From NCBI RefSeq assembly GCF_002224265.1, contig NZ_CP012881.1, positions 2,790,001 through 2,854,000 on the forward strand: 64,000 bases of DNA, written 5' to 3'. The position numbers and the translations under genes were made by a program. Shown piece by piece: positions 1 to 64,000 of this stretch (within the stretch, counting starts at the first letter, position 1; the number at the start of each line of letters is the position of its first letter). Origin of the DNA: Vibrio vulnificus NBRC 15645 = ATCC 27562. GTDB lineage: Bacteria > Pseudomonadota > Gammaproteobacteria > Enterobacterales > Vibrionaceae. The notes beneath the pieces were generated by a model. It saw only the letters and a program-made list of their open reading frames with translations. It had not been told where the DNA came from and did no database searches.

Positions 1-327
1 TTCTATCCATCGGGTATCAGCGATATTTTGACTATCGATGAAACGGTCAAAGACAACCCGGAGGCAATGTATAACCTTTGTAAAGGCGCCTTAGCCGCCG
101 GTTACCGAGAGTTTACTGCCAATGTTGCAAGTAACGATTTGGTGCGCGTAACGGGTTACATGGTCAAGCTGTCAGACATTGAGAAGTTCGCTCAATTGGG
201 CTCGCGCAGCAACACCACCTTCCTAGGTGCTGAAGCAGCAAAAAATACCGCAATACTCGCGCGACGTCCTCGTATCGTGAGTATGGAAACAACGCCTGTG
301 TATCAAGATCAGGCAGAATGTAACTGA
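1..327 (+). CDS. yjjI: YjjI-type glycyl radical enzyme, C-terminal part
   Basis: The reading frame is open from base 1, so only the last 108 residues are present. They contain the glycyl radical signature RVTGYMV, with the radical glycine codon at 154-156, followed by a conserved tail ending in RPRIVSMETTP that I associate with the YjjI group of pyruvate-formate-lyase-like enzymes. These are oxygen-sensitive enzymes that carry a stable glycine radical installed by a radical-SAM activase. The gene for such an activase follows 8 bases downstream, which supports the call. The YjjI substrate is not established. The start and catalytic cysteine lie outside the window. Confidence 0.85.
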   Translation, partial: FYPSGISDILTIDETVKDNPEAMYNLCKGALAAGYREFTANVASNDLVRVTGYMVKLSDIEKFAQLGSRSNTTFLGAEAAKNTAILARRPRIVSMETTPVYQDQAECN

Positions 328-335
328 ACATCAAA

Positions 336-1229
336 ATGTCAGCTGTTCAGTTCAACAAGAAAGGGAAAGTGAGTCGGGTACTGCCTTTCTCTTGCGTTGA
401 TGGGCCGGGGAATCGCCTGGTGATTTTTTTGCAGGGATGTAATTTCAACTGCTTAAACTGTCACAATCCTCACACAATTAATCACTGCAACCATTGTGGT
501 GACTGTGTGACAACGTGTCCTTCAGGCGCCCTAATAAAGAAAAACAACAACGTTGTTTGGCTAGAAGAGGTTTGCACCCACTGCGATCATTGTCTTGAAA
601 CTTGTTCGTATCACTCGAATCCAAAAATAAAAGAGTGGACGGTTTTGGACATGATCGATTTGATCCGTAAACACCACCTGTTTATCGATGGTGTCACCGT
701 GTCCGGTGGGGAAGCAACCCTACAACTTGGCTTTATTGTCGAGTTATTCAAAGCGATAAAACAAGACGTTGAATTGGCGCATTTAAGCTGTTTCATCGAC
801 AGTAATGGTTCACTAACAACTCATGGCTGGGTAAAAATTGCCCCCTATCTCGACGGTGCGATGATTGACCTGAAAGCATGGCAATCCGAAACGCATCGTT
901 GGTTAGTGGGTCGAGATAATCATAGAGTCATATTGTCGATAAAATATCTTGTTGAACTGGGCAAGCTGCATGAAGTTCGCCTGCTGCACATCCCCGAAAA
1001 AAGCGATCTCGCGTGTGAAGTGGACGCGTTGGCTCAATTTCTTAATACGTTGCCTGACCGGGTCACGATTCGCCTCAATGGCTTTGCTCACCACGGTGTA
1101 ATAGGTGAGGCCTTGAACTGGCCTGCTTGTGATAGAGAGTCGATGAACGGTTTCTATCAGGCGTTGAAACGCCGAATCCCACATCGAATCGCCATACCGA
1201 AAACGCCGCTCTATCGAGACATTGCTTAG
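336..1229 (+). CDS. yjjW: YjjW family glycyl radical enzyme activase
   Basis: Radical SAM activase of 297 residues that would generate the glycyl radical on the upstream YjjI. The SAM-cluster motif CNFNCLNC places cysteines at residues 35, 39 and 42 (CX3CX2C). It is followed by a ferredoxin-like insert with two four-cysteine sets, C51/C54/C57/C61 and C80/C83/C86/C90, typical of glycyl radical activases carrying two extra 4Fe-4S clusters. SGGEAT near residue 120 is the SAM-binding GGE motif. It is probably co-transcribed with yjjI. Both enzymes should act in the cytoplasm under anaerobic conditions. No strong ribosome binding site is visible, which suggests translational coupling. Confidence 0.88.
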   Translation: MSAVQFNKKGKVSRVLPFSCVDGPGNRLVIFLQGCNFNCLNCHNPHTINHCNHCGDCVTTCPSGALIKKNNNVVWLEEVCTHCDHCLETCSYHSNPKIKEWTVLDMIDLIRKHHLFIDGVTVSGGEATLQLGFIVELFKAIKQDVELAHLSCFIDSNGSLTTHGWVKIAPYLDGAMIDLKAWQSETHRWLVGRDNHRVILSIKYLVELGKLHEVRLLHIPEKSDLACEVDALAQFLNTLPDRVTIRLNGFAHHGVIGEALNWPACDRESMNGFYQALKRRIPHRIAIPKTPLYRDIA

Positions 1230-1241
1230 TCGTTGAAACGG

Positions 1242-2159
1242 CTACTTCTCATTGAGTTGATGAAGCTGGCTTTTTAACCAAGTCAGCGCCGGATCATTCA
1301 AGCTCTGTTTGTTATACACCAAGCTATACGCGACTTGCCCATAGTCAAACGGCAAGCTCTTCTGAATTAGCCCTTTGGCTTGTAAAGCCGTCTCTGCCCA
1401 CAGTTTCGAGCAAGTAAAAAGCAATGGGGTACGATGACACATCACGGCCGCCGCGCCAAAATCTGCGACCGAAAGGGCGATCTCTCGCGCTTTATGGCTC
1501 TGAATCAAGGTTTGCTCGAAGTAGGGTATCGCCAACTCTTTGTCGTGAATGCCAATGTGTTGGAATGACAGGTAGTCCTCGATGGTAAAGTCGGTTTGCT
1601 GCGCCGGATGTGTCTTATTCATTAAGCAGATCATCTCGTCGCGTTTGATCGTATGCCAAATCAACTCACGGTTCATGGTTGGAGGTTGGCTAATGTCGTG
1701 GGGCAACAAGATAAAATCAACTTGGCCGCGTAGCAGAGCCTCAAAGCCATGCTGCTCCTTAGCGTATATATGAAGATGCGCTTTGGGGGTCTGTTGGAGG
1801 ATCTGGCTGAACGTGTCAGCAAACACTTCAAAGGTACTTTCACGCATCGAAAGTGAGAAGGTCCCATTGTATGAGTTTGCGTCAAATGTACCTTGGTGAA
1901 TTACCCCATTCATACTGGAAAGAATGCCGTGAATGGCCGGACCGATGCTCAGTGCATAAGAGGTAGGGATCAGTTGGGTTCCGTCGCGATAAAAGAGTTC
2001 ATCGTTTAACACACTGCGTAATTGAGACAAAATCTTGCTTACACAAGAGGGGGTGACGCACAGTTGCTCCGCCGCGCTTGTCACGCTGTGAGTGGTTAAT
2101 AAAACATGCAAAACGGTTAAATGTTTAAGGCTAATTCGAGAAAGAGAAATGTAATCCAT
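1242..2159 (-). CDS. LysR family transcriptional regulator
   Basis: A protein of 305 residues with an N-terminal winged helix-turn-helix (about residues 8-65, with SVTSAAEQLCVTPSCVSKIL as the recognition part) and a LysR-type effector-binding domain from about residue 90 to the end. It converges on yjjW with only 12 bases between the stops. No divergent partner gene lies upstream (the next gene is also on the minus strand), so the usual inference of target from divergent neighbour is not available. The effector and regulon are unknown. Confidence 0.85.
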   Translation of the reverse strand: MDYISLSRISLKHLTVLHVLLTTHSVTSAAEQLCVTPSCVSKILSQLRSVLNDELFYRDGTQLIPTSYALSIGPAIHGILSSMNGVIHQGTFDANSYNGTFSLSMRESTFEVFADTFSQILQQTPKAHLHIYAKEQHGFEALLRGQVDFILLPHDISQPPTMNRELIWHTIKRDEMICLMNKTHPAQQTDFTIEDYLSFQHIGIHDKELAIPYFEQTLIQSHKAREIALSVADFGAAAVMCHRTPLLFTCSKLWAETALQAKGLIQKSLPFDYGQVAYSLVYNKQSLNDPALTWLKSQLHQLNEK

Positions 2160-2242
2160 AAAATGTGTTTCAACTCAGCGTTTCATGGATTACACCACAT
2201 TTTCATGGGGAAACAAGCGTTGTTGGTGGAAGATGTTGCCAA

Positions 2243-2283
2243 TAAAAAGAAAAACCGTGACTTATTCGCACTAAGTCACGGTT
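2243..2283 (-). terminator. Rho-independent terminator after the DUF4382 gene
   Basis: A 12-bp stem (AACCGTGACTTA paired with TAAGTCACGGTT, 2253-2283) with a 7-base loop. Read on the minus strand it is followed by a run of T interrupted by one C. It lies 20 bases beyond the stop of the DUF4382 lipoprotein gene. Confidence 0.85.
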
Positions 2284-2302
2284 AATTCAGCGATGATCCG
2301 GT

Positions 2303-3262
2303 TTATAGGACTGGTACAAAGTCAATTGTGCCATTTTCACCTGCTGCTAGCGTGGTGGTGCCGACTTGCCCAGTGGGTAATGGAATTGCGGTACCATCGT
2401 ATTGAATGGGGTTGTCATCCCCGGCGTTACAACTGAATGCAACGGTGTAAGTACCCGCATTTAAGAACCCAAATGCGTAGTTATTGTTTTCATCCAAACC
2501 TGCCGATGCAATGGGTTTTACCGCGTTTTCTGGGACGGGATTCTGACCGTCAAATTCTGGGTCATCTTCATCGACCAAATCGATGAGATTGGCGCTGTCG
2601 TGTCCTTCTCCTTCATAGAGGTAAACAAACGCTTGGCTGTCAGCCGTGCAGCTTTCGTCCCCTGTTAGAAGGTTATCGTCGACATTCCCTGAGATACTCA
2701 CTGCGGAAGCATTAGAAACAATAGAGACACCATGAGGCTTAAGAATGTAGCCATTGTTACTGCCTAAATTGCCGCGCATCACCAAAGACTGGCGAAGGTC
2801 AAACTCAATAGTGTAGAGCTGGACGGCCTCGGAAGTGACATCGAAACTGCCTAACTTTAACTTGTTGCTCGGTTGCTTCAAAGGTTGTTGGCCGCTGTCA
2901 TCGACCACGTAATTGACCCCATTTTCATTCGTCACATGCAGTATCAGCTCTTTATAGCTGCCTACAGGGACGGGTTGCGTACTGACGATCAATACGGAGT
3001 CCGTACCTTGGTAGTCAAGCAAGTCAATTTTTTGGTAGTCCACGCCAGTAGAAGGTACCACGTCAAGGAAAACAGAGTTGCCTTCGTTATCCACTAACTC
3101 AACCTGAGTGAAGCCCACGGAGACGGACTGAGCACTGTCAACGGGTGCATCAGAGACATAAAATGAGACATTGGCGGTTTTGCCTCCGTCACTACCACCG
3201 CAGCCGGCTAAGAGTAGCGCTGCCGCGACAGAAGAAATTGCAGATTTAGTTAGTCCATTCAT
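2303..3262 (-). CDS. DUF4382 domain lipoprotein
   Basis: A protein of 319 residues with a lipoprotein signal peptide ending in the lipobox LLAGC (Cys near residue 21) and a glycine/serine linker. The body starts with VSFYVSDAPVD, characteristic of DUF4382, a beta-rich domain found in bacterial surface lipoproteins. A second beta-rich segment follows from about residue 190. It is rich in Asp and Glu and very poor in Lys and Arg. The function of the family is not known. It is probably anchored in the outer membrane. It stands alone, with its own terminator downstream and a 225-base upstream gap. Confidence 0.75.
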   Translation of the reverse strand: MNGLTKSAISSVAAALLLAGCGGSDGGKTANVSFYVSDAPVDSAQSVSVGFTQVELVDNEGNSVFLDVVPSTGVDYQKIDLLDYQGTDSVLIVSTQPVPVGSYKELILHVTNENGVNYVVDDSGQQPLKQPSNKLKLGSFDVTSEAVQLYTIEFDLRQSLVMRGNLGSNNGYILKPHGVSIVSNASAVSISGNVDDNLLTGDESCTADSQAFVYLYEGEGHDSANLIDLVDEDDPEFDGQNPVPENAVKPIASAGLDENNNYAFGFLNAGTYTVAFSCNAGDDNPIQYDGTAIPLPTGQVGTTTLAAGENGTIDFVPVL

Positions 3263-3487
3263 TACACATATCTCATTACAACTGATGATACTGTCAATTA
3301 TAGTCGTTATTTTTGAATGCGAATGTTCTGCGCGTTAGGCGTGTGCAAGTATTTTGTCAACTTGTACCTTCGAAAATTATTAATTCATTTAATCCACACG
3401 ATAAAGATATTTGTCTGTCTTCTTGCGTGGTTCACCGTTATAAACCCGAGCGCAAAAATGCGTTTTGAATTGTGCGGAATGAGCTGA

Positions 3488-4090
3488 ATGGAAAAGTTGA
3501 TAGATGCGCTAATTACCCATGGTTATTACATTTGGGATGATTTTTTAGACTCGCAGTCCGTCGCGGATTTACGAGAAGCGATACCAGCAAACTGGAAGCA
3601 GGCGAGAATTGGCCGCAATGACGACTTGGTGAAAGCGACGAAGATTCGCAGCGACAAAATTCAGTGGCTTCAACGAGAGAATGCGAGAGCGGTAGGTCAC
3701 TATCTCGACGTGATGGAAGAGATTCGATTGAGTGTCAATCGCTATCTTTACCTAGGGTTGTTTGAATATGAAGCGCATTTTGCCAAGTATGAACCGGGCG
3801 ATTTCTATCAAAAGCACTTAGACAGTTTTCAAGGGCAAGAAAACCGAAAACTAACGACCGTGTTTTACATGAATGAGGATTGGCAGCCGGGAGATGGCGG
3901 TGAATTACATCTGTACGATCTTCAGGACGATTTGCTAGAAGTCATCGCGCCAAAGAGCGGAAGACTGGTTGTTTTTCTCTCGGAGCTGTTCCCCCATGAA
4001 GTGCTGACCAGCCATATTAACCGCTACAGCATTGCAGGGTGGTTCCGCATCAATGGCGTGCGGGACAATCTATTGGATATCTCCAAATAA
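3488..4090 (+). CDS. 2OG-Fe(II) oxygenase (prolyl 4-hydroxylase type)
   Basis: A cytoplasmic protein of 200 residues with the double-stranded beta-helix iron site of 2-oxoglutarate dioxygenases: H110 and D112 (HLD), distal H170 (PHEVL) and R179, which would bind the 2-oxoglutarate carboxylate. The stretch TVFYMNEDWQPGDGGELHLY is typical of the prolyl 4-hydroxylase subgroup. The substrate could be a protein side chain, as in ribosomal or EF-Tu prolyl hydroxylases, but nothing in the context shows which. It is a single gene ending in a good terminator. Confidence 0.8.
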   Translation: MEKLIDALITHGYYIWDDFLDSQSVADLREAIPANWKQARIGRNDDLVKATKIRSDKIQWLQRENARAVGHYLDVMEEIRLSVNRYLYLGLFEYEAHFAKYEPGDFYQKHLDSFQGQENRKLTTVFYMNEDWQPGDGGELHLYDLQDDLLEVIAPKSGRLVVFLSELFPHEVLTSHINRYSIAGWFRINGVRDNLLDISK

Positions 4091-4152
4091 GGCATCGGTT
4101 ACTCTCTTGCACTGTTATGTGATGTCGTATGCAACCTAGCCTATTTGAAATG

Positions 4153-4176
4153 AAAACCGCCTTTTGGCGGTTTTTT
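4153..4176 (+). terminator. Rho-independent terminator, probably bidirectional
   Basis: AAAACCGCC pairs with GGCGGTTTT around a 4-base loop and a T run follows on the + strand. It sits between the convergent oxygenase gene (+) and HD-GYP gene (-). The A/T flanks let it work in both directions. Confidence 0.85.
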
Positions 4177-4209
4177 GTCAAACGGTTTTACTGACGAGAG
4201 CCGAGAAAG

Positions 4210-5478
4210 CTACTTACTGTCTTGAATGGACATTTGATAGCAGTCATCTAAGTGGCGCTTTAGCGCACCAAAAACAGTTGGACAAAGTTTGCCATCGTCC
4301 ACCAAGGCCGTCATCAAGGCTTCAATTTCATGTTGTGGCATTCTTGGACGATAGGGGCGATCTTGGGACAATGCTTGAAAGACGTCGGCGACGGCAATAA
4401 TTCTCGACGGCAGATCCAGATTGGTGGCCGTTTTGTGGTATGGGTAACCAGAACCATCTAACCTTTCGTGGTGGTTGGATGCCCACTCAGCAATTTTTGA
4501 GTTGGGGAAGACTTTATGCAGAGCAAGTTCGGTATCGATGGTATGCCGTTTGATTCTTGTGTACTCCTGATCATTGAGCTTTCCTTGTTTATGAAGAATG
4601 TCATCAGGGGTTTTTAACTTGCCGATGTCGTGCACTAAGCCGGCAATAAAAATCATCTCTTGGTCATGCTCGCAGAGCGACATTTTTCCAGCGAGGAAGC
4701 GTGAGATTTCGGCGACTTTCTGTGAGTGTTGATAAGTAAATGGGCTTTTGGCATCGACAATTCGAGCGAGAAAAAGACCCAAGCTCATTAAGTCACCGAT
4801 AGTGAGCTGTTTTTGCAGCCAATCGATATGTGAGAAGCCAAGCCCAATGGTTTCGATGTTTTCCGATTCCATTGCAAACCAGAAGCCGTCAGTCATGATG
4901 AGTTTGACCATCACATCACACATTCCAGGATGGAAGAGGCTACCCGCATTGGTCATGATGGTGTCGGCGATGGCGTGTTCATGCAGCGTCACCATATCAC
5001 TATGACACTCATCGGTGAATTGAGCTCTGAGAAAATCTAGGCGATCAGAAAGATACAAAAGCGCTGCGATGTCTTTGTTAAACGGAGAGACTTCTAAGGT
5101 TTCAAGCTCATCCCAACGAGTGTGGTGATACAGAATTGACTCAGCAAACTGAGCCAAAATATTACACTGTTGTAAAGATTGGTAACCGCGAATGCAGTGG
5201 GCTTGGGCGTCTTGTGGCATCAGCGTCTCTAGCAGCATTAAATGCTCTTTCGTTTCCGAGACGCCACAATCGTGCACCATTCCAGCAAAATAGCTGAACT
5301 CCGCTTTTTTTAAATCCCAACCCAGAGCAAGCGCGCATTGGTAAGCGATATAGGCGACACGGTGGTTATGGTGAGTGTCATCGACTCCGACATAATCTAA
5401 AGCACGTGCCACCCAAATCAGAGCCTGTTTGAGGTCCACTTCAAAATGAAGCGAGCTTGACTCACATGTATTATTCAT
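4210..5478 (-). CDS. HD-GYP domain protein (c-di-GMP phosphodiesterase type), with a second HD domain
   Basis: A protein of 422 residues. The C-terminal half is a full HD-GYP domain with HDIGKL (His283, Asp284) and HHERLDGSGYP (about residues 336-346), the metal and substrate motifs of c-di-GMP phosphodiesterases. The N-terminal half has a degenerate HD-like domain, with VHDCG near residue 70 and HHTRWD near residue 119, and could be a regulatory copy. There is no signal peptide, membrane helix or receiver domain, so it is probably cytosolic. Activity is inferred from intact motifs only. Confidence 0.83.
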   Translation of the reverse strand: MNNTCESSSLHFEVDLKQALIWVARALDYVGVDDTHHNHRVAYIAYQCALALGWDLKKAEFSYFAGMVHDCGVSETKEHLMLLETLMPQDAQAHCIRGYQSLQQCNILAQFAESILYHHTRWDELETLEVSPFNKDIAALLYLSDRLDFLRAQFTDECHSDMVTLHEHAIADTIMTNAGSLFHPGMCDVMVKLIMTDGFWFAMESENIETIGLGFSHIDWLQKQLTIGDLMSLGLFLARIVDAKSPFTYQHSQKVAEISRFLAGKMSLCEHDQEMIFIAGLVHDIGKLKTPDDILHKQGKLNDQEYTRIKRHTIDTELALHKVFPNSKIAEWASNHHERLDGSGYPYHKTATNLDLPSRIIAVADVFQALSQDRPYRPRMPQHEIEALMTALVDDGKLCPTVFGALKRHLDDCYQMSIQDSK

Positions 5479-5495
5479 TGATGTTCCGACATTAC

Positions 5496-5643
5496 GTTAT
5501 CCCATTCCTACTTGAAGCTGCAGCGCTGTTGGCTCGGCTCATTATCTGAAACGCCAGTCCGACCCAATCACGTATTCTGTCTATGTTCATGGGGAAGACC
5601 TCACTTGCCGCCTACCTACAACTCCAAGTGGTTTGGGTATCTT
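5496..5643. repeat. ERIC-like intergenic repeat (IRU family)
   Basis: About 147 bases. The left end, with CTTGAAGCTGCAGCGCTGTT, and the right end, with CACTTGCCGCC and CAACTCCAAGTGGTTT, match the ends of the enterobacterial repetitive intergenic consensus as I know it. The ends are partly complementary, so the transcript would fold into a long hairpin. The standard element is about 127 bp, and this one has a different, longer centre. ERIC elements are known in vibrios. It lies just upstream of the HD-GYP start. The rest of this 322-base gene-free stretch (5479-5800) is AT-rich, and I see nothing else certain in it. Confidence 0.75.
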
Positions 5644-5800
5644 GTTATTAAGTGTTGTTGACTTATTTGTAATAGTTTTCATTTATGATACTTGCTTTAT
5701 ATGCAAATTATCATCTTTGAAACAAGCTATTGTTGAGTAATTTGAAGTCGGTGACACTTTTGTTACGTGGTCGGATCTCGTTGCGCGGAAAGTGTCCGCT

Positions 5801-6667
5801 TTAAATGCAAAAAGGGCAGTTTTCGCGTGTCAGTCCATCTGTGCCGTTCAACCTTGCTAAATGCTGTTTTCCCTGCGTAATACCCATTTGATAGCCTTGA
5901 TGAAGTTTGCGTTGATTCATCGTTAACCGTTTCACCTTAAAACCTTCTTCTGGTGCAATCACTCGGATAGTGGCATCGGGCGGTGGGAAGCGAATAAACG
6001 CCAATGCTGCATTGTAATTTTTGGCTCGTTGACGCAGCGCTTTAGCGATAGTGGGTTGACGTGACAACAAGGTGTTGGTGAGCCAAGTGTGGCGACTTTC
6101 TGGCATCTCGTAGCTCAATGGGTGCGACAACACCACCGTTATGTCACGAGCGCCTTGGCGATACGCTTCTTTCACTGGAATGGAATCCGAGACCCCGCCA
6201 TCGGTAAAACAACTGCCTGCAAAGCAAGGTGGTTGGCGATAAGCAATAGGTAGGGCACAGCTCGCTTCCAATAATTGATTTACATTCTGCTTGGTTAGCT
6301 GTTGATAGCGTGGTAACCCTGTTGCTATGTCAGTGGTGGTGGCCAGCAAACGCGTGTTTGTAAAAAGACGTTCTGCCTCAATGGGGTAGCGACGCATGGA
6401 TTCGTCAACCAACCATTTTACGTCCACCAAATCGCCCCCTTTGATAAAACGTTTTGGGTTATAAAAACGCTGAGATGTGGCCAATTTAGTGATGACATTA
6501 AAACTACGCCCTTGAGCGTTCGCCAAATAGCCAACCAAATTGGATGCGCCAGCCGACACCCCAATGGCCAGATCAAAAGGTTGATAATTTTGCTGCAAAA
6601 ATGCGTCCAATACGCCGCTGGCAAATACGCCGCGCATTGCGCCCCCTTCCACGACCAGTGCTTTCAT
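5801..6667 (-). CDS. Patatin-like phospholipase (YjjU-like)
   Basis: A protein of 288 residues with the patatin fold signatures: the oxyanion loop GGAMRG (residues 8-13), the nucleophile elbow GVSAG with Ser38, and DGG with the catalytic Asp156. The general arrangement resembles E. coli YjjU, although this protein is shorter (about 290 against about 357 residues). It has no signal peptide, so it is probably cytoplasmic. It should hydrolyse acyl esters of phospholipids or lysophospholipids; the exact substrate is unknown. It is apparently a single-gene unit. Confidence 0.8.
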   Translation of the reverse strand: MKALVVEGGAMRGVFASGVLDAFLQQNYQPFDLAIGVSAGASNLVGYLANAQGRSFNVITKLATSQRFYNPKRFIKGGDLVDVKWLVDESMRRYPIEAERLFTNTRLLATTTDIATGLPRYQQLTKQNVNQLLEASCALPIAYRQPPCFAGSCFTDGGVSDSIPVKEAYRQGARDITVVLSHPLSYEMPESRHTWLTNTLLSRQPTIAKALRQRAKNYNAALAFIRFPPPDATIRVIAPEEGFKVKRLTMNQRKLHQGYQMGITQGKQHLARLNGTDGLTRENCPFCI

Positions 6668-6818
6668 CTCTCTTTACCGTTTAGATTCACTCTAGTCTGC
6701 AAGGCTAAAACAACCGGGCGGGATGTCGTAGTCGGTTGTGTTTATCGTTGAAATAGGAGGCGTCTATTAATGGCTGAGTGAATGGTGGGGCTTGGGCTTA
6801 GAGGCTGCGATTTGAGCG

Positions 6819-7565
6819 CTACGGACAATCTTGGTCATCGAGCATTTTCTCATAGCAACCATTGGCAATGAGCTTTTTCATACCGTCTTCATAGGCATCG
6901 AGCAGCGCTTTGCCACGCGGTGTTTTTTGAAACAACAGGAACATAGGCTCACTGAGAAGCGGCTTGGGATCCGTCATGATCACGCGTTCATCATACCCCG
7001 TCACTTGGTTGATGAGTAAGCGTCCGACGCGTTTTTCAGCCGGCACCGCGTCAATTCTTCCCCGATGCAGTTTGTGGAAATTCTCCTTTTGATTGGAACT
7101 GATGAGAGGAAATACTTTGTGTTGTCGCAACAGCAACGTCGAGGAAAATCCTTCTACACCGCCAATACGGTAGTTAGCCAAATCAGAAATAGCACTCCAG
7201 CGAATGGGCATCGATTCACGGTAAAAAATCACCGTTTCTGCAAACATGATTGGCGTAGGGGATTGATAAAAAATCTGTTGGCGTGCTTCATTGCTATACC
7301 AAGGGAAAGTGGCGTCTGCTTTTTCATGCTCGACAAGTTTAGTGCTACGAACCCAAGGATGGTATGAGTAGTGAACTTCGTAACCCTGGCTGGTGTAGAT
7401 CTGGCGGATGATTTTCTCCAGTGTACCTTGACGCTCACTGGTATAAGGTGCCCATTCGCCAATCGCAAAATGGACGACGTCCGGCTGAGTAGGCGGCGCT
7501 GCGGCGACCACGCTGTTGGCGATCATAACGAACAGACAAAGTGACAAGATCGGTTTATGTATCAA
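6819..7565 (-). CDS. Periplasmic solute-binding protein, family 3 type
   Basis: A protein of 248 residues with a signal peptide (cleavage probably after VVAA, near residue 23) and a family 3 solute-binding fold: FAIGEWAPYTSE at the start of lobe 1, and LANYRIGGVEGFSS and RIDAVPAEKRVGRL in the hinge and lobe 2. No permease or ATPase gene is adjacent, so it could serve a distant transporter or act as a sensor. The first codon is TTG at 7565-7563. The next in-frame ATG would destroy the signal peptide, so the TTG start is preferred. Confidence 0.75.
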   Translation of the reverse strand: MIHKPILSLCLFVMIANSVVAAAPPTQPDVVHFAIGEWAPYTSERQGTLEKIIRQIYTSQGYEVHYSYHPWVRSTKLVEHEKADATFPWYSNEARQQIFYQSPTPIMFAETVIFYRESMPIRWSAISDLANYRIGGVEGFSSTLLLRQHKVFPLISSNQKENFHKLHRGRIDAVPAEKRVGRLLINQVTGYDERVIMTDPKPLLSEPMFLLFQKTPRGKALLDAYEDGMKKLIANGCYEKMLDDQDCP

Positions 7566-7838
7566 TGTTCTCTACTCGGTTTTATGTCGAACGAGGTGAC
7601 CGTCGTTAAGCGTCGCTTTGACGAACGGGTTATTAGAGTGTAGCAAAGCGAACTGACTTGTCGTGACATTCGCTTCTGGTTGAAAGGCTAGGTTCTCATG
7701 TTGCTAAGTGGGTTGAACTCGCAGAAATGACATTGCTTGGAGCAAAACGCCGTGGTTGATCACAACAAATTAACAATTGATTTTTCCCCCACGAGTGACA
7801 AGTTAAAATAGCGCCATAAATCATTGAAGTTAATCGGT

Positions 7839-8753
7839 ATGACCTGGAATTTTATTCTCAACCCGCAAGCTGGCGGAGGAAAAGCACTTCGCTTTTGGCA
7901 ACAACTCAAGCCTTTACTTTCTCAACACAATATCAAGCACCATTTCCATCAAACTCAATACCAAGGGCATGCCAAAGTTCTCAGTCGAGCGTTGGCAGAG
8001 AAAGGCGAACGCGCGTTTGTGGCAATCGGAGGAGATGGAAGCGTTAACGAACTGCTTCAAGGGATCTTTGAATCTGGTTGCGATTTACAAGAATTTGTTC
8101 TTACCGTTGCGCCGCAAGGGACGGGCAATGATTGGGCGCGCTATCACCACATTCCCAAAAGTCCAAACGCGTGGCTTGAGTTTCTTCAAACCGCTAATGT
8201 GGTCGAACATGATGTGGGGGTGGTGGAGTATGGTGACGATTTTTTACAGCAGCATGTGTTCATCAATATGGCGGGCAGTGGGCTTGATTGCCACATATTG
8301 CAGCAAATGGGATGCGCGGGTGGTAAGTCACTGCGTTACTACTCTACGCTGCTGAGTTCTCTTTACGGTTATCAAGGTCGCACGTTGCACTTCAAATGTT
8401 TTGATGATTCCTCTTCGCAAGATGTGGCCAGAACGGTCCTACTCAGCATGTTTTGCATCGGCCGTTATGGCGGTGCCGGAATGGATTTTTCCCCCAAAGC
8501 GCACCATCAATCGGGTGTGCTACACGCCGTTTTTGTAGAAGATATGCCGTTTTTGCAGCGTCTTTTCAGTTTGCCGTATTTACTCAATGGAAAAATCGAA
8601 CACCACCGCCGAGTGCATGCGGAAACAATGCGCGCACTGTTAGTGGCAGGCGAAGACACTGCCTTGTTCCAATGCGATGGCGAACTGATTGGAGCGTTGC
8701 CAGCTCGACTGACGCTTCGCCCTTGCGCTATACGAGTACTAACAAGGTGTTAG
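7839..8753 (+). CDS. Diacylglycerol kinase family lipid kinase
   Basis: With the ATG at 7839 the protein has 304 residues and starts MTWNFILNPQAGGGKA, the usual beginning of this family. A TTG at 7824 would add five residues and is less likely. GGDGSVNE (residues 64-71) is the nucleotide-binding motif, and GTGNDWAR follows as expected for YegS/BmrU/DgkB-type kinases. These phosphorylate diacylglycerol or related lipids at the inner membrane face using ATP. No membrane helix is present. It is a single gene, followed by the aromatic amino acid permease 175 bases downstream. Confidence 0.82.
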   Translation: MTWNFILNPQAGGGKALRFWQQLKPLLSQHNIKHHFHQTQYQGHAKVLSRALAEKGERAFVAIGGDGSVNELLQGIFESGCDLQEFVLTVAPQGTGNDWARYHHIPKSPNAWLEFLQTANVVEHDVGVVEYGDDFLQQHVFINMAGSGLDCHILQQMGCAGGKSLRYYSTLLSSLYGYQGRTLHFKCFDDSSSQDVARTVLLSMFCIGRYGGAGMDFSPKAHHQSGVLHAVFVEDMPFLQRLFSLPYLLNGKIEHHRRVHAETMRALLVAGEDTALFQCDGELIGALPARLTLRPCAIRVLTRC

Positions 8754-8760
8754 AACGGAG

Positions 8761-8800
8761 TGTATTCCAAAGTTTACACTTTTGGATAAAATGCATTACA
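8761..8800 (+). promoter_or_regulatory. Candidate tandem TyrR boxes upstream of the tyrP-like gene
   Basis: TGTATT, six bases, TTTACA at 8761-8778 fits the TyrR box (TGTAAA-N6-TTTACA) except at two positions. A weaker second copy (TGGATA, six bases, ATTACA) follows at 8783-8800, 22 bases further on. A strong and a weak TyrR box in tandem is the arrangement known upstream of E. coli tyrP. The pair begins about 168 bases before the permease ATG. Confidence 0.55.
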
Positions 8801-8928
8801 TTTTGCTTGATCTAAAAATGAAGATGCTACAAAATCGCCATCAACCTAGTTAATTTGGTGGTGATGATTCTCTTTTCTACCATTTGTCTCTAGGCCTATA
8901 TTCTGTTCCGTAAATATAAGAATACACT

Positions 8929-10134
8929 ATGAGCCGTTCAAAGATTTTTGGTAGTACTTTGATTATTGCAGGCACCACAATTGGTGCTGGAATGCTTGCA
9001 TTGCCCCTTGCTTCGGCAGGGATTGGTTTTTCCACTTCCGTCATGATTATGATCGGCTTTTGGGTTTTGATGTCGTATACCGCGCTGTTGATGGTGGAGC
9101 TCCATCAAGAGGCAGATAGAAGTGCGACGCTGCACACGCTGGCGAAACAAATTCTAGGCACGAAAGGAAAATGGGTTGCCAGTTTTGCCATGCTGTTTCT
9201 GTTTTACGCGCTTTGCGCAGCTTACATTGCTGGTGGTGGTGCGCAGTTTGGTGAGCGCCTTGCCGCTTGGTTTTCCATCGAAATGGATGCCTCTGTGGCA
9301 ACGGTCATCTTTACCGTGATTGTGGCCGCGGTGGTAACCAGTGGTACGGCGACCGTCGATAGAGTAAACCGCGTTTTATTTGGTTTAAAAATGGTTGCCA
9401 TGGTCGCGGTGCTGTTCTTTCTCGCTCCTAATGTGACGGAGTCTTACTTGCTCAGCATGCCGATCCAACAAGGGTTGATTGTCGCGGCTCTGCCCGTCAT
9501 TTTTACGTCGTTTGGTTTCCACAGCAGCATTCCTGCTATTGTGAATTACCTTGATGGCGATACCAAATCGCTGCGCAAAGCGATTGTCATTGGATCGTCC
9601 ATTCCTCTGATTATTTATGTGTTCTGGCAACTGGTCACGCTCGGCGTGGTGAATCAAGAGGTACTGCTTAATAACTCAGGGTTGACGGCGTTGATTGCCC
9701 AGTTGGCCGCGAAAGTTCAGCAATCTTACTTAAGCCAATTGGTAGGCGTGTTCGCGGACTTGGCTCTGTTAACCTCATTTTTAGGGGTGAGCCTAGGTTT
9801 GTTTGAGTTTCTTGGCGATGTCATCAAAAAGAGTGGCCAGAAACAAAATCGCGTCATTCCTGCAGTGGTGACATTTACACCGCCGCTGATGTTTGCGCTT
9901 TTCTACCCACAGGGCTTCATTATGGCGCTTGGTTATGCCGCAATTGCATTGGCTGTTTTGGCGATTTTCTTGCCGGTGGTGATGGTAAACAAAGTACGTA
10001 AATCACCAGAGAAGCAGGGGAGTTACCAAGTGGCTGGTGGCCAACTAGCGTTAACGCTCACAGGCGTAACCGGGGTTGTGATTGTTGCGGCCCAGATCCT
10101 GATAACCGTTGGGGTTCTGCCTGCGTTAGGGTAA
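8929..10134 (+). CDS. Aromatic amino acid permease, TyrP/Mtr type (HAAAP family)
   Basis: An inner-membrane protein of 401 residues with about 11 hydrophobic helices. The first helix carries GTTIGAGMLALPLASAG, the signature of the hydroxy/aromatic amino acid permease family (TyrP, Mtr, TnaB), which imports tyrosine or tryptophan with protons. Overall it looks closest to TyrP. The candidate TyrR boxes upstream support control by aromatic amino acids and favour tyrosine as substrate, but tryptophan cannot be excluded. It is a monocistronic unit ending in a strong terminator. Confidence 0.85.
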   Translation: MSRSKIFGSTLIIAGTTIGAGMLALPLASAGIGFSTSVMIMIGFWVLMSYTALLMVELHQEADRSATLHTLAKQILGTKGKWVASFAMLFLFYALCAAYIAGGGAQFGERLAAWFSIEMDASVATVIFTVIVAAVVTSGTATVDRVNRVLFGLKMVAMVAVLFFLAPNVTESYLLSMPIQQGLIVAALPVIFTSFGFHSSIPAIVNYLDGDTKSLRKAIVIGSSIPLIIYVFWQLVTLGVVNQEVLLNNSGLTALIAQLAAKVQQSYLSQLVGVFADLALLTSFLGVSLGLFEFLGDVIKKSGQKQNRVIPAVVTFTPPLMFALFYPQGFIMALGYAAIALAVLAIFLPVVMVNKVRKSPEKQGSYQVAGGQLALTLTGVTGVVIVAAQILITVGVLPALG

Positions 10135-10150
10135 CAATAGTGATGATGTT

Positions 10151-10178
10151 GGGCTGGTTAACACAACCAGCCCTTTTT
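10151..10178 (+). terminator. Rho-independent terminator after the permease gene
   Basis: A perfect 9-bp stem, GGGCTGGTT with AACCAGCCC, a 5-base loop and TTTTT, starting 16 bases after the stop codon. Confidence 0.93.
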
Positions 10179-10201
10179 GTATCAACGATTCAGAGGTGCA
10201 C

Positions 10202-10585
10202 ATGATAGCGATGACTCAGCTCGATCACCTAGTTTTGACCGTTAAGGATATTCCGACCTCTGTGGCGTTTTACACCCACTGCTTGGGGATGGAGAAGCAG
10301 GAATTTGCTGGTGGACGTATTGCACTCAACTTTGGGCAACAGAAGATCAACCTTCATCAGTGGCAGCACGAATTTGAACCTAAGGCAGGTCATGTGCAAC
10401 CTGGCAGTGCCGATCTCTGTTTTATCACCAATACGCCTATCCAAGAGGTCGCTACGTGGTTTATACAATGTGGTATTGAGATTGAAGAGGGGCCGGTTCA
10501 AAGAACGGGTGCTACTGGGCCGATTATCTCGGTTTACATTCGCGATCCTGACATGAATTTGATTGAAGTTGCCAACCGCTTTTAG
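10202..10585 (+). CDS. VOC family protein (glyoxalase/bleomycin-resistance fold)
   Basis: A small cytosolic protein of 127 residues counted from the ATG at 10202, which has GAGG a few bases upstream. QLDHLVLTVKDIPTSVAFY is the classic first beta-alpha unit of the vicinal oxygen chelate fold, with a probable metal-binding His. IRDPDMNLIEVAN at the end supplies the usual final Glu ligand. Members include dioxygenases, glyoxalases and resistance proteins, and the reaction cannot be decided from sequence alone. It is a single gene with no clear functional link to its neighbours. Confidence 0.82.
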   Translation: MIAMTQLDHLVLTVKDIPTSVAFYTHCLGMEKQEFAGGRIALNFGQQKINLHQWQHEFEPKAGHVQPGSADLCFITNTPIQEVATWFIQCGIEIEEGPVQRTGATGPIISVYIRDPDMNLIEVANRF

Positions 10586-10834
10586 TTTTATAACAGTGAT
10601 AAGACCAGTCAGAAAAATGTCGTCCGTTTTGATTAATTCATCAAAATAAATGGCTTATTTTCAGTCAAAAAAATGGATATTAATGTAGATCAAACAATCT
10701 GCATTTTGCCGCTCTTCTATCAGGCAATCGCTCTTTTTTGCTCCTACAATTAGGAGTGTTGGGAGACAAAATAGACGGAGCAATAGGCAAGCATGAAGGC
10801 TGGCCATCTTTTGCTACGTGTAAAGGAGCTGGGA

Positions 10835-11974
10835 ATGGAACTGCTAGAAGTCAACAATTGTGCTTATTTTCATCACACGAATTCATTGAATGAGCAATTG
10901 GAAAGCATTCGTGATCGCATGCGTATCCATGAGCCTAGTATCGATCGGATTTCGTTTGCACTGTTTGATGAAGATGACAACCAATTGAAAACCTATGCTG
11001 ACAGCAGTGGCTTGTATCCTCAACTCGCACACTTTAGTGCCTATTTGGATGAGCTGCCAATGTTGCAGCGTTGTGTCGAAGAGCAGAGCCACCGTATTGT
11101 TGCGGATTTAAACAGCTTGGCGTCCAGTAAGCATGTGATGTCGCTTCTTCATGCAGGTTATCGTTCATCGGTTGCCATTCCATGTTTTGAAAAAGACAAA
11201 TTTGTGGGTTTTCTCTTCCTGAACTCTCGAGAAGTGGACGCGTTTGATGAAGGGCTGATTGAGAAACTTCAGCCTTACATTGATATGGTGAAATTCACCA
11301 TTGTCTCTGAATATCAGATCGTGCACGCCATTGCGGATTGTGCTGAACGAACTCAAGTTCTGTTTCCTGTTTACCATAAAGATTCGTGTGCGCACAAAGA
11401 GCGCATGAGCCATTACACCCGAATCATTGCGCACGACATGGCGGCGGAGTGGTCGCTAGACGACGAAACCATAGAGCATCTCTCTCTTTTCGCCCGCTTC
11501 CACGATTTGGGTAAAGTGAGACTCGACATCGAACTGGTGTGCAAAACCGATACGCTGGATGAGCAAGAACGCAATACGATGCGTAATCATGTTGAAAATG
11601 GCATAGAGATTATGGATCGCATCTTGGAATCGCTTGGCAATCCAAATCATCCAAGCATCACACTTCTTACACAAATTATGGCCTATCACCATGAGTTTTT
11701 AGATGGCTCAGGTTATCCATTTGGTTTGAAAGGGGAGGAAATACCACCTGCGGCAAGAATTGTCTCGGTAGCGAATGTGTTTGATGCGCTCACCACGCAC
11801 AGGCCTTATCGCCAAGCTTGGTCGGTGACGCATGCCTTGCTAGAGCTTGAAAAAATGGTGATTGCAGGAAAACTGGATCGCAGATGCGTGAATGCGCTGC
11901 GCGAACACCAAGAAGAGCTGCGTGATGTTGTGGCGCGTTTTCCAGAACACGACCCCAAAGATGGTTTCTACTAA
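10835..11974 (+). CDS. HD-GYP domain protein with N-terminal GAF-like sensor
   Basis: The start is taken at 10835 because AAAGGAG lies 6 bases before that ATG, giving 379 residues; an in-frame ATG at 10793 lacks such a site. The N-terminal 170 residues look like a GAF-type sensor (SSVAIPCFEKDKFVGFLFLN is the typical core strand pair). The C-terminal half is HD-GYP with FHDLGKV and YHHEFLDGSGYPFG, both motifs intact, so c-di-GMP hydrolysis is plausible. It has no membrane helices. It is the second HD-GYP protein in the window and has no obvious operon partner. Confidence 0.83.
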   Translation: MELLEVNNCAYFHHTNSLNEQLESIRDRMRIHEPSIDRISFALFDEDDNQLKTYADSSGLYPQLAHFSAYLDELPMLQRCVEEQSHRIVADLNSLASSKHVMSLLHAGYRSSVAIPCFEKDKFVGFLFLNSREVDAFDEGLIEKLQPYIDMVKFTIVSEYQIVHAIADCAERTQVLFPVYHKDSCAHKERMSHYTRIIAHDMAAEWSLDDETIEHLSLFARFHDLGKVRLDIELVCKTDTLDEQERNTMRNHVENGIEIMDRILESLGNPNHPSITLLTQIMAYHHEFLDGSGYPFGLKGEEIPPAARIVSVANVFDALTTHRPYRQAWSVTHALLELEKMVIAGKLDRRCVNALREHQEELRDVVARFPEHDPKDGFY

Positions 11975-12002
11975 AAACCTTACTTTTAATAGGAAAAGAC
12001 AA

Positions 12003-12020
12003 TTAAATCTATAGATTTAA
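12003..12020. promoter_or_regulatory. 18-bp perfect palindrome upstream of dps
   Basis: TTAAATCTATAGATTTAA is perfectly self-complementary and lies 88 bases before the dps ATG. From 12011 the sequence also matches one OxyR half-element (ATAGnTnnnAnCTAT) at most positions, but the second half-element is poor. It may be an operator; the regulator is unknown. Confidence 0.35.
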
Positions 12021-12108
12021 TCGTTTTTACCTCTAATCTCCGCTCGCATAGACTACACCCATTGAGAGAAGAAAGGCTTCTCTAGCAAAAATAAATAAGG
12101 GTGATGCT

Positions 12109-12582
12109 ATGTCTAATACAAATTATATCGGTCTCGATCAGCAGCTAGCTCAAGCGTTGGCAGAACAACTCAATCAACTTCTTGCAAACTATCAAGTGCT
12201 TTACATGAACACTCGTGGTTACCACTGGAATATCAAAGGTCAGCAGTTTTTCGAATTGCACGTAAAATTTGAAGAAATCTATACCGATCTGCAGGTGAAG
12301 GTGGATGAATTGGCAGAGCGTATTTTAACGCTTGGTTTTACGCCAAAACACAGCTTTAGCACCTACTTACTAAACAGTGAGATTGCTGAACATCAAGATG
12401 TGTTCAGTGGCGAGGAGTCTGTTTCTGGTTTGGTGGATGGCTTTAGCAAGTTGTTGGTTAAGCAACGTGCGATTCTTAAGCAGGCAGGTGAAGCAGAAGA
12501 TGAAGGTACCGCTGCGCTGATGGGAGATTACATCCGCGAGCAAGAAAAACTGTTGTGGATGCTTAACGCTTACCTCCAATAA
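12109..12582 (+). CDS. dps: Dps family DNA-binding ferritin-like protein
   Basis: A protein of 157 residues, the normal length for Dps. The inter-subunit ferroxidase residues are all visible: H39 (in YHWN), H51, E55, D66 and E70, in the pattern HWN...LHxxFExxY...DELAERI. Dps forms a 12-subunit shell that oxidises iron with hydrogen peroxide and protects DNA in stationary phase and oxidative stress. The N-terminus is short and has little Lys or Arg, so DNA binding by that tail is uncertain. It is monocistronic, with a long imperfect hairpin right after the stop. Confidence 0.92.
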   Translation: MSNTNYIGLDQQLAQALAEQLNQLLANYQVLYMNTRGYHWNIKGQQFFELHVKFEEIYTDLQVKVDELAERILTLGFTPKHSFSTYLLNSEIAEHQDVFSGEESVSGLVDGFSKLLVKQRAILKQAGEAEDEGTAALMGDYIREQEKLLWMLNAYLQ

Positions 12583-12597
12583 AGCGCCCTTGGCAAA

Positions 12598-12638
12598 CAG
12601 TCAATGACAAGTCGCGCTACGCGATTTGTTATTGGCTG
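12598..12638. other. Long hairpin downstream of dps
   Basis: Two 19-base arms that pair completely if three G-T pairs are allowed, around a CTA loop. It begins 16 bases after the dps stop. There is no T run directly after it, so it is not a textbook terminator. It may stabilise the 3' end of the mRNA or be a small repeat remnant. Confidence 0.6.
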
Positions 12639-12721
12639 TATAAATGAACAGTATTTTGTTGACCAATGGAGTAAATTGACTATACTGAATATACATACAG
12701 TTTCTTTGCGGAGGTGCAGTT

Positions 12722-12940
12722 ATGTTTTGGGATACTCTAGAACGTGTTAACCGACTCAGGCAGGAAGCCATGGCGAATCCTGAGTTTATTCAGTCAGCCA
12801 AAGAACACGAAAAAGCGCTTAGTGAGCAGGAAGTTGTCTATTGTCCACGAACAAAGCGCAGAGTGAAAAAGCCAAAATCTTTGGCCGACATTTATCAGCA
12901 ATCTGAATTTGGGACAAGACCCGATGTCCACCAACATTAA
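12722..12940 (+). CDS. Hypothetical protein, 72 residues
   Basis: A short gene with an excellent ribosome binding site (GGAGG, 7 bases before the ATG at 12722) and a strong terminator right behind it, both of which support a real gene. The product is charged and mostly helical at first, followed by YCPRTKRRVKKPKSLAD, a basic linker. I do not recognise the family. It has no signal peptide or membrane segment, and a single cysteine that does not form a metal motif. Confidence 0.7.
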   Translation: MFWDTLERVNRLRQEAMANPEFIQSAKEHEKALSEQEVVYCPRTKRRVKKPKSLADIYQQSEFGTRPDVHQH

Positions 12941-12950
12941 AAATCAATAA

Positions 12951-12979
12951 AGCCGCTATCGAAAGATAGCGGCTTCTTT
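12951..12979 (+). terminator. Rho-independent terminator, bidirectional
   Basis: A perfect 10-bp stem, AGCCGCTATC with GATAGCGGCT, a GAAA tetraloop and a T-rich tail. It lies between the convergent 72-residue gene (+) and the 184-residue gene (-). The reverse strand also has a T-rich tail. Confidence 0.9.
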
Positions 12980-13019
12980 GTATGGGGTCTATTGGGGGCA
13001 CGAATCACATCGTATCAAG

Positions 13020-13574
13020 TTAAAAATCGGCTTTTTTAACAAAGTAAGGATTTTTGTATTTCTTATCTGGACCAAATTCCTTGAACACCAATCGATTCCA
13101 CAATTGCTTGTCGAAATTTTCTTTGGGAATCGCAGGATAAAGCGTTTCTAACTCTTCCCAAGCGTAGTTCATAAACTCTTTTTTCTTAATTTGGTTGTAT
13201 TGGCGCGCAATTTTGTTGTGTTTAGTGATCCACTCTTTCTTAAATAAAGCGAGCGCTTTCTCGGCTTCGTCCTGTGGCATACGAGAGAGGAAGACACGCT
13301 TATAGGAAACTTTTCGGTCCACCATGGTACGCATTGCGGTTTGAATATATTTCCCATGATGTGTGATGGAGCTTTCGCTCTCATCGACCAATGGAATACA
13401 CCAACCTTTAGGAAAAAAGTCGTGCTTTTGGTACTGTTTATTACGTACCGTGAGGGCTTGATGCAAAACAAGATCAGACGTGCCGCGAAAGGTTTGTTGC
13501 CATTTGGCAATACGAATCTGCAGTGATCCTGGTAAACGATATATATTCGTAAATTTGTCTTCGTTCATGGACAT
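13020..13574 (-). CDS. Hypothetical protein, 184 residues
   Basis: A basic, soluble protein rich in Lys, Phe, Trp and Tyr, without signal peptide or membrane segments. The N-terminal part (RLPGSLQIRIAKWQQTFRG) and the helical C-terminal half (LFKKEWITKHNKIARQYNQI) give no family I recognise. The start is ATG at 13574; a second ATG lies two codons later. No clear ribosome binding site is visible. It ends beside the shared terminator at 12951-12979 and has no operon partners. Confidence 0.65.
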   Translation of the reverse strand: MSMNEDKFTNIYRLPGSLQIRIAKWQQTFRGTSDLVLHQALTVRNKQYQKHDFFPKGWCIPLVDESESSITHHGKYIQTAMRTMVDRKVSYKRVFLSRMPQDEAEKALALFKKEWITKHNKIARQYNQIKKKEFMNYAWEELETLYPAIPKENFDKQLWNRLVFKEFGPDKKYKNPYFVKKADF

Positions 13575-13883
13575 ATTACACAGTAGTTAAAGGTGATAGA
13601 TATGACGAATAACAACCAGTCTTTCTGTTGGAATAGTTATTTAAAGATGAAAGACACTGACAGTCTCACTCAAGTATAGGAATTTAACGGCTTCACAAGC
13701 AGTCAAAATCGTGAGACGACAAAATTGTACAATAAATATCTCATGAAATGCGAGTGGTTTATCGCTTCTACCCTAGGGGTAAATTGTAAATTTATTAAGA
13801 AATCACGTGGAATTAACGTAAGGATAAGCCGTGCCTTAGATTCTGGCACGGCTTGTGTGTGCATCAAGTGCGAAAAAGCGGGG
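13575..13883. other. Gene-free stretch between the 184-residue gene and mdlB
   Basis: 309 bases, AT-rich in the left half. The only clear structure is a hairpin at 13826-13854 with 10-bp arms, AAGCCGTGCC and GGCACGGCTT. It lies 30 bases past the mdlB stop (13884) and is a likely end point for the mdlAB transcript, although its T run on the minus strand is weak. I see no gene here. Confidence 0.5.
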
Positions 13884-15659
13884 TTAGCTGGCTTGTTCCA
13901 GTTCTTGCTCCTCTTGCTGTTCAATTTCCTTGATATGCTGGCCTGCTTGTTGCAACTGGTACATCTGTGCGTATCGCCCTTGCTGTGCAAGCAGCTGTTT
14001 GTGGCTGCCCATTTCAACCAAATCTCCGTGGTGTAAAACCACAATTTTGTCGGCCTCCATGATGGTGGAAAGGCGGTGTGCAATCACCACTAGCGTCATA
14101 TCATGGCGTAGTGCATTCAAACTGCGCTGTATCAGTGCCTCAGTCCCTGAATCGATGTTTGCCGTCGCTTCGTCGAGGATTAAAATTTTCGGCTTAGCGA
14201 TAAGCACTCGGGCCATGGCCAACAACTGTTTTTGTCCAGCAGAGAGGTTGGTTTCTCCTTGGCCTAGTTGGGTGTCCAGCAATTGAGGGTAGCGTTTGAT
14301 CTGCTCAGCCAAACCAACTTGTTCTAAAGATTGCCAAATGATGTCGTCTGACACTTCTCTTCCCAAAGCAATATTTTCTCTGACCGAGGTTGGCAGAATA
14401 TGTGGATCTTGTTGAACCATCGCCACGTCTTTTCGCAGCACCGATTTTGCCAATGACGCAATAGGGCGCCCATCCAGTTTCAGTTTGCCTTGGCTTACTG
14501 GGTAGAAGCCCATCAATAGCGAAGCGAGCGTACTTTTTCCGCTACCCGTGTGGCCGACCAAAGCGACAAATTGCTGGTGTTCCACGTCAATGTCGATCTG
14601 TTTCAATACCAGCTGCTTACCATCGTAGCTAAAGTTCAGCTGCTCTATGGCGATGGAACCACTTTTAAGTGGCTGCTGATCATTACCATAGCTTTGTTCC
14701 GGTGCATCCATCATTTCAAAAATGCGTTCGCTGGCCACTAAAGCTTGTTGCAGTAGCGCTAGTTGTTGCGTCATTTCTATTAACGGTTCAGTAATACGGC
14801 CAAGGTAGCTGATAAACGCGTACAGTACGCCAACACCAATGAGCTCGGTACCACTGAAACCGAAAATGGCAACGAGGGTGAGCAAAGCGATGCCCGCCAA
14901 TAAATCCATCAAGGGTCGAAGTAAAATGCCATTTAGCTTGATGACTTTACGGCCCGCATTGAAATGTTGCTCGGTCAGTTGATTAAACTGTTGGTTAAAG
15001 CGTTTTTCTTGGCGCATCAGTTGGATCACGCTCATCCCTTGGATCGATTCGCTCATGTTGCCATTGATGTCGGTAAGCAAGTCACGCATCACTCGGTATG
15101 CATGGCTGCTGAGCTTTTGAAATAGCACCATAAAACCAACCACAACGGGCAGCAAAACCAAGACCACCAACGTTAGCTGCCAGCTCAAAATCAGCATAAC
15201 GCCCAGCATCACTAAGATCATCACGAGGTTCTTCACCACGGAGGCGATCAACAGTTCGTAGAACTGCTGCAGAGATTCCGTGTCGTTGGTGAGTCTTGAG
15301 ACCAACTTGCCAGTAGGGGTGTAATCAAAAGCCGACAAAGGTTGCTTGATCACACGATGAAAGGCTTGCTTGCGAATGGTTTTAATGATGCCTGTCGCGA
15401 CAATGTTAAATTGCAAACCTTGAAGATATTGAAACAAAGCTGAGCAAAGCAGCAGGCCAATATAGCCACTAGCCAGCAAGACAAGTGTCTGTTGAGTGTA
15501 ATTGTCTTTGGTAATGTGCTCATCAATAAAGTGTTGGATAAGCCAAGGGCCCCCCGCATTGCTGATGGCCGCAATCAACAAAAAGACTAAACCCGTCATC
15601 ATGGGTTTGGGTTGCGCCAATGGATAAGCAAATAAGCGTTTCAACGTGGTCTTTTTCAT
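13884..15659 (-). CDS. mdlB: ABC exporter half-transporter, MdlB type
   Basis: A fused permease-ATPase of 591 residues: about six membrane helices (residues 1-310), then an ATP-binding domain with Walker A GHTGSGKST, signature LSAGQ and Walker B ILILDEAT. The start is the ATG at 15659, which overlaps the stop of the upstream half (ATGA) and has GGAGG 7 bases before it. An earlier in-frame codon would add a non-conserved tail. It pairs with MdlA to form a heterodimeric type IV exporter of the inner membrane. The substrate is unknown. The C-terminal tail is unusually rich in Glu and Gln. Confidence 0.88.
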   Translation of the reverse strand: MKKTTLKRLFAYPLAQPKPMMTGLVFLLIAAISNAGGPWLIQHFIDEHITKDNYTQQTLVLLASGYIGLLLCSALFQYLQGLQFNIVATGIIKTIRKQAFHRVIKQPLSAFDYTPTGKLVSRLTNDTESLQQFYELLIASVVKNLVMILVMLGVMLILSWQLTLVVLVLLPVVVGFMVLFQKLSSHAYRVMRDLLTDINGNMSESIQGMSVIQLMRQEKRFNQQFNQLTEQHFNAGRKVIKLNGILLRPLMDLLAGIALLTLVAIFGFSGTELIGVGVLYAFISYLGRITEPLIEMTQQLALLQQALVASERIFEMMDAPEQSYGNDQQPLKSGSIAIEQLNFSYDGKQLVLKQIDIDVEHQQFVALVGHTGSGKSTLASLLMGFYPVSQGKLKLDGRPIASLAKSVLRKDVAMVQQDPHILPTSVRENIALGREVSDDIIWQSLEQVGLAEQIKRYPQLLDTQLGQGETNLSAGQKQLLAMARVLIAKPKILILDEATANIDSGTEALIQRSLNALRHDMTLVVIAHRLSTIMEADKIVVLHHGDLVEMGSHKQLLAQQGRYAQMYQLQQAGQHIKEIEQQEEQELEQAS

Positions 15660-17404
15660 GAGTTTGCCTCCTCCATTGCTTGTTCGAGTTGTTGATATTG
15701 ATACATTTCTGCATACCAACCTTGTGCGCCAATTAAACTGGCATGATCACCTCGCTCGGCAATGTGTCCGTGATTTAACACCACAATTTCATTGGCTTGC
15801 TCTAACGCTGTCAGTCGGTGGGCAATCACAATCAATGATTGGTGACGATAGAACTGTTCAAGGTTACGTAAAATTTCGTGCTCGGTTCGTCCATCTACTG
15901 CTGAAAGTGCATCGTCGAGAATAAGAATTTCAGCGTTGAGCAGCATAGCTCGGGCTATAGCAATTCGCTGTTTTTGCCCGCCGGACAACGTAATCCCTTT
16001 CTCTCCAACTTCAGTGTCGTAGCCGTCTGGGAACTTCAAAATGTCATCGTGAATACAGGCGAATTTGGCCGCTTGATGCACTTCTTGTTGGCTTGCGTCT
16101 GGCTTTCCTAACGCGATGTTGTCATAGATAGAGCATGAAAACAGAAAGGGTGTTTGACTCACAACGGCAAATTTCTCGCGCCAATGCTCTAGGTTTGCTT
16201 GTTTGAGCGAGATATCACCGTAGCGAATATCGCCCTGTTTCAGCTCTTGTTGACGAAGCAGCAAGGCAATCAAGGTTGATTTACCGCTGCCAACGGGCCC
16301 CGCGATACCAAGCATTGCGCCAGGCTGCAAGGTAATGTGGCACTGAGAAAGCGCGGCGGGCAAGCCTGCATTCCAGTGATAGTTGTCAATCTCGATCGCA
16401 AGTGACTGAGCATTTTTTGTTAATGGCAAATCCCCACTTTTAATTTCTGGCTCTTGTTGGAAAATTTCCTCGAGACGATTCCACGCAGCGGAGCCACGTT
16501 CAAGAATGTTGAATAGGAAAGCAAACGCCAGCATTGGCCAAATCATCAAGCCTAAATACATAGTAAAGGCAGTGAGATCGCCTAACGTGATCGCTTTCTG
16601 GTGAACGAGATAGGCTCCAACGCTGATGCTTAAGAAAAAAGAAAGGCCGATAGAGAGTTGAATAGCCGGGTCAAAACGCGCATCAACACGTGCAACCGCA
16701 ATGTTCTTGTTGCCTGTTTCATCAACCATCTGCTCGAATCGTTTTTGCTCTTGCTCTTCTAAACCAAAGGCTCTGAGCATTCTCACACCATTGAGAGACT
16801 CTTGAGTCAGATCGGAAAGCTCAGAGAATGCCTCTTGAGCGATGCGAAAACGCTGATGCAAAATGCGCACAATGTAAAAGATGGTGATCGCCAAAAACGG
16901 CATTGGTAGCAACGCCATCACCGTCAACTTCCAACTGATTTGCGTCACCATGATGATCAACACCGCAATGCCAGTGATCAGCGAATCCGCTGCGGTTAAC
17001 ACGCCTTCACCTGCGGTCACGACGACATTTTTTACGTCGTTGGTGCCACGAGCCATGAGATCGCCAGTTTTGTAGCGTTCAAAGAATCGGGGGGGCTGTT
17101 TCGATAAATGATGGTAGAGACGATTTCGCAAAATGCTGCCAAGCTCAATGCTGGCGCCAAATAGCCACACTCGCCACAACACTCGGCAGCCATAGATGGC
17201 GAACATAATCAGAGTTAAACCAGCAAACCACTGCAGCATTTCAGTGGTGGACATGGTATTAGCGACGATACCGTCAACGATGTGACCCACTGCTTTGGGA
17301 GTTACCAGTTGCATCGCAGAGATGAGCATAAAAAGTAGAATAGAACCACAATAGTGCTTCCACCTGAGTTTGAAAAACCACCTTAAATTCCAGAATATTT
17401 TCAC
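15656..17404 (-). CDS. mdlA: ABC exporter half-transporter, MdlA type
   Basis: A fused permease-ATPase of 582 residues, the first gene of a two-gene operon with mdlB, as in E. coli. About six membrane helices fill residues 15-320. The ATPase carries Walker A GPVGSGKST, signature LSGGQKQR and Walker B ILILDDALSAVD. Here the residue after the Walker B Asp is Asp rather than the catalytic Glu, so this half may hold the degenerate ATP site common in heterodimeric exporters, while MdlB has the normal DE. The translocated substrate is not known. Confidence 0.88.
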   Translation of the reverse strand: MKIFWNLRWFFKLRWKHYCGSILLFMLISAMQLVTPKAVGHIVDGIVANTMSTTEMLQWFAGLTLIMFAIYGCRVLWRVWLFGASIELGSILRNRLYHHLSKQPPRFFERYKTGDLMARGTNDVKNVVVTAGEGVLTAADSLITGIAVLIIMVTQISWKLTVMALLPMPFLAITIFYIVRILHQRFRIAQEAFSELSDLTQESLNGVRMLRAFGLEEQEQKRFEQMVDETGNKNIAVARVDARFDPAIQLSIGLSFFLSISVGAYLVHQKAITLGDLTAFTMYLGLMIWPMLAFAFLFNILERGSAAWNRLEEIFQQEPEIKSGDLPLTKNAQSLAIEIDNYHWNAGLPAALSQCHITLQPGAMLGIAGPVGSGKSTLIALLLRQQELKQGDIRYGDISLKQANLEHWREKFAVVSQTPFLFSCSIYDNIALGKPDASQQEVHQAAKFACIHDDILKFPDGYDTEVGEKGITLSGGQKQRIAIARAMLLNAEILILDDALSAVDGRTEHEILRNLEQFYRHQSLIVIAHRLTALEQANEIVVLNHGHIAERGDHASLIGAQGWYAEMYQYQQLEQAMEEANS

Positions 17405-17936
17405 TTAAGCCTCCTGCACTGATTGTGACGTCTCTTGAACTAACGACGGAGAAACATGTTGCGAAGAGCGCGCTTCACGTTATGCCGAGGCGTGAGCCTC
17501 ATGTTACCGCATACGTTGTAAAGAGAGTTTGTTGCTCGTTGGATGAGAGTGATACTGCTTTCTCATCGCGGAGTTTTGTTATGTTGAATAGTAAAGACCC
17601 GATGAGATGCGATTTGAGATCGTGTGTGGTATTGACACCTAGGTGACAAATACGAGTTACCGGACGACATAAGTACGCAAGTGAGCGATCAACGTCTGGT
17701 ATGAGAGAGAAAAAGCCTATCGGGAATGTTCAATTATTCGTCGTCTGAATAGAATTACAAGATGATTTTTTGAACTCTTGAAAAAACGGCACAAAGTAGT
17801 GCTGCGAGCGTTATCTTGCGATGAAGTTCATCATTATTAACCATCGAAGGAGAGGATGTTGGTGGATCGTCATATTTTGATTCATGGATAAAAACAGCAA
17901 CCGAAGTTGCTGTTTTTTAAAGAGAGTATCCAACAG
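17405..17936. other. 532-base gene-free region upstream of mdlA
   Basis: It lies between the mdlA start (17404, minus) and the end of the symporter gene (17937, minus), and must hold the mdlAB promoter. The one firm feature is the terminator at 17891-17920. Just before that hairpin on the + strand there is AAGGAG followed by an 11-codon frame (17856-17891), and an overlapping 19-codon frame from 17821 containing two adjacent Trp codons. Neither leads into a + strand gene, so I do not call them. Confidence 0.5.
17891..17920 (-). terminator. Rho-independent terminator after the AGCS symporter gene
   Basis: AAAACAGCAA pairs with TTGCTGTTTT around a short loop containing CGAA. T runs flank it on both strands, so it can work in both directions. 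It lies 17 bases past the stop of the symporter gene. Confidence 0.88.
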
Positions 17937-19484
17937 TTACGCTTGTGTCGGTTCTTCGATATTTTGCTGCTGTACTTTGTAGACTTTGCCTGCTTGTAGG
18001 CGCGCTAGATAATCTTTCATATCGTGTTTAACTTCAGGTACAAGAATGTACAGGCCAACAATGTTCACCAATGCCATGGCAAAGATCATCGCGTCAGAGA
18101 AATCAATCACTGGGCCTAGGTTCATCGCAGAGCCAATCACCACAAACATGCAGAATTTAATTTTGAAAATCAGCTCTGCAGTCTTGCTTTCACCGAATAG
18201 GTAAGTCCATGCTTTCAAGCCGTAGTATGACCATGAAATCATCGTTGAAAACGCGAACAACACTACTGCGATCGCCAGGATGTATGGGAACCAACTAATG
18301 GCGCTACCAAAAGCGGCAGACGTCAGTTCAACACCCGCGAGACCAGAGCCGTTATCCAAGTAACCAGTAATGATGATCACCAAGGCGGTCATCGTACAAA
18401 TCACGACGGTATCGATGAAAGGTTCAAGGAGCGAAACAAAACCTTCAGACATCGGCTCTTTGGTTTTTACCGCTGCGTGTGCGATGGCCGCTGAACCCAC
18501 ACCTGCTTCATTCGAGAATGCCGCACGTTTAAAGCCTTGAATCAATACACCAATCACACCGCCAGTGATGCCTTCGCCAGTAAAGGCGCCATTGAAAATC
18601 GCCGCGAATGCGTCGTCGATGCGATCGAAGTTCATGCCGATGATGATCAGAGCAGTACCGACATAGATACCCGCCATAAATGGCACCACTTTCTCGGTCA
18701 CTTTTGCGATCGATTTGATACCACCGATGATCACGACGCCGACGATGGCGGCGAGGATCAAACCAAATAGCCAGCCTTTGTCAGCAAGGAATGAAGATGC
18801 TCCGCCTGTCACTTCAACCACTTGCTTAAACGCTTGGTTGGCTTGGAACATGTTACCGCCACCCAAAGCACCCCCAATGGCAAAAACGGAGAAGAGCACT
18901 GCAAGAGTTCGACCAAACGCCGCGTTACCGCGATCGGCGAGACCTTTGCTGAGGTAGTACATAGGACCACCCGACACTGAACCGTCTGGGTTGGTATTGC
19001 GGTATTTCACGCCCAGTGCACATTCAACAAACTTACTGGACATGCCCAGTAGGCCTGCCAGTATCATCCAGAATGTGGCACCAGCACCACCGATAGAGAC
19101 CGCGACGGCAACACCGGCAATGTTACCAAGGCCAACGGTACCGGAAAGGGCAGTGGTCAAGGCTTGAAAGTGAGAAACTTCACCTTGGTCTTTAGCTTTA
19201 GGATCAGAATATTTGCCTGAAACCAGATCAATCGCGTGTTTAAAACCGCGTACGTTAATGAAGCCGAGATAAAAAGTGAAAAACGTCGCAGCAACGACGA
19301 GCCACAATACAATCCAAGGAACCTGTACGTCAGAAAAAGGGAATGGAATGGTCGAGAAGATCATTCCAACAAAGGGGTTGACGATAGGTGCCACGACCTC
19401 GTTGATTTTTTCATCCAAGCCGGCTGCTGAAGCGTTGAGCGCCACAGTGCTGCCTAACATGGCCAGCATTACATTTTTTACCAT
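17937..19484 (-). CDS. Sodium/alanine (glycine) symporter, AGCS family
   Basis: An inner-membrane protein of 515 residues with 10 or more hydrophobic helices. Family signatures visible include [20 protein letters not shown] (near residue 115), [28 protein letters not shown] and [14 protein letters not shown], all typical of AGCS transporters that import alanine or glycine with sodium. The N-terminus resembles a signal sequence ([14 protein letters not shown]) and may be cleaved. In some vibrios a glycine riboswitch precedes such a gene; I searched the 600-base upstream gap by eye and saw none. Confidence 0.9.
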
Positions 19485-20096
19485 TGTGTATCCTGTCTGT
19501 TCTTTAATAGAAACGAATAATTATTATCTGATGTTGTGTTGTTACTTTTTCGTAACATTGTGCATTATTCTGAGTGATAACAATTTTGCAACACGTATTG
19601 ATAGTTTTATGATCTACCCGTCACTACGTGATGTTCGTCGAAAAAATGCTTGATCCAAAGTGATTAGTTTGTATTTAGACAGGCAATCAAAGTCAAAGAT
19701 GCGATTGTCCAACGCCTCGCTATTACGGGGTGGCGTGCTGCGATTTCTCTGAATCGCCTTTTTATTCGGTGTTTTTGTTACCAACCATAAGATCTAAAAA
19801 TCTGATGTATTCAACGATTTACATCATCTCTCCTCGCATTCTTCGCTCGTGCTCGGTAATATGCCTCTGAGTTTGCAATGTCTCATTAGTGTGACGAATG
19901 CTTTGGTGTTGTTACTTATTTGGGTGATCAATGTCGACTATTTTAAAATTTGTTTTGACAACTTCTTGACAGTGTCGGTGTCAAATTTATGTACATTGCG
20001 ACCGGTTTTTCTCATCCAAACAATCATTCGTATCAATATCGACTTGTGTTTTTTAACAAGGTCTATGTGTTTCAAGGTTGTAGATAGGTTCTCGTA
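19485..20096 (+). other. 612-base leader and promoter region of the exopolysaccharide operon
   Basis: It lies between the divergent symporter (starting at 19484, minus) and the first exopolysaccharide gene. It holds a terminator-like hairpin, GCGATT with AATCGC plus a T tail, at 19740-19764 on the + strand with no + gene before it. It also holds a cluster of TTGACA half-sites at 19953-19985, described separately. An open frame at 19849-20097 encodes a Cys- and Leu-rich peptide without a ribosome binding site; I do not call it a gene. Such long upstream regions are common in regulated exopolysaccharide loci. Confidence 0.5.
19953..19985 (+). promoter_or_regulatory. TTGACA direct and inverted repeats upstream of the exopolysaccharide operon
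   Basis: Two copies of TTGACA at 19955 and 19966, one helical turn (11 bp) apart, are followed by the inverted copy TGTCAA at 19979-19984. The second and third form a dyad with a 7-base spacer. TTGACA is also the -35 consensus of sigma-70 promoters, and a poor -10 (TATGTA, 19988-19993) follows the second copy. It could be a regulated promoter or an operator about 110-140 bases before the first gene. Confidence 0.35.
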
Positions 20097-21512
20097 ATGA
20101 CTTCAAATAAAGCACTAAAGTTTGCCGATGATGGATACGCTACTTTATTGAAAATAGCCGACTTCCTTCTCATCAACTTTTCACTCTTCATCTTCATTGC
20201 TTTGCTCGGGGAAGAGGAAACCGCCATTGATGTCACCGCAGGATTTATCTTTTCGATTATCTTTCTGCTTGGCGGTGAATATCTGGGTCTCTATTCGCAT
20301 TCTCGTATACGCCGAGTGCGTGCTTCGCTGGCCAGACTGTGCGTTGTGATACTCCTGTCTGCTTTTATGATGGTGTTCGTGCGATTTGGTTTTTGGGGGC
20401 TAAAAGGCATTTCCATCACAAACCTGAATCCAACACTGTTGAGCTACTGGTATGTACTGGTGTTGGCGTTCTTGAGCCTTTTCCGAATTTCAATCATTTC
20501 CGTTGTGCGAGCGGTGATCAAGCTGGCTAATCGTAAAAAACGCATTGCGATCATTGGCCTTACGCCTGCGGGATTGGCAATTTCCAACTCATTAATGCGA
20601 GACTACAACGAAAATGATATTGAGCTGGCGTTTTATGATGACAGAGAGGAAGAACGCTTTGGTTATTTAACGCAGGCGCCGTATAAGGGCAAAGTTGACG
20701 TTGCGTTAGAGCTTGCCCGAGAACGCAAGCTGGACGAAGTGTACATAGCGTTGCCCATGGTGGCCAAAGATCGCATCCGCAATTATCTCAATGCATTGTC
20801 TGACAGCACCGTGGATACGTATCTGGTGCCAGATCTTTATACCTATAACTTGTCGGTTTCCAAGGTGAAATCGGTAGGTGGTGTGCAAACCTTCAGCGTC
20901 TTTGGATCGCCTTTTGATGGGGTGGGAGCGTTTTTCAAACGTGTCGAAGACCTCGTCATTGGTTCGTTGATCACCCTTTTGATTTTGCCTGTACTGGTTG
21001 CTGTTGCCATTGGTGTGAAGCTCAGCTCTCCAGGCCCGGTACTGTTTAAGCAAGACCGCTATGGCCTTGGTGGCAAGAAAATCAAAGTGTGGAAGTTTCG
21101 TTCAATGCGCGTGATGGAAAACGATGCGGTAGTGACGCAAGCCACCAAGAATGATCCTCGCGTGACCAAATTTGGCGCTTTTATCCGCCGAACCTCACTA
21201 GACGAACTGCCACAGTTTGTTAACGTACTGCAAGGCTCGATGTCGATTGTGGGGCCGCGACCACACGCGGTTGCTCATAATGAAGAATATCGAGTGTTGG
21301 TCGATAACTACATGATCAGACACAAAATTAAGCCTGGCATCACGGGGTGGGCACAAATCAATGGATACCGTGGCGAAACCGAAACGGTCGATAAAATGGA
21401 AAAGCGAATCCAATACGATATTCAGTACATGCAAAACTGGAGTCTGTGGTTGGATATCAAAATTATTTTCATGACGGTATTCAAAGGCTTTGTTAGTGAG
21501 ACAGCTTACTAG
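20097..21512 (+). CDS. Exopolysaccharide polyprenyl glycosylphosphotransferase
   Basis: A protein of 471 residues that should start repeat-unit synthesis by transferring a sugar phosphate to undecaprenyl phosphate at the inner membrane. The N-terminal part has four or five membrane helices, the middle (about 150-270) a nucleotide-binding-like fold, and the C-terminal 200 residues the bacterial sugar transferase domain: one more helix, then SPGPVLFKQDRYGLGGK, KFRSM, DELPQF, GPRPHA and KPGITGWAQINGYRG. It is the first gene of the operon and overlaps the next gene by 17 bases. It resembles the first gene of the cps/brp loci of V. parahaemolyticus and V. vulnificus, a comparison made from memory. 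Confidence 0.88.
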   Translation: MTSNKALKFADDGYATLLKIADFLLINFSLFIFIALLGEEETAIDVTAGFIFSIIFLLGGEYLGLYSHSRIRRVRASLARLCVVILLSAFMMVFVRFGFWGLKGISITNLNPTLLSYWYVLVLAFLSLFRISIISVVRAVIKLANRKKRIAIIGLTPAGLAISNSLMRDYNENDIELAFYDDREEERFGYLTQAPYKGKVDVALELARERKLDEVYIALPMVAKDRIRNYLNALSDSTVDTYLVPDLYTYNLSVSKVKSVGGVQTFSVFGSPFDGVGAFFKRVEDLVIGSLITLLILPVLVAVAIGVKLSSPGPVLFKQDRYGLGGKKIKVWKFRSMRVMENDAVVTQATKNDPRVTKFGAFIRRTSLDELPQFVNVLQGSMSIVGPRPHAVAHNEEYRVLVDNYMIRHKIKPGITGWAQINGYRGETETVDKMEKRIQYDIQYMQNWSLWLDIKIIFMTVFKGFVSETAY

Positions 21513-22788
21513 TGCCATCTTCGGGTTGCTCGTTTGTTTGCCAGTCAATGCAGAGTTAACACCGAAATCGCATATTGGCATTGCAGGCATCGATTTTCAG
21601 TCACAGCTCGCTGCGAGCTACGGCTCAAATGACAATGTGACGTATCAAGCAGATGATCAGCAGGCGCAGCAATCTGACTATGTTCAATTAGCGCCTTATC
21701 TTCAGGCGATTGGTGTGCGAGGGGAAGACCGTTATCTGTTGGCCTACAGCGGAGAATACCGCCAATACGCCGATTCGCCAGCTGACGATTATGCACGGCA
21801 TTTTCTGCAGTTTGAAGGAGCATGGCGTTTTGGCCAAAAACACGGGCTAACATGGAACATCGCGCAAACCTACGATCAAGAAGAGCGGGGTGATGAACTC
21901 ACGCAAGGGTTTAGCGAAAGTCAGTTTGAACAATACGGATTTTCTCAGCATGGCCTGAGAAATAGCATGTTTGATACCAGTTTGCGCTACAGCTACGGTG
22001 CATTACAAGGTCGCGGCAAGTTGGAAGTGATGTTGCAGAGCAAGCAGCTTAGCTTTCGTGATACCAACGATATTGCAAAAGCCAATGCGAATTTTCTCCG
22101 TTACGTTGAAGAGCAGCAGTGGCGTGAAGACAGCTTAGTGGTGGATTTGTTTGACCAAATGAGCAGTCATAGCCGCTTTCGGTATAGCTTCATCACCAAT
22201 CAACGACATTATGAAGAAAACGAGAGAAAAAACAGCAATGAGTACTACTTGCTGTTTGGCGTAAAAACCGAGCTGACCGGCAAAACGACCTTGGAAGCGG
22301 AGACAGCATTACTGCAAAAAAGCTTCCCGAATAACGGTGAAGCAGAGACGTTTCGAGGGGTTAACTGGGATGTGGAAGCCAATTGGCGACCAGTGAAACA
22401 TTCAACGTTTACTTTGTATACGTGGCAACGCGTCAAAGATCCGAGTGAGGAAGGGGGCTACATCCTCAATAGTCACTACGGCGTTGCTTGGCAGCATCAA
22501 TGGTGGGTGAAACGCCTGTCATCGCGAATTGAATATGGCTATGAAACCGAAGATTATCGCATGGCTAACAATGACCGCCGAGATGAAACGCAGATCGTCA
22601 AAGTGTCGTTAGGTTACGACTTTAGACCATCGGTTCGTTTGGAGATGAATTATCAATGGAATGGAATGGACTCGAACGAAGACGTTGACCGTTTCAACAT
22701 TGGCGGCAACGGATCAAGTGAATGGGTCGAGCGCCAATTAGGATACGACCAGTCGTTCATCGAATTGCAGTTGAAGTTGCAGATATAA
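21496..22788 (+). CDS. Outer-membrane beta-barrel protein of the exopolysaccharide operon
   Basis: An exported protein with a signal peptide (LTSAIFGLLVCLPVNAE, cleaved after NA). The body consists of alternating amphipathic strands with many Tyr, Trp and Gln and ends in ELQLKLQI, as expected for a porin-like barrel of about 400 residues. Similar barrels occupy the second position in Vibrio exopolysaccharide loci. The start is uncertain: TTG at 21490 or GTG at 21496. I chose GTG because AAAGG lies 8 bases before it. The likely role is polymer passage or secretion at the outer membrane, inferred from context. Confidence 0.75.
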   Translation: MRQLTSAIFGLLVCLPVNAELTPKSHIGIAGIDFQSQLAASYGSNDNVTYQADDQQAQQSDYVQLAPYLQAIGVRGEDRYLLAYSGEYRQYADSPADDYARHFLQFEGAWRFGQKHGLTWNIAQTYDQEERGDELTQGFSESQFEQYGFSQHGLRNSMFDTSLRYSYGALQGRGKLEVMLQSKQLSFRDTNDIAKANANFLRYVEEQQWREDSLVVDLFDQMSSHSRFRYSFITNQRHYEENERKNSNEYYLLFGVKTELTGKTTLEAETALLQKSFPNNGEAETFRGVNWDVEANWRPVKHSTFTLYTWQRVKDPSEEGGYILNSHYGVAWQHQWWVKRLSSRIEYGYETEDYRMANNDRRDETQIVKVSLGYDFRPSVRLEMNYQWNGMDSNEDVDRFNIGGNGSSEWVERQLGYDQSFIELQLKLQI

Positions 22789-22802
22789 AAAGGTTTGGAA
22801 AG

Positions 22803-23378
22803 ATGCAAAGAGTACTTCTTTTAATATTCAGTCTGTTATGGCTTGGGCAAGGGATGGCGGAAACGTTAGACGCTCCCTCGTCTCCTCAAATGACTCAGAA
22901 AGAACAGCGCGATGCATCGTTGGATGATTACCACTTAGGCACTGGCGATAAAATCGAGATCATCGTTTATGGTGAAGACGATTTATCGATGAAACTGAAA
23001 ATTGGCAAAGCTGGCCTAGTGAACTTCCCTTACATTGGTGAAGTGAAGCTAACTGGCAGAACGCCAAGTGAGATTGAAACCGAGATCGAAAACCGTCTGC
23101 GCGGAGATTACCTTCTTAATCCGATGGTAACCGTCAATCTTGAGTCATTTCGCTTGTTCTATATCTCTGGCGAGGTTGAGCAGCCAAATGGCTATGAATA
23201 CCAGCCTCGTTTAACCGTTGAACAGGCCATCGCCATGGCGGGTGGCTTGACCGATCGCGCCGACAAAGGCGATATCAATATCCGTACAGGCTCGACTTTG
23301 GAGCTGATTGAAGATGTTGAACTCACGCACCCTGTGAACCCGGGTGACACTGTAATTGTAGAACAGAGCTTTTTCTAA
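22803..23378 (+). CDS. Polysaccharide export protein (Wza-like)
   Basis: A protein of 191 residues starting at the ATG at 22803, which gives a proper signal peptide (VLLLIFSLLWLGQGMA). An upstream in-frame extension would spoil it. The poly_export domain starts at YHLGTGDKIEIIVYGEDDLS and is followed by an SLBB-like segment, FYISGEVEQPNGYEYQPRLT. It is shorter than E. coli Wza (about 379 residues) and has no lipobox cysteine, so it is a minimal periplasmic or outer-membrane export component, probably working with the barrel encoded just upstream. Confidence 0.85.
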   Translation: MQRVLLLIFSLLWLGQGMAETLDAPSSPQMTQKEQRDASLDDYHLGTGDKIEIIVYGEDDLSMKLKIGKAGLVNFPYIGEVKLTGRTPSEIETEIENRLRGDYLLNPMVTVNLESFRLFYISGEVEQPNGYEYQPRLTVEQAIAMAGGLTDRADKGDINIRTGSTLELIEDVELTHPVNPGDTVIVEQSFF

Positions 23379-23379
23379 T

Positions 23380-25551
23380 ATGGCAGCAGGAATGGTCGCG
23401 CGCGGCAAGAAAGTTGAAAACAGTATCGATTTCACGCCGTTTCTTAAAGCGTTGAAAAAGAATGGATTAAAAATAGTGCTTTTTACGGCGCTGGTCACCG
23501 GAGCCAGCGTGCCTTTGATCATGTCGATGGAGTCAAAGTACATCTCGACCGCGGCCGTGTTGCTCAAAGCACAAGCTGACAACGCCACGCCGATTGAGCA
23601 GGTTGATGGCTATGATTCAACTCGTGCTCAGTATTACGAAACGCAACTGAACCTGATGCAGTCTCGCGTGGTGCTTGAGCGTGTGGTAAAGCAGCTTAAG
23701 CTCGACGAAAACAGTCAATACAATCGCGACAAGATAATCTCAGAGTCGCCTTTGACCTGGCAGTTGCCAGAGCAGCAGCGTGTGGACAATGCGATCAAAA
23801 CATTGCGTAAAGGGCTTACGTTTACGCCGGTGCGTTTGACGCAATTGGTTTATGTCTCTTATGAATCGCCAGACGCCGCAGAAGCGGCGCGCATTGCCAA
23901 CGCTGTTGCGCAGGGTTTCATTGACTACAGCGTTGAGCAAAAAATGACAAAAACGCAAAGTGCTCAACAGTGGAATGAAAGCCAAATGGCGGAGTTGCGT
24001 GAACAAGTTTCAGCAAAAAAGAAAGAGATGGAGCGCTTCCTCGACAAAGAGGGCTTGCTCACTTTTCGTGGCATTGATGGCTTTGAAACGGAAGAGTTGG
24101 GCATCACTACCAACAAACTGGCTGATGCGAAAGAGCGTCGTTTGGCAGCTCAAGCGCAGTATGAAATCGTGCTCAACAATATCGATGCACCGCTGGATGA
24201 CATTGCCGCGATTCCGGAAATCTCAAGTCACCCACAGTTGCAAGATTTGCGTATCGCTATGATTCAAGCGAAACGTAAACTCTACGATTTGCAAAATAAA
24301 TACGGTCCTAAGCATAACAAGGTGCTGGAAGCCAAAGCGCAAATTCAAGCGATCGAAGGCCAAACTAAGAACCTGCTGAATGAGCTAAAAGAGGGCTTGT
24401 ACAAACAGTACCAAGCGGCGCTCACCAAAGAGAATCGCTACAAAGCTCTGCTCAACGAGCAGAAAAAGCAGTTCCGCACCTTGGTGGCCAAGCGTGACCA
24501 GTACGAGAGCATGAAGCTGGATTTGCAAAAGACAGAAGATCTTTATAAGAGCCTGTTTTTACGCAGCAAAGAGCAATCGCTCACTGCGCAGTATCGTGAC
24601 CCCGATGCGCTGATTTACGACCCTGCGGTTGCAGCGGAGCGTCCACAAAAGCCAAACAAAAAACTGTTGTTGGTGATGGTGTTTGTACTCTCACTGATGA
24701 TCGCTTTGTTGTTTGTGATTGTGCGTACCGCCATGAACCAAACGGTCAGCACACTGGCCCAGTTGCCTAGTAAACTTGGCCTTGTGCCATTGGCGGATTT
24801 ACCTGAGTTTGCTGAGGGGGTTGAACGCTCGGCTTTGGCAAAACTGATTGCCAGCAATCAGCAAGCGATGGAAACCATTCACGGCATTAACAGCGCGGTG
24901 TTACTGAAAGCACCGACTGCTCGAACCTTAGGTGTGGTTGCCAGTTGTGAGGGAGAAGGGGCGAGCTTGGTGGCTCAGTTAATGGCGCAAAGCCTTGCGG
25001 CAAACCATCGAACCTTGCTGGTGGACCTCGATTATCGCACCCAAACGGGGCTCTCGTTGCCGTTTGAATCTCAATCAGAGCAGGAATCCGTTGTGGCAAC
25101 AGGTTTTGCGCAATGGTTGGACGCAGAGCAACAAACAACAACGCTGACCTTGTCTGACTTTGTTCAGCCAATGGAGCAGGGCGGCGATTGGTTACCACGA
25201 GGGGTGCTGACGCAATCTCCGTTGCTATTGCTTGGCCGGGAAGGAGCCAAGCACGCTTTTGAGCAGCTCGCACTCCATTACGACCGTGTAGTGGTGAACT
25301 TACCCAGCCTGCATGAAAACAAAGATGCACAGTTGATCGCTAAATGGCTAGACCAAGTGTTGGTGGTGATTCAAGCCGATACGCGTCAGGCGACGGCCAT
25401 TCGTCATGATCTTGCCAAGCTTGAGCAAGAGGGAGTCGGTTTGTTAGGTGGGGTGCTTAATCGCGTGAATGCCGATGAACTGATCAGCGAAGAGTCGCTC
25501 GCCTTTGTGACGCATGGGGCATTGTCGGCACTCGATAACCTAGGTCAATAG
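23380..25551 (+). CDS. Wzc-like chain-length protein with degenerate tyrosine-kinase domain
   Basis: An inner-membrane protein of 723 residues: helix 1 at about 29-50, a Wzz domain and long coiled coil in the periplasm (about 55-420), helix 2 at about 428-447, then a cytoplasmic P-loop-like domain. In BY-kinases the Walker A is GEGKS; here it reads CEGEGASL, with the Lys replaced by Ala. The Walker B region reads VVVNLPSL, with Asn where Asp is expected. LLVDLDYR (Walker A') is kept. There is no C-terminal Tyr cluster. It should control polymer length and export but is probably not a working kinase. The ATG follows the previous stop after one base. Confidence 0.85.
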   Translation: MAAGMVARGKKVENSIDFTPFLKALKKNGLKIVLFTALVTGASVPLIMSMESKYISTAAVLLKAQADNATPIEQVDGYDSTRAQYYETQLNLMQSRVVLERVVKQLKLDENSQYNRDKIISESPLTWQLPEQQRVDNAIKTLRKGLTFTPVRLTQLVYVSYESPDAAEAARIANAVAQGFIDYSVEQKMTKTQSAQQWNESQMAELREQVSAKKKEMERFLDKEGLLTFRGIDGFETEELGITTNKLADAKERRLAAQAQYEIVLNNIDAPLDDIAAIPEISSHPQLQDLRIAMIQAKRKLYDLQNKYGPKHNKVLEAKAQIQAIEGQTKNLLNELKEGLYKQYQAALTKENRYKALLNEQKKQFRTLVAKRDQYESMKLDLQKTEDLYKSLFLRSKEQSLTAQYRDPDALIYDPAVAAERPQKPNKKLLLVMVFVLSLMIALLFVIVRTAMNQTVSTLAQLPSKLGLVPLADLPEFAEGVERSALAKLIASNQQAMETIHGINSAVLLKAPTARTLGVVASCEGEGASLVAQLMAQSLAANHRTLLVDLDYRTQTGLSLPFESQSEQESVVATGFAQWLDAEQQTTTLTLSDFVQPMEQGGDWLPRGVLTQSPLLLLGREGAKHAFEQLALHYDRVVVNLPSLHENKDAQLIAKWLDQVLVVIQADTRQATAIRHDLAKLEQEGVGLLGGVLNRVNADELISEESLAFVTHGALSALDNLGQ

Positions 25552-25552
25552 C

Positions 25553-26788
25553 ATGAGTTTGTTGAAAAGCATCACCACGGTCGCAGGCTCATCCATTATT
25601 TCGCAAGTTATTGGTGCGTTTTCCATTTGGTTGATTTCGCACCGCTACGGCATGGCGGAAGTAGGGCAATACGCACTGACCTATAGTATTGTGCTGATTG
25701 GCGCGCAGATTGCGACCTTTGCCTCGCAATTGCTACTGCCAAAGCAGTCATCCGAGCAATTAGGGCAAAATGTGGTGTTTTGCTTTGTGCAAACCAGCGT
25801 GTTGGCATTGCCTTATGCGGTGGCTGTGGTCGCGCTTTTCGAGCAATCTTTGCTTTGGGTCTATGGTTTAACCTTGGCCCATGCGTGGATTTTGATTTCC
25901 GAAAACCTGCTGATGCGCGATGAGAAGATCACGCTGCTCGCGACACAAAGACTGATGGTTTCGGTATTGGTCGCCTTGTGTGTTTACTTTTCTCGTGAGC
26001 CAGCAGAGATCTACTGGGCGTGGACTGCGGCCTTATTGTTACTGATTGCGCTGTGGCTTCTCTATTCCATTCCATTTAAACGCATCCAACTTCGCCATTT
26101 CTCTTGGGCGTCTAATTGGCGCTTTTTGTGCGAGCATCGTCAGCATATTGCTGGCATTGGCAGCGCGGAAGTCATGGCGATGGTCAACGGTAATCTTCCC
26201 ATCGTATTGATTACTTATTGGTTTTCGCCGCTGATCGCGGGTTACTTTGCGGTAGTGAGCCGCTTCTGTTTGTCTCCGGTGGTGATTATTGGCAACGCCG
26301 TGCGCAACTCGATTTTCTCAAAGTGGTCGGTGGATTTTCGCCACCAACGCTTTAATTACCCAGAGTTTCTCAAGGTAAGACAACTGCTGCTTATGATGGG
26401 GATTGCGGCAACCGCTGGGGTTTACCTGTTTTATCCGTTGGTGATGCAGTTTGCCACCGCACAGCAATGGGTCAGCCAAGAGTGGTTGGACTCCGTTCCT
26501 ACCTCACAATACATGTTGCCGTATCTGTTCACTGCTCTGGCGATTTGTCCGTTGACCGTAGTGGAGCTGGTGTTTGGTTCTCCGAGGTATTTTTTCCGAA
26601 TTCAGTGTGAGCAGTTTGCCGTGGTGATGGTGGCGTTCGTCCTCATGCCGTATTGGTCGGCCAGTTATGAAGCGTCGATTATCGCCTTTGCCGCTTTATC
26701 AGCCTTGCGTTACGGCTTTATTTATCTCACGGTGAACAAGCGAGCGCGTAGTATGAGTGATAGCGAGGTGCTGCGTGACGCTCAATAA
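25553..26788 (+). CDS. Wzx-like polysaccharide flippase
   Basis: An inner-membrane protein of 411 residues with about 11-12 hydrophobic segments and few charged loops. The start SITTVAGSSIISQVIGAFSI resembles oligosaccharide flippases of the MATE/MOP superfamily. It would move the undecaprenyl-linked repeat unit to the periplasmic side. The call rests on topology, on the weak N-terminal pattern and on its place between the chain-length and polymerase-like genes. It begins one base after the preceding stop. Confidence 0.72.
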   Translation: MSLLKSITTVAGSSIISQVIGAFSIWLISHRYGMAEVGQYALTYSIVLIGAQIATFASQLLLPKQSSEQLGQNVVFCFVQTSVLALPYAVAVVALFEQSLLWVYGLTLAHAWILISENLLMRDEKITLLATQRLMVSVLVALCVYFSREPAEIYWAWTAALLLLIALWLLYSIPFKRIQLRHFSWASNWRFLCEHRQHIAGIGSAEVMAMVNGNLPIVLITYWFSPLIAGYFAVVSRFCLSPVVIIGNAVRNSIFSKWSVDFRHQRFNYPEFLKVRQLLLMMGIAATAGVYLFYPLVMQFATAQQWVSQEWLDSVPTSQYMLPYLFTALAICPLTVVELVFGSPRYFFRIQCEQFAVVMVAFVLMPYWSASYEASIIAFAALSALRYGFIYLTVNKRARSMSDSEVLRDAQ

Positions 26789-28175
26789 TGGCTTTTACTT
26801 ACAAGGGCTCGCCTGGATAACCCTAGTGGTGTGCGGTTTAGTACAGTATTTCACGGGCATCGGTTCGGTGCTGTGGCTGCCATTTATTTTGGCTTGTGTG
26901 ATGGTCATTTTATTGATGATGCAAACACGTTTCAGCCAGTTTTCGCTTGATACACAAGAGCAGCTCATCTTGTTCGGCCTTGTGGCTCTGTTTGTCTTGG
27001 CACTGCTTTCGACCGTGTTACAAAACGGCGTGACCGTCACCATTGTTGGCTTTAAAAATGAGTTGGCGCTGGCGCTGATAACACTGTGCTTATTACTTGG
27101 CTTTTGCCGCGAATCACAGATCTATCGTGTGACTCAAACGCTGTACTGGATTTTCTATCTGCAGTTTCCGGTGATTGCTTATCAGGTTTTGGTCATGGTG
27201 CCAAAACGCGTTGCCGTGATGGGAGAGTACGAAAAGTGGGACTCTGTGGTGGGCACGTTTGGTGGTGATCCACTAGGGGGCGGAAACACCGCTGCTCTGG
27301 GGCTGTTTTGTCTGCTCATCATGTTGCTCAAATTGTCTGAATACAAACATAGTGTCGCGACAAAGCGCAGCGCGCTGTTACACATCATTGCCGCGTTTGC
27401 AGTTTGCGTATTGGGCGAAATTAAGTTTGTCATTCTTATTTCGCCTCTGCTTTTGGCTTTTACGTGGTTTGCTCCCAGCTATTTGAAAGGCATGCGCCGA
27501 TACGGGCTAAAAATGGTGTTGATCATCCTCTTCGGGATGTTGGCTCTGATCACGATTGCGGTATTGGTGTTGGCAGCCTCTTATGCGTCGGCATTTGGTG
27601 GTGACCCAAGCAAAGGTGCGTTGATGGTGTTCATCGACTCTCTCTCCTACGCGTTTGATCCTCATTACATCATGCCTTCTGGTGAGTTGGGGCGAATGAC
27701 CACCTTGTTCTTTTGGCAAGAAAACAGCGATTTGTATGGCTGGCCAAGCCAATGGTTTGGTTACGGCCTCAATGCCACCAACCACGGCAGCTCAGTTGCG
27801 CCGGGCTTTTTGAATCAGGTGTTCAATGTTCTGCTGGATTCCACCTCGCTAAGCATGATGCTTTGGGAGCTCGGGCTAGCTGGTTTACTGCTGTTTGTTG
27901 CGGTCGTGGGCACCATCGTATGGGTTGCCTTGCCAACACCGCAACTCGATATCGAATCAATCAACGATGAAGACCGACGATTGCTAGCATCGCAACCGGC
28001 GTTTATCGCGTTCATTATCGCTGTGCTGCTCAGCCTGCCTTATAGCCAAATTTTAATGTTAGTCCCTATGTTGCAGTTTCTATTCTACTTCGCGCTAGGC
28101 GCAGTGGTGGTGATTCGCCAATCGGTAAGGCAGCAAGTAACCCATTGTGAGTTTGCGATGGGTCGTGAAGCGTAA
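26775..28175 (+). CDS. Wzy-like polymerase / O-antigen ligase family membrane protein
   Basis: An inner-membrane protein of 466 residues with about 11 hydrophobic helices and one large periplasmic loop (about 285-350, including FGYGLNATNHGSSVAPGFLN), the usual plan of Wzy/WaaL-type proteins. The start is taken at GTG 26775, which has GAGG 6 bases upstream; a GTG at 26757 lacks this. It overlaps the flippase gene by 14 bases. It would polymerise repeat units in the periplasm. Sequence conservation in this family is low, so the role is mainly inferred from topology and operon position. Confidence 0.72.
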   Translation: MTLNNGFYLQGLAWITLVVCGLVQYFTGIGSVLWLPFILACVMVILLMMQTRFSQFSLDTQEQLILFGLVALFVLALLSTVLQNGVTVTIVGFKNELALALITLCLLLGFCRESQIYRVTQTLYWIFYLQFPVIAYQVLVMVPKRVAVMGEYEKWDSVVGTFGGDPLGGGNTAALGLFCLLIMLLKLSEYKHSVATKRSALLHIIAAFAVCVLGEIKFVILISPLLLAFTWFAPSYLKGMRRYGLKMVLIILFGMLALITIAVLVLAASYASAFGGDPSKGALMVFIDSLSYAFDPHYIMPSGELGRMTTLFFWQENSDLYGWPSQWFGYGLNATNHGSSVAPGFLNQVFNVLLDSTSLSMMLWELGLAGLLLFVAVVGTIVWVALPTPQLDIESINDEDRRLLASQPAFIAFIIAVLLSLPYSQILMLVPMLQFLFYFALGAVVVIRQSVRQQVTHCEFAMGREA

Positions 28176-28219
28176 TACGCAGCTAGATGACACAGAATGA
28201 TCAATAAAAAGAGTGAGAT

Positions 28220-29218
28220 ATGACCATTAAGCCATTAATCAGTGTCATTATTAAAACCTACAATGAACAGCAAGGTATCGCGAACACGATCGACAGTATT
28301 CGCCAAAATCTTGCTGCTTTTCCTCACGAGATTCTGGTGGCGGACAGCCTTTCTACCGATGAAACACCCTCTATCGCGTTAGCCAATGGCGCAACCGTTG
28401 TCAGCCTAGTGAATGAAAATGAGCGTTGTTGTGGTGTGGGCCATCAACTGGGTTATCTCCATGCCAAAGGTCAATTTCTGCTCTTGATGGATGGTGATAT
28501 GGAACTGGCTCCGGGCTTTATTGAAGCGGGTGTTGATTTTTTGCGCTCTCATCCTAGTTATGCTGGTGTGGCTGGTATGGTTGAGATGGATGATGCCGTT
28601 AGCTACGAATTCAAATCACGCAAGCAGCGCCTACACAAAATCTACCCTCTGGGGGATTGTACGCATCTTGGTGGAGGTGGCCTTTATCGTAAAAGTGCCA
28701 TTGATGAGATCGGTTATCTCACTAACCGTAACTTACACGCGTATGAAGAAGCCGAGTTGGGCATGCGTTTGAAGCATGCAGGCTATAAGCTGCATCGCTT
28801 AGCGCAGCCTTATTTTCACCACACTTCTTATGATCTCTCCACTTGGCAATTGCTCAAATATCGCTGGCGTAGCCAGTATTTGTTTGCGCCGGGTGAGCTG
28901 TTGAGAAGCGCTTGGGGGAAAGCGCATTTCCGTGATGCCCTGCATACCGTTAAAAACGAAGCGATATTCACTCTCTATCTCGGCTTACTGCTGGTATCAC
29001 TGTGTTCGTTGAAGCCTGTGGTCATTGTGGCGGCGCTCATGCCACTTGGCGCTTTTTTTCTGCTTAAAACGGTCAAAAATCGTTCTTTGCGCGATGCGGC
29101 GCAAAGCGTGATCAACCTAACTGTCTTTTCGGCGGGGTTGGTTCGAGGGTTGTTTTCCTCTCACAACGATCCACATCAAGCACCGCAAAATACCGTAACG
29201 AAAGGAGAGCAGGCATGA
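28220..29218 (+). CDS. Family 2 glycosyltransferase with C-terminal membrane helices
   Basis: A protein of 332 residues. PLISVIIKTYNEQQGI at the N-terminus is the GT2 nucleotide-sugar fold, VADSLSTDET follows, and LLMDGDMELAPG carries the DxD metal motif. Two hydrophobic helices near residues 255-290 anchor it to the inner membrane. It adds a sugar to the growing lipid-linked repeat unit; donor and linkage are unknown. Its stop overlaps the start of the next gene (ATGA). Confidence 0.85.
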   Translation: MTIKPLISVIIKTYNEQQGIANTIDSIRQNLAAFPHEILVADSLSTDETPSIALANGATVVSLVNENERCCGVGHQLGYLHAKGQFLLLMDGDMELAPGFIEAGVDFLRSHPSYAGVAGMVEMDDAVSYEFKSRKQRLHKIYPLGDCTHLGGGGLYRKSAIDEIGYLTNRNLHAYEEAELGMRLKHAGYKLHRLAQPYFHHTSYDLSTWQLLKYRWRSQYLFAPGELLRSAWGKAHFRDALHTVKNEAIFTLYLGLLLVSLCSLKPVVIVAALMPLGAFFLLKTVKNRSLRDAAQSVINLTVFSAGLVRGLFSSHNDPHQAPQNTVTKGEQA

Positions 29219-30420
29219 AAATATTGTTGGTTAACAAGTTCTTCTTTTTGAAAGGCGGTGCTGAGACGGTGTTTTTTCAAGAGCGTGAGCTGCTTCATTC
29301 GGCGGGTTTCGAGATCATCGATTTCGCCATGAAGCATGAGAAAAACCTCACTTCCTCATACAGTGACTTTTTTGTCGACAACGTCGACTACCACCAAGGG
29401 CATGGGATCAGCAGTAGTTTGAAGACCGCTTGGGCGTTTATTCACAACAGTGATGCGTGTGCCAAGCTAAAAACACTGATTGAGCAAGAAAAACCACAAG
29501 TCGTACATTTTCATAATATTTACCATCAGTTGACACCCTCGCTGATTAAAGTGGCAAAATCTGCGGGTTGCAAAACGGTACTCACGGCGCACGATACGAA
29601 AATTGCATGCCCGAGTTACACCATGTATCGCCAAGGTAAAACTTGCGAAGCGTGCCTAGATGGCAGTGTTTGGAACGCGACACGTTACCGTTGCCAACAA
29701 GGATCCTTATTTAAAAGTGTGTTGCTCTCACTCGAAGCAACCTATCAATCTTTAGCGGGAAATTATCGCGCGCTTGACGTGATTATTTCTCCGAGCGAAT
29801 TTCTTGCGAGCATCTTGCGCCGCAAGTTACCAGAAAACCACATTGAAGTGATTGTCAATGGCATCGATGAAAACGTCGATTGCAGCGACGTCAGTGATGA
29901 CGGTTATTTTCTCTATCTAGGACGATTAAGTCAGGAAAAAGGCATAGCAACGCTGGCGGCTGCTTATCAACAGTCACAACGCTTGCTGCCGCTCAAAGTG
30001 GTGGGGGATGGCCCACTGCATGACACGTTAAAACAGCAATACAGCATGATCGAATTTCTGGGCTTTCAATCTGGCGATGCATTGCATCAACTGATTAAAA
30101 AAGCCAGTGCGATCGTGGTGCCGTCAGAGTGCTACGAGAACTGTTCAATGTCCGTTCTTGAGGCGATGGCGTATGGAAAACCCGTGATTGGAGCCAATAT
30201 TGGAGGGATTCCAGAGCAGGTAAGAGAGGGAACCGAAGGGCATCTATTTGTTGCAGGGAACTCTACTTCTTTGGCTGAGGTAATGGACACTTTTGCCCAA
30301 CATCCAGAGAAGGCGGCTCAATTAGGCCACAATGCGCGTCGACGATTAGAACAGCGTTACTCGTTGACCCGTCATCAACAAAGCTTAATGAGTCTTTACC
30401 GAAATCTAATCAATAAGTGA
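29215..30420 (+). CDS. Family 4 glycosyltransferase
   Basis: A cytosolic GT-B enzyme of 401 residues. KILLVNKFFFLKGGAETVFF is the N-terminal domain entry, HFHNIYHQLTPSLI follows, and the C-terminal domain has LYLGRLSQEKGI, VGDGPL and ECYENCSMSVLEAMAYGKPV, the EX7E donor-site region typical of GT4. A CxxC-type insert near residues 136-160 (CPSY, CEACLDG, CQQG) is seen in a subgroup of these enzymes. It overlaps its neighbours by a few bases on both sides, which implies tight translational coupling. Confidence 0.85.
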   Translation: MKILLVNKFFFLKGGAETVFFQERELLHSAGFEIIDFAMKHEKNLTSSYSDFFVDNVDYHQGHGISSSLKTAWAFIHNSDACAKLKTLIEQEKPQVVHFHNIYHQLTPSLIKVAKSAGCKTVLTAHDTKIACPSYTMYRQGKTCEACLDGSVWNATRYRCQQGSLFKSVLLSLEATYQSLAGNYRALDVIISPSEFLASILRRKLPENHIEVIVNGIDENVDCSDVSDDGYFLYLGRLSQEKGIATLAAAYQQSQRLLPLKVVGDGPLHDTLKQQYSMIEFLGFQSGDALHQLIKKASAIVVPSECYENCSMSVLEAMAYGKPVIGANIGGIPEQVREGTEGHLFVAGNSTSLAEVMDTFAQHPEKAAQLGHNARRRLEQRYSLTRHQQSLMSLYRNLINK

Positions 30421-30425
30421 GAAGC

Positions 30426-31532
30426 ATGACATTAAAAATTACCGTATTGGGTACGCGTGGTATTCCCAATGTTTTAGGTGGTGTCGAAACACATTGTCAG
30501 CATTTATATCCTCAAGTTGTCGAACAATCCGATTCTCAAGTCTGCGTACTGGCGCGCTCTCCTTATGTCGATTATCGACATTCCCAGTATCAAGGGGTGG
30601 AGACGAAATCGGTGTGGGCACCAAAGAAAAAATCGTTGGAAGCCGTCATCCATTCTATCTTAGCGGCACTATCGACCTGGGTGGACCGCTCGCAAGTGGT
30701 GCATGTTCACGCCATTGGTCCGGGTTTAGTGGTGCCACTGCTGCGTTTACTGGGTAAGAAAGTCGTTTTTACTCACCATGGGCCTGACTATGATCGCCAA
30801 AAATGGGGTGGTTTTGCGAAGAAAATTCTGATGCTTGGCGAAAAGCTCGCGGTGCGTTGGTCAAATGAAGTGATCGTGATCTCGGATGTGATTAACGACT
30901 TAATTCAGCAGAAATACCATCGTTACGATGCCCACCTGATTTATAACGGTGTGGAAGCATCTGAACAACTTGATGAGCAGCAAATACAAGACGTGATGAC
31001 CAAGCATGGCTTACTGGTGAAAGAGTATTTTGTTGCGGTAGGGCGCTTTGTTGAAGAAAAAGGGTTCCATGATCTGATTGATGCCTATGCGCAGTCTGGT
31101 TCCGCTCTGCCTTTGGTATTGGTGGGAGATACCGATCATGAAACGAAGTACAGCGCCGAACTAAAAGAAAAAGCACGCAACACACCAAACGTCTATATGA
31201 CCGGTTTTTTAAATGGTGATGAGCTAAAAGCCGTCTTTTCTCAGGCGCGCGCCTTTGTGATGCCGTCTTATCATGAAGGGTTGCCTATCGCCTTACTTGA
31301 AGCCATGTCTTACTCGCTGCCAGCCGTTGTGAGTGATATCCCCGCCAATGCTGAAGTTGCGTTGCCGCAAGAAAACTATTTTCCAGTGGGGGATGTGGTG
31401 GTGCTGGGGAAAAAATTAAAACAAGCAGAGCAAGCTGAAAGCGTGGATTACCATGATTATTTGGCCAAATACGACTGGCATAAAATCGCGGATCAAACCA
31501 TTGCGGTTTATCAGAAGGCGTTGGAGAAATAA
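30426..31532 (+). CDS. Family 4 glycosyltransferase with DUF1972-like N-terminus
   Basis: A protein of 368 residues from the ATG at 30426; a GTG at 30417 overlaps the previous stop and is possible. ITVLGTRGIPNVLGGVETH is the hallmark of the rhamnosyl/galactosyl GT4 subgroup with a DUF1972 N-terminal domain. The C-terminal domain has AVGRFVEEKGF and PSYHEGLPIALLEAMSY with the EX7E motif. It probably adds one of the last sugars of the repeat unit. The donor is unknown. Confidence 0.85.
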   Translation: MTLKITVLGTRGIPNVLGGVETHCQHLYPQVVEQSDSQVCVLARSPYVDYRHSQYQGVETKSVWAPKKKSLEAVIHSILAALSTWVDRSQVVHVHAIGPGLVVPLLRLLGKKVVFTHHGPDYDRQKWGGFAKKILMLGEKLAVRWSNEVIVISDVINDLIQQKYHRYDAHLIYNGVEASEQLDEQQIQDVMTKHGLLVKEYFVAVGRFVEEKGFHDLIDAYAQSGSALPLVLVGDTDHETKYSAELKEKARNTPNVYMTGFLNGDELKAVFSQARAFVMPSYHEGLPIALLEAMSYSLPAVVSDIPANAEVALPQENYFPVGDVVVLGKKLKQAEQAESVDYHDYLAKYDWHKIADQTIAVYQKALEK

Positions 31533-31534
31533 AC

Positions 31535-31939
31535 GTGGATGCAAAAAAAGCCAACAAGGCAGTGGCACAATTTTACCATGCGCTGGACAAGCAAACGGCA
31601 GAGAGCTTAACTGAGCAACAGAAGCGCGACATTGAACAAGCGGTGCAATCCATGGGCCTAGTGGCTCGGCATTCGATTGATGTTCGTAAGAGTTTGCCCT
31701 GGTTTGGCAAGCGCTACTATTTGGTTCTCCTCTGCGGTCGTGACCGCCGTGGACAAGTTCGAGCGGAAGAGTCGAAATTGGTCAACTTTTTTACGGTGAC
31801 GTTTGTTGTCATCGCATTGTTGACCTTGCTTGGCTTATCCGCCTTGGCTTTATACCTGCTTAAGTCAGCGTTAGGGATTGATATCTTCAAAGACTACTCG
31901 CTAGGAATATGGGACTGGTTTAAAGGTCTGATTCACTAG
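31535..31939 (+). CDS. Small membrane protein of the exopolysaccharide operon
   Basis: A protein of 134 residues starting at GTG 31535, two bases after the previous stop. A helical N-terminal part and a basic segment, GKRYYLVLLCGRDRRGQ, precede one strong membrane helix at about 88-112. The C-terminus is short and aromatic. I do not recognise a domain. Its position in the operon suggests a helper in assembly or export of the polymer, but nothing in the sequence shows a catalytic role. Confidence 0.7.
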   Translation: MDAKKANKAVAQFYHALDKQTAESLTEQQKRDIEQAVQSMGLVARHSIDVRKSLPWFGKRYYLVLLCGRDRRGQVRAEESKLVNFFTVTFVVIALLTLLGLSALALYLLKSALGIDIFKDYSLGIWDWFKGLIH

Positions 31940-31979
31940 TGTTGTCAGCGAGTTCATACTCAACACGAAAAGGTACGGA

Positions 31980-33458
31980 ATGAAACGTCGATTTTACCAA
32001 CAGCTCTTATTGGCTTCGCTTATTAGCATGCCCGTCACCGCTTGCTATGCCAAAAAAGGCCAAGCGGAAAACGGAGCAAACAAACCAGAGAACTCCGTTG
32101 TTGAGAGTGCAGATCCCGTTGACGAGGGGATCGTGACGGTTTATCCAACGGAATTATCAGGGCCAATCAGCAATCCCGGAATGGGGGTCGAAACGTTTCA
32201 TAACAATTGGGGCGCGACTCTGAGCACGGCACAATATCCAGAAGCGGGTATTGATTACTATCGTTTTTATTGGAATGAGTTAGAGCCTGTTGAAGGGCAA
32301 TATGCTTTTGATAAGCTCGATCGAATTTTGGCGGAAAATCGCCAGGAATCGCCTGCGAAGATGATTGCGATACGTTTTATGACCGCCGATGAGCCTTATA
32401 CTGGCAGTAAAATCCCAAGCTGGTTGATCAATAAAGGGATCGCGGGCGATTGGAGTGAAGATGGCTCTACTTTCGTTCCGAGCCTAGAAGACAGCGTATA
32501 CATGAGTTACATGGCGAAGCTGTTGAACGCGTTTGGCAAACGTTACGATGGCAATCCTAACCTCAGCCACGTTGATATTGGTATGGTTGGCTCTTGGGGT
32601 GAGTGGCACAACAGCAATTTTGCTAACCTAGCACCACTGCATCAGCGTTACAGTGATGCAACGCTCAATCATATTGTGGATTTGCACTTTCAAGCATTTC
32701 CCAATACCCCCAAAGTCATGCTCATCAGCGGCGAGAACAGCCTAAATTATGCAGTGAGTAAAGGGGCTGGGTGGCGCGCCGATTGTTGGGGAGATTGGCA
32801 TCATTTCTCGACGACTTGGAGTCATATGAAAGATGACTATCCATATCGTTTGCAGCAAGCCGAACAAAAAGACAGCCAGTTTAAAGAGGCGTGGCAACAC
32901 GGGCCTATAAGCTTAGAAACCTGCGGTACCATGCAGGAATGGCGAAGTGCTCAGGCATACACATTAGAGGAAGTCCAGGCAAGCTTAGATTGGGCCATTG
33001 CACACCATGCTTCTTCGCTTAATCTCAAATCGAAACCGATCCCAGAGGCGTATCGCCCACTGCTGGATAACGCGTTGAGCAAATTAGGCTACCGATTGAG
33101 AATCAAAAGTTTATCTCACCAGCAGTGGCTCAGTGCGGGCAGCACTTGGGTTATTGAAACCTTGTTCAGTAACGACGGCGTGGCGCCTCCCTATGTTCAC
33201 CGTAACTTGGCGTATCGTCTGCGTAACAGTGAAGGAGAAACCGTGTTTTCAGCGATATCTAAGTATGACGTGAATACATGGTTACCCGGAGAGCATGCGA
33301 CAAGAACCAGTTTAACGTTGCCTGATGATCTCGAACGTGGAGATTATGCCGTTGAAGTGGCTTTGATTGATAGTCATGGTGAGCTACCGCTGAACTTGGC
33401 TAATGATGGCAAGCAAGCCTCTGGTTGGTATCGGCTTTCTCAGTTGAGCATTCAATAA
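31980..33458 (+). CDS. DUF4832 domain lipoprotein, glycoside-hydrolase-like
   Basis: An exported protein of 492 residues with a signal peptide ending in VTAC, an acceptable lipobox (Cys near residue 22). The N-terminal 350 residues look like a TIM barrel of glycosidase type: YYRFYWNELEPVEGQYAF resembles the entry of GH42/GH5-like barrels, and GMVGSWGEWH and LISGEN resemble acidic active-site loops. The C-terminal 120 residues form the beta-sandwich DUF4832. It may trim or bind the polymer made by this operon. Hydrolase activity is a guess from fold resemblance. It is the last gene before the terminator. Confidence 0.75.
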   Translation: MKRRFYQQLLLASLISMPVTACYAKKGQAENGANKPENSVVESADPVDEGIVTVYPTELSGPISNPGMGVETFHNNWGATLSTAQYPEAGIDYYRFYWNELEPVEGQYAFDKLDRILAENRQESPAKMIAIRFMTADEPYTGSKIPSWLINKGIAGDWSEDGSTFVPSLEDSVYMSYMAKLLNAFGKRYDGNPNLSHVDIGMVGSWGEWHNSNFANLAPLHQRYSDATLNHIVDLHFQAFPNTPKVMLISGENSLNYAVSKGAGWRADCWGDWHHFSTTWSHMKDDYPYRLQQAEQKDSQFKEAWQHGPISLETCGTMQEWRSAQAYTLEEVQASLDWAIAHHASSLNLKSKPIPEAYRPLLDNALSKLGYRLRIKSLSHQQWLSAGSTWVIETLFSNDGVAPPYVHRNLAYRLRNSEGETVFSAISKYDVNTWLPGEHATRTSLTLPDDLERGDYAVEVALIDSHGELPLNLANDGKQASGWYRLSQLSIQ

Positions 33459-33470
33459 CACTTTTCAGCA

Positions 33471-33510
33471 AAAACACCCCAAACGGCACCGAGCCTTTTG
33501 GGGTGTTTTC
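33471..33510 (+). terminator. Rho-independent terminator of the exopolysaccharide operon
   Basis: AAAACACCCC pairs with GGGGTGTTTT (33471-33480 with 33500-33509), extended by further A-T pairs inside, then T-rich sequence. It lies 12 bases after the DUF4832 gene and also faces the convergent pilin gene. Confidence 0.88.
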
Positions 33511-33530
33511 TTTTCGATTCTTTTTGCGGT

Positions 33531-34022
33531 TTAACAGTGCGCAGTTTGCAATTGATAGGTGACATCACCTCCCGCACTGGCGGGGTAAAACACTTCAACG
33601 TAGCAACGATGCGTAGGGCCCACAGGCTTGTTTGCAAACCCAATTAAAAAATAGGGTTCGGCTGGATTATCCACACCATACCATTTATTGATTGTGAGTT
33701 TGGGGTCGAGCCCTGCAAGATCTTGTGCGGGAATCACGTATTTGATCAGGCCAAAATAGCCAATGAGATCGGGATGACCATCCCCATCGAGATCGATATT
33801 CGGAGCCAACTGCGCATTGATGGACTCTTGGTTTTGCAAAATGGCTTTGGTATAGACTTGCGTATTGGCCGTTTCTAGTGCCGTTCTCGCACCTTGGAGC
33901 ACCGCAATACGAGCGTCCGTCTGAATATCCAGAAATCGCGCTGCTGCGGTAACCGCAATAATACCAATGATAACCAGCGTCACCACCAGTTCGATGAGAG
34001 TAAAGCCTTTCGCTTTGGCCAT
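33531..34022 (-). CDS. Orphan type IV pilin-like protein (class III signal)
   Basis: A protein of 163 residues. MAKAKG is the short leader, and the prepilin peptidase site is followed by FTLIELVVTLVIIGI with the essential Glu at +5. The ATG at 34022 has AGGA 8 bases upstream; longer in-frame starts would break the leader. The C-terminal domain contains a Ca-loop-like stretch (DLDGDGHPD, about residues 83-91) and two cysteines near the end. It resembles MSHA-type or minor pilins. No pilus assembly genes adjoin it, and the Tad operon in this window uses a different pilin class. Confidence 0.8.
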   Translation of the reverse strand: MAKAKGFTLIELVVTLVIIGIIAVTAAARFLDIQTDARIAVLQGARTALETANTQVYTKAILQNQESINAQLAPNIDLDGDGHPDLIGYFGLIKYVIPAQDLAGLDPKLTINKWYGVDNPAEPYFLIGFANKPVGPTHRCYVEVFYPASAGGDVTYQLQTAHC

Positions 34023-34220
34023 AAGTCGTCCTAAAAAAGTATCGAAATAGGAGTGTAAGACCAGATTAATCAACATCACGTTTCATATCTGAGAAAAACC
34101 ACACTTGAATCAACAACATTTTTAGAACGTGAATCAAAGCTTTTCTTTTGCAGTTTTAATTGATGATTAAGTGACTAAAAAATGCATTTAGGCACAAAAA
34201 ATAACCATTTAGTATTATGT

Positions 34221-34254
34221 GAAATTCAGACTATGATTATATGAGTCTGATTTC
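34221..34254 (+). promoter_or_regulatory. Inverted repeat upstream of the binding-protein/cyclase operon
   Basis: CAGACT (34227-34232) and AGTCTG (34244-34249) form a dyad around 11 bases. The flanks GAAATT and ATTTC extend it with one bulge. It ends 15 bases before the ATG at 34270, so it could be an operator or a hairpin in the leader. No regulator can be named. Confidence 0.35.
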
Positions 34255-34269
34255 ATTTGGTTGGCGAGT

Positions 34270-35253
34270 ATGTTGGTTCGGTTCCGAGCAAGTTTGTTTG
34301 TCACACTACTGTTAGTAACGGTAGGGGCTGCTGTTTGGCTGGGCAGTCAAAAGCCTCTTTATGACTCTGATTCAGTGATCACCATCGCGGTGTCTCAAAC
34401 GCCACTTTCTGCCCCGTTTATCATTGCCAAAGAGCTTGGTTATCTTGATTCCGAAGCCCTACGCGTTGATATATTACCTTGTTATGGTGGGGTTAAATGT
34501 GCCCAGCTGATGTTTAATGGCGAGGTTCAGTATGCAACGGCATCAGAATCGGTAGTCATGTTTTCCAGCTTTGATCGAAATGATTTTGCTGTTTTGGCGA
34601 GCTTTGTGGAGTCAGACAATGATTTAAAGTTACTCACTCTCAAAGAAAATGGCATCGAACAAATTCGTCAACTCGATGGTAAGAAGGTCGGCGTTATAAA
34701 AGCCAGTTCCAGTGAGTATTATCTTGATGCGTTGATCAAATCGAGCGTCACGCCAGACATTTTCATAGAAAAGCATTACCTTCCCCCCAACGAAATGAGT
34801 ATTGCGTTACTGGATCATCAAGTAGACGCGATCTCTATTTGGGAGCCCTACGGCTACCAGCTACAAAATGAAGAGTCCCACCAGATTCACGATTTGAGTA
34901 TTCGTGGTATCTACCATCTTTCTTTTAACCTTATGGCATTAAAGTCCACGTTGGAATCCGCACCTCAAGAGAACAAGCAAGTGTTGGTGGCTTTAGATCG
35001 AGCGCTAGAGTGGATGCATGAGCATCCCATAGAGACGCAGAAGATTGTTGCGCGTTATTTGGATATTCCGATTGGGCAGTTGTCTTGGACTTGGGATGAC
35101 TACACATTTCGCTTGGTGTTGAGTAACAGCTTGCTTTCAAACTTACAGATCCAAGCTCGTTGGGCGCTGGAAAATGGATTGGTGGCGGGTGAGATGCCCG
35201 ACTACCGAAAACTCATCGATCGAACGCAGTTATCGCGTGCGATACAGCGCTAA
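34270..35253 (+). CDS. NMT1/THI5-type solute-binding protein paired with a diguanylate cyclase
   Basis: A protein of 327 residues with an N-terminal hydrophobic segment (FVTLLLVTVGAAVWLG), either an uncleaved anchor or a signal peptide. The fold is that of nitrate/taurine/thiamine-precursor binding proteins: IAVSQTPLSAPFIIAKELGYL, LMFNGEVQYATASESV and AISIWEPYGYQLQ. No permease or ATPase is present; the next gene, 12 bases on, is a membrane diguanylate cyclase. The pair probably works as a ligand sensor, as NspS does for MbaA in V. cholerae. The ligand is unknown. ATG 34270 is chosen over TTG 34261. Confidence 0.78.
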   Translation: MLVRFRASLFVTLLLVTVGAAVWLGSQKPLYDSDSVITIAVSQTPLSAPFIIAKELGYLDSEALRVDILPCYGGVKCAQLMFNGEVQYATASESVVMFSSFDRNDFAVLASFVESDNDLKLLTLKENGIEQIRQLDGKKVGVIKASSSEYYLDALIKSSVTPDIFIEKHYLPPNEMSIALLDHQVDAISIWEPYGYQLQNEESHQIHDLSIRGIYHLSFNLMALKSTLESAPQENKQVLVALDRALEWMHEHPIETQKIVARYLDIPIGQLSWTWDDYTFRLVLSNSLLSNLQIQARWALENGLVAGEMPDYRKLIDRTQLSRAIQR

Positions 35254-35265
35254 AGGGTGGCAAGG

Positions 35266-36579
35266 ATGAGTTCATTAACGCAAAAACTGACGCTGCTCTT
35301 TTTCTCCACCTTGCTGGTGGTTGGGGTTGTCGCGCACTCTTTGTTTAACGTCTATGAAGAACAAAATAGCATCAGGCAAGAGATGGCGGTGATCAACCTT
35401 ACTCAGTCAAACCTCGAACAATTGAGAAATCAGCTCTCTTTGTTTCTTCAGTACCAAGACGAGGAAAGCTACGAGCAATTGTTTGTGGCACAACAAAAGT
35501 TATCAGAACACATTCAACAAACATCTGGATTTCACCGCACTATGAGCAACTTGGAGCGAATGTGCATAACCTTTCAAGACTTGCTGATTCACGAGCGCTC
35601 ACTCGGCAACGCCAATTATGCGGCAAAAGAGCTTTTGCACTCACGATATAACATGATTGTGCTGTCAATGGACGAAGAACTCTCGTTTCTACAAAGAAAT
35701 GTGTTGGAAAAACGGCTTGGGCAGTTAACCAATGTCATCGTTAAAAGTGGCATCTCACTGGTGTGTTTTACTCTGTTGGTCAGTGTTGTGACTTTCCTGA
35801 TCTTGAAGCGTTTTAAAAAAGGTTGTTCAGTATTGCAGTCGGGATTCAACCAGCTAAGTCACGGTGATTTAGAAAGCCGTATCAGTAGCAAAGGGATAGA
35901 TGAAGAGTTTGTGCTGGTTGCCGATCGCTTTAATTCGATGAAAACCTCACTCAGGCAGATCACCGTGACCAGAGAACAACTCGAGTTGGAAGTGCTGCGC
36001 CAAACGACCGAGTTAAGAGCGCAAAAAGAACAGTTGGTTTATCTTTCTGAGCGTGACCCCTTAACGGGTTTGAAGAACCGACGGGCATTTATGACCGCGT
36101 TAGAAGACGCTGCCATCAAAGCCAACCGAAGTGGGCTGAAAATGGCACTGTTGTTTATTGATCTCAACAAGTTTAAGGAAATTAACGACACTTACGGACA
36201 TGATGCTGGCGATGAAATACTGTGTCGCGTAGCAGAGCGAATGGTTGATTGTTTTAGGCATTCGGACATCTTGGGCCGGCTAGGGGGAGATGAGTTTGTC
36301 GTCTGTCTCGATTTGTTGAAGAGCTATGACGGGGTGATAAGTAAAGCGGAGCAGTTTGCTGAACAAATGAGTGCGCCAATTCTCTTTCATGGCCACCACT
36401 TGCAAGTAACGCCGAGTATTGGTATCAGTTGTTATCCTGATCAGAGCAGTTCAATATTGGAGCTGGTGAAGTTGGCCGACGAAGACATGTATCAGGCCAA
36501 AAACGCCAATGGTGACTATGTTGTTAGCCGTTTTCTGTCACAAGCGCCTGATATGGTGTTACTTAAGGAGTTTAAATAA
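35266..36579 (+). CDS. Membrane diguanylate cyclase (HAMP-GGDEF)
   Basis: A protein of 437 residues: helix 1 at about 8-28, a periplasmic helical domain to about residue 160, helix 2 at about 165-185, a HAMP-like linker (GDLESRISSKGIDEEFVLVA) and a C-terminal GGDEF domain. The active-site motif is intact (GGDEF at 340-344), and an RxxD inhibitory site (RHSD, 331-334) sits exactly five residues before it. It should make c-di-GMP and be product-inhibited. The ATG at 35266 has AAGGG 8 bases upstream. It is co-transcribed with the binding protein, its likely input. Confidence 0.87.
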   Translation: MSSLTQKLTLLFFSTLLVVGVVAHSLFNVYEEQNSIRQEMAVINLTQSNLEQLRNQLSLFLQYQDEESYEQLFVAQQKLSEHIQQTSGFHRTMSNLERMCITFQDLLIHERSLGNANYAAKELLHSRYNMIVLSMDEELSFLQRNVLEKRLGQLTNVIVKSGISLVCFTLLVSVVTFLILKRFKKGCSVLQSGFNQLSHGDLESRISSKGIDEEFVLVADRFNSMKTSLRQITVTREQLELEVLRQTTELRAQKEQLVYLSERDPLTGLKNRRAFMTALEDAAIKANRSGLKMALLFIDLNKFKEINDTYGHDAGDEILCRVAERMVDCFRHSDILGRLGGDEFVVCLDLLKSYDGVISKAEQFAEQMSAPILFHGHHLQVTPSIGISCYPDQSSSILELVKLADEDMYQAKNANGDYVVSRFLSQAPDMVLLKEFK

Positions 36580-36582
36580 ACA

Positions 36583-37119
36583 GTGGAAGTTGAAAGTGAT
36601 CGCCTCAGTATCCGTTGGCCTGAGATAAGCGATGCCTGGCCTTTGTATCAAGGGTATTTTTCCGATGTAGCGGCGTCTAAGTTCTTGGGCAGAGCCGCGC
36701 ACCCGAATCCCGAAGTCACCTTAAGAAGCATCGAACTTTGGCGATCATTTAGGTATGACGCGCAGGCCGATACGCGAGTGCTGAGCGTGGTGTTGAAAGC
36801 CAGCCAGCAACCCATCGGTATTATGGTGCTTAAGCGGGAAGGAACGGCAATAGAGATCCACTTTGGCCTCAACCGTACATACAGCGGTCAGGGGTACGCG
36901 ACAGAAATGTGTCGAGCCATGGCGAACGCATTACAAGCAAGCGGATACCACAAGGTCTGGAGCTATGCTCATATTGAGCACACGGCGAGTCTGCGTGTGT
37001 TAGAAAAGGCCGGCTTTCAACCTGCAAGGAGACTAAGGTCGTGGATGGTGTTCCCCAACCTTAGTAACGACAAGCAAGATTGCCTTGAAATGATTTATCA
37101 GGCTGACGTGCCCGCCTAA
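36583..37119 (+). CDS. GNAT family N-acetyltransferase
   Basis: A cytosolic protein of 178 residues. It has RLSIRWPEISDAWPLYQGYF at the start, the acetyl-CoA-binding region with NRTYSGQGYATEMCRAMANA (a QGYA variant of the Q/RxxGxG/A motif), and VLEKAGFQPARRLRSWMVFP at the end, all typical of RimJ/RimL-like acetyltransferases. The substrate is unknown. It starts with GTG 3 bases after the cyclase stop, so it is likely the third gene of the same operon, although a functional link is not obvious. Confidence 0.82.
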   Translation: MEVESDRLSIRWPEISDAWPLYQGYFSDVAASKFLGRAAHPNPEVTLRSIELWRSFRYDAQADTRVLSVVLKASQQPIGIMVLKREGTAIEIHFGLNRTYSGQGYATEMCRAMANALQASGYHKVWSYAHIEHTASLRVLEKAGFQPARRLRSWMVFPNLSNDKQDCLEMIYQADVPA

Positions 37120-37123
37120 TAAT

Positions 37124-37828
37124 TTATTCTTCAATCGCACTTTGTACGCGATTATCTCCCGTGCTAAAAGCGATCACTTGGCTAATTTCCGTGAGGCTGC
37201 GTCCACTTTGCTGTTGCCAATGAGTAAAGGCCAGCGTTGCGGCTTCTAACGAGCGCTTAGTTTCTTTACCGCCTTCAATGATTTTATAGCTGCGCAAGTA
37301 CGCCTCTACATCCCCAGATAAAATAAAGGTATCGACGCCAAGCTGACGTAGGCTGTAAGGGCCGGTGTTACCACCGAGTCGACTGCCGTGCTTTTTCAAA
37401 AACGCCCATAGTCCCGTTATTTCTTCTTTCGGCCAGTTCGCCACCATTTGGCCAAATGAGCCGTATTGCAACCCCACTTCGTGCATCATTTGCGCATTCG
37501 CTTGAATGGATTTGACCTTAGCGTGATGGCGAATAATACGCGTATCCGCCGCTTTCAGATCCCACTGTTCATCAGAAAGCATCAACAAAGGTGCCACTTT
37601 AAAACCAAAGAAGACTTCTTCGAAATTTGGCCACTTGTTTCGCACGACTTTCCAAGAAATGCCACTTTGGAAAATCTTCATACTGAAGGCAGAGAGCCAA
37701 CGATCATCCGGAATGGCGGCAATTTGCGCTTGGGTGAGTGGTTTGGACAAAAGGGCTTCAAGCTTTGCTTCGCCACCTTTGCGCTCAGCGGCTCTTTGAT
37801 AGATGTCGTCAAATTTTTCTAGATTCAC
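37124..37828 (-). CDS. DNA-3-methyladenine glycosylase I-like (HhH-GPD superfamily)
   Basis: A protein of 234 residues. WLSAFSMKIFQSGISWKVVRNKWPNF and the downstream helices, followed by FLKKHGSRLGGNTGPYSLRQLGVDTFIL, resemble the Tag-type helix-hairpin-helix glycosylases that remove alkylated adenine from DNA. The zinc-binding Cys and His residues of E. coli Tag are not clearly present, so this belongs to a divergent branch and enzymatic specificity is uncertain. It converges on the acetyltransferase gene with only 4 bases between the stops. Confidence 0.7.
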   Translation of the reverse strand: MNLEKFDDIYQRAAERKGGEAKLEALLSKPLTQAQIAAIPDDRWLSAFSMKIFQSGISWKVVRNKWPNFEEVFFGFKVAPLLMLSDEQWDLKAADTRIIRHHAKVKSIQANAQMMHEVGLQYGSFGQMVANWPKEEITGLWAFLKKHGSRLGGNTGPYSLRQLGVDTFILSGDVEAYLRSYKIIEGGKETKRSLEAATLAFTHWQQQSGRSLTEISQVIAFSTGDNRVQSAIEE

Positions 37829-37956
37829 AATCTCAATCTCCCTTTCTATGCGCTTTTACCGAGGACTAACAAAGCCAAACGATATGTTGACTAACGAATG
37901 ACATTTTAAAAGCAAGAGTCAGTAAAGTCTGCGACAAAACATGAGGTTATAAAACT

Positions 37957-38130
37957 ATGAAAAAGACATGGATTGCGCTAGGTCTATGCGTATTTTTATC
38001 TGGCTGCCAATTGACCAGTGTTGAAGGGGAGTACAAAGATGTGGAAGTGAAACTGAAGAACAAGAGTTCCAGCCGCGAGGAAAGCCAATCATTTTGTCCT
38101 CCTGGACAGGCGAAAAAAGGGCGATGCTAA
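37957..38130 (+). CDS. Small lipoprotein, 57 residues
   Basis: Translating from the ATG at 37957 gives MKKTWIALGLCVFLSGCQL, a full lipoprotein signal peptide with lipobox LSGC (Cys17), then a 40-residue mature part that is charged and ends in FCPPGQAKKGRC. GAGG lies about 10 bases before the ATG. A complete signal peptide in so short a frame is strong evidence for a gene. The C-terminal CPPGQAKKG pattern is seen in other small exported bacterial proteins, but I cannot name a family. The last 4 bases overlap the end of the convergent AraC-type gene. Confidence 0.75.
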   Translation: MKKTWIALGLCVFLSGCQLTSVEGEYKDVEVKLKNKSSSREESQSFCPPGQAKKGRC

Positions 38131-39182
38131 GTTGCCAACTGGTTTAGTCGCCTAAACTGGCTGGGTGTCATACCTGTAACACGTGAAAATTCTCGGTTGA
38201 AATTGGATTTAGTCTGAAATCCCGAGTTCATCATGATCTGGGTGACCGTCTGATCGCTTTGTTGTAACGCACATTTTGCATGTTCGATACGGTATTCGTT
38301 GATAAGCTTTGAGATGTTTTTATCGAGGAGCATGTTGACCGCGATGGAAATGTGTTTTGCTGGAATACACAACTTACGAGAGAGTTTTGAAAGCGTCAAT
38401 TCTGGATCTAGATAGGCGCTTTTTTCGTTCATTAATAGCTCTAATGCTGAGACAATTTCCTTTGCGTGATCACGAGTGATTATGGGTAATGAGGGTTCTT
38501 TATCCGCGATGGTAGAACCCTTTTCAGAGCTCTGTTTTTGAGAAGACGTTTCTTCGATAGGCGCACTACTCATTGCGACGGTCACAACCGTCAGAGATAA
38601 AATGGGTAACAACACAAGATGCCCCACACTCAGTATATAGGGAGCAAGTTTTCCTTGATTCACTGCAAAATCTAAGGACATAGCGCCATCAATTAATGCC
38701 GAAAACATCAGCATCCAGCCTGCAATGTTTGCCGCTCTTTTCGCGTTTTCCCAGCAACCAAACGAAATATGATTAAAAGACGCTTCCCTTGTTGAATGCC
38801 GTATTAGAGCCATACCATAAAATAGGTAGATACCAGTCAGGAGTTCATCGAGTGGCAGAGCCCAAAATGATCGGGTCGTCGCACATAGGGCAACGAGCAA
38901 TGGTGCCAAAAAATGCTTAGCAATCCGTTGAATGGTTTGTTCGTTAGGGTGAGCAAATGTAATCCACGCCACGATAGGAATAAAGGATGCCAAGATGGGT
39001 TGTAAGATAGCGATGATAGGCAGGTTATAAGTCCAACGTAAGCCTACAACCCCGGTTGTCAATGCGCATAACAATATGAACCTCATGGCTTTTGGGGCTT
39101 GCTCTGAATACCTGACGTGCAAAGTCACGGCCAAGGTAGCAAGCATTAGAGATACGACGAAAGGAATAGGAATGGCGAGCAT
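38127..39182 (-). CDS. Membrane-anchored AraC family regulator
   Basis: A protein of 351 residues. Residues 1-215 contain about seven hydrophobic helices, the plan of integral-membrane AraC-type regulators. The C-terminal 100 residues hold the double helix-turn-helix: LTLSKLSRKLCIPAKHISIA for the first and VTQIMMNSGFQTKSNFNREF for the second, ending GMTPSQFRRL. It may sense a membrane signal directly. It has no operon partner, and the genes on the other side of its promoter region (DUF805 operon) are divergent candidates for regulation. Confidence 0.83.
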   Translation of the reverse strand: MLAIPIPFVVSLMLATLAVTLHVRYSEQAPKAMRFILLCALTTGVVGLRWTYNLPIIAILQPILASFIPIVAWITFAHPNEQTIQRIAKHFLAPLLVALCATTRSFWALPLDELLTGIYLFYGMALIRHSTREASFNHISFGCWENAKRAANIAGWMLMFSALIDGAMSLDFAVNQGKLAPYILSVGHLVLLPILSLTVVTVAMSSAPIEETSSQKQSSEKGSTIADKEPSLPIITRDHAKEIVSALELLMNEKSAYLDPELTLSKLSRKLCIPAKHISIAVNMLLDKNISKLINEYRIEHAKCALQQSDQTVTQIMMNSGFQTKSNFNREFSRVTGMTPSQFRRLNQLAT

Positions 39183-39283
39183 ATAAGTCCATTTAGGTTA
39201 AAGAAATGATAGTCCATTTGAAGCAAGGATAACGGTTTGACTCTATACGAGAAAGCTTAAACCGGACAAATACCGTTTCGAGC

Positions 39284-39316
39284 ACGTCCTAAAACCGGAT
39301 TTAGGACGTTTTTCTC
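39284..39316 (+). terminator. Intrinsic-terminator-like hairpin upstream of the DUF805 gene
   Basis: A perfect 10-bp stem, ACGTCCTAAA with TTTAGGACGT, a 6-base loop and then TTTTCTCT. It lies on the + strand 50 bases before the DUF805 ATG, although no + strand gene precedes it. It could end a small RNA started in the 100-base gap or act as an attenuator in the leader of the DUF805 operon. Confidence 0.7.
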
Positions 39317-39365
39317 TGGCTGCGACGTCAAGATGCCCTCGACATATTATTTATGGAGAGAGTTT

Positions 39366-39695
39366 ATGGAGTATTACCTTCTGGCTTGGCGAAACTGTTC
39401 TGATTTTTCAGGTTGTTCAAACCGAACGGAGTTTTGGATGTTTATGCTATACCACTTAGTCTTTACGCTTATCTTTATCGTGATTGATGTGATGACACAA
39501 AGCTATTTTGATGCATGGTATGGTGTCGCGAGCCTAATGCCTTTGGTCGCGTTGATAGTAAGACGCTTACATGATATTCAGCGTTCTGGTTGGTGGTGTT
39601 TGTTGTTCATTGTTCCTCTTTTCGGTCCTTTACTGCTTCTGTATTGGCTAGCGCTAGAAAGTGTATCCAATAACGTAATCAAGGAGGCTGTATGA
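39366..39695 (+). CDS. DUF805 family small membrane protein
   Basis: A protein of 109 residues starting at the ATG at 39366, which has GGAGAG 6 bases upstream; an earlier in-frame ATG lacks one. CSDFSGCSNRTEFWMFML is the typical DUF805 entry (a Y/WxF(x)GRxxRxEFW-like pattern) and RRLHDIQRSGWWCLL is its second hallmark. It has three or four membrane helices. The role of the family is not known. It overlaps the next gene by 4 bases. Confidence 0.85.
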   Translation: MEYYLLAWRNCSDFSGCSNRTEFWMFMLYHLVFTLIFIVIDVMTQSYFDAWYGVASLMPLVALIVRRLHDIQRSGWWCLLFIVPLFGPLLLLYWLALESVSNNVIKEAV

Positions 39696-40192
39696 TGAGA
39701 TTTCGTTTGGTGCTCCTGTCGCTATTCTGCTCTACAGCATGGGGTGAGATCAGTATGCCTCATGATTTTCCGTCAGGGGCAAAGGGTATTTTATCGGTTG
39801 AAAAGATGACTGAGGGGCAGTTCTTTTGGTTGAGAGGACGAGTAGGAGAGGGACGATATACACGTTTTGATGAGCTTGGTCGACATTGCTCATATGAAAT
39901 ACCTGTTGTTGCAGGGGCGATGGCAGATGCGGGATTTAGCGTTAATACAGTATCGGGAATGTTTGTTATTGTGATGAGTCAGCGCCTCAATGATGCACTA
40001 CTCGCAGGAGAACGAATTAGCAGTACGAACTGGCGTTTTTCTGTCTCGTCAAACGAGTTGAGTTCAAGTGAACAAGGGATAGATGGGTATATCGTAGAAG
40101 GCGCTTCGCCAGACGAGTACTTCATTTTAAACTCTAAGCGGCGTTGGATCTCTTGGCTTGGTGGAGATAAACGTTCAGAAATGTGTTGGTAA
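39692..40192 (+). CDS. Hypothetical exported protein, 166 residues
   Basis: It begins with a signal peptide (FRLVLLSLFCSTAWG, cleavage after WG) and has AAGGAGG at good spacing. The mature part is about 145 residues, mostly beta strand, with one Cys near residue 70 and another near the C-terminus (EMCW) that could form a disulfide in the periplasm. I do not recognise the family. ATGA overlap with the DUF805 gene indicates a two-gene operon. Confidence 0.72.
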   Translation: MMRFRLVLLSLFCSTAWGEISMPHDFPSGAKGILSVEKMTEGQFFWLRGRVGEGRYTRFDELGRHCSYEIPVVAGAMADAGFSVNTVSGMFVIVMSQRLNDALLAGERISSTNWRFSVSSNELSSSEQGIDGYIVEGASPDEYFILNSKRRWISWLGGDKRSEMCW

Positions 40193-40210
40193 TAATAGAT
40201 GGTTGTGATC

Positions 40211-40243
40211 CCCAATCAGCCAGCATGATGCTGGCTGATTGGG
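40211..40243. other. Perfect 15-bp hairpin between convergent genes
   Basis: CCCAATCAGCCAGCA is followed by TGA and the exact reverse complement. It lies 18 bases from each flanking stop (40192 on +, 40262 on -). No T run follows on either strand, so it is a terminator-like or mRNA 3'-end structure of unproven function. Confidence 0.7.
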
Positions 40244-40261
40244 CGGTTCAATAATGCTGGT

Positions 40262-43069
40262 TTACTGAGTCACTAGACGCAACCCGCTAGGGAGTGCATC
40301 GCCAAACACGCGTTTAGACTCGCTTTCAGAAAGCTCTTTGACCTCTTCGACCAAGCTTATCCACGCGTCCGGCACTCGGCTCTGTTTCAGTTTGGTGAGC
40401 ACTTGTTGGCGGAAATCTTCAGAGATATCAAAGAGACGATCACCTGTTTTACGACAAATCATCACCGCAGCGAAGGCGATCATCGGTTCTTTTTGCCAGT
40501 TTTGATCCAATAGTTTCGGTAACCATTGTTCCGCTTGCTCACGTGGAATGACACGATGTTGGCTTGCGTAGAGCGGTGTACGAGAGGCTAAGCGGCCAAT
40601 TGCCCACCAGTGTGCTTGTTCAAATTGGTTTTGATTCAGTGCTTTGCTCAAAAACCAACTGGTTAGCAAAACTTTGTCTTCCACTTCAAGATGCTCTAGA
40701 GACGCGGCCAGTCGAACCATGGCTTCGTAGCCCATATCTTGAGCGGCTTTTGCTGTTTGTGGGTTTTTCATCGCGCCAGGGTGCAAGTACTTGGCAATGT
40801 CGGCAAGCAGCGTTTCTTGTTGCTCTTGGTTCAAACCACCAGCAATACGGCGCCAGAATACCCACCAATCGGTCCAACCTTGATGATTTTGGAACTGGAT
40901 TCCTTGTTGGTAGAGACCCCACACCTGCTCGATACGCCAAGAATCGGTTGCATCACCAAAACCCGGGCGAAGAGAAAAGCCCGCTAAGCGCAGCCAGTTC
41001 TTTTCGTGTTGTTCAGAGCGGCGACGACGTTTTCGGCCTTGTGCAAAGGCATCAAACAAGTGGCGTAGGGTGGTGAAGTCCCATTCATCTCGCTTGCCAA
41101 GTTTGCGTTCAAGCTCTTTGGCTAACACTTTGATCTCATTGCCTTCGCCACTTTTCTTGTTGCCACTATAGAGGCGAGTAATGAGTTCTTTGCACTCATT
41201 CAATCGTGGGTGAAGTGTGGCGTGTTCTTGTTCTTCCGCTTTTTTGTTGCGAACTTCAAACTCCAGTGCCCAACGTTTGTCCTCTTCTTCGACACTGACA
41301 CACTCCATCTTCAGGGTGCCGACTTCGGTCAATTGACAGGCGAGTTGAACTTCCACACGCTCTTTCTGGTTTGCTTCTAATTCTGCGCCTTCCCCCTGCA
41401 ATGTAACGATATACGGGGGAAGTGGGGTGAAGATATCAGGGTCGATGTCCGCCATGACGCCGTTTTGAATCGCCACATGGTGCGATAAGGCATCGTGCGT
41501 TGAAGTCAGCAGGTTAAAGCGTACAGGTTCACCAAGGGTGAGCGAGAAGCGTCGTCCAGTGAGACGAATTTCTTGTCCTTCTTCGGTGCCTTTTGCAAGC
41601 AAACAGAGTGCTTTGCCCATTTTGTTTTTTTCTTGCAGATGCAAAAAATAAGACCGAGCAGAACCGCCGCCGATTTTTAGTTGCGCACCGCGGCGGGCTT
41701 TGGCAAATGCGACGGCCCCTAATGCCACCGACCAATCGGGATGCGGGTTATCAAGGACGGTAACCGGTGCACCACGCCAGCGACCGAGCAACTCGGTCAT
41801 CCGCGCCGTGACGAGGTCACTGTTAAACACGCCGCCGTTCAACAACAGACCTACCGGAATGGCAGGTTGCTCACCCTTTGACTCTCCTAACGCAGCATGA
41901 GAGACTTGTTGGTGTTGAGATAAAAACTCGGCCACGTGTTTGCTCACTGCAGGATCGGCAACATAAGGCAAACCAAATTCGACCACGGCGCTGCGGCGTT
42001 TATCCGGCGTTTGAGTAAAATCAGAAAGCGGGAAGAAGCCGTCGAGGGCGATTTGATGAACTTCCTGTTTGTTCAAAGCGATGCTCTTGGTGCCGCCAAG
42101 CAGTTTGGAACCGCTGCCCAGCATGGTGATCTTCACTTCTTCCGGTGCCTTACTCGAGAGGAGTTGCTCTTTGGCTTTGCGTGTTTGTTGAATCAGTTTG
42201 GTGAGGCTGGCAGCATTGAGTTTTTTGCTTTGATTAAAGCGCTGCTCTGCTAAATGCGCGAGGGCCAAATCTAGGTTATCGCCGCCGAGCATGAGGTGTT
42301 CACCAACCCCGATGCGATCCAAGGCGAGTGCATCTTGGTTAAATTTTGCTTCAATCAAGCTTAAGTCGGTGGTGCCGCCGCCGACATCGCACACTAAAAT
42401 CAGCGGGATTTCTTTTAATAACTCTGCGGCACTGTGCTGGTGGCGAGCATACCAGTCGTAGCAAACCGCTTGAGGCTCTTCGAGCAGAAGCACTTGGCTT
42501 AAGCCTGCCAGTTGAGCGGCTTCGAGGGTCAGCTTACGTGCGGTTTCATCAAATGATGCCGGTACGGTGACCACCACCTCTTGGTCTTCAAGCAGATTGC
42601 CCGGGTGGCGATGATTCCATGCCTGGCGAATGTGATTAAGGTAACTGGCACTGGCAATAACAGGGGAGACTTTCTCAACATCGCTGACCCCGGCCCAAGG
42701 CAGTATTTCTGAATGGCGATCAACCGCTTGATGAGAAAGCCAGCTCTTAGCGCTTGAAACCTGACGCCCTTCCACCTTCGCGCCCAGTTCGCGTGCCCAT
42801 TCACCAATGATCACATTAGCAATGTCGCCAGCCACATTTTGGTTTTCCCACGGTAAGGTGAGATCGGCAGGCGCGATTTGCCCGTTGGCAGGGTGGTAGC
42901 GAAAAGAGGGAAGCAGCGGTTTACGAACCACTTCACCGGGGCCGATAAGCTGGTCAATATCGAAAAGGGAGACGTTGGATTGTTGTAAGTTCTCGGTCAG
43001 TTCGCAAAACGCGACCACCGTGTTCGTGGTGCCTAAGTCAATGCCGACAAGATAGCGAGGAGATGCCAT
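40262..43069 (-). CDS. Hsp70 family protein with DUF3731-like C-terminus
   Basis: A protein of 935 residues, longer than DnaK (about 640). The N-terminal half is an actin-like ATPase: LVGIDLGTTNTVVAF (phosphate 1), LVCDVGGGTTDLSLI (phosphate 2) and GLLLNGGVFNS (adenosine region) are kept. In place of a DnaK substrate-binding domain, the second half (from about residue 500) has a short beta part and then a large helical region with RHLFDAFAQGRKRRRRS, matching what I recall as DUF3731. It is the last gene of a three-gene operon. Client, partner J-protein and function are unknown. Confidence 0.8.
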   Translation of the reverse strand: MASPRYLVGIDLGTTNTVVAFCELTENLQQSNVSLFDIDQLIGPGEVVRKPLLPSFRYHPANGQIAPADLTLPWENQNVAGDIANVIIGEWARELGAKVEGRQVSSAKSWLSHQAVDRHSEILPWAGVSDVEKVSPVIASASYLNHIRQAWNHRHPGNLLEDQEVVVTVPASFDETARKLTLEAAQLAGLSQVLLLEEPQAVCYDWYARHQHSAAELLKEIPLILVCDVGGGTTDLSLIEAKFNQDALALDRIGVGEHLMLGGDNLDLALAHLAEQRFNQSKKLNAASLTKLIQQTRKAKEQLLSSKAPEEVKITMLGSGSKLLGGTKSIALNKQEVHQIALDGFFPLSDFTQTPDKRRSAVVEFGLPYVADPAVSKHVAEFLSQHQQVSHAALGESKGEQPAIPVGLLLNGGVFNSDLVTARMTELLGRWRGAPVTVLDNPHPDWSVALGAVAFAKARRGAQLKIGGGSARSYFLHLQEKNKMGKALCLLAKGTEEGQEIRLTGRRFSLTLGEPVRFNLLTSTHDALSHHVAIQNGVMADIDPDIFTPLPPYIVTLQGEGAELEANQKERVEVQLACQLTEVGTLKMECVSVEEEDKRWALEFEVRNKKAEEQEHATLHPRLNECKELITRLYSGNKKSGEGNEIKVLAKELERKLGKRDEWDFTTLRHLFDAFAQGRKRRRRSEQHEKNWLRLAGFSLRPGFGDATDSWRIEQVWGLYQQGIQFQNHQGWTDWWVFWRRIAGGLNQEQQETLLADIAKYLHPGAMKNPQTAKAAQDMGYEAMVRLAASLEHLEVEDKVLLTSWFLSKALNQNQFEQAHWWAIGRLASRTPLYASQHRVIPREQAEQWLPKLLDQNWQKEPMIAFAAVMICRKTGDRLFDISEDFRQQVLTKLKQSRVPDAWISLVEEVKELSESESKRVFGDALPSGLRLVTQ

Positions 43070-43127
43070 GACAAACCCTTGATTGATTTAAAAACGGCAC
43101 CCTTCGGATGCCGCTTGTTTTGTTCGA

Positions 43128-45035
43128 TTATTCTGCCAGAGAGGCATCGTCACGCACGTCAAATTCCACGTGCCATTTTTGACCATTGTCCGCCGCAATC
43201 GCTTCTAAATACAGCGTGCCAAGTTCAGTCACGCGTGAGGCTAATGTCACCGGCACCACTTCGCCTTCACGGCGACCTTCGGAAACCGGTAACGTTACTT
43301 GAATTTCTGGTAACTCTTCAAGCTCATCTTGGCCCCAATGGTCCAAATGTGTTCCTGCAAGATCGTCGCGACGAACCGTTGAGCCAAAGAATTGGAAGTT
43401 CACTGGTTGGCCGATGATCAAACCAAACTGCTGGCTTGGTACGTCGACACTGGTGCCTTCTTCCATGCCAAACGGAGCCACACACAGTGCTTCCATTGGA
43501 GGAGCCATACCTGGAATGGCAGGCATCGCGCTCTCGATACCGACATAATAGCTTGAAGCAATACCACCGCGGATACGTACACCTTGACCACGACGCACGG
43601 CGCCATAGTAAGCCGCGCCGCTCGCCACCGCGAGATCCAAATCGACGCCGGTGAGTCGTTTTGCCATCTCTGCATCAGCGTCAAGCAACCATTCGTTGAT
43701 GGTCTCTTCCAAACGTTCTGCTAATAGCGATGATTTCAGCACACCACCATTGAACAAAATCGCGGTCGGTTTGATGAAATCGACAGTGGCTTGTTGAGCC
43801 ATGCCCGGCATTCCGCCAACAAACGGGTTGTAATCTTGTGCAGGTACCGCTTCACCGTTGGCATTGGCTTGCTTCGACAAGAAAGCCGCAATGTGGCGAG
43901 TGATGCCTGCGTCTTGTGCATAAGGTAGGCCCATCTGGGTTAGTGCACCGCGGTTACGTTGTACTGGGTGTTCGGTGATAGCGACTTTAGGGAAGAAGCC
44001 ATCGACGAGCATTTGCTGCACTTCTTGCTGCGTCAGCTCGGTTTTCAGTGTTGCGCCGAGCAACTTAGAACCGCGGCTTGGCACGACAATCGGTACCGAT
44101 TGCAGTTCGGCATCATTGAGCAGCGCTTCTTTCGCGTCACGACAAGCGTGCGTCATGGCTTGTACTTGCCAAGGTTGCAGTTCTTTGCCTTCCTGAGCCA
44201 GTTTCATCTTCAAGCTGTAGGCGAGGGCAAGATCCATGTTGTCACCGCCCAGCAGAATGTGTTCTCCGACAGCGATACGTTTGAGGGTCAGATTACCTTC
44301 TTCTTCGGTCACTTCCACCAAAGAAAGGTCAGTGGTACCACCGCCGATGTCCACCACCAGCACGATATCACCAACGGTGACTTCATCGCGCCATTTGTCA
44401 TTGCTGTTGTCGATCCAGTTATAAAGTGCCGCTTGAGGCTCTTCCAACAAGGTAAGATGGACAAAACCCACATTGCGCGCTGCTTCTGCAGTCAGATCGC
44501 GCGCCGCAGGATCAAACGACGCTGGTACCGTAATGGTCACGTCTTGCTCTGATAGCGGGTGATTTGGTTGTGCGTGATCCCACGCCTGCTTTAGATGCTC
44601 TAAATAAAGCTCGGTGGCGCGCAATGGTGAGACTTTTTCAATCTCTTCTGGGCTGCCTGCAGGCAAAAACGCATCACGGCGATTCACGCCACCATGGCAA
44701 AGCCAAGATTTCGCACTGGCCACCAAACGCAAAGGCGTTTTGCCGCCCAGATTACGGGCGATCGCACCGACAAGGGCAGTCGGTTCTGTCGTCCATGGCA
44801 ACACGCGTGATGCAGGGTTCATCTCATGCTCATGCGGCTGGTAAAGAAAAGAACCAAGCTGGTTGCGAGACTCAACGGTGCCAGGCGCCGTCAATTGTGG
44901 AATAGCCATCACTTGTACGCGAGCTTGCTCATCCTGGGTATCCATGAATGACATAACACAGTGCGTGGTACCTAAGTCGATACCAACGCTGAATTTTGCT
45001 ACTTGCTCAGTTGCGGGTGTCATCATCGTTTCCAT
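43128..45035 (-). CDS. Second Hsp70 family protein
   Basis: A protein of 635 residues with a complete actin-like ATPase domain: FSVGIDLGTTHCVMSFMD, LVVDIGGGTTDLSLVEV and AILFNGGVLKSSLLAER. The C-terminal 130 residues (from GLIIGQPVNFQFFG) form a short beta-rich part with no lid helices of the DnaK kind. It differs strongly from the neighbouring 935-residue protein, so the two are not a recent duplication. It starts on the base where the upstream DUF2760 gene stops (TAATG), so the two are translationally coupled. There is no J-domain or GrpE gene nearby. Confidence 0.83.
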   Translation of the reverse strand: METMMTPATEQVAKFSVGIDLGTTHCVMSFMDTQDEQARVQVMAIPQLTAPGTVESRNQLGSFLYQPHEHEMNPASRVLPWTTEPTALVGAIARNLGGKTPLRLVASAKSWLCHGGVNRRDAFLPAGSPEEIEKVSPLRATELYLEHLKQAWDHAQPNHPLSEQDVTITVPASFDPAARDLTAEAARNVGFVHLTLLEEPQAALYNWIDNSNDKWRDEVTVGDIVLVVDIGGGTTDLSLVEVTEEEGNLTLKRIAVGEHILLGGDNMDLALAYSLKMKLAQEGKELQPWQVQAMTHACRDAKEALLNDAELQSVPIVVPSRGSKLLGATLKTELTQQEVQQMLVDGFFPKVAITEHPVQRNRGALTQMGLPYAQDAGITRHIAAFLSKQANANGEAVPAQDYNPFVGGMPGMAQQATVDFIKPTAILFNGGVLKSSLLAERLEETINEWLLDADAEMAKRLTGVDLDLAVASGAAYYGAVRRGQGVRIRGGIASSYYVGIESAMPAIPGMAPPMEALCVAPFGMEEGTSVDVPSQQFGLIIGQPVNFQFFGSTVRRDDLAGTHLDHWGQDELEELPEIQVTLPVSEGRREGEVVPVTLASRVTELGTLYLEAIAADNGQKWHVEFDVRDDASLAE

Positions 45036-45679
45036 TACAGCTCAACCTCAGCGGGTGCGATGATCGAAGCGTCGTAGTTTTCCGCCAGTTTAGGTAGCGA
45101 CATCGCAGAAGCCTTCCAACCTTTGTGGATTAAGGTGCCGTTAAATGGCGCATTACCCGTTACGTTTCCGACTAAACGGATCGCTTGAGGGTTAAAACCT
45201 TCTTCAACCACAATGCGGCTCTCTTCGTCTTCGTTGCGGATCGCTTCGAGCGTCACGTACTCTTTCAGTACTTTTTGGCCACCGCTATGAATAACACGCG
45301 CTGCAGCGCCCACTTCTTCATCAGAGAATGCGGTGAGATCTTCTTGTAGGAAGTCAATCAAGCGAGCTTCTTGCTGCATGATGGAAAGCAGTTGCATCGC
45401 AGAATCAGTGGATGCGGTGGCAAGCTTAGATTGTACTTCCACCACTTTTTCAATCACTTTTTCAATCACTTTTTCAACTTCAACGATTTTCTCTACTTCG
45501 ACGATTTTTTCGACCGGTTTTTCGACTTCAACGATTTTTTCTACAGGCTTCTCAACCACTTTCTCGATCACTTTGGATTTACGAGAAACAGCCACTAGTA
45601 GTAATAAAACGCTCGACGCCGCTAGACCTGCGTGAAGCATATCGAACGTTTGAGGAATAAGGTTTAAATCAATGTTCAT
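45035..45679 (-). CDS. DUF2760 membrane protein with charged VEK repeat
   Basis: A protein of 214 residues: one membrane helix at about 15-31, then residues 37-83 made of short repeats of the type VEKPVEKIVEVEK, and then the DUF2760 domain (about 90-214). The repeat is a rigid, highly charged rod, probably a spacer. If the helix is an inner-membrane anchor, the domain would face the cytosol, where the two Hsp70-family proteins of the same operon are. It is the first gene of the operon. The function of DUF2760 is not known to me. Confidence 0.8.
   Translation of the reverse strand: MNIDLNLIPQTFDMLHAGLAASSVLLLLVAVSRKSKVIEKVVEKPVEKIVEVEKPVEKIVEVEKIVEVEKVIEKVIEKVVEVQSKLATASTDSAMQLLSIMQQEARLIDFLQEDLTAFSDEEVGAAARVIHSGGQKVLKEYVTLEAIRNEDEESRIVVEEGFNPQAIRLVGNVTGNAPFNGTLIHKGWKASAMSLPKLAENYDASIIAPAEVEL
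45431..45571 (-). repeat. Tandem VEK-coding repeat inside the DUF2760 gene
   Basis: About 47 codons made of 4- and 6-codon units (VIEK, VVEK, PVEK, IVEVEK). On the DNA it appears as imperfect tandem copies of TTTTTCAACTTC- and TTTTTCGACTTC-like units. Such arrays can change length by slippage in steps of whole codons, so the rod length may differ between strains. Confidence 0.85.
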
Positions 45680-45960
45680 GCTAATTTTTCTCTATTCGAT
45701 TGATTTAAAGGTGCATTGATTGGCTCGCGATAGACGACATAGACGGGCGAATTTGCGATTTGCACCTAGTATTAGACGTAAAAATGGTGACGAATATTAG
45801 CATATTCAAGCTGCTAGGCTGCAATAAATGCGAGATTGAGGCAAAATTTAGGGCTTGATTGCTGAAAAAAACAACATAACCGACTGGTGTACGATTAATA
45901 AGCTTGATGTTTATACGGTTATCGTGTTTATTGGCGATCGATTCGGTGATATTGAATTAA

Positions 45961-47520
45961 ATGGATTTGTTTGTGGGTCAACCTGTTTCTGTCTTTTCTC
46001 CCAAATGGTTGCGTAGGCATTCTGCCTCGCTTATCGCGTTTGTTGCGACGTTAGTTGTGACGGCAGTTTTCCTCTTTGTTGCCGCCAAAATTCAGCAGCG
46101 TTATACCACGACCATGTTTAACAACCTTGCACAGCGTCAAGCTGAATCATTGCGAGAGTTTGTGCAAAACGACTTGGATTATATAGGCTCGGGCGCTAAT
46201 TTCTTTTACTCCGTTGCGCCGGAAGACTGGGAGCGCTTTGAAGTCTTCGCTCGCCACACTGTGGCATCTTCAAAGAGTTTGATCGGTTTGCAGTGGATGC
46301 AAAAAGTCTACCCCGAGCAGCTTGAGCAGCATATTGCCCATGTTAGAGAAACCTTTCCGAATTTCATCGTTTTCACCGTTCCTAAAGATGGCCCCAAGAC
46401 CGAAGGGTACGTCTTTTCTGACGGGCGACCTATCTACATTGCCAGTGACATTTACCCACGAAGTGAAAAGAATATTGAACTGCTTGGCTTTTATTCGGCT
46501 CGAGTTCGTTTCGAGTTGATTCTGGACGATATTTTTAGCACTGGGCGGGCGAATGTTTCCGATAAAGTCCGTTTACTGCAAGATGGTTACGATCGCTCAT
46601 TAGATAAAACGGGACTGTTGGTTTATCACCCTGTATTCGACCAGCGCCGCGAAACCTTACTTGGTGTTGTGGTGGGGGTGATTCGTAGTACGGTCTACTT
46701 TGAAGAACTGGTGACGAAAACCGCGACGGAACTTAGCCTAGTGGTAAGAGTGACAGATTTAGGCTTTGATGCTGAAGATGACCCTATCCTTTACCAGAGC
46801 CCTCACTGGTCAAACATTAAAGGCACCGTGGTGAGTAAAGTGGTGTCGTTGCCAAATCGTGACTGGCAAGTGGAGTTTAAGCTGGAAAGAAGCCTATCCA
46901 AGTGGGATCGTGCTGTGTTAATGGGGATCGTGGTTATCGGCCTCATCATGGCGTCTTTAGTGGCACACGTGGTGAACTTGCAAACTCGCGAGAAGCAACG
47001 CCTTAACTATATGCTCAACGAAAAAACCAAAGAGCTGCAGTTTATGGTGGATCATGATTCATTAACTCAATTGTTGAATCGCCGCGCGTTTCGCCACGAT
47101 TTAACCGAGATGATTGATAAACAAGTACCATTTAGTTTGATCGGCTTTGATGTTGACCATTTCAAGCAGATCAATGACCAATATGGCCATTTAGGTGGGG
47201 ACGAAGTCTTGGTTGAAGTGGCAAGGATGATCAGTGCCTTGCTGCAAGAGGGCGACCGTTTTTACCGTTTTGGTGGTGATGAATTTGGTATTCTCTCTTC
47301 GGTGACTCAACCAAAAGAGCTGTCGTGTTACCTTGAGTCGATTCGAGAGGGGATCGAAATAACGGCCTGCTATTATCAAGAAACCCCAATTCACTGCACG
47401 CTTAGTATAGGGGCCGCGATACATAAAGATGAGGACGTGGAAGAGTTGATACAAAGGATGGATATTCAGCTTTACCGAAGCAAAAACAAAGGGCGAAATT
47501 GCGTGACAATTGCAGGCTAA
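45961..47520 (+). CDS. CHASE-domain diguanylate cyclase
   Basis: A protein of 519 residues: membrane helix at about 20-42, a periplasmic CHASE domain (about 75-290; SKSLIGLQWMQKVYP and LGFYSARVRFE are typical), a second helix at about 319-340 and a C-terminal GGDEF domain. FGGDEF (about 437-442) is intact, so it should make c-di-GMP. The RxxD inhibitory site is missing (QEGD stands there), so product inhibition by that route is unlikely. CHASE domains bind small molecules such as cytokinin-like or amino-acid-type ligands. It is a single gene. Confidence 0.88.
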   Translation: MDLFVGQPVSVFSPKWLRRHSASLIAFVATLVVTAVFLFVAAKIQQRYTTTMFNNLAQRQAESLREFVQNDLDYIGSGANFFYSVAPEDWERFEVFARHTVASSKSLIGLQWMQKVYPEQLEQHIAHVRETFPNFIVFTVPKDGPKTEGYVFSDGRPIYIASDIYPRSEKNIELLGFYSARVRFELILDDIFSTGRANVSDKVRLLQDGYDRSLDKTGLLVYHPVFDQRRETLLGVVVGVIRSTVYFEELVTKTATELSLVVRVTDLGFDAEDDPILYQSPHWSNIKGTVVSKVVSLPNRDWQVEFKLERSLSKWDRAVLMGIVVIGLIMASLVAHVVNLQTREKQRLNYMLNEKTKELQFMVDHDSLTQLLNRRAFRHDLTEMIDKQVPFSLIGFDVDHFKQINDQYGHLGGDEVLVEVARMISALLQEGDRFYRFGGDEFGILSSVTQPKELSCYLESIREGIEITACYYQETPIHCTLSIGAAIHKDEDVEELIQRMDIQLYRSKNKGRNCVTIAG

Positions 47521-47609
47521 TTAGACAAACGGTATGGCTTGAGTCGAGTTTCTGTTTTTATTGAGGTAAACTTCCGCGCTTTATTGGCTGGGAAACGAAA
47601 AGGCGATTT

Positions 47610-48140
47610 ATGAACCACAACCGAATTGTTTGCTTTGATTTAGAAATGTGCTGCTGGAACGAAGATGGCGTAGGTCGCACAGGGGAAATCATTGAAATCG
47701 GTTTAGCAGAGATTGATTTGCTCAAAGGTGAAATCGTCAAGCGCGCTCAGTATTACGTTAAGCCCGAACACGATGAAGTGTCGCTATTTTGCGCTGAGTT
47801 GACAGGGATTACGCCACGTAAGATTGAAAAGCAGGGTAGGCCGCTGGCTGAAGTGATTAAGTCGATGATCAAGAACTTTGGTGGCAGCAATAAAATCTAT
47901 GCCTCTTGGGGGCGTGATGACCGAATCCTTATGCAAGAATGCCAAGAAAAAGGCATAGATGCGCCATTCAATGAGTTCATTAATATTGCGACGTTGTACC
48001 GAATTCAAAATCGCTTGAAAGATAAGCGTATTGGTCATCGAGCTGCGCAAGAAGCCAAAGGCATAGAGTGGGAAGGGCGTCAACATTCTGGGTATGTGGA
48101 TGCTTATAATCTCGCTAAACTGGCATTAACCATGTTCTAA
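47610..48140 (+). CDS. DEDDh 3'-5' exonuclease
   Basis: A cytosolic protein of 176 residues, an isolated exonuclease domain of the KapD/ERI-1 type. The catalytic set is visible: D10 and E12 (CFDLEM), D103 or D104 (GRDDR), H159 and D164 (HSGYVD). Such enzymes trim RNA or single-stranded DNA 3' ends using two metal ions; the natural substrate here is unknown. A good terminator follows. Confidence 0.85.
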   Translation: MNHNRIVCFDLEMCCWNEDGVGRTGEIIEIGLAEIDLLKGEIVKRAQYYVKPEHDEVSLFCAELTGITPRKIEKQGRPLAEVIKSMIKNFGGSNKIYASWGRDDRILMQECQEKGIDAPFNEFINIATLYRIQNRLKDKRIGHRAAQEAKGIEWEGRQHSGYVDAYNLAKLALTMF

Positions 48141-48173
48141 CGGGTGGATGGCCAAATACATCGTATCTGTAAT

Positions 48174-48199
48174 AAAAAACGCGCCTCGGCGCGTTTTTT
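48174..48199 (+). terminator. Rho-independent terminator, bidirectional
   Basis: AAAAAACGCGCC pairs with GGCGCGTTTTTT around a 2-base loop core. It lies 34 bases after the exonuclease stop and serves the convergent TerB-like gene as well. Confidence 0.92.
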
Positions 48200-48236
48200 C
48201 GTTTTTCGTTGAGTTTGTTGTGACGTTATTAAAAAA

Positions 48237-48683
48237 CTACTTATCGAGTACTTGCAGTTTGGCGCGTATAAAGTCGCTGTGGTCGACATAAAGCAGTTCA
48301 GCGGTTTTACGAATGACGGCGTCTTCCAGTGGGTCGATCTCGCCATCAGCGTGGGCAACTTCCCACATGCCTTTAATCAAATCAAAGCGGACTTCTTGAG
48401 ACAACTCTCTAAGCTGAGAGGTGAAATCATACAAAGAGGCCGATTCAGCGACACCGCTTTGTGCTTGCGTAAGTAAGGCTTCTACTTGAGTATCGTCTAG
48501 ATTGAGTAGGCGTTTGAGTAATTGCCTTTTAACGGCTTGCTCACGCTCATCGATTTGGTAATCGGCACCGGCGACTTCACAAAGTAGGCTCGCAATGGCC
48601 AAATTGGGGTTGGTCGCTTTGTGCTTACTGAGGTCAGAACCCTCAATAAGCTCCTTAAATAATGAAGTTAATACATTAAACAT
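48237..48683 (-). CDS. TerB-like protein
   Basis: A soluble helical protein of 148 residues from the ATG at 48683, which has GGTGA 5 bases upstream. Two copies of the TerB helix pair are visible, ADYQIDEREQAVKRQLLKRL and ADGEIDPLEDAVIRKTAELL, each with the conserved Asp and Glu that may bind metal. The family is named for tellurite resistance, but isolated TerB-like proteins occur widely without that role. No ter genes are nearby. It is a single-gene unit. Confidence 0.8.
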   Translation of the reverse strand: MFNVLTSLFKELIEGSDLSKHKATNPNLAIASLLCEVAGADYQIDEREQAVKRQLLKRLLNLDDTQVEALLTQAQSGVAESASLYDFTSQLRELSQEVRFDLIKGMWEVAHADGEIDPLEDAVIRKTAELLYVDHSDFIRAKLQVLDK

Positions 48684-48754
48684 AGTGTTCACCGGCAAAC
48701 GAGGTTAACTACAACATGAAGTCATTTACGCCATTTTACAAGGTGTGAGGAAGA

Positions 48755-49114
48755 TTAATATCCATCACTGTCGTCGTTTTCTTCAAGAATTTCGATCACT
48801 TCAGAGCTTGAGAGCTCATGGCCTATCAGGAAGAGAGCCAACATAGCGTCGGCTTTGGTTTTTGTGTCACTGGCTTCATCGAGAATGTGTTCAAAGCGCT
48901 GTCTTATCATGGCAATTTCATGTTCAACAAAGCCACGACCCTCTTCATCGCCTTGGTTTTCCTCTGGAGCATTATCGAATTCAAGAAACAACAAATTATC
49001 GTCAAGGCGTGTATTTACCAACCTTTCTGGCAGCCATTCTTCTCCCATCACAACATCGGGATCGTAACCGTCTGGCAGGCTAAGGAGAAAAGTTTTCAGT
49101 TCTGAGGCTTTCAC
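48755..49114 (-). CDS. Hypothetical acidic protein, 119 residues
   Basis: A very acidic soluble protein (many Asp and Glu, ending EILEENDDSDGY) starting at GTG 49114; no good ribosome binding site is visible. The stretch LLSLPDGYDPDVVMGEEWLPERLV near the N-terminus looks folded, and the rest is helical. I do not recognise a family. It lies between two transcription units with no functional context. Confidence 0.6.
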   Translation of the reverse strand: MKASELKTFLLSLPDGYDPDVVMGEEWLPERLVNTRLDDNLLFLEFDNAPEENQGDEEGRGFVEHEIAMIRQRFEHILDEASDTKTKADAMLALFLIGHELSSSEVIEILEENDDSDGY

Positions 49115-49232
49115 ATTAAATTCAAATCAATGACAATATCTACTAATTGTAACGGCTAATTGATAATGAACATAAGAGCTTTTCTTCTGTTTGATGAATT
49201 AATCAGCGTAATTAACTGGAATTTAAACAAAA

Positions 49233-50537
49233 ATGAAAAAGAAATGGCTGGCTTTAAGTCTAATTGTTGGCTTAGGTGGGACACAAAGCGCTTTGGCTGC
49301 AGAAGAGGAAAACTGGGGCATCGCCGCAATGTACCGCACAGCGTCGATTCCTTTTGATACGCAAGGAGGCGATCAAACCGTTAGTACCTTTGTACCGATG
49401 ATGTTTTTTGACAATGAATATGTGTTCATTCGCGGCATCGAAGGGGGGGCGTACTTGTGGCAGTCAGAAGAGCAACAATTGCAATTTAATGCGCTGACGC
49501 GTCTACGTTTTATCGATATTCCCAAGATTGCACAAAACTCTATCGAAGGTGACAAAGCGGATTTCGGTGGACAATTGAAATATCAAATAGACGACCAGTG
49601 GCGTTTTGAAGTGGAGTTGATGTCTGACGACAGTTTCCGTTTTCACTCCAACTACCGCTTGGCTGCCAAATATGACTTTGGTGACTGGGAGCTAGAGCCT
49701 TCAGTCACGCTGCGCTACAAAGACGCTGATTTCAACAGTACTTACTATGCGTTTTCAGATGTCTCCAAACAGAACATTGGCGCCGGTGTGGACACCAATA
49801 TCGCGTTAAAAGGCCGTTACCACGTTATTTCTAATCTTTACTTGCTCGGCCAAACCAGTATTACGCGTTTAGATAACAATGCTTACAACAGCGATGCGGT
49901 GGAAGATCGTTATGAGGGTGAGTTCTACGTTGGCTTTGGTTTCTTTAACGATAAAACCAAAGAACGAAAGTCTAACCTGAAAAACAAGCCGTATCTGCGT
50001 GTGGCGCACGGCTGGGGAACGCCGTCGAACATTGGTGAGATATTCAAATTTGAACGCGAAAAAGATCCTTACAATAACCAGCTAACGTCAGTGTTCTATG
50101 GCCATCCGTTGACAGATGAGTTGTTCGGACTGCCGCTAGACCTCTACTTGCATTCGGGCATCGCGCACCACTGGAGCTCAGAGGTGCAAAGCTCAAGTAC
50201 AGAGACTGTGGTCTCTATCAAAGCGTATTACACCTTTAATTGGCCGACGCAATGGCGCTTTGGTGTGGCAGAAGGGATGTCTTATATCGACAACATCACC
50301 TATATCGAGAAGAGTGAAATGGAGCGTAAGGGTTATACCCCAAGCCATTTACTCAACTATCTCGACTTTTCATTTGATGTGAATGTGGGGGATTTGGTGG
50401 GTAAGAATGATTGGAAGAACGTCTGGTTTGGCTACTCTTTGCATCACCGCTCCGCGATCTTTGAGAAAGCCTCGCAGTTTGGTCGAATCAAAGGCGGCAG
50501 TAACTACAACACGGTCTACTTGCAGTTTGATTTTTAA
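49233..50537 (+). CDS. MipA/OmpV family outer-membrane protein
   Basis: A protein of 434 residues with a clean signal peptide (WLALSLIVGLGGTQSALA, cleavage after ALA). The mature part alternates amphipathic strands and ends in GGSNYNTVYLQFDF, with a terminal Phe as in outer-membrane barrels. WGIAAMYRTASIPFD is the usual N-terminal pattern of MipA/OmpV proteins, which scaffold murein hydrolases or act as porin-like channels. At over 400 residues it is longer than typical OmpV (about 250). It is monocistronic. Confidence 0.8.
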   Translation: MKKKWLALSLIVGLGGTQSALAAEEENWGIAAMYRTASIPFDTQGGDQTVSTFVPMMFFDNEYVFIRGIEGGAYLWQSEEQQLQFNALTRLRFIDIPKIAQNSIEGDKADFGGQLKYQIDDQWRFEVELMSDDSFRFHSNYRLAAKYDFGDWELEPSVTLRYKDADFNSTYYAFSDVSKQNIGAGVDTNIALKGRYHVISNLYLLGQTSITRLDNNAYNSDAVEDRYEGEFYVGFGFFNDKTKERKSNLKNKPYLRVAHGWGTPSNIGEIFKFEREKDPYNNQLTSVFYGHPLTDELFGLPLDLYLHSGIAHHWSSEVQSSSTETVVSIKAYYTFNWPTQWRFGVAEGMSYIDNITYIEKSEMERKGYTPSHLLNYLDFSFDVNVGDLVGKNDWKNVWFGYSLHHRSAIFEKASQFGRIKGGSNYNTVYLQFDF

Positions 50538-50571
50538 CTCCGGCCATTGAGCCATGGATGTCAAAAATAAG

Positions 50572-50599
50572 AAAGCAGGGGCACGAATGCCCCTGCTTT
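50572..50599 (+). terminator. Rho-independent terminator, bidirectional
   Basis: A perfect 12-bp stem, AAAGCAGGGGCA with TGCCCCTGCTTT, and a 4-base CGAA loop. It separates the convergent OmpV-like gene (+) and DUF1566 gene (-). Confidence 0.92.
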
Positions 50600-50603
50600 T
50601 ATA

Positions 50604-51527
50604 TTAGCGATTCTCGTGTGGTATCGCTCTGACCAATCGCACGTAGTATATCGACCAATTTTGTTGGCTTTGAATCGTGCGTAGTGAATAGTCGTAGTTC
50701 ACGCTTAAGATGCTATCACTAGCAATTTCTAACTTCGGTACGTTTCTAAAAGAGATGGTCGCACCATTTTGAGTGGCATAAGCCTGATCCATTTTCGAGT
50801 AATGATTACTGTAGAAATTATTGAGGCTTTCTAACCCTAGCTCCTTATCTCCGAAGTGAGGAGAATTCCAGAATTTATAGTAACTTGTGCGCGCGTTTAC
50901 CCATTCAGGTACATTCTCTCTTAACCAAGGTTCCAGTTTTTGAGAGACGTAGTGATGTGCCTCAAGTGTCCATTCGTCGTGGTTCAGGAGCTGCCTGCGT
51001 TTTTGCAGCCATTCTGCCATTTTTGCATCAACCTCTGAATCGGCTTCTCGGCGTTTTTGCAATAGCGCTAAGTTATCTTGATGGCGCTGATACAGAATGT
51101 CCATTTTCTCTTTGAAAGGGGCGACAGCTTGATAAATCTGCTCTAAATGCTCGGTTGTTTCCGTTAAGTGGAAGTAATCGGTATAAGTGCCATAGCGACA
51201 GCTCTGGTCGGAGATGGTAATAAGCTCTTGGGCATAAGGTAGTCGCCACGTTAGCGTGCTGTCCCCTTCAGCTTGATTGAAGGTCTCAATAAGCCCATCA
51301 AGATCCAAACGTTTTTCTTGAATCGCATCACCGATGCACTGTTCACCTTGCTGACCCATCGGGCACATCATCCACTGAAGCTCAGTTTTGTTGTCGTTGA
51401 TCACCCAGTAGCTCGTACCTTGAAAGTCAATCATCGTTTTTTCAAAACGTCCTTCTTCTGGAAGGCATTGTGCAGAGACAGGAACGGAAAGCGCCGCTGC
51501 TAATGAAATGAGAAAAGTTGTTTTCAT
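50604..51527 (-). CDS. DUF1566 exported protein
   Basis: A protein of 307 residues with a signal peptide (FLISLAAALSVPVSAQ). It has DUF1566 (Lcl C-terminal-like) hallmarks: LQWMMCPMGQQGEQC early, WRLPYAQELITISDQSC in the middle and YYVRLVRAIP at the end, with four cysteines that may pair. A helical insert, rich in Lys, Glu and Gln, fills about 130-230 and is not typical of the domain. It is co-transcribed with the larger DUF1566 lipoprotein 10 bases upstream. The function is unknown; surface adhesion or pilus-linked roles are guesses. Confidence 0.75.
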   Translation of the reverse strand: MKTTFLISLAAALSVPVSAQCLPEEGRFEKTMIDFQGTSYWVINDNKTELQWMMCPMGQQGEQCIGDAIQEKRLDLDGLIETFNQAEGDSTLTWRLPYAQELITISDQSCRYGTYTDYFHLTETTEHLEQIYQAVAPFKEKMDILYQRHQDNLALLQKRREADSEVDAKMAEWLQKRRQLLNHDEWTLEAHHYVSQKLEPWLRENVPEWVNARTSYYKFWNSPHFGDKELGLESLNNFYSNHYSKMDQAYATQNGATISFRNVPKLEIASDSILSVNYDYSLRTIQSQQNWSIYYVRLVRAIPHENR

Positions 51528-51537
51528 GTCTGCTTCC

Positions 51538-54432
51538 TTATTCCTGATCCACTTTTAATCCATCACTCACCAACATCACTTGATGAGGGGTGTTGATCTG
51601 CGAGATTTGTGTTCTCACATCGATGCTGGTCGTGCGAAGTAGATTGGCGTAGCCAGTCAGTGCTGGATTGTGCTCGCTCATCCACAACAAATTGCCATCT
51701 ATGCTAGGGAAGTAATCATCATCAAAGTTCAACTGAGGTTTGCCTTTCAAAGTGAGAATATTGAGTGTTTCCTCGTAGGTCGGCAGCCTCCATTCGCTGA
51801 TGCCACAGAGTTTGGATTCGTTGGCTCGCTGAACGAGCTGATTCACCGTACATTGATGCGCTTTATCCTGGCTATAAACGTCACCGTTAAGCGCGACACA
51901 GAAGCCGTTGTATTGGTCGTCACTCACCGCCAAGTTATCGCCATGCAGGTATCGATTGTCGATGCCATACCAGTGACGAATGCGATCGCCTTCCTCCATC
52001 TCACTGTTTGGCACAGCCCAAGTTCGGCCAGTTTTACTTTCCACGGTGCAGCTATGTGGTGTCGCAATATAAGGGAGATCTTGTCGAGCCAAGCGCTCGC
52101 CTTGCGCATCGATTTTGAGGAAGGAAAGGGATTGGTAACCATCGGCATTGGAGTTTCGTGCGTAACCACTCATCGGGTCGCAGCCAAAGTCTGAATCAAA
52201 ATGATGTGAGTTGGTCAGCCCTGCGTCACCGATGCGAACGTTGAACTGAGCGCTTGGTGTCCCTTTATGAGCAATTTGGAAGTAATAACGAGTGAACTTA
52301 GTGAGCCCAGTTAACGTTGTTATGTTTTTTTCCGCTGTCGTTTGATTGGCAGCCTCGCTTAAGTTCGTGAATGGTTTGGTATCCCAGTGCAGCGTGTAAC
52401 CGCTGTTGCCTTGTGGTTGCCACTCCAAGGTCAACCAGTCGTCACCGCGCCCACGAACGGCGATACCACGGATTTGGTCTTGCGCAAATTCGGTGCTGCA
52501 AATAGATTCCAAGCCGTTGATGGGTTCAGTGGGTAGCCAACTGGTGTTGCTATCCATGGCTGTGTTGAGCTCTGATGCCATCTTAGTGTCTGCTGGGAAC
52601 TGGCTCAAATTGCTAAACGCTTGAGCGCTCCATTTCAACAAGTTGTTGATGGTGGTGTCGGTATCTTCCATATGATGCGCAACGTCTGAAATATTTTTCA
52701 GCAGTTGGATAACTTGAAACGGCTCAGGCAATAGGTTGCTTGTGCTATACATGCGGTATTGGGCGTTATAGTCCAAATCAAGCAGTTGTGCTGCGGTACG
52801 GAAAAAATCAGAAGCGTTGTCGATGGCGGGTAGCTTGTTGTTGTGCACCGATGCCATCTGCATCGCAACAATGGAACTCATCAGCTGCAACATTTCTGGT
52901 GTGTGTTTGGCAAACAGTGTATCGATCGCCGTTTGTTTCACAGGCTTCGCGTATTGACCGCCACCGTGATGCATCAATCCACTGCGCTCGGCTAATAGTG
53001 CATGCGCGTTGTTTTCAAATGAGATTTTTAAACGAGGGAACTCATCAGCAGTGACGATGCCATCTTGGTTCTTATCGATATCGGCACTTGCCAGTTCACA
53101 AAACGCGCCTAAGTAGGAGCGCATTTCCACCCCGCTGGCAGGATCGTAGGCGATCACCGTCAACAGATCTTGCATATTGTCGGTAGGATGGGCGCTTGGC
53201 TTGGTGAGATCTTCATTCTTGTCGTAATAAACGTAGACTTCATTGCCTGTTGGCTGACAAGCATCAAAGCCGTTGGCGGTGTCACGTAGAGTAAGGCGCA
53301 GCTCAAACTGACGATTCGCCCCCTCAATGGCAGTGTAGGATTTCACGGCGTCAGCGGGCGTGATAGGCAGCAGCAATGGACGCTTGGGTTTGAGCGGATT
53401 GTCATAGTGACTGCTTGCCAAAGGATCGTTAGGGTAGGAGCCAATTTGCAACGAGATTTGCGGGTTTTTCATGCCCGAAACGGTTTCGCCTTTCAAGACC
53501 AGTGTTCTGCTTGGATAAGAATTATCAAGCACTTCACGCAGCACATTGCTCTGTTCAACGGCGTGCATCTCGATCCATTTATCTTCGATACGTTTTTGCC
53601 AGCCATCAGCCAAAACAATCGCTTGGTTTTGAGCCATCTGCTCATAGACTGAACTCACCGCGTCGATCCAACGAGCGTCCTCAGTCAAAGGTGCAGCAAT
53701 CGTTTCATGCTTGAGCAAGGCATCAATCAGAGACGCTTTTTCCATCTCTAGAGAAGAGAGTGCAACCTGTTTTTCGCTATCAAATGGATCGGAAATGGTG
53801 TGCAACAAGGCGGCGATCGCCATGATTTTCTCACGACCATGTTCGTTCATTAGCTCAAGTGCACTTCGCTCACCGCTGGGGTCGAGAGCAACAAACAACG
53901 AATTGGTTTGCGAGAATGTCAGTGGCAGCCATTCATCATGTGTGATGAAAGAGTCGCCGTTTTTGTCTGCGGCCAATAACGGTTTCTTAGCGCCAATCGC
54001 ATTTCGATACAGCAGCACTTCGCGTATTGCGGTTTTCTCTGTGTTGGTGGTCGCGGTATTTGAAGTGCGATCCTCATTTGCAGATTCAAGCGGATAAACA
54101 ACGCGGACGGCTTCAATGGTGAGGGGAAGCGCATCGCTCAGTTTGGCAGGATCCACCTCGAGCAGATAGCGAGGCTGATGCTCACCTGCGTGTCTTTTCG
54201 CGGTTGAGCGCGCCACAATCTCTTCGCCCGCCAGCAGCCTCACTTCCGTTGTGGTGGTTTCATGACTATTCAGTGGTGTCGCTTGGGAGGGGGTAACAAA
54301 ACCCGTCAAGGTGACTTTCGTGGACGTTGCTGGGCTGGTTGCTGAACCGCCACCGTCGCCACCACCACATGCAGTCAACAGACCCGCAATGGTTGAGGCA
54401 ACCAAACTCTTGGCAAATAAGCGCATTTTCAC
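51538..54432 (-). CDS. Large lipoprotein with EF-hand loops and C-terminal DUF1566
   Basis: A protein of 964 residues with a lipoprotein signal peptide (lipobox LLTAC, Cys near 22) and a Gly/Ser linker. Two textbook 12-residue EF-hand loops are present, DKNGDSFITHDE at 156-167 and DKNQDGIVTADE at 453-464. A fibronectin-III-like segment lies near 665-730, and a DUF1566 domain from about 800 to the end (WRLPTYEETLNIL, LLWMSEHN). It is likely surface-exposed and calcium-binding. It is divergent from the Tad pilus operon across a shared 242-base region, which suggests co-regulation or a role at the pilus. Confidence 0.75.
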   Translation of the reverse strand: MKMRLFAKSLVASTIAGLLTACGGGDGGGSATSPATSTKVTLTGFVTPSQATPLNSHETTTTEVRLLAGEEIVARSTAKRHAGEHQPRYLLEVDPAKLSDALPLTIEAVRVVYPLESANEDRTSNTATTNTEKTAIREVLLYRNAIGAKKPLLAADKNGDSFITHDEWLPLTFSQTNSLFVALDPSGERSALELMNEHGREKIMAIAALLHTISDPFDSEKQVALSSLEMEKASLIDALLKHETIAAPLTEDARWIDAVSSVYEQMAQNQAIVLADGWQKRIEDKWIEMHAVEQSNVLREVLDNSYPSRTLVLKGETVSGMKNPQISLQIGSYPNDPLASSHYDNPLKPKRPLLLPITPADAVKSYTAIEGANRQFELRLTLRDTANGFDACQPTGNEVYVYYDKNEDLTKPSAHPTDNMQDLLTVIAYDPASGVEMRSYLGAFCELASADIDKNQDGIVTADEFPRLKISFENNAHALLAERSGLMHHGGGQYAKPVKQTAIDTLFAKHTPEMLQLMSSIVAMQMASVHNNKLPAIDNASDFFRTAAQLLDLDYNAQYRMYSTSNLLPEPFQVIQLLKNISDVAHHMEDTDTTINNLLKWSAQAFSNLSQFPADTKMASELNTAMDSNTSWLPTEPINGLESICSTEFAQDQIRGIAVRGRGDDWLTLEWQPQGNSGYTLHWDTKPFTNLSEAANQTTAEKNITTLTGLTKFTRYYFQIAHKGTPSAQFNVRIGDAGLTNSHHFDSDFGCDPMSGYARNSNADGYQSLSFLKIDAQGERLARQDLPYIATPHSCTVESKTGRTWAVPNSEMEEGDRIRHWYGIDNRYLHGDNLAVSDDQYNGFCVALNGDVYSQDKAHQCTVNQLVQRANESKLCGISEWRLPTYEETLNILTLKGKPQLNFDDDYFPSIDGNLLWMSEHNPALTGYANLLRTTSIDVRTQISQINTPHQVMLVSDGLKVDQE

Positions 54433-54611
54433 TCCTTATTGAAAAATTTGCTCGATAGATGAGAAGGGGAATGACGCCGTGATTTGAGTGAATGCTCTAT
54501 TAATCAGATCAATGATCTAATTAATGGTAAAAATTCGATCAAAAACACTGGCAAAATGTCATTTTGTAAAATATTCATCGCTTTATTTGTTGCGCATAAT
54601 AATATAAATGT

Positions 54612-54641
54612 TATCATTTGCAAATGATATTAATTCTCATA
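54612..54641 (+). promoter_or_regulatory. Candidate Fur box upstream of flp
   Basis: AATGATATTAATTCTCATA (54623-54641) matches the 19-base Fur consensus of vibrios at all but two of the fixed positions. It overlaps a perfect 18-bp palindrome, TATCATTTGCAAATGATA (54612-54629), so two Fur dimers could bind in overlapping registers. It lies 33 bases before the flp ATG, in the region where the Tad promoter should be, and about 180 bases from the divergent lipoprotein gene. Confidence 0.5.
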
Positions 54642-54674
54642 AACATTTACATGTTGTTTCAAAAAGGAGTAATG

Positions 54675-54851
54675 ATGCTGAAACAATTCATTAACGATGA
54701 AAACGGCGCAACCGCGATTGAATATGGAATCCTTGCTGCCGGTCTTGCGGCTGGTGTGCTGGCTATTTTCGGCTCAGATGGGGTGTTTATTTCTGCGCTG
54801 AAAGAGAAGTTTCTTGGCATCGTTAACAGCCTGAACCCTGCAGGCGAGTAA
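54675..54851 (+). CDS. flp: Flp/Fap type IVb pilin
   Basis: A protein of 58 residues. MLKQFINDENG is the short leader, cut after Gly, and ATAIEYGILAAGLAAGVLAI is the Flp signature with Glu at +5 and Tyr at +6 and a single hydrophobic helix. The ATG at 54675 has AAGGAG 5 bases upstream; the ATG one codon before is too close to it. It is the major subunit of the Tad pilus, a surface fibre used for adhesion and biofilm formation. It is the first gene of the operon; the peptidase gene starts 2 bases on. Confidence 0.92.
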   Translation: MLKQFINDENGATAIEYGILAAGLAAGVLAIFGSDGVFISALKEKFLGIVNSLNPAGE

Positions 54852-54853
54852 AC

Positions 54854-55285
54854 GTGAATCCAGAGATTGTCGCGATCAGTGCCTTATTGGTATTGCTGAT
54901 GGTGGTCGTGCTTAGCGATGCGTTACAGCGAAAGATATACAACGCCAACATAGCGCTCTTGTTTTTGGTGGCGACTGGCTATCGTTTTATGCAGGGCTCA
55001 CCGTTTTGGCTTGATGCCACTTTGTATGCCCTCATTGTCTGTGTCGTGGGGATGCTGCTTTGGCAATACGGCTTGCTCGGCGCGGGGGATGTGAAGTTAG
55101 CGGCAGTCTGTGCTTGGATTGTGTTCCCCCACTGGTTTGAGCTTGTTTTACTCAGTGCGTTTGGGGCAGGAATATTGGCGGTTTGGCAGTTGGCTCGCGC
55201 TTATTTTGCCACATCAAACGGGCATCAAGGGACGGTTCCACTTGGTGTTTCGATATCTGCTTCAACCGCTTACCTTATTTTATAA
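54854..55285 (+). CDS. tadV: Prepilin peptidase TadV/CpaA
   Basis: A membrane protein of 143 residues, an A24 aspartic peptidase of the short TadV kind with about four helices. The two catalytic aspartates are D22 (SDALQRKIYN) and D79 (GAGDVK, the GxGD motif). It cuts the leader of Flp and probably of the TadE and TadF pseudopilins. The start is GTG at 54854. Length and order (flp then tadV) agree with other Tad loci. Confidence 0.9.
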   Translation: MNPEIVAISALLVLLMVVVLSDALQRKIYNANIALLFLVATGYRFMQGSPFWLDATLYALIVCVVGMLLWQYGLLGAGDVKLAAVCAWIVFPHWFELVLLSAFGAGILAVWQLARAYFATSNGHQGTVPLGVSISASTAYLIL

Positions 55286-55300
55286 ATTGGATTTTTCATC

Positions 55301-56140
55301 ATGAGTCGTTGGTACATGGCTGTCTTTGCAGCTTTGTCTGTTGCCTTATTACTGGCGGGGTTTGTCTGGTTAGATACCTCCCAGCTCCACCAATCATCAA
55401 AACATCTGTCGCCTGTTGAGCGAAAAGCGCAAGTGCTGGTCTCCAGCCGAGCGTTGGCGATGGGATCATTTATCGAGCGAGAGAGCTTGGAGTGGAAAGA
55501 AGTCTCGCTGCAAGAACGAGAAACCTTGGGTGAGGTGTTTCTTCAGCCCGTGTTTGAGCTAGAACAGATCGCCGGCAGTGTGGCAGTGCAGTTTATTCCC
55601 GCCAATACGGTGTTATCTCCCGCCATGTTGTTGCGCCCAGAGCAATCGGATTTTCTGTCTGCACTGGTGAAACCAGGTATGAGAGCGATTTCGATTGAGC
55701 TTGACCCAATGGCGGCGGGCCTCGGCTTACTTCGTCCGGGAAACAAAGTGGATGTGCTGCTGACAAGCCAATCGGAAATCGACCAAGACGCCAACGGCAC
55801 GCCGATATACAACAACATGGCTGTCGAAACGGTATTGCAAAACATTCATTTGCTCGCGATTGGTAATCAATATTCTACCCATCAAAAGCCAGAGAAAAGT
55901 GCCAAAAGTTATGATCCAACCTCAGTGACCTTCGAAGTATCACTTCAAGACGCAGAAAAATTGGTGTTGGCCAGCAAGCTCGGGGAGTTATCCCTGGTGT
56001 TACGCGGCAATCACGATCAAACCGAAGTGGCCAACAAACCGCTCAAGTGGGCCAAAGATATTTCGGGCGCGTATGACCTTGAGCAACAACCCACCCAGTC
56101 GGTGACGGTGATCCGCGGTAACGTGAAGGAGGGGCAGTAA
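55301..56140 (+). CDS. rcpC: Pilus assembly protein RcpC/CpaB
   Basis: A protein of 279 residues with one N-terminal membrane helix (FAALSVALLLAGFVWL). A SAF-like domain follows (VLVSSRALAMGSFIERESLEW), and then the RcpC/CpaB body with MRAISIELDPMAAGLGLLRPG and VDVLLTSQS. It is a periplasmic part of the Tad machine that helps the secretin RcpA and may affect pilin modification or stability. It sits 15 bases after tadV and 2 bases before the secretin gene. Confidence 0.88.
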   Translation: MSRWYMAVFAALSVALLLAGFVWLDTSQLHQSSKHLSPVERKAQVLVSSRALAMGSFIERESLEWKEVSLQERETLGEVFLQPVFELEQIAGSVAVQFIPANTVLSPAMLLRPEQSDFLSALVKPGMRAISIELDPMAAGLGLLRPGNKVDVLLTSQSEIDQDANGTPIYNNMAVETVLQNIHLLAIGNQYSTHQKPEKSAKSYDPTSVTFEVSLQDAEKLVLASKLGELSLVLRGNHDQTEVANKPLKWAKDISGAYDLEQQPTQSVTVIRGNVKEGQ

Positions 56141-56142
56141 TC

Positions 56143-57534
56143 ATGATGCACGTGGCTAAACAATGGTGGCTGGTTGCCGCTTTCACGCTGGTGGTGCCTT
56201 TCGCACAGGCGGCCAAAGAGATCACCTTAGAAGTGGGGCAAAGCCGACTCATCCCTCTGTCGAAAGAGATGCGCAGCGTCTACATCGTCGATTCAACCAT
56301 TGCCGATGTCAAAACGCCGTCTGCACGCAGTGCGTTGGTATTTGGCGCGCAAGTGGGCAAAACCGACCTAGTGATTGTTGGCAAAGAAGGGGATGCTATT
56401 GCGCACTATCGTCTGAATGTGAAAAACAGTGGTTTGAGCCAATTGGAACGTCACCTTGAGATCTTATATCCCGCCTTCCGTATTAGCCTTCAATCGGTGG
56501 GCGATTCGATCGCCGTGGCCGGCACGGTAGCAAGCCCAGAAATGGCGGCGGATATTTTGAGTTTGGTGAACAATTTTGCGCTCGGGCAGATTGCAGACAA
56601 AGACCGTCTGAAAGAAATCACAGCGGAAGTGAGCCGTAAATCCGCCAACCAGCCAGAAGGGCCGGGTGGGCAGTCGGTGCTGCCTTTGGTGATCAATCAA
56701 TTAAAAATCACTGCCGCACCTCAAGTGAACATTTCAATCCGTATGGTGGAGATGGCCAAGAGTACCAGTGAAGAACTGGGGATCCGCTGGCAATCGGTCA
56801 ATCCGAATTGGATGCTGGGCGTGTCACCCGGTAACGAATTTGCCGCAGGACTGGATTTAACAGACCCCGATAATCTCATTAAAGAATCAGCGTTTATGGG
56901 CATCATCGATGCGCTGGCATCAAAGAGCCTCGTCAATGTGCTGGCTGAACCGAATCTCACGGCAAAATCGGGTGAAAAAGCCGAGTTTTTGGTGGGGGGA
57001 GAGTTTCCTTTCCCAAGCATCGATGGTGATTCGGTTGGTGTTGAGTTCAAGAGCTTTGGTGTGGGTCTTTCGGTGACCCCAACCGTGCTATCGGAAAATC
57101 GCATTTCGCTTACCGTGACACCGGTTGTCAGTGCGCTTAGCCGTCAAAACTCTATCAAAATTAATGGGGTTGATGTGCCGGGGCTGGATAAGCGAACCGC
57201 GACCACCACCATCGAGTTGGCTGATGGGCAAAGTTTTGCGTTGGCTGGGTTGCTAAGAACATCAGAAGAAAACTCCGTTGATGCCATTCCATTTTTGGGT
57301 GAGTTGCCAGGGGTTGGCGCGCTGTTTCGAACCAACAAGAGTAAACAGATTGAACGTGAACTGGTGATCATTGCCACGGCGAGTCTGGTTCAGCCGACGG
57401 GTGATCTCGAGTCCATACCGACACCTCTGGATAGCTTCCGCTCACCAACGCGTTTTGAACGCTTGCTCTTTGGTGAGTTAGAGGGAGAGGCAAACACACC
57501 AAAGTTGATTGGTGATTACGGCTATCGCTACTAA
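56143..57534 (+). CDS. rcpA: Tad secretin RcpA/CpaC
   Basis: A protein of 463 residues with a signal peptide (cleavage after AQA near residue 24). A pilus-type N-domain follows (LEVGQSRLIPLSKEM...IVDSTIADVK), then a BON-like segment near 85-145, and the secretin core with VLAEPNLTAKSGEKAEFLVG and GLDKRTATTTIELADGQSF. It forms the outer-membrane ring through which the Flp pilus passes. Confidence 0.92.
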   Translation: MMHVAKQWWLVAAFTLVVPFAQAAKEITLEVGQSRLIPLSKEMRSVYIVDSTIADVKTPSARSALVFGAQVGKTDLVIVGKEGDAIAHYRLNVKNSGLSQLERHLEILYPAFRISLQSVGDSIAVAGTVASPEMAADILSLVNNFALGQIADKDRLKEITAEVSRKSANQPEGPGGQSVLPLVINQLKITAAPQVNISIRMVEMAKSTSEELGIRWQSVNPNWMLGVSPGNEFAAGLDLTDPDNLIKESAFMGIIDALASKSLVNVLAEPNLTAKSGEKAEFLVGGEFPFPSIDGDSVGVEFKSFGVGLSVTPTVLSENRISLTVTPVVSALSRQNSIKINGVDVPGLDKRTATTTIELADGQSFALAGLLRTSEENSVDAIPFLGELPGVGALFRTNKSKQIERELVIIATASLVQPTGDLESIPTPLDSFRSPTRFERLLFGELEGEANTPKLIGDYGYRY

Positions 57535-57551
57535 CAGGATTTCACGACAAC

Positions 57552-58121
57552 ATGATTAACAAACGACCGCATCTATGGATGCTTTCAGCCGCGATGCTGT
57601 TCAACGTAGGGTGTACCTCAACGCCGAATCTATCCGAACAACGTGAACTGACGTTGAGCTCACACGACGCCGTTTTGCCCGCTTTGCAGCAGCTTTTACA
57701 GCCAACACAGCAAAGGGTTGAGCAAGGTGATGTCTCGGTATTGATTCGCACTCAGCAGGTGTCGCACAACAGCCTCGCCCAGTGGCAGCAGCAACTGAGT
57801 GAGTCACTCTCTTTGCCTGTGGATGTTCGCTGGCAGCAAGTGGATCAAACCGACATTGGGGTGAAGATTGACGTCGCTCTCATCCCAAAAACTTGCCGTT
57901 TTGAGCCGAATCTGGCGTTGAGCGAGGCGCAGTGTCGCCACAAACGTCGCCTACAAATGTCAATGGCCAATCAGCAGCATTATCGTCAAGGGGCACCGCT
58001 TTTGATTACCGAAAGCAGCTTGGAAGTGGGGGCCGTGGAGCGTTTGCGCCAAGGTAACGTCAGAATTGCCGAAGACCCAGCGAAGATCACCGATGGTTCA
58101 GGAGGTGAAAGTGGAAACTAA
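57552..58121 (+). CDS. CpaD-like pilus lipoprotein
   Basis: A protein of 189 residues with a lipoprotein signal peptide ending FNVGC (Cys near 20). The mature part has a CpaD-like pattern: beta-rich, with CRFEPNLALSEAQCRHKRRL near the middle carrying two Cys, and a disordered tail. CpaD/RcpB-type lipoproteins help place the Tad secretin. Sequence similarity is low in this family, so the call relies on signal peptide, size and position between rcpA and tadZ. It overlaps tadZ by 11 bases. Confidence 0.78.
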   Translation: MINKRPHLWMLSAAMLFNVGCTSTPNLSEQRELTLSSHDAVLPALQQLLQPTQQRVEQGDVSVLIRTQQVSHNSLAQWQQQLSESLSLPVDVRWQQVDQTDIGVKIDVALIPKTCRFEPNLALSEAQCRHKRRLQMSMANQQHYRQGAPLLITESSLEVGAVERLRQGNVRIAEDPAKITDGSGGESGN

Positions 58122-59208
58122 GCGTCAATCGATGATGGTGTTTGCCCAAAAAGGCGAGCAACTGAGCGTGATTGAGTCGGTGGTGGATCGCATCGCACAA
58201 CTTGATTGCCAAATTCACACGCAAAGCCTGAGCGCAGCGATTAAGTATTTGGCGCAGCGCCAATGTGGCGACATTTTACTTTTGCAGGTGCAACGTGATG
58301 AGTTGCAACGCTTGACTGAACTGGCCAAAGTGACGCCTCCGGGCTGCCAAGTGATTCTCTTCGGCGAGGAAATTTCCTTGTCGGAATATCGTCATCTGAT
58401 GCAGATGGGCATCGCGGATTACCTTGCATTACCACTGGATCCCACAGCGCTGCACAAGAGTTTGTTGCACCTTTTAGGGGTGCATGCACAGAAAGGTTTT
58501 CAGCAAGGGCAAGTCTATTTGGTGAGTGGTACCAGCGGTGGTGTCGGAACGTCGACTGTTGCGGCTAATTTAGCCGTTGAGTTGGCTAAGCATCGTTCTG
58601 TCGCGTTAGTCGACTTTAACCTCAACTTTACTCAGCACCCGATTTTGCTGGGGGTGGAATATCAGCCAACCCTTCATCGCTTAGTGAATGAAGTGGAACG
58701 CGTTGATTCGGTGCTGATTCAGCAATTTGGTCAAAATGTGGGCCACCAGTTGAGCCTGTTTTATACAGAGGAGCAGGAGGAGTTATCTGTGCAACAGCGA
58801 ATCAATGTCGTCAATAAGTTAAAACAGCAATTTGCTTATGTGATTTTGGATGTGCCTCATTATCTTATTGAAAGTGTAGAGGATCTCATGCTGTCGGCGG
58901 ACAACTTCTTACTGGTACACGATTTCTCACTGCAAGCGGGTCGCCGAGCCGATGGTATTTTGTCGAAACTCGAAGGGTATCTGCACCATGTGCATCTGGT
59001 TGGGAATCAGAGCCGCGCCAAAGCGCATAAGCCTTGGAGCGAAAAACAGTTGTTTGAAGCGTGGTCAATCACACAATTTAGTGATCTGCCATTCGATAGC
59101 AAAGCGGTGCAAGCGGCAGAGCACAACGGCGAACCTTTGGTAAAACGCGGAGGTAAGTTGGCCAAAGCGATTGGCAAACTAAAAACACGCCTAGCGGGGA
59201 TCGCCTAA
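58111..59208 (+). CDS. tadZ: Tad localisation ATPase TadZ/CpaE
   Basis: A protein of 365 residues from GTG 58111, chosen because GGAGG lies 5 bases upstream; an earlier start would run deep into the preceding gene. Residues 1-130 form a receiver-like domain without the phosphorylatable Asp set. The C-terminal part is ParA/MinD-like with GTSGGVGTSTVAANLA as Walker A, lacking the usual Lys (Thr in its place), and VILDVPHYL as Walker B. TadZ proteins are known for atypical Walker motifs. It directs the Tad machine to the pole. Confidence 0.88.
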   Translation: METKRQSMMVFAQKGEQLSVIESVVDRIAQLDCQIHTQSLSAAIKYLAQRQCGDILLLQVQRDELQRLTELAKVTPPGCQVILFGEEISLSEYRHLMQMGIADYLALPLDPTALHKSLLHLLGVHAQKGFQQGQVYLVSGTSGGVGTSTVAANLAVELAKHRSVALVDFNLNFTQHPILLGVEYQPTLHRLVNEVERVDSVLIQQFGQNVGHQLSLFYTEEQEELSVQQRINVVNKLKQQFAYVILDVPHYLIESVEDLMLSADNFLLVHDFSLQAGRRADGILSKLEGYLHHVHLVGNQSRAKAHKPWSEKQLFEAWSITQFSDLPFDSKAVQAAEHNGEPLVKRGGKLAKAIGKLKTRLAGIA

Positions 59209-60500
59209 TGTTTGGTCACAAAACTCAACTGGTGCATGCCTCCCGAGGTAACCCACTCGTCATGCCTGAAGCCGCGCAAGCGGCTTTTGAAAAGCTGATT
59301 GAGCCCTCAGAAGCCGTAAAACTCAGCCGAGCTCAACTGCAGCAAGAGATTAAGAAAGCCGTTGGCCAAATGTCAGCGCAACAGTTGCTGCCTTACAACC
59401 AAAGTGAGTTGGCGGTGCTGGTGGAGCAGCTGTGTGACGACATGTTGGGTGTGGGCCCGATTCAATGTTTGGTCGAAGATCCGTCCGTGAGCGACATTCT
59501 TGTCAATGGACCAGAGCAAATCTACATTGAGCGTCATGGCAAGCTGTTGAAAACCGATATTCGTTTTCGCGACAAAAAGCACTTGCTCAATGTCGCGCAG
59601 CGAATCGTAAACGCCGTTGGCCGTCGTTTAGATGAATCCACCCCGTTAGTGGATGCACGTTTGGAAGATGGCAGCCGCGTTAACATCATCGCACCACCAC
59701 TTGCGCTAAATGGCGTGTGTATCTCAATTCGTAAATTTCCTGAACGTCAGTACGATCTTCCCGGTTTGGTTGCCTTTGGCAGTATGAGCGAAGAGATGGC
59801 GGAATGCCTTGCGTTAGCGGCACGTTGTCGTTTTAACATCTTGGTGTCTGGCGGAACGGGGGCGGGTAAAACCACCTTGCTCAACGCCATGAGCACGCCC
59901 ATTAGTGAAGATGAACGCATTATCACGATAGAAGATGCGGCTGAGTTGTCACTCACTCAACCTCACTGGATTCAGCTTGAAACGCGAACCGCCAGCTCTG
60001 AAGGCACTGGGGCTGTAACCGTGCGAGATTTGGTCAAAAATGCCCTGCGAATGCGACCTGATCGCATCATTTTGGGCGAAGTTCGTGGTGCTGAAGCCTT
60101 TGACATGTTGCAAGCGATGAATACCGGCCATGATGGTTCCTTATGTACCTTGCACGCAAACTCACCAGCAGACGCGATGTTGCGTTTGGAGAACATGTTG
60201 ATGATGGGGGCAGAGCAGATCCCATCAGCGGTTTTGCGTCAGCAAATCAGTTCAGCGTTGGATTTGGTCGTGCAGCTTGAACGCTCGCACGATGGTAAAC
60301 GCCGTGTCACTGCGATTTCCGCTGTTGGCGGGCTGGAAGAGGGGCAGATCGCCATCCATCCCCTGTTTGACTATCGCCTTGATGAAGAAGGGCGCGGTGA
60401 TTACCACCAAGGCATCTTGCCGCAAGGCGTGATTGAACGAGCTCGTCACTTCGCGTTGGATAAAGCGTGGTTAAGCTTGTTTTCAACCGTAGGGGGTTAA
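59208..60500 (+). CDS. tadA: Tad pilus assembly ATPase TadA/CpaF
   Basis: A cytosolic secretion ATPase of 430 residues. SGGTGAGKTTLLNAM (Walker A, about 213-221), IITIEDAAELSL (Asp box and Walker B region), LRMRPDRIILGEVRGAEAFD and TGHDGSLCTLHANSP (His box) are all present. It powers assembly, and probably retraction, of the Flp pilus together with TadB and TadC. Its ATG shares one base with the tadZ stop. Confidence 0.95.
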   Translation: MFGHKTQLVHASRGNPLVMPEAAQAAFEKLIEPSEAVKLSRAQLQQEIKKAVGQMSAQQLLPYNQSELAVLVEQLCDDMLGVGPIQCLVEDPSVSDILVNGPEQIYIERHGKLLKTDIRFRDKKHLLNVAQRIVNAVGRRLDESTPLVDARLEDGSRVNIIAPPLALNGVCISIRKFPERQYDLPGLVAFGSMSEEMAECLALAARCRFNILVSGGTGAGKTTLLNAMSTPISEDERIITIEDAAELSLTQPHWIQLETRTASSEGTGAVTVRDLVKNALRMRPDRIILGEVRGAEAFDMLQAMNTGHDGSLCTLHANSPADAMLRLENMLMMGAEQIPSAVLRQQISSALDLVVQLERSHDGKRRVTAISAVGGLEEGQIAIHPLFDYRLDEEGRGDYHQGILPQGVIERARHFALDKAWLSLFSTVGG

Positions 60501-60509
60501 GAGAGCACC

Positions 60510-61394
60510 ATGCTTTGGCTATTGTTTTTGTTCATTTGGCTCGCGATGGGCGCATTGATCATGCGAGCGCGTCGCGTTGAAGCGAAGCGTGAGAAACAGC
60601 GTGAACGTTATCTTAAACCGTTGGCGGTGATGGAGAAAAAGCGACCGCAATGGCTGGCATTTTACAGTCGTATCGAAACCTTGATCGGTGCGGCGCGGTT
60701 ACAAAAGTACCGCTTGTACTTGGTCGTGGCGACCACTGGGCTATTTGTTACCTTGCTCTCACAAGGCATGGCAGCATCGACAGCCTTACTTTTAGTCAGC
60801 GTCATGGCGGTGTTGGTGACGGTGTTGGCGCTTCGCCATTTTGAGCAGATTGCCATCAGCGAGTTCAACGCGCAAATGCCCGATATCATCGACAGTATGG
60901 AGCGGGCGGTCAAAGTGGGCGCGCCCTTGCACGACATCTTTTTTGCCCTCTCAGAGCAATATCAAGGCAGTGCTAAACGTCTGTTTATGGCGATGCATGA
61001 TCGCCTTAAGTTGGGTCATAGTGTCGAAAGAGTGATGCACTTCGCCGCGCTGCAGATGCCAAGCCAAGAGTTTCGCTTTCTGACCACTCTGCTGAGTTTG
61101 CAAAGTGAAACTGGGGGGAAGTTATCTCATATGCTCAAGCAACTTGGTCAAACGCTGCGTGAGCGCAGTTTGATGGAAAGCCGCGTGCGAACCATCACGT
61201 CGGAATCTCGGACGTCCGCCAAGGTGCTGGCGATCTTACCGCCCGCCTTGATTGGCGTGCTGTATGGTTCTGCTAAGGAACATTTTGATTACCTACTGCG
61301 TGACGGTACTGGCCAATGGATTCTGCTCTACGTGGTGCTCAGTGTTACCAGCGGCTTGCTGCTGATTCGTCAACTGACCAAATTCAAGGGGTAA
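60510..61394 (+). CDS. tadB: Tad inner-membrane platform protein TadB
   Basis: A membrane protein of 294 residues: helix at about 2-20, two helices at about 70-115, a cytoplasmic T2SF domain (FNAQMPDIIDSMERAVKVGA and FLTTLLSLQSETGGKLSHML) and two C-terminal helices. It forms the platform on which TadA acts, with TadC. Position, size and T2SF pattern agree with TadB. Confidence 0.9.
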   Translation: MLWLLFLFIWLAMGALIMRARRVEAKREKQRERYLKPLAVMEKKRPQWLAFYSRIETLIGAARLQKYRLYLVVATTGLFVTLLSQGMAASTALLLVSVMAVLVTVLALRHFEQIAISEFNAQMPDIIDSMERAVKVGAPLHDIFFALSEQYQGSAKRLFMAMHDRLKLGHSVERVMHFAALQMPSQEFRFLTTLLSLQSETGGKLSHMLKQLGQTLRERSLMESRVRTITSESRTSAKVLAILPPALIGVLYGSAKEHFDYLLRDGTGQWILLYVVLSVTSGLLLIRQLTKFKG

Positions 61395-61397
61395 AAG

Positions 61398-62279
61398 ATG
61401 GAGCTTGCACAAATCATCGTGATGCTCAGTGCGTTGATGTTATTGGCTATGGCGGTTGTCGCATGGCAAAACACCCACCAACGTAAGCGTCGTGAGGCAC
61501 GTCTAACGCGTTACATCAAACGAAAAGAGGCGGTTGTTCAACAGGATAATGCGTTGATGCACAACTGGGTAACACACAATGAAAAAGCGCGTTTAAGCCG
61601 TTTGCTTGCCAACGCGGGGTTTCATAAGCCGCAAGCGTTAACATGGCTTTTGTTGGCGAAGTTTGGTTCCGGTGTGATGGTGGCGGCGATGTTGTTGGGG
61701 CGCCAGGCATTGAATGGCGAAGCGATCATCAGCATGTGGTCACTGACCTTGGTCTTGGTCGGTTATGTGTTGGGCGCGAATGGCCCTGAGTGGTGGTTGA
61801 ACCTCAATGCGGATCGTTACCGGAAAAAGCTCAAGCAGTCCGCCCCCGACGCGATTGATCTGTTGGTGTTGTGTGTAGAGTCTGGCTTGTCATTGAATCG
61901 GGCATTTGAGCGTGTTGCGCGATACTTGCAAGGTCAGCATAGTGCAATGGCTGAACAGTTTCGCGTCACATCTGCTGAGCTTGATCTGCTTAATGACCGG
62001 ACTCAAGCGTTGAACAACTTAAGTTGGCGAACGGGCATTCCAGAGCTGCATACCTTGGCGACCACCTTAACAATGGCAGAAAAATATGGTTCACCTTTGG
62101 CGGACACACTCAGACAAATCAGTGAAGACGCTCGTCGACAAAGAGCACTGGATATCGAGGAAAAAGCCGGCAAGTTGCCTGGAAAGATCACCTTAATCCA
62201 GATGACCATGATCATGTTACCGATGTTGGTGATGGTGATATCACCGATTCTCTCCCAGCTATTAACCAGTTTGGCATAA
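61398..62279 (+). CDS. tadC: Tad inner-membrane platform protein TadC
   Basis: A membrane protein of 293 residues with the T2SF pattern APDAIDLLVLCVESGLSLNR and ALDIEEKAGKLPGKITLIQM, a variant of the TadC signature, and helices at the N-terminus, at about 85-130 and at the C-terminus. It begins 3 bases after tadB and is similar to it in plan but not in sequence. Confidence 0.9.
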   Translation: MELAQIIVMLSALMLLAMAVVAWQNTHQRKRREARLTRYIKRKEAVVQQDNALMHNWVTHNEKARLSRLLANAGFHKPQALTWLLLAKFGSGVMVAAMLLGRQALNGEAIISMWSLTLVLVGYVLGANGPEWWLNLNADRYRKKLKQSAPDAIDLLVLCVESGLSLNRAFERVARYLQGQHSAMAEQFRVTSAELDLLNDRTQALNNLSWRTGIPELHTLATTLTMAEKYGSPLADTLRQISEDARRQRALDIEEKAGKLPGKITLIQMTMIMLPMLVMVISPILSQLLTSLA

Positions 62280-62289
62280 CCATCAGTTA

Positions 62290-62311
62290 GGGCAGCGGTG
62301 CTGCGCTGCCC
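62290..62311 (+). other. GC-rich hairpin between tadC and tadD
   Basis: GGGCAGCG pairs with CGCTGCCC around a 6-base loop. There is no T run behind it, so it is not a standard terminator. It may lower expression of the downstream tadD-tadF part or protect the upstream mRNA. It is the only gap longer than 20 bases inside the operon. Confidence 0.6.
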
Positions 62312-62326
62312 ATTTAGGAATCCCCC

Positions 62327-63067
62327 ATGAAATTTGCCTACAAACTCCTTGTATCAATGTTTGCCCTTTTGCTTGTGGGGTGCGCTGCGCCATCTTCACA
62401 GCCGAGTGCAGAATCGCTCAACAGCCTAGCGGATACGGCGTTTGAATACGCCCGTTACGATTCGGCTAAAAATAAATACCAACAAGTGCTAGAGATTTAC
62501 CCCGAGGAAGTCCACGCACGCTTGATGCTCGCTCGCATTGACCTGCTGGAAGACAGGCCACATGCAGCGCAAGCTCAGTTGCAGCAATTGTTGCTAGAAA
62601 AATCAGACAATGCCGCCGAAGCCGCATTCATATTGGGCCGCCACTATCTCAACCAAGGCGAACTTCTTCAAGCCAGTAACTATTTGCAGCAAGGCTTAGG
62701 CTTTGATGAGCAACATGCAGGCCTGCACAACTTATTGGCCATCACCAAAGACGAACAACAGTTCACCGAGCAAGCGGAGAAGCATTTTCTGCGTGCAATT
62801 GAGCTGGAGCCTGACAGCAAAAGCTTTCGCGTTAACCTCTCATTTCACTACCTGCTTAAAGGGAAGTTCAAACTTGCACAATCGCAGTTGCAGCCCTTGA
62901 TTAAGGGGAATCGTGTACCGGATTTTGTCACGCAGCATTATGCCTTAGTGTTGTTGGCACAAGATGAGGAACAACAAGCCTTTGAGTTGCTCACTCACAG
63001 CATGTCATCGCAACAAGCGGAGCATGATATTGCGCTCCTTAAGCAGCAGTTGAGCCGATTGCAATGA
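62327..63067 (+). CDS. tadD: TPR lipoprotein TadD
   Basis: A protein of 246 residues with lipobox LLVGC (Cys near 19) and about five tetratricopeptide repeats (for instance ADTAFEYARYDSAKNKYQQV and AEKHFLRAIELEPDSKSFRV). TadD-type lipoproteins act as pilotins or scaffolds for the Tad secretin in the periplasm. It overlaps the next gene by 4 bases. Confidence 0.88.
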   Translation: MKFAYKLLVSMFALLLVGCAAPSSQPSAESLNSLADTAFEYARYDSAKNKYQQVLEIYPEEVHARLMLARIDLLEDRPHAAQAQLQQLLLEKSDNAAEAAFILGRHYLNQGELLQASNYLQQGLGFDEQHAGLHNLLAITKDEQQFTEQAEKHFLRAIELEPDSKSFRVNLSFHYLLKGKFKLAQSQLQPLIKGNRVPDFVTQHYALVLLAQDEEQQAFELLTHSMSSQQAEHDIALLKQQLSRLQ

Positions 63068-63531
63068 AAGGTCACAAAGGTCAAATAGGCAGTGTCAGTG
63101 TCGAAGCCGCGCTGATCATGCCGGTTTTGCTCGCCCTAGTGGTGCTGTTTTTTGAAGTGGGACGGGTGCAGTGGCATTTTTCTGCGCTTGACCATGCGAT
63201 TCAGCAGGCGAGGCGCGCAACTCAACTGAAACAGGTCGCGGACCCAAATGCGCTAATTGAGCACTTTTCACAACAGCTCCAGCTGCACAGTTCGGATTTG
63301 GCTCGCCATGCCAATATCGAACCCCAACTGTTTGCCTCAATCGCTCAGTGGCTTGGTGCCGCGCAGAGAGAAACGGTGCAACAGGGGCAGTTGCAGCATG
63401 GGGTTATCGTCATTACGGTTTCTCTCGAGCTGCCTCCGTTAGCCATTCCCCTATTAACGGATCAAGAGATGGTCTATCGCTACCGCAATCACATTGCCTT
63501 AATACCGGAGAAAGCATTTGAAACTGATTAA
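63064..63531 (+). CDS. tadE: TadE-like pseudopilin
   Basis: A protein of 155 residues. KGQIG then SVSVEAALIMPVLLALVVLF is the TadE-type prepilin site with Glu at +5 and a single helix, followed by an exported domain. It is processed by TadV and needed for Flp assembly at the inner membrane. It overlaps the start of the next gene by 14 bases. Confidence 0.88.
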   Translation: MKGHKGQIGSVSVEAALIMPVLLALVVLFFEVGRVQWHFSALDHAIQQARRATQLKQVADPNALIEHFSQQLQLHSSDLARHANIEPQLFASIAQWLGAAQRETVQQGQLQHGVIVITVSLELPPLAIPLLTDQEMVYRYRNHIALIPEKAFETD

Positions 63532-64000
63532 GAATGCCCAGCGCAGAATGCAATCGGGCAGTGTGGCGATTGAAGCGCTGATGTTTGTTCCTCTTCTTCT
63601 GCTTATGGTGCTGGCTTTTATGGACCTCACCATGTTGATACGCAGTAACGATAAAGTGCAAGAGATCAGCCATACCTTAGTTCGAGCTGTCTCTATGCAA
63701 GATATTCAAGATGGAAACGAGCTGCGCGTGTGGATTCCTGCCTACTTGCAACAAGCCGAGCAATTGATGGCAAAGCCAGGTTCTGTGCTGGGGGTGAATG
63801 TTCAGTTCCTCTCTGAGCAAAATACGTTTGCAGCGGCAGAAGGGGCGTGCCAACCCCCTCAAGCTGAGTTTGAGTTAAGCGAGGTGGACCTTTGGCTGGT
63901 CAGTGTCTGTTATCAGCCAGCACCAAAACAGCTTTTATCCCATTGGTGGGTGCTCTTTTCTGAGCAACAAGCCCTCGTTAGCCATGCGATTTACAAAAGG
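63518..64000 (+). CDS. tadF: TadF-like pseudopilin (cut by window end)
   Basis: An open frame from TTG 63518 to the last base, 161 codons with no stop, so the 3' end is missing. GGAG lies 7 bases before the TTG; an ATG at 63548 is another possible start. RRMQSG then SVAIEALMFVPLLLLMVLAF shows the same leader-plus-helix plan as TadE, typical of TadF. The exported part has two Cys. A tadG gene would be expected next. Confidence 0.82.
   Translation, partial: MKLIKNAQRRMQSGSVAIEALMFVPLLLLMVLAFMDLTMLIRSNDKVQEISHTLVRAVSMQDIQDGNELRVWIPAYLQQAEQLMAKPGSVLGVNVQFLSEQNTFAAAEGACQPPQAEFELSEVDLWLVSVCYQPAPKQLLSHWWVLFSEQQALVSHAIYKR

Follow-up and report, generated by a model that had tools for sequence, protein, structure and literature searches.

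A co-inherited gene trio of Vibrio encoding a DUF2760 protein and two divergent Hsp70-like proteins: a candidate heat-shock-linked chaperone module

Three neighbouring genes of Vibrio vulnificus NBRC 15645, encoding a DUF2760 protein and two divergent Hsp70-like ATPases of 635 and 935 residues, are co-inherited across genomes, adjacent to one another and overlapping at their first junction, all of which supports that they form a functional unit. The simplest account of this arrangement is a conserved three-part chaperone module. Specifically, we favour with moderate confidence a heat-shock-linked and often membrane-tethered chaperone module in which two Hsp70-like proteins work with DUF2760 as their partner. 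The window, that is, the whole stretch of 64,000 nucleotides that was analysed, belongs to a genome of 5.0 Mb in two contigs. Its three minus-strand ORFs (Table 1) and their Pfam matches agreed with the three-gene set that a preliminary description had proposed. The DUF2760 profile (PF10816) was matched at 2.1e-53 and 179.8 bits against a cut-off of 25, which places the first protein in this family, while the HSP70 profile (PF00012) was matched above its cut-off by both the 635 protein (8.6e-19) and the 935 protein (8.1e-20). In addition, the 935 protein belongs to the DUF3731 family (PF12531; 9.5e-99, 330.7 bits against a cut-off of 25). The best protein matches to the trio were 98-100% identical, the closest ones from V. 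vulnificus reaching 92% for DUF2760 and 98-99% for both Hsp70s. Matches to DUF2760 and to the 635-type protein were also listed from Vibrio natriegens. The first two genes, previously said to follow each other without a gap, overlap by one base, and 58 nt separate the 635 gene from the 935 gene.

Table 1. Features of the trio and its upstream region in the window.
Feature	Position	Strand	Description
DUF2760 gene	45035..45679	minus	214 aa; short N-terminus, predicted TM helix at residues 14-32, linker at about 33-85, conserved domain at 86-214
635-aa Hsp70-like ATPase gene	43128..45035	minus	Nucleotide-binding domain and SBD-beta-like region, lidless
935-aa Hsp70-like ATPase gene	40262..43069	minus	NBD at about 1-460, SBD-beta-like region at about 473-602, helical C-terminus at 610-935, DUF3731 at 685-932
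DUF2760/635 junction	45033..45037	minus	DUF2760 stop at 45037-45035, 635 start at 45035-45033, one base common to both
Candidate sigma-32-like promoter CTTGAATATGCTAATATTCGTCACCATTT	45782..45810	minus	Overlaps an extended -10 (TGnTAnnAT); begins 131 nt 5' of the DUF2760 start codon

The strongest evidence for a joint function came from the distribution of the three genes. Among 398 genomes of the window's phylum, DUF2760 was present in 28, and the 635-type protein (called at E <= 1e-60) was found in the same 28. DUF3731 occurred in 27 of the 398, all of them within these 28; in the sole DUF2760 genome without it (G026), the contig ended just past the 635 gene. Both domains were absent from all 14 control genomes. 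The trio was present in 10 out of 10 genomes listed as Vibrio, the genus of the window (which is included), and among the rows shown the genomes without it started at the level labelled 'same order'. By match coordinates, 2-141 nt separated DUF2760 from the 635 gene in 27 of the 28 genomes; in G018 the distance was 520 nt, with an aspartyl-protease-like ORF in between. The 935 match followed within 510 nt in 25 of the 28, the longest gap before it (G133) leaving room for a 155-codon open run. In the remaining three it lay 2.95 kb further on behind a Na/Ca exchanger gene (G082), was found on another contig and broken in frame (G053), or was cut off by the contig edge already mentioned (G026).

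A second set, biased to Vibrionaceae, took the best 80 from at least 459 DUF2760 loci and gave a similarly tight arrangement. The 635 gene was downstream of DUF2760 in all 80 loci, with an ORF junction of -1 nt in 41 and -4 nt in 35 (76/80); the other four junctions were -85, -85, +3 and +12 nt. Overlaps of -1 and -4 nt suggest that the two genes may be translationally coupled. The 935 gene came downstream in 71 loci, in one of them at 640 nt. Among the nine loci without it, two were cut by contig ends, and in the other seven the contig continued for 1.1 to 8.2 kb. Six of these seven genomes encoded DUF3731 elsewhere, with unrelated surroundings in the stretches examined, and DUF3731 was not detected in the seventh, a Thiohalocapsa MAG. 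That genomes keep the third gene even where it is unlinked argues for a joint function more strongly than the proximity of the genes does by itself. The hosts included Vibrio, Aliivibrio, Photobacterium, Psychromonas, Moritella, Massilia, Duganella, Comamonas, methanotrophs and two Myxococcota MAGs. The arrangement, whose recurrence in other genomes the preliminary description had left to be checked, is far beyond chance.

An Hsp70 system is generally considered to depend on a J-protein and, in most cases, on an exchange factor as well. The earlier remark that no J-domain or GrpE gene is near was borne out, as none lies in the window: the five J-domain matches of the genome (four over cut-off) are all outside it, and its one GrpE match is about 2 Mb from the trio. 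DnaK- and HscA-like genes and two further HSP70-profile matches are also found elsewhere in the genome. When the ORFs from the 80 loci were clustered by blast, the remaining clusters each covered at most 32 loci, and no recurrent fourth gene stood out. Similarly, among the ORFs listed for 20 further stretches and 16 of the 80 loci, inspection by eye revealed no recurring J-domain or fourth gene; Pfam searches of neighbour ORFs outside the window covered five ORFs. One J/GrpE/Hsp70 cluster was found (L099); in the stretches examined around unlinked 935-type genes, five intact and one fragmentary, it did not adjoin these genes.

The DUF2760 protein had been described as a membrane protein with a rod-like VEK repeat. 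In the window, Arg/Lys residues stand just after its one predicted helix (residues 14-32), and by the positive-inside rule this would place the rest of the protein, including the folded domain, probably in the cytoplasm; a cytoplasmic domain behind one membrane helix is compatible with tethering. A role of the family as a general membrane anchor is not supported, however. When a simple hydropathy cut-off was applied to 50 DUF2760 proteins (that of the window and 49 hand-chosen from 108 loci), 30 presented a clear membrane helix and 20 did not. A motif like SF-x2-R-x3-A(F/I/V)G-x-FF, which looks amphipathic from its residues, occurred in 13 of the 20 helix-less proteins versus none of the 30 helix-bearing ones, with looser versions in some further helix-less proteins, and the N-terminus was hydrophobic or amphipathic-looking in most relatives. 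Membrane tethering by DUF2760 is thus likely in Vibrio. As for the VEK repeat, the stretch is present at about residues 34-84, but the model does not show a folded rod, with pLDDT below 50 over much of it (38-43, 50-53 and 58-82). In the structure model, the linker, rich in V/E/K/P/I and mostly below a pLDDT of 50, gives way to a domain that is well predicted from about residue 90, and its character suggests a tether.

The two Hsp70-like proteins are paralogues that align over residues ~14-629 and share 40% identity in the ATPase domain, compared to 24% identity with the genome's own DnaK. The equivalents of K70, E171, D194 and T199 were invariant in 38/38 rows of the 635 type and 39/39 of the 935 type, in agreement with the phosphate motifs previously noted in both. 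In contrast, the claim that neither has a DnaK-like substrate-binding domain had to be withdrawn. In Foldseek comparisons, the alignment of the predicted 935 structure to DnaK and BiP extended across the beta substrate-binding domain, and the 635 protein matches the 935 protein that far, so that a DnaK-like SBD-beta is predicted in the former and proposed by homology in the latter. It is the DnaK-type helical lid that is absent: the 635 protein stops right after the beta region, and the 935 protein carries there a longer helical region with DUF3731. This is the large helical C-terminus of the preliminary description, helical over residues 610-935 in the structure prediction and possibly a distant relative of the DnaK lid.

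DnaK-type Hsp70s have a hydrophobic VLLLD interdomain linker and contact J-domains through Arg167. In one MAFFT alignment, the linker was replaced by SYYVGIE / SYFLxL; the N170 position was Glu in every row of either type, and the Arg167 position was Arg in 2 out of 38 635-type rows and 17 out of 39 935-type rows. The two Hsp70-like proteins resemble DnaK and BiP in the order of a nucleotide-binding domain with catalytic residues and a predicted SBD-beta, and differ from them in the altered linker, the missing DnaK-type lid and the lack of a J or GrpE gene in the window. Ssz1/Ssb and Hsp110/Hsp70 are known unequal Hsp70 pairs, and the RAC core (6sr6_A) and Sse1 (2qxl) were among the Foldseek matches of the 935 model, ranked below DnaK. 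As in yeast RAC, which contains Ssz1, and in Hsp110/Sse1 with Hsp70, an atypical Hsp70 is paired with a second one, the trio having one that is lidless and one with an enlarged C-terminus; unlike in those systems, both keep the catalytic residues, they are mutual paralogues and no J-protein gene is seen in the operon. Another Hsp70 relative, the molecular chaperone PRK11678, which we take to be YegD, gave weak matches of 25.9 and 38.1 bits against a cut-off of 331 for a model of 450 positions.

A link to heat shock is suggested by the promoter region and by published expression data. The sigma-32 consensus is CTTGAAA-N12-16-CCCCATnT. The window and 43 loci gave 44 Vibrionaceae upstream regions, in each of which the best match to CTTGAATATGnTAnnAT was scored; 34 reached the cut of 11/14 and are alike in that part by selection. 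The tail of the element is independent of the selection, and it presented C at position 21 in 34/34 and CCC in 21/34, whereas CCC occurred in 6.8% of 11-mers drawn at random from these regions; as the loci are related, their counts are not independent. Some of the ten regions below the cut (L061, L048) contain other sigma-32-like matches. The copy in the window scored 12/14, a value that 4 out of 400 random 300-bp stretches reached and none exceeded; upstream controls from the same genome scored 13/14 for dnaK, 12/14 for grpE, 10 for hscA and 9 for dnaJ. Outside Vibrionaceae, no consistent promoter element was seen upstream of DUF2760. The Vibrionaceae element fits a sigma-32 promoter and also a plain extended -10 promoter.

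From gene names, operon order and V. cholerae DUF2760 matches, we infer that VC1373-1375 are the trio of that species. VC1373-1375 are tabulated as an operon with VC1374 as DnaK-related, and VC1374 appears with one hit in a list of in-biofilm-repressed genes (PMC9201469). In a ribD mutant, the DnaK-related VC1373 is down by log2 1.04, in the same column as ibpA, clpB, dnaK, dnaJ, htpX and also non-heat-shock genes; VC1373 alone passes the threshold of that table, from which VC1374 and VC1375 are absent (PMC5816637). A polymyxin B / vc1639 table gives VC1374, there named dnaK, a log2 value of -2.68 (PMC5636140), and 'VC1374' in PMC9608740 is a strain name. HapR is reported to bind between VC1375 and VC1376 and to activate 'the VC1375 promoter' both in vivo and in vitro; the start site listed nearest the HapR site runs in the + direction, and either gene, VC1375 or VC1376, could be meant (PMC10328515). 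In the window, the best HapR-site score was 13/22, no better than in shuffles. The published site found its best match in V. metoecus (L058) with 17/22 at L058:9614, which lies some 390 bp upstream of position 10001. In Photobacterium angustum, UVB exposure was followed by carbonylation of a putative DnaK-related protein, which may or may not be a trio member (PMC3706606). In the 5.39 million papers searched, a collection which most subscription papers and bioRxiv preprints fall outside, neither the names DUF2760 and DUF3731 nor a functional study of the trio proteins was found, and to this extent the earlier statement that the set has no characterised function stands.

Limited as they are, the promoter and expression data suggest that the trio acts as a heat-shock chaperone, and no evidence was found for the signalling machine that the preliminary description had also envisaged. 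In its fuller form this reading, which we judge rather unlikely, holds that the trio is a membrane-linked signalling or scaffolding ATPase pair whose Hsp70 fold, tethered by DUF2760, works as an ATP-driven conformational switch and not as a folding machine. The replaced VLLLD linker, the universal Glu at the N170 position and the limited presence of Arg at the Arg167 position (2/38 and 17/39 rows) would suit it, as would the divergent neighbour in the window, a CHASE-GGDEF gene. However, SBD-beta is predicted in place, the promoter and one expression set point elsewhere, namely to heat shock, and the trio has no other steady neighbour, the commonest other cluster being present in 32 of the 80 loci.

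Because the ends of DUF2760 and GrpE look alike by eye, we examined whether DUF2760 could be a diverged GrpE-like nucleotide exchange factor, which would make the system a membrane-bound Hsp70/GrpE. GrpE is a dimer built of helices followed by strands, an order that the DUF2760 model also presents. By eye and along a low-threshold hhalign path, FNP...QKGY...RPAMVMV of GrpE lines up with FNP...HKGW...APAEVEL of DUF2760, which ends in IAPAEVEL. Nevertheless, local hhalign of the two profiles was not significant (P 0.17-0.39), and the score of 11.4 fell short of the average that 60 column shuffles gave (12.1); these comparisons used 16 and later 37 GrpE sequences and were controlled by the shuffles and by a reversed profile. 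Moreover, the sole match to the GrpE profile (PF01025) in this genome was another gene, the true GrpE, and the DUF2760 model, taken as one chain, had no Foldseek match to solved structures (PDB) at E <= 0.001. The likeness being confined to motif order by eye, with no significant profile or fold match, GrpE homology was rejected as unsupported and the corresponding reading appears quite improbable. Least probable is a phage-defence module built on Hsp70-like proteins, for which both Hsp70s gave a weak PADLOC PDC-M61B match (E 6.5e-7 and 1.3e-6, spanning 85 and 94 residues of a 588-position profile) that covers part of the ATPase domain only, as expected of any Hsp70, while DUF2760 had no PADLOC match and the trio, present in every listed Vibrio genome, behaves as core there instead of as a patchy island.

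Under the chaperone module that we favour, the lidless 635 protein, the 935 protein with its DUF3731 helical region in place of a lid and DUF2760 would form a dedicated three-part machine. The tight coupling of the first two genes suggests that their products bind each other, so that DUF2760 may be in direct contact with the lidless Hsp70 and, in those hosts where it carries a membrane helix, may hold this partner at the inner membrane. DUF2760 may also serve as a J-protein or nucleotide exchange factor. The two Hsp70s could act as an unequal pair in the manner of Ssz1/Ssb or Hsp110/Hsp70, on clients that would be membrane-proximal or aggregation-prone, and in Vibrionaceae trio expression would rise with heat shock via sigma-32. 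A bolder and more tentative possibility is that DUF2760 represents a new class of Hsp70 co-chaperone, which would anchor and cycle a J-protein- and GrpE-independent Hsp70 pair at the inner membrane, with the lidless 635 protein as regulator or exchange factor of the 935 protein and its DUF3731 lid; bacteria would then have, next to DnaK and HscA, a third machine of the Hsp70 kind. Altogether, the trio, found in all ten Vibrio genomes listed and in several other groups, joins two Pfam domains of unknown function, DUF2760 and DUF3731, as parts of one system. Two strictly co-inherited Hsp70s with one non-J partner offer a tractable test for a chaperone machine that would use a different partner protein.

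The operon and the gene for a CHASE-GGDEF protein are divergently transcribed, and the candidate sigma-32-like promoter sits in the intergenic region between them. ORFs were clustered by Blast across 80 DUF2760 loci (the best 80 of at least 459 from named genomes, biased to Vibrionaceae). A cluster paired by eye with the window's exonuclease-domain gene lay close to the operon in 32 loci, and one paired in the same way with its TerB-domain gene did so in 25.

In each of two genomes, one inserted gene interrupted the operon: an aspartyl-protease-like ORF in the first, a Na/Ca exchanger in the second. The two Hsp70 genes of Vibrio sonorensis were fragmented, due to either frameshifts or assembly errors, and its DUF2760 ORF was intact.

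In a Methyloprofundus MAG, a cluster of co-chaperone-type and Hsp70 genes directly followed the trio on the opposite strand. In the whole-genome set, a second, divergent GrpE was found in several genomes, including 4 out of the 5 drawn from one genus (g101), which is also a DUF2760 carrier.

Features in the window and in DUF2760 loci of other genomes (L-numbers, own coordinates)
Feature	Location	Strand	Basis or source
CHASE-GGDEF protein gene, predicted diguanylate cyclase	window 45961-47520	+	domain content
Exonuclease-domain gene	window 47610-48140	+	domain match
TerB-domain gene	window 48237-48698	-	domain match
Aspartyl-protease-like ORF	L217:7870-8283	+	one genome
Na/Ca exchanger	L209:10733-11833	+	one genome
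Fragmented Hsp70 genes, intact DUF2760 ORF	L052:10549-15390		Vibrio sonorensis
J-domain protein, GrpE-family protein and standard-type Hsp70, single cluster	L099:10769-13525	-	Methyloprofundus MAG
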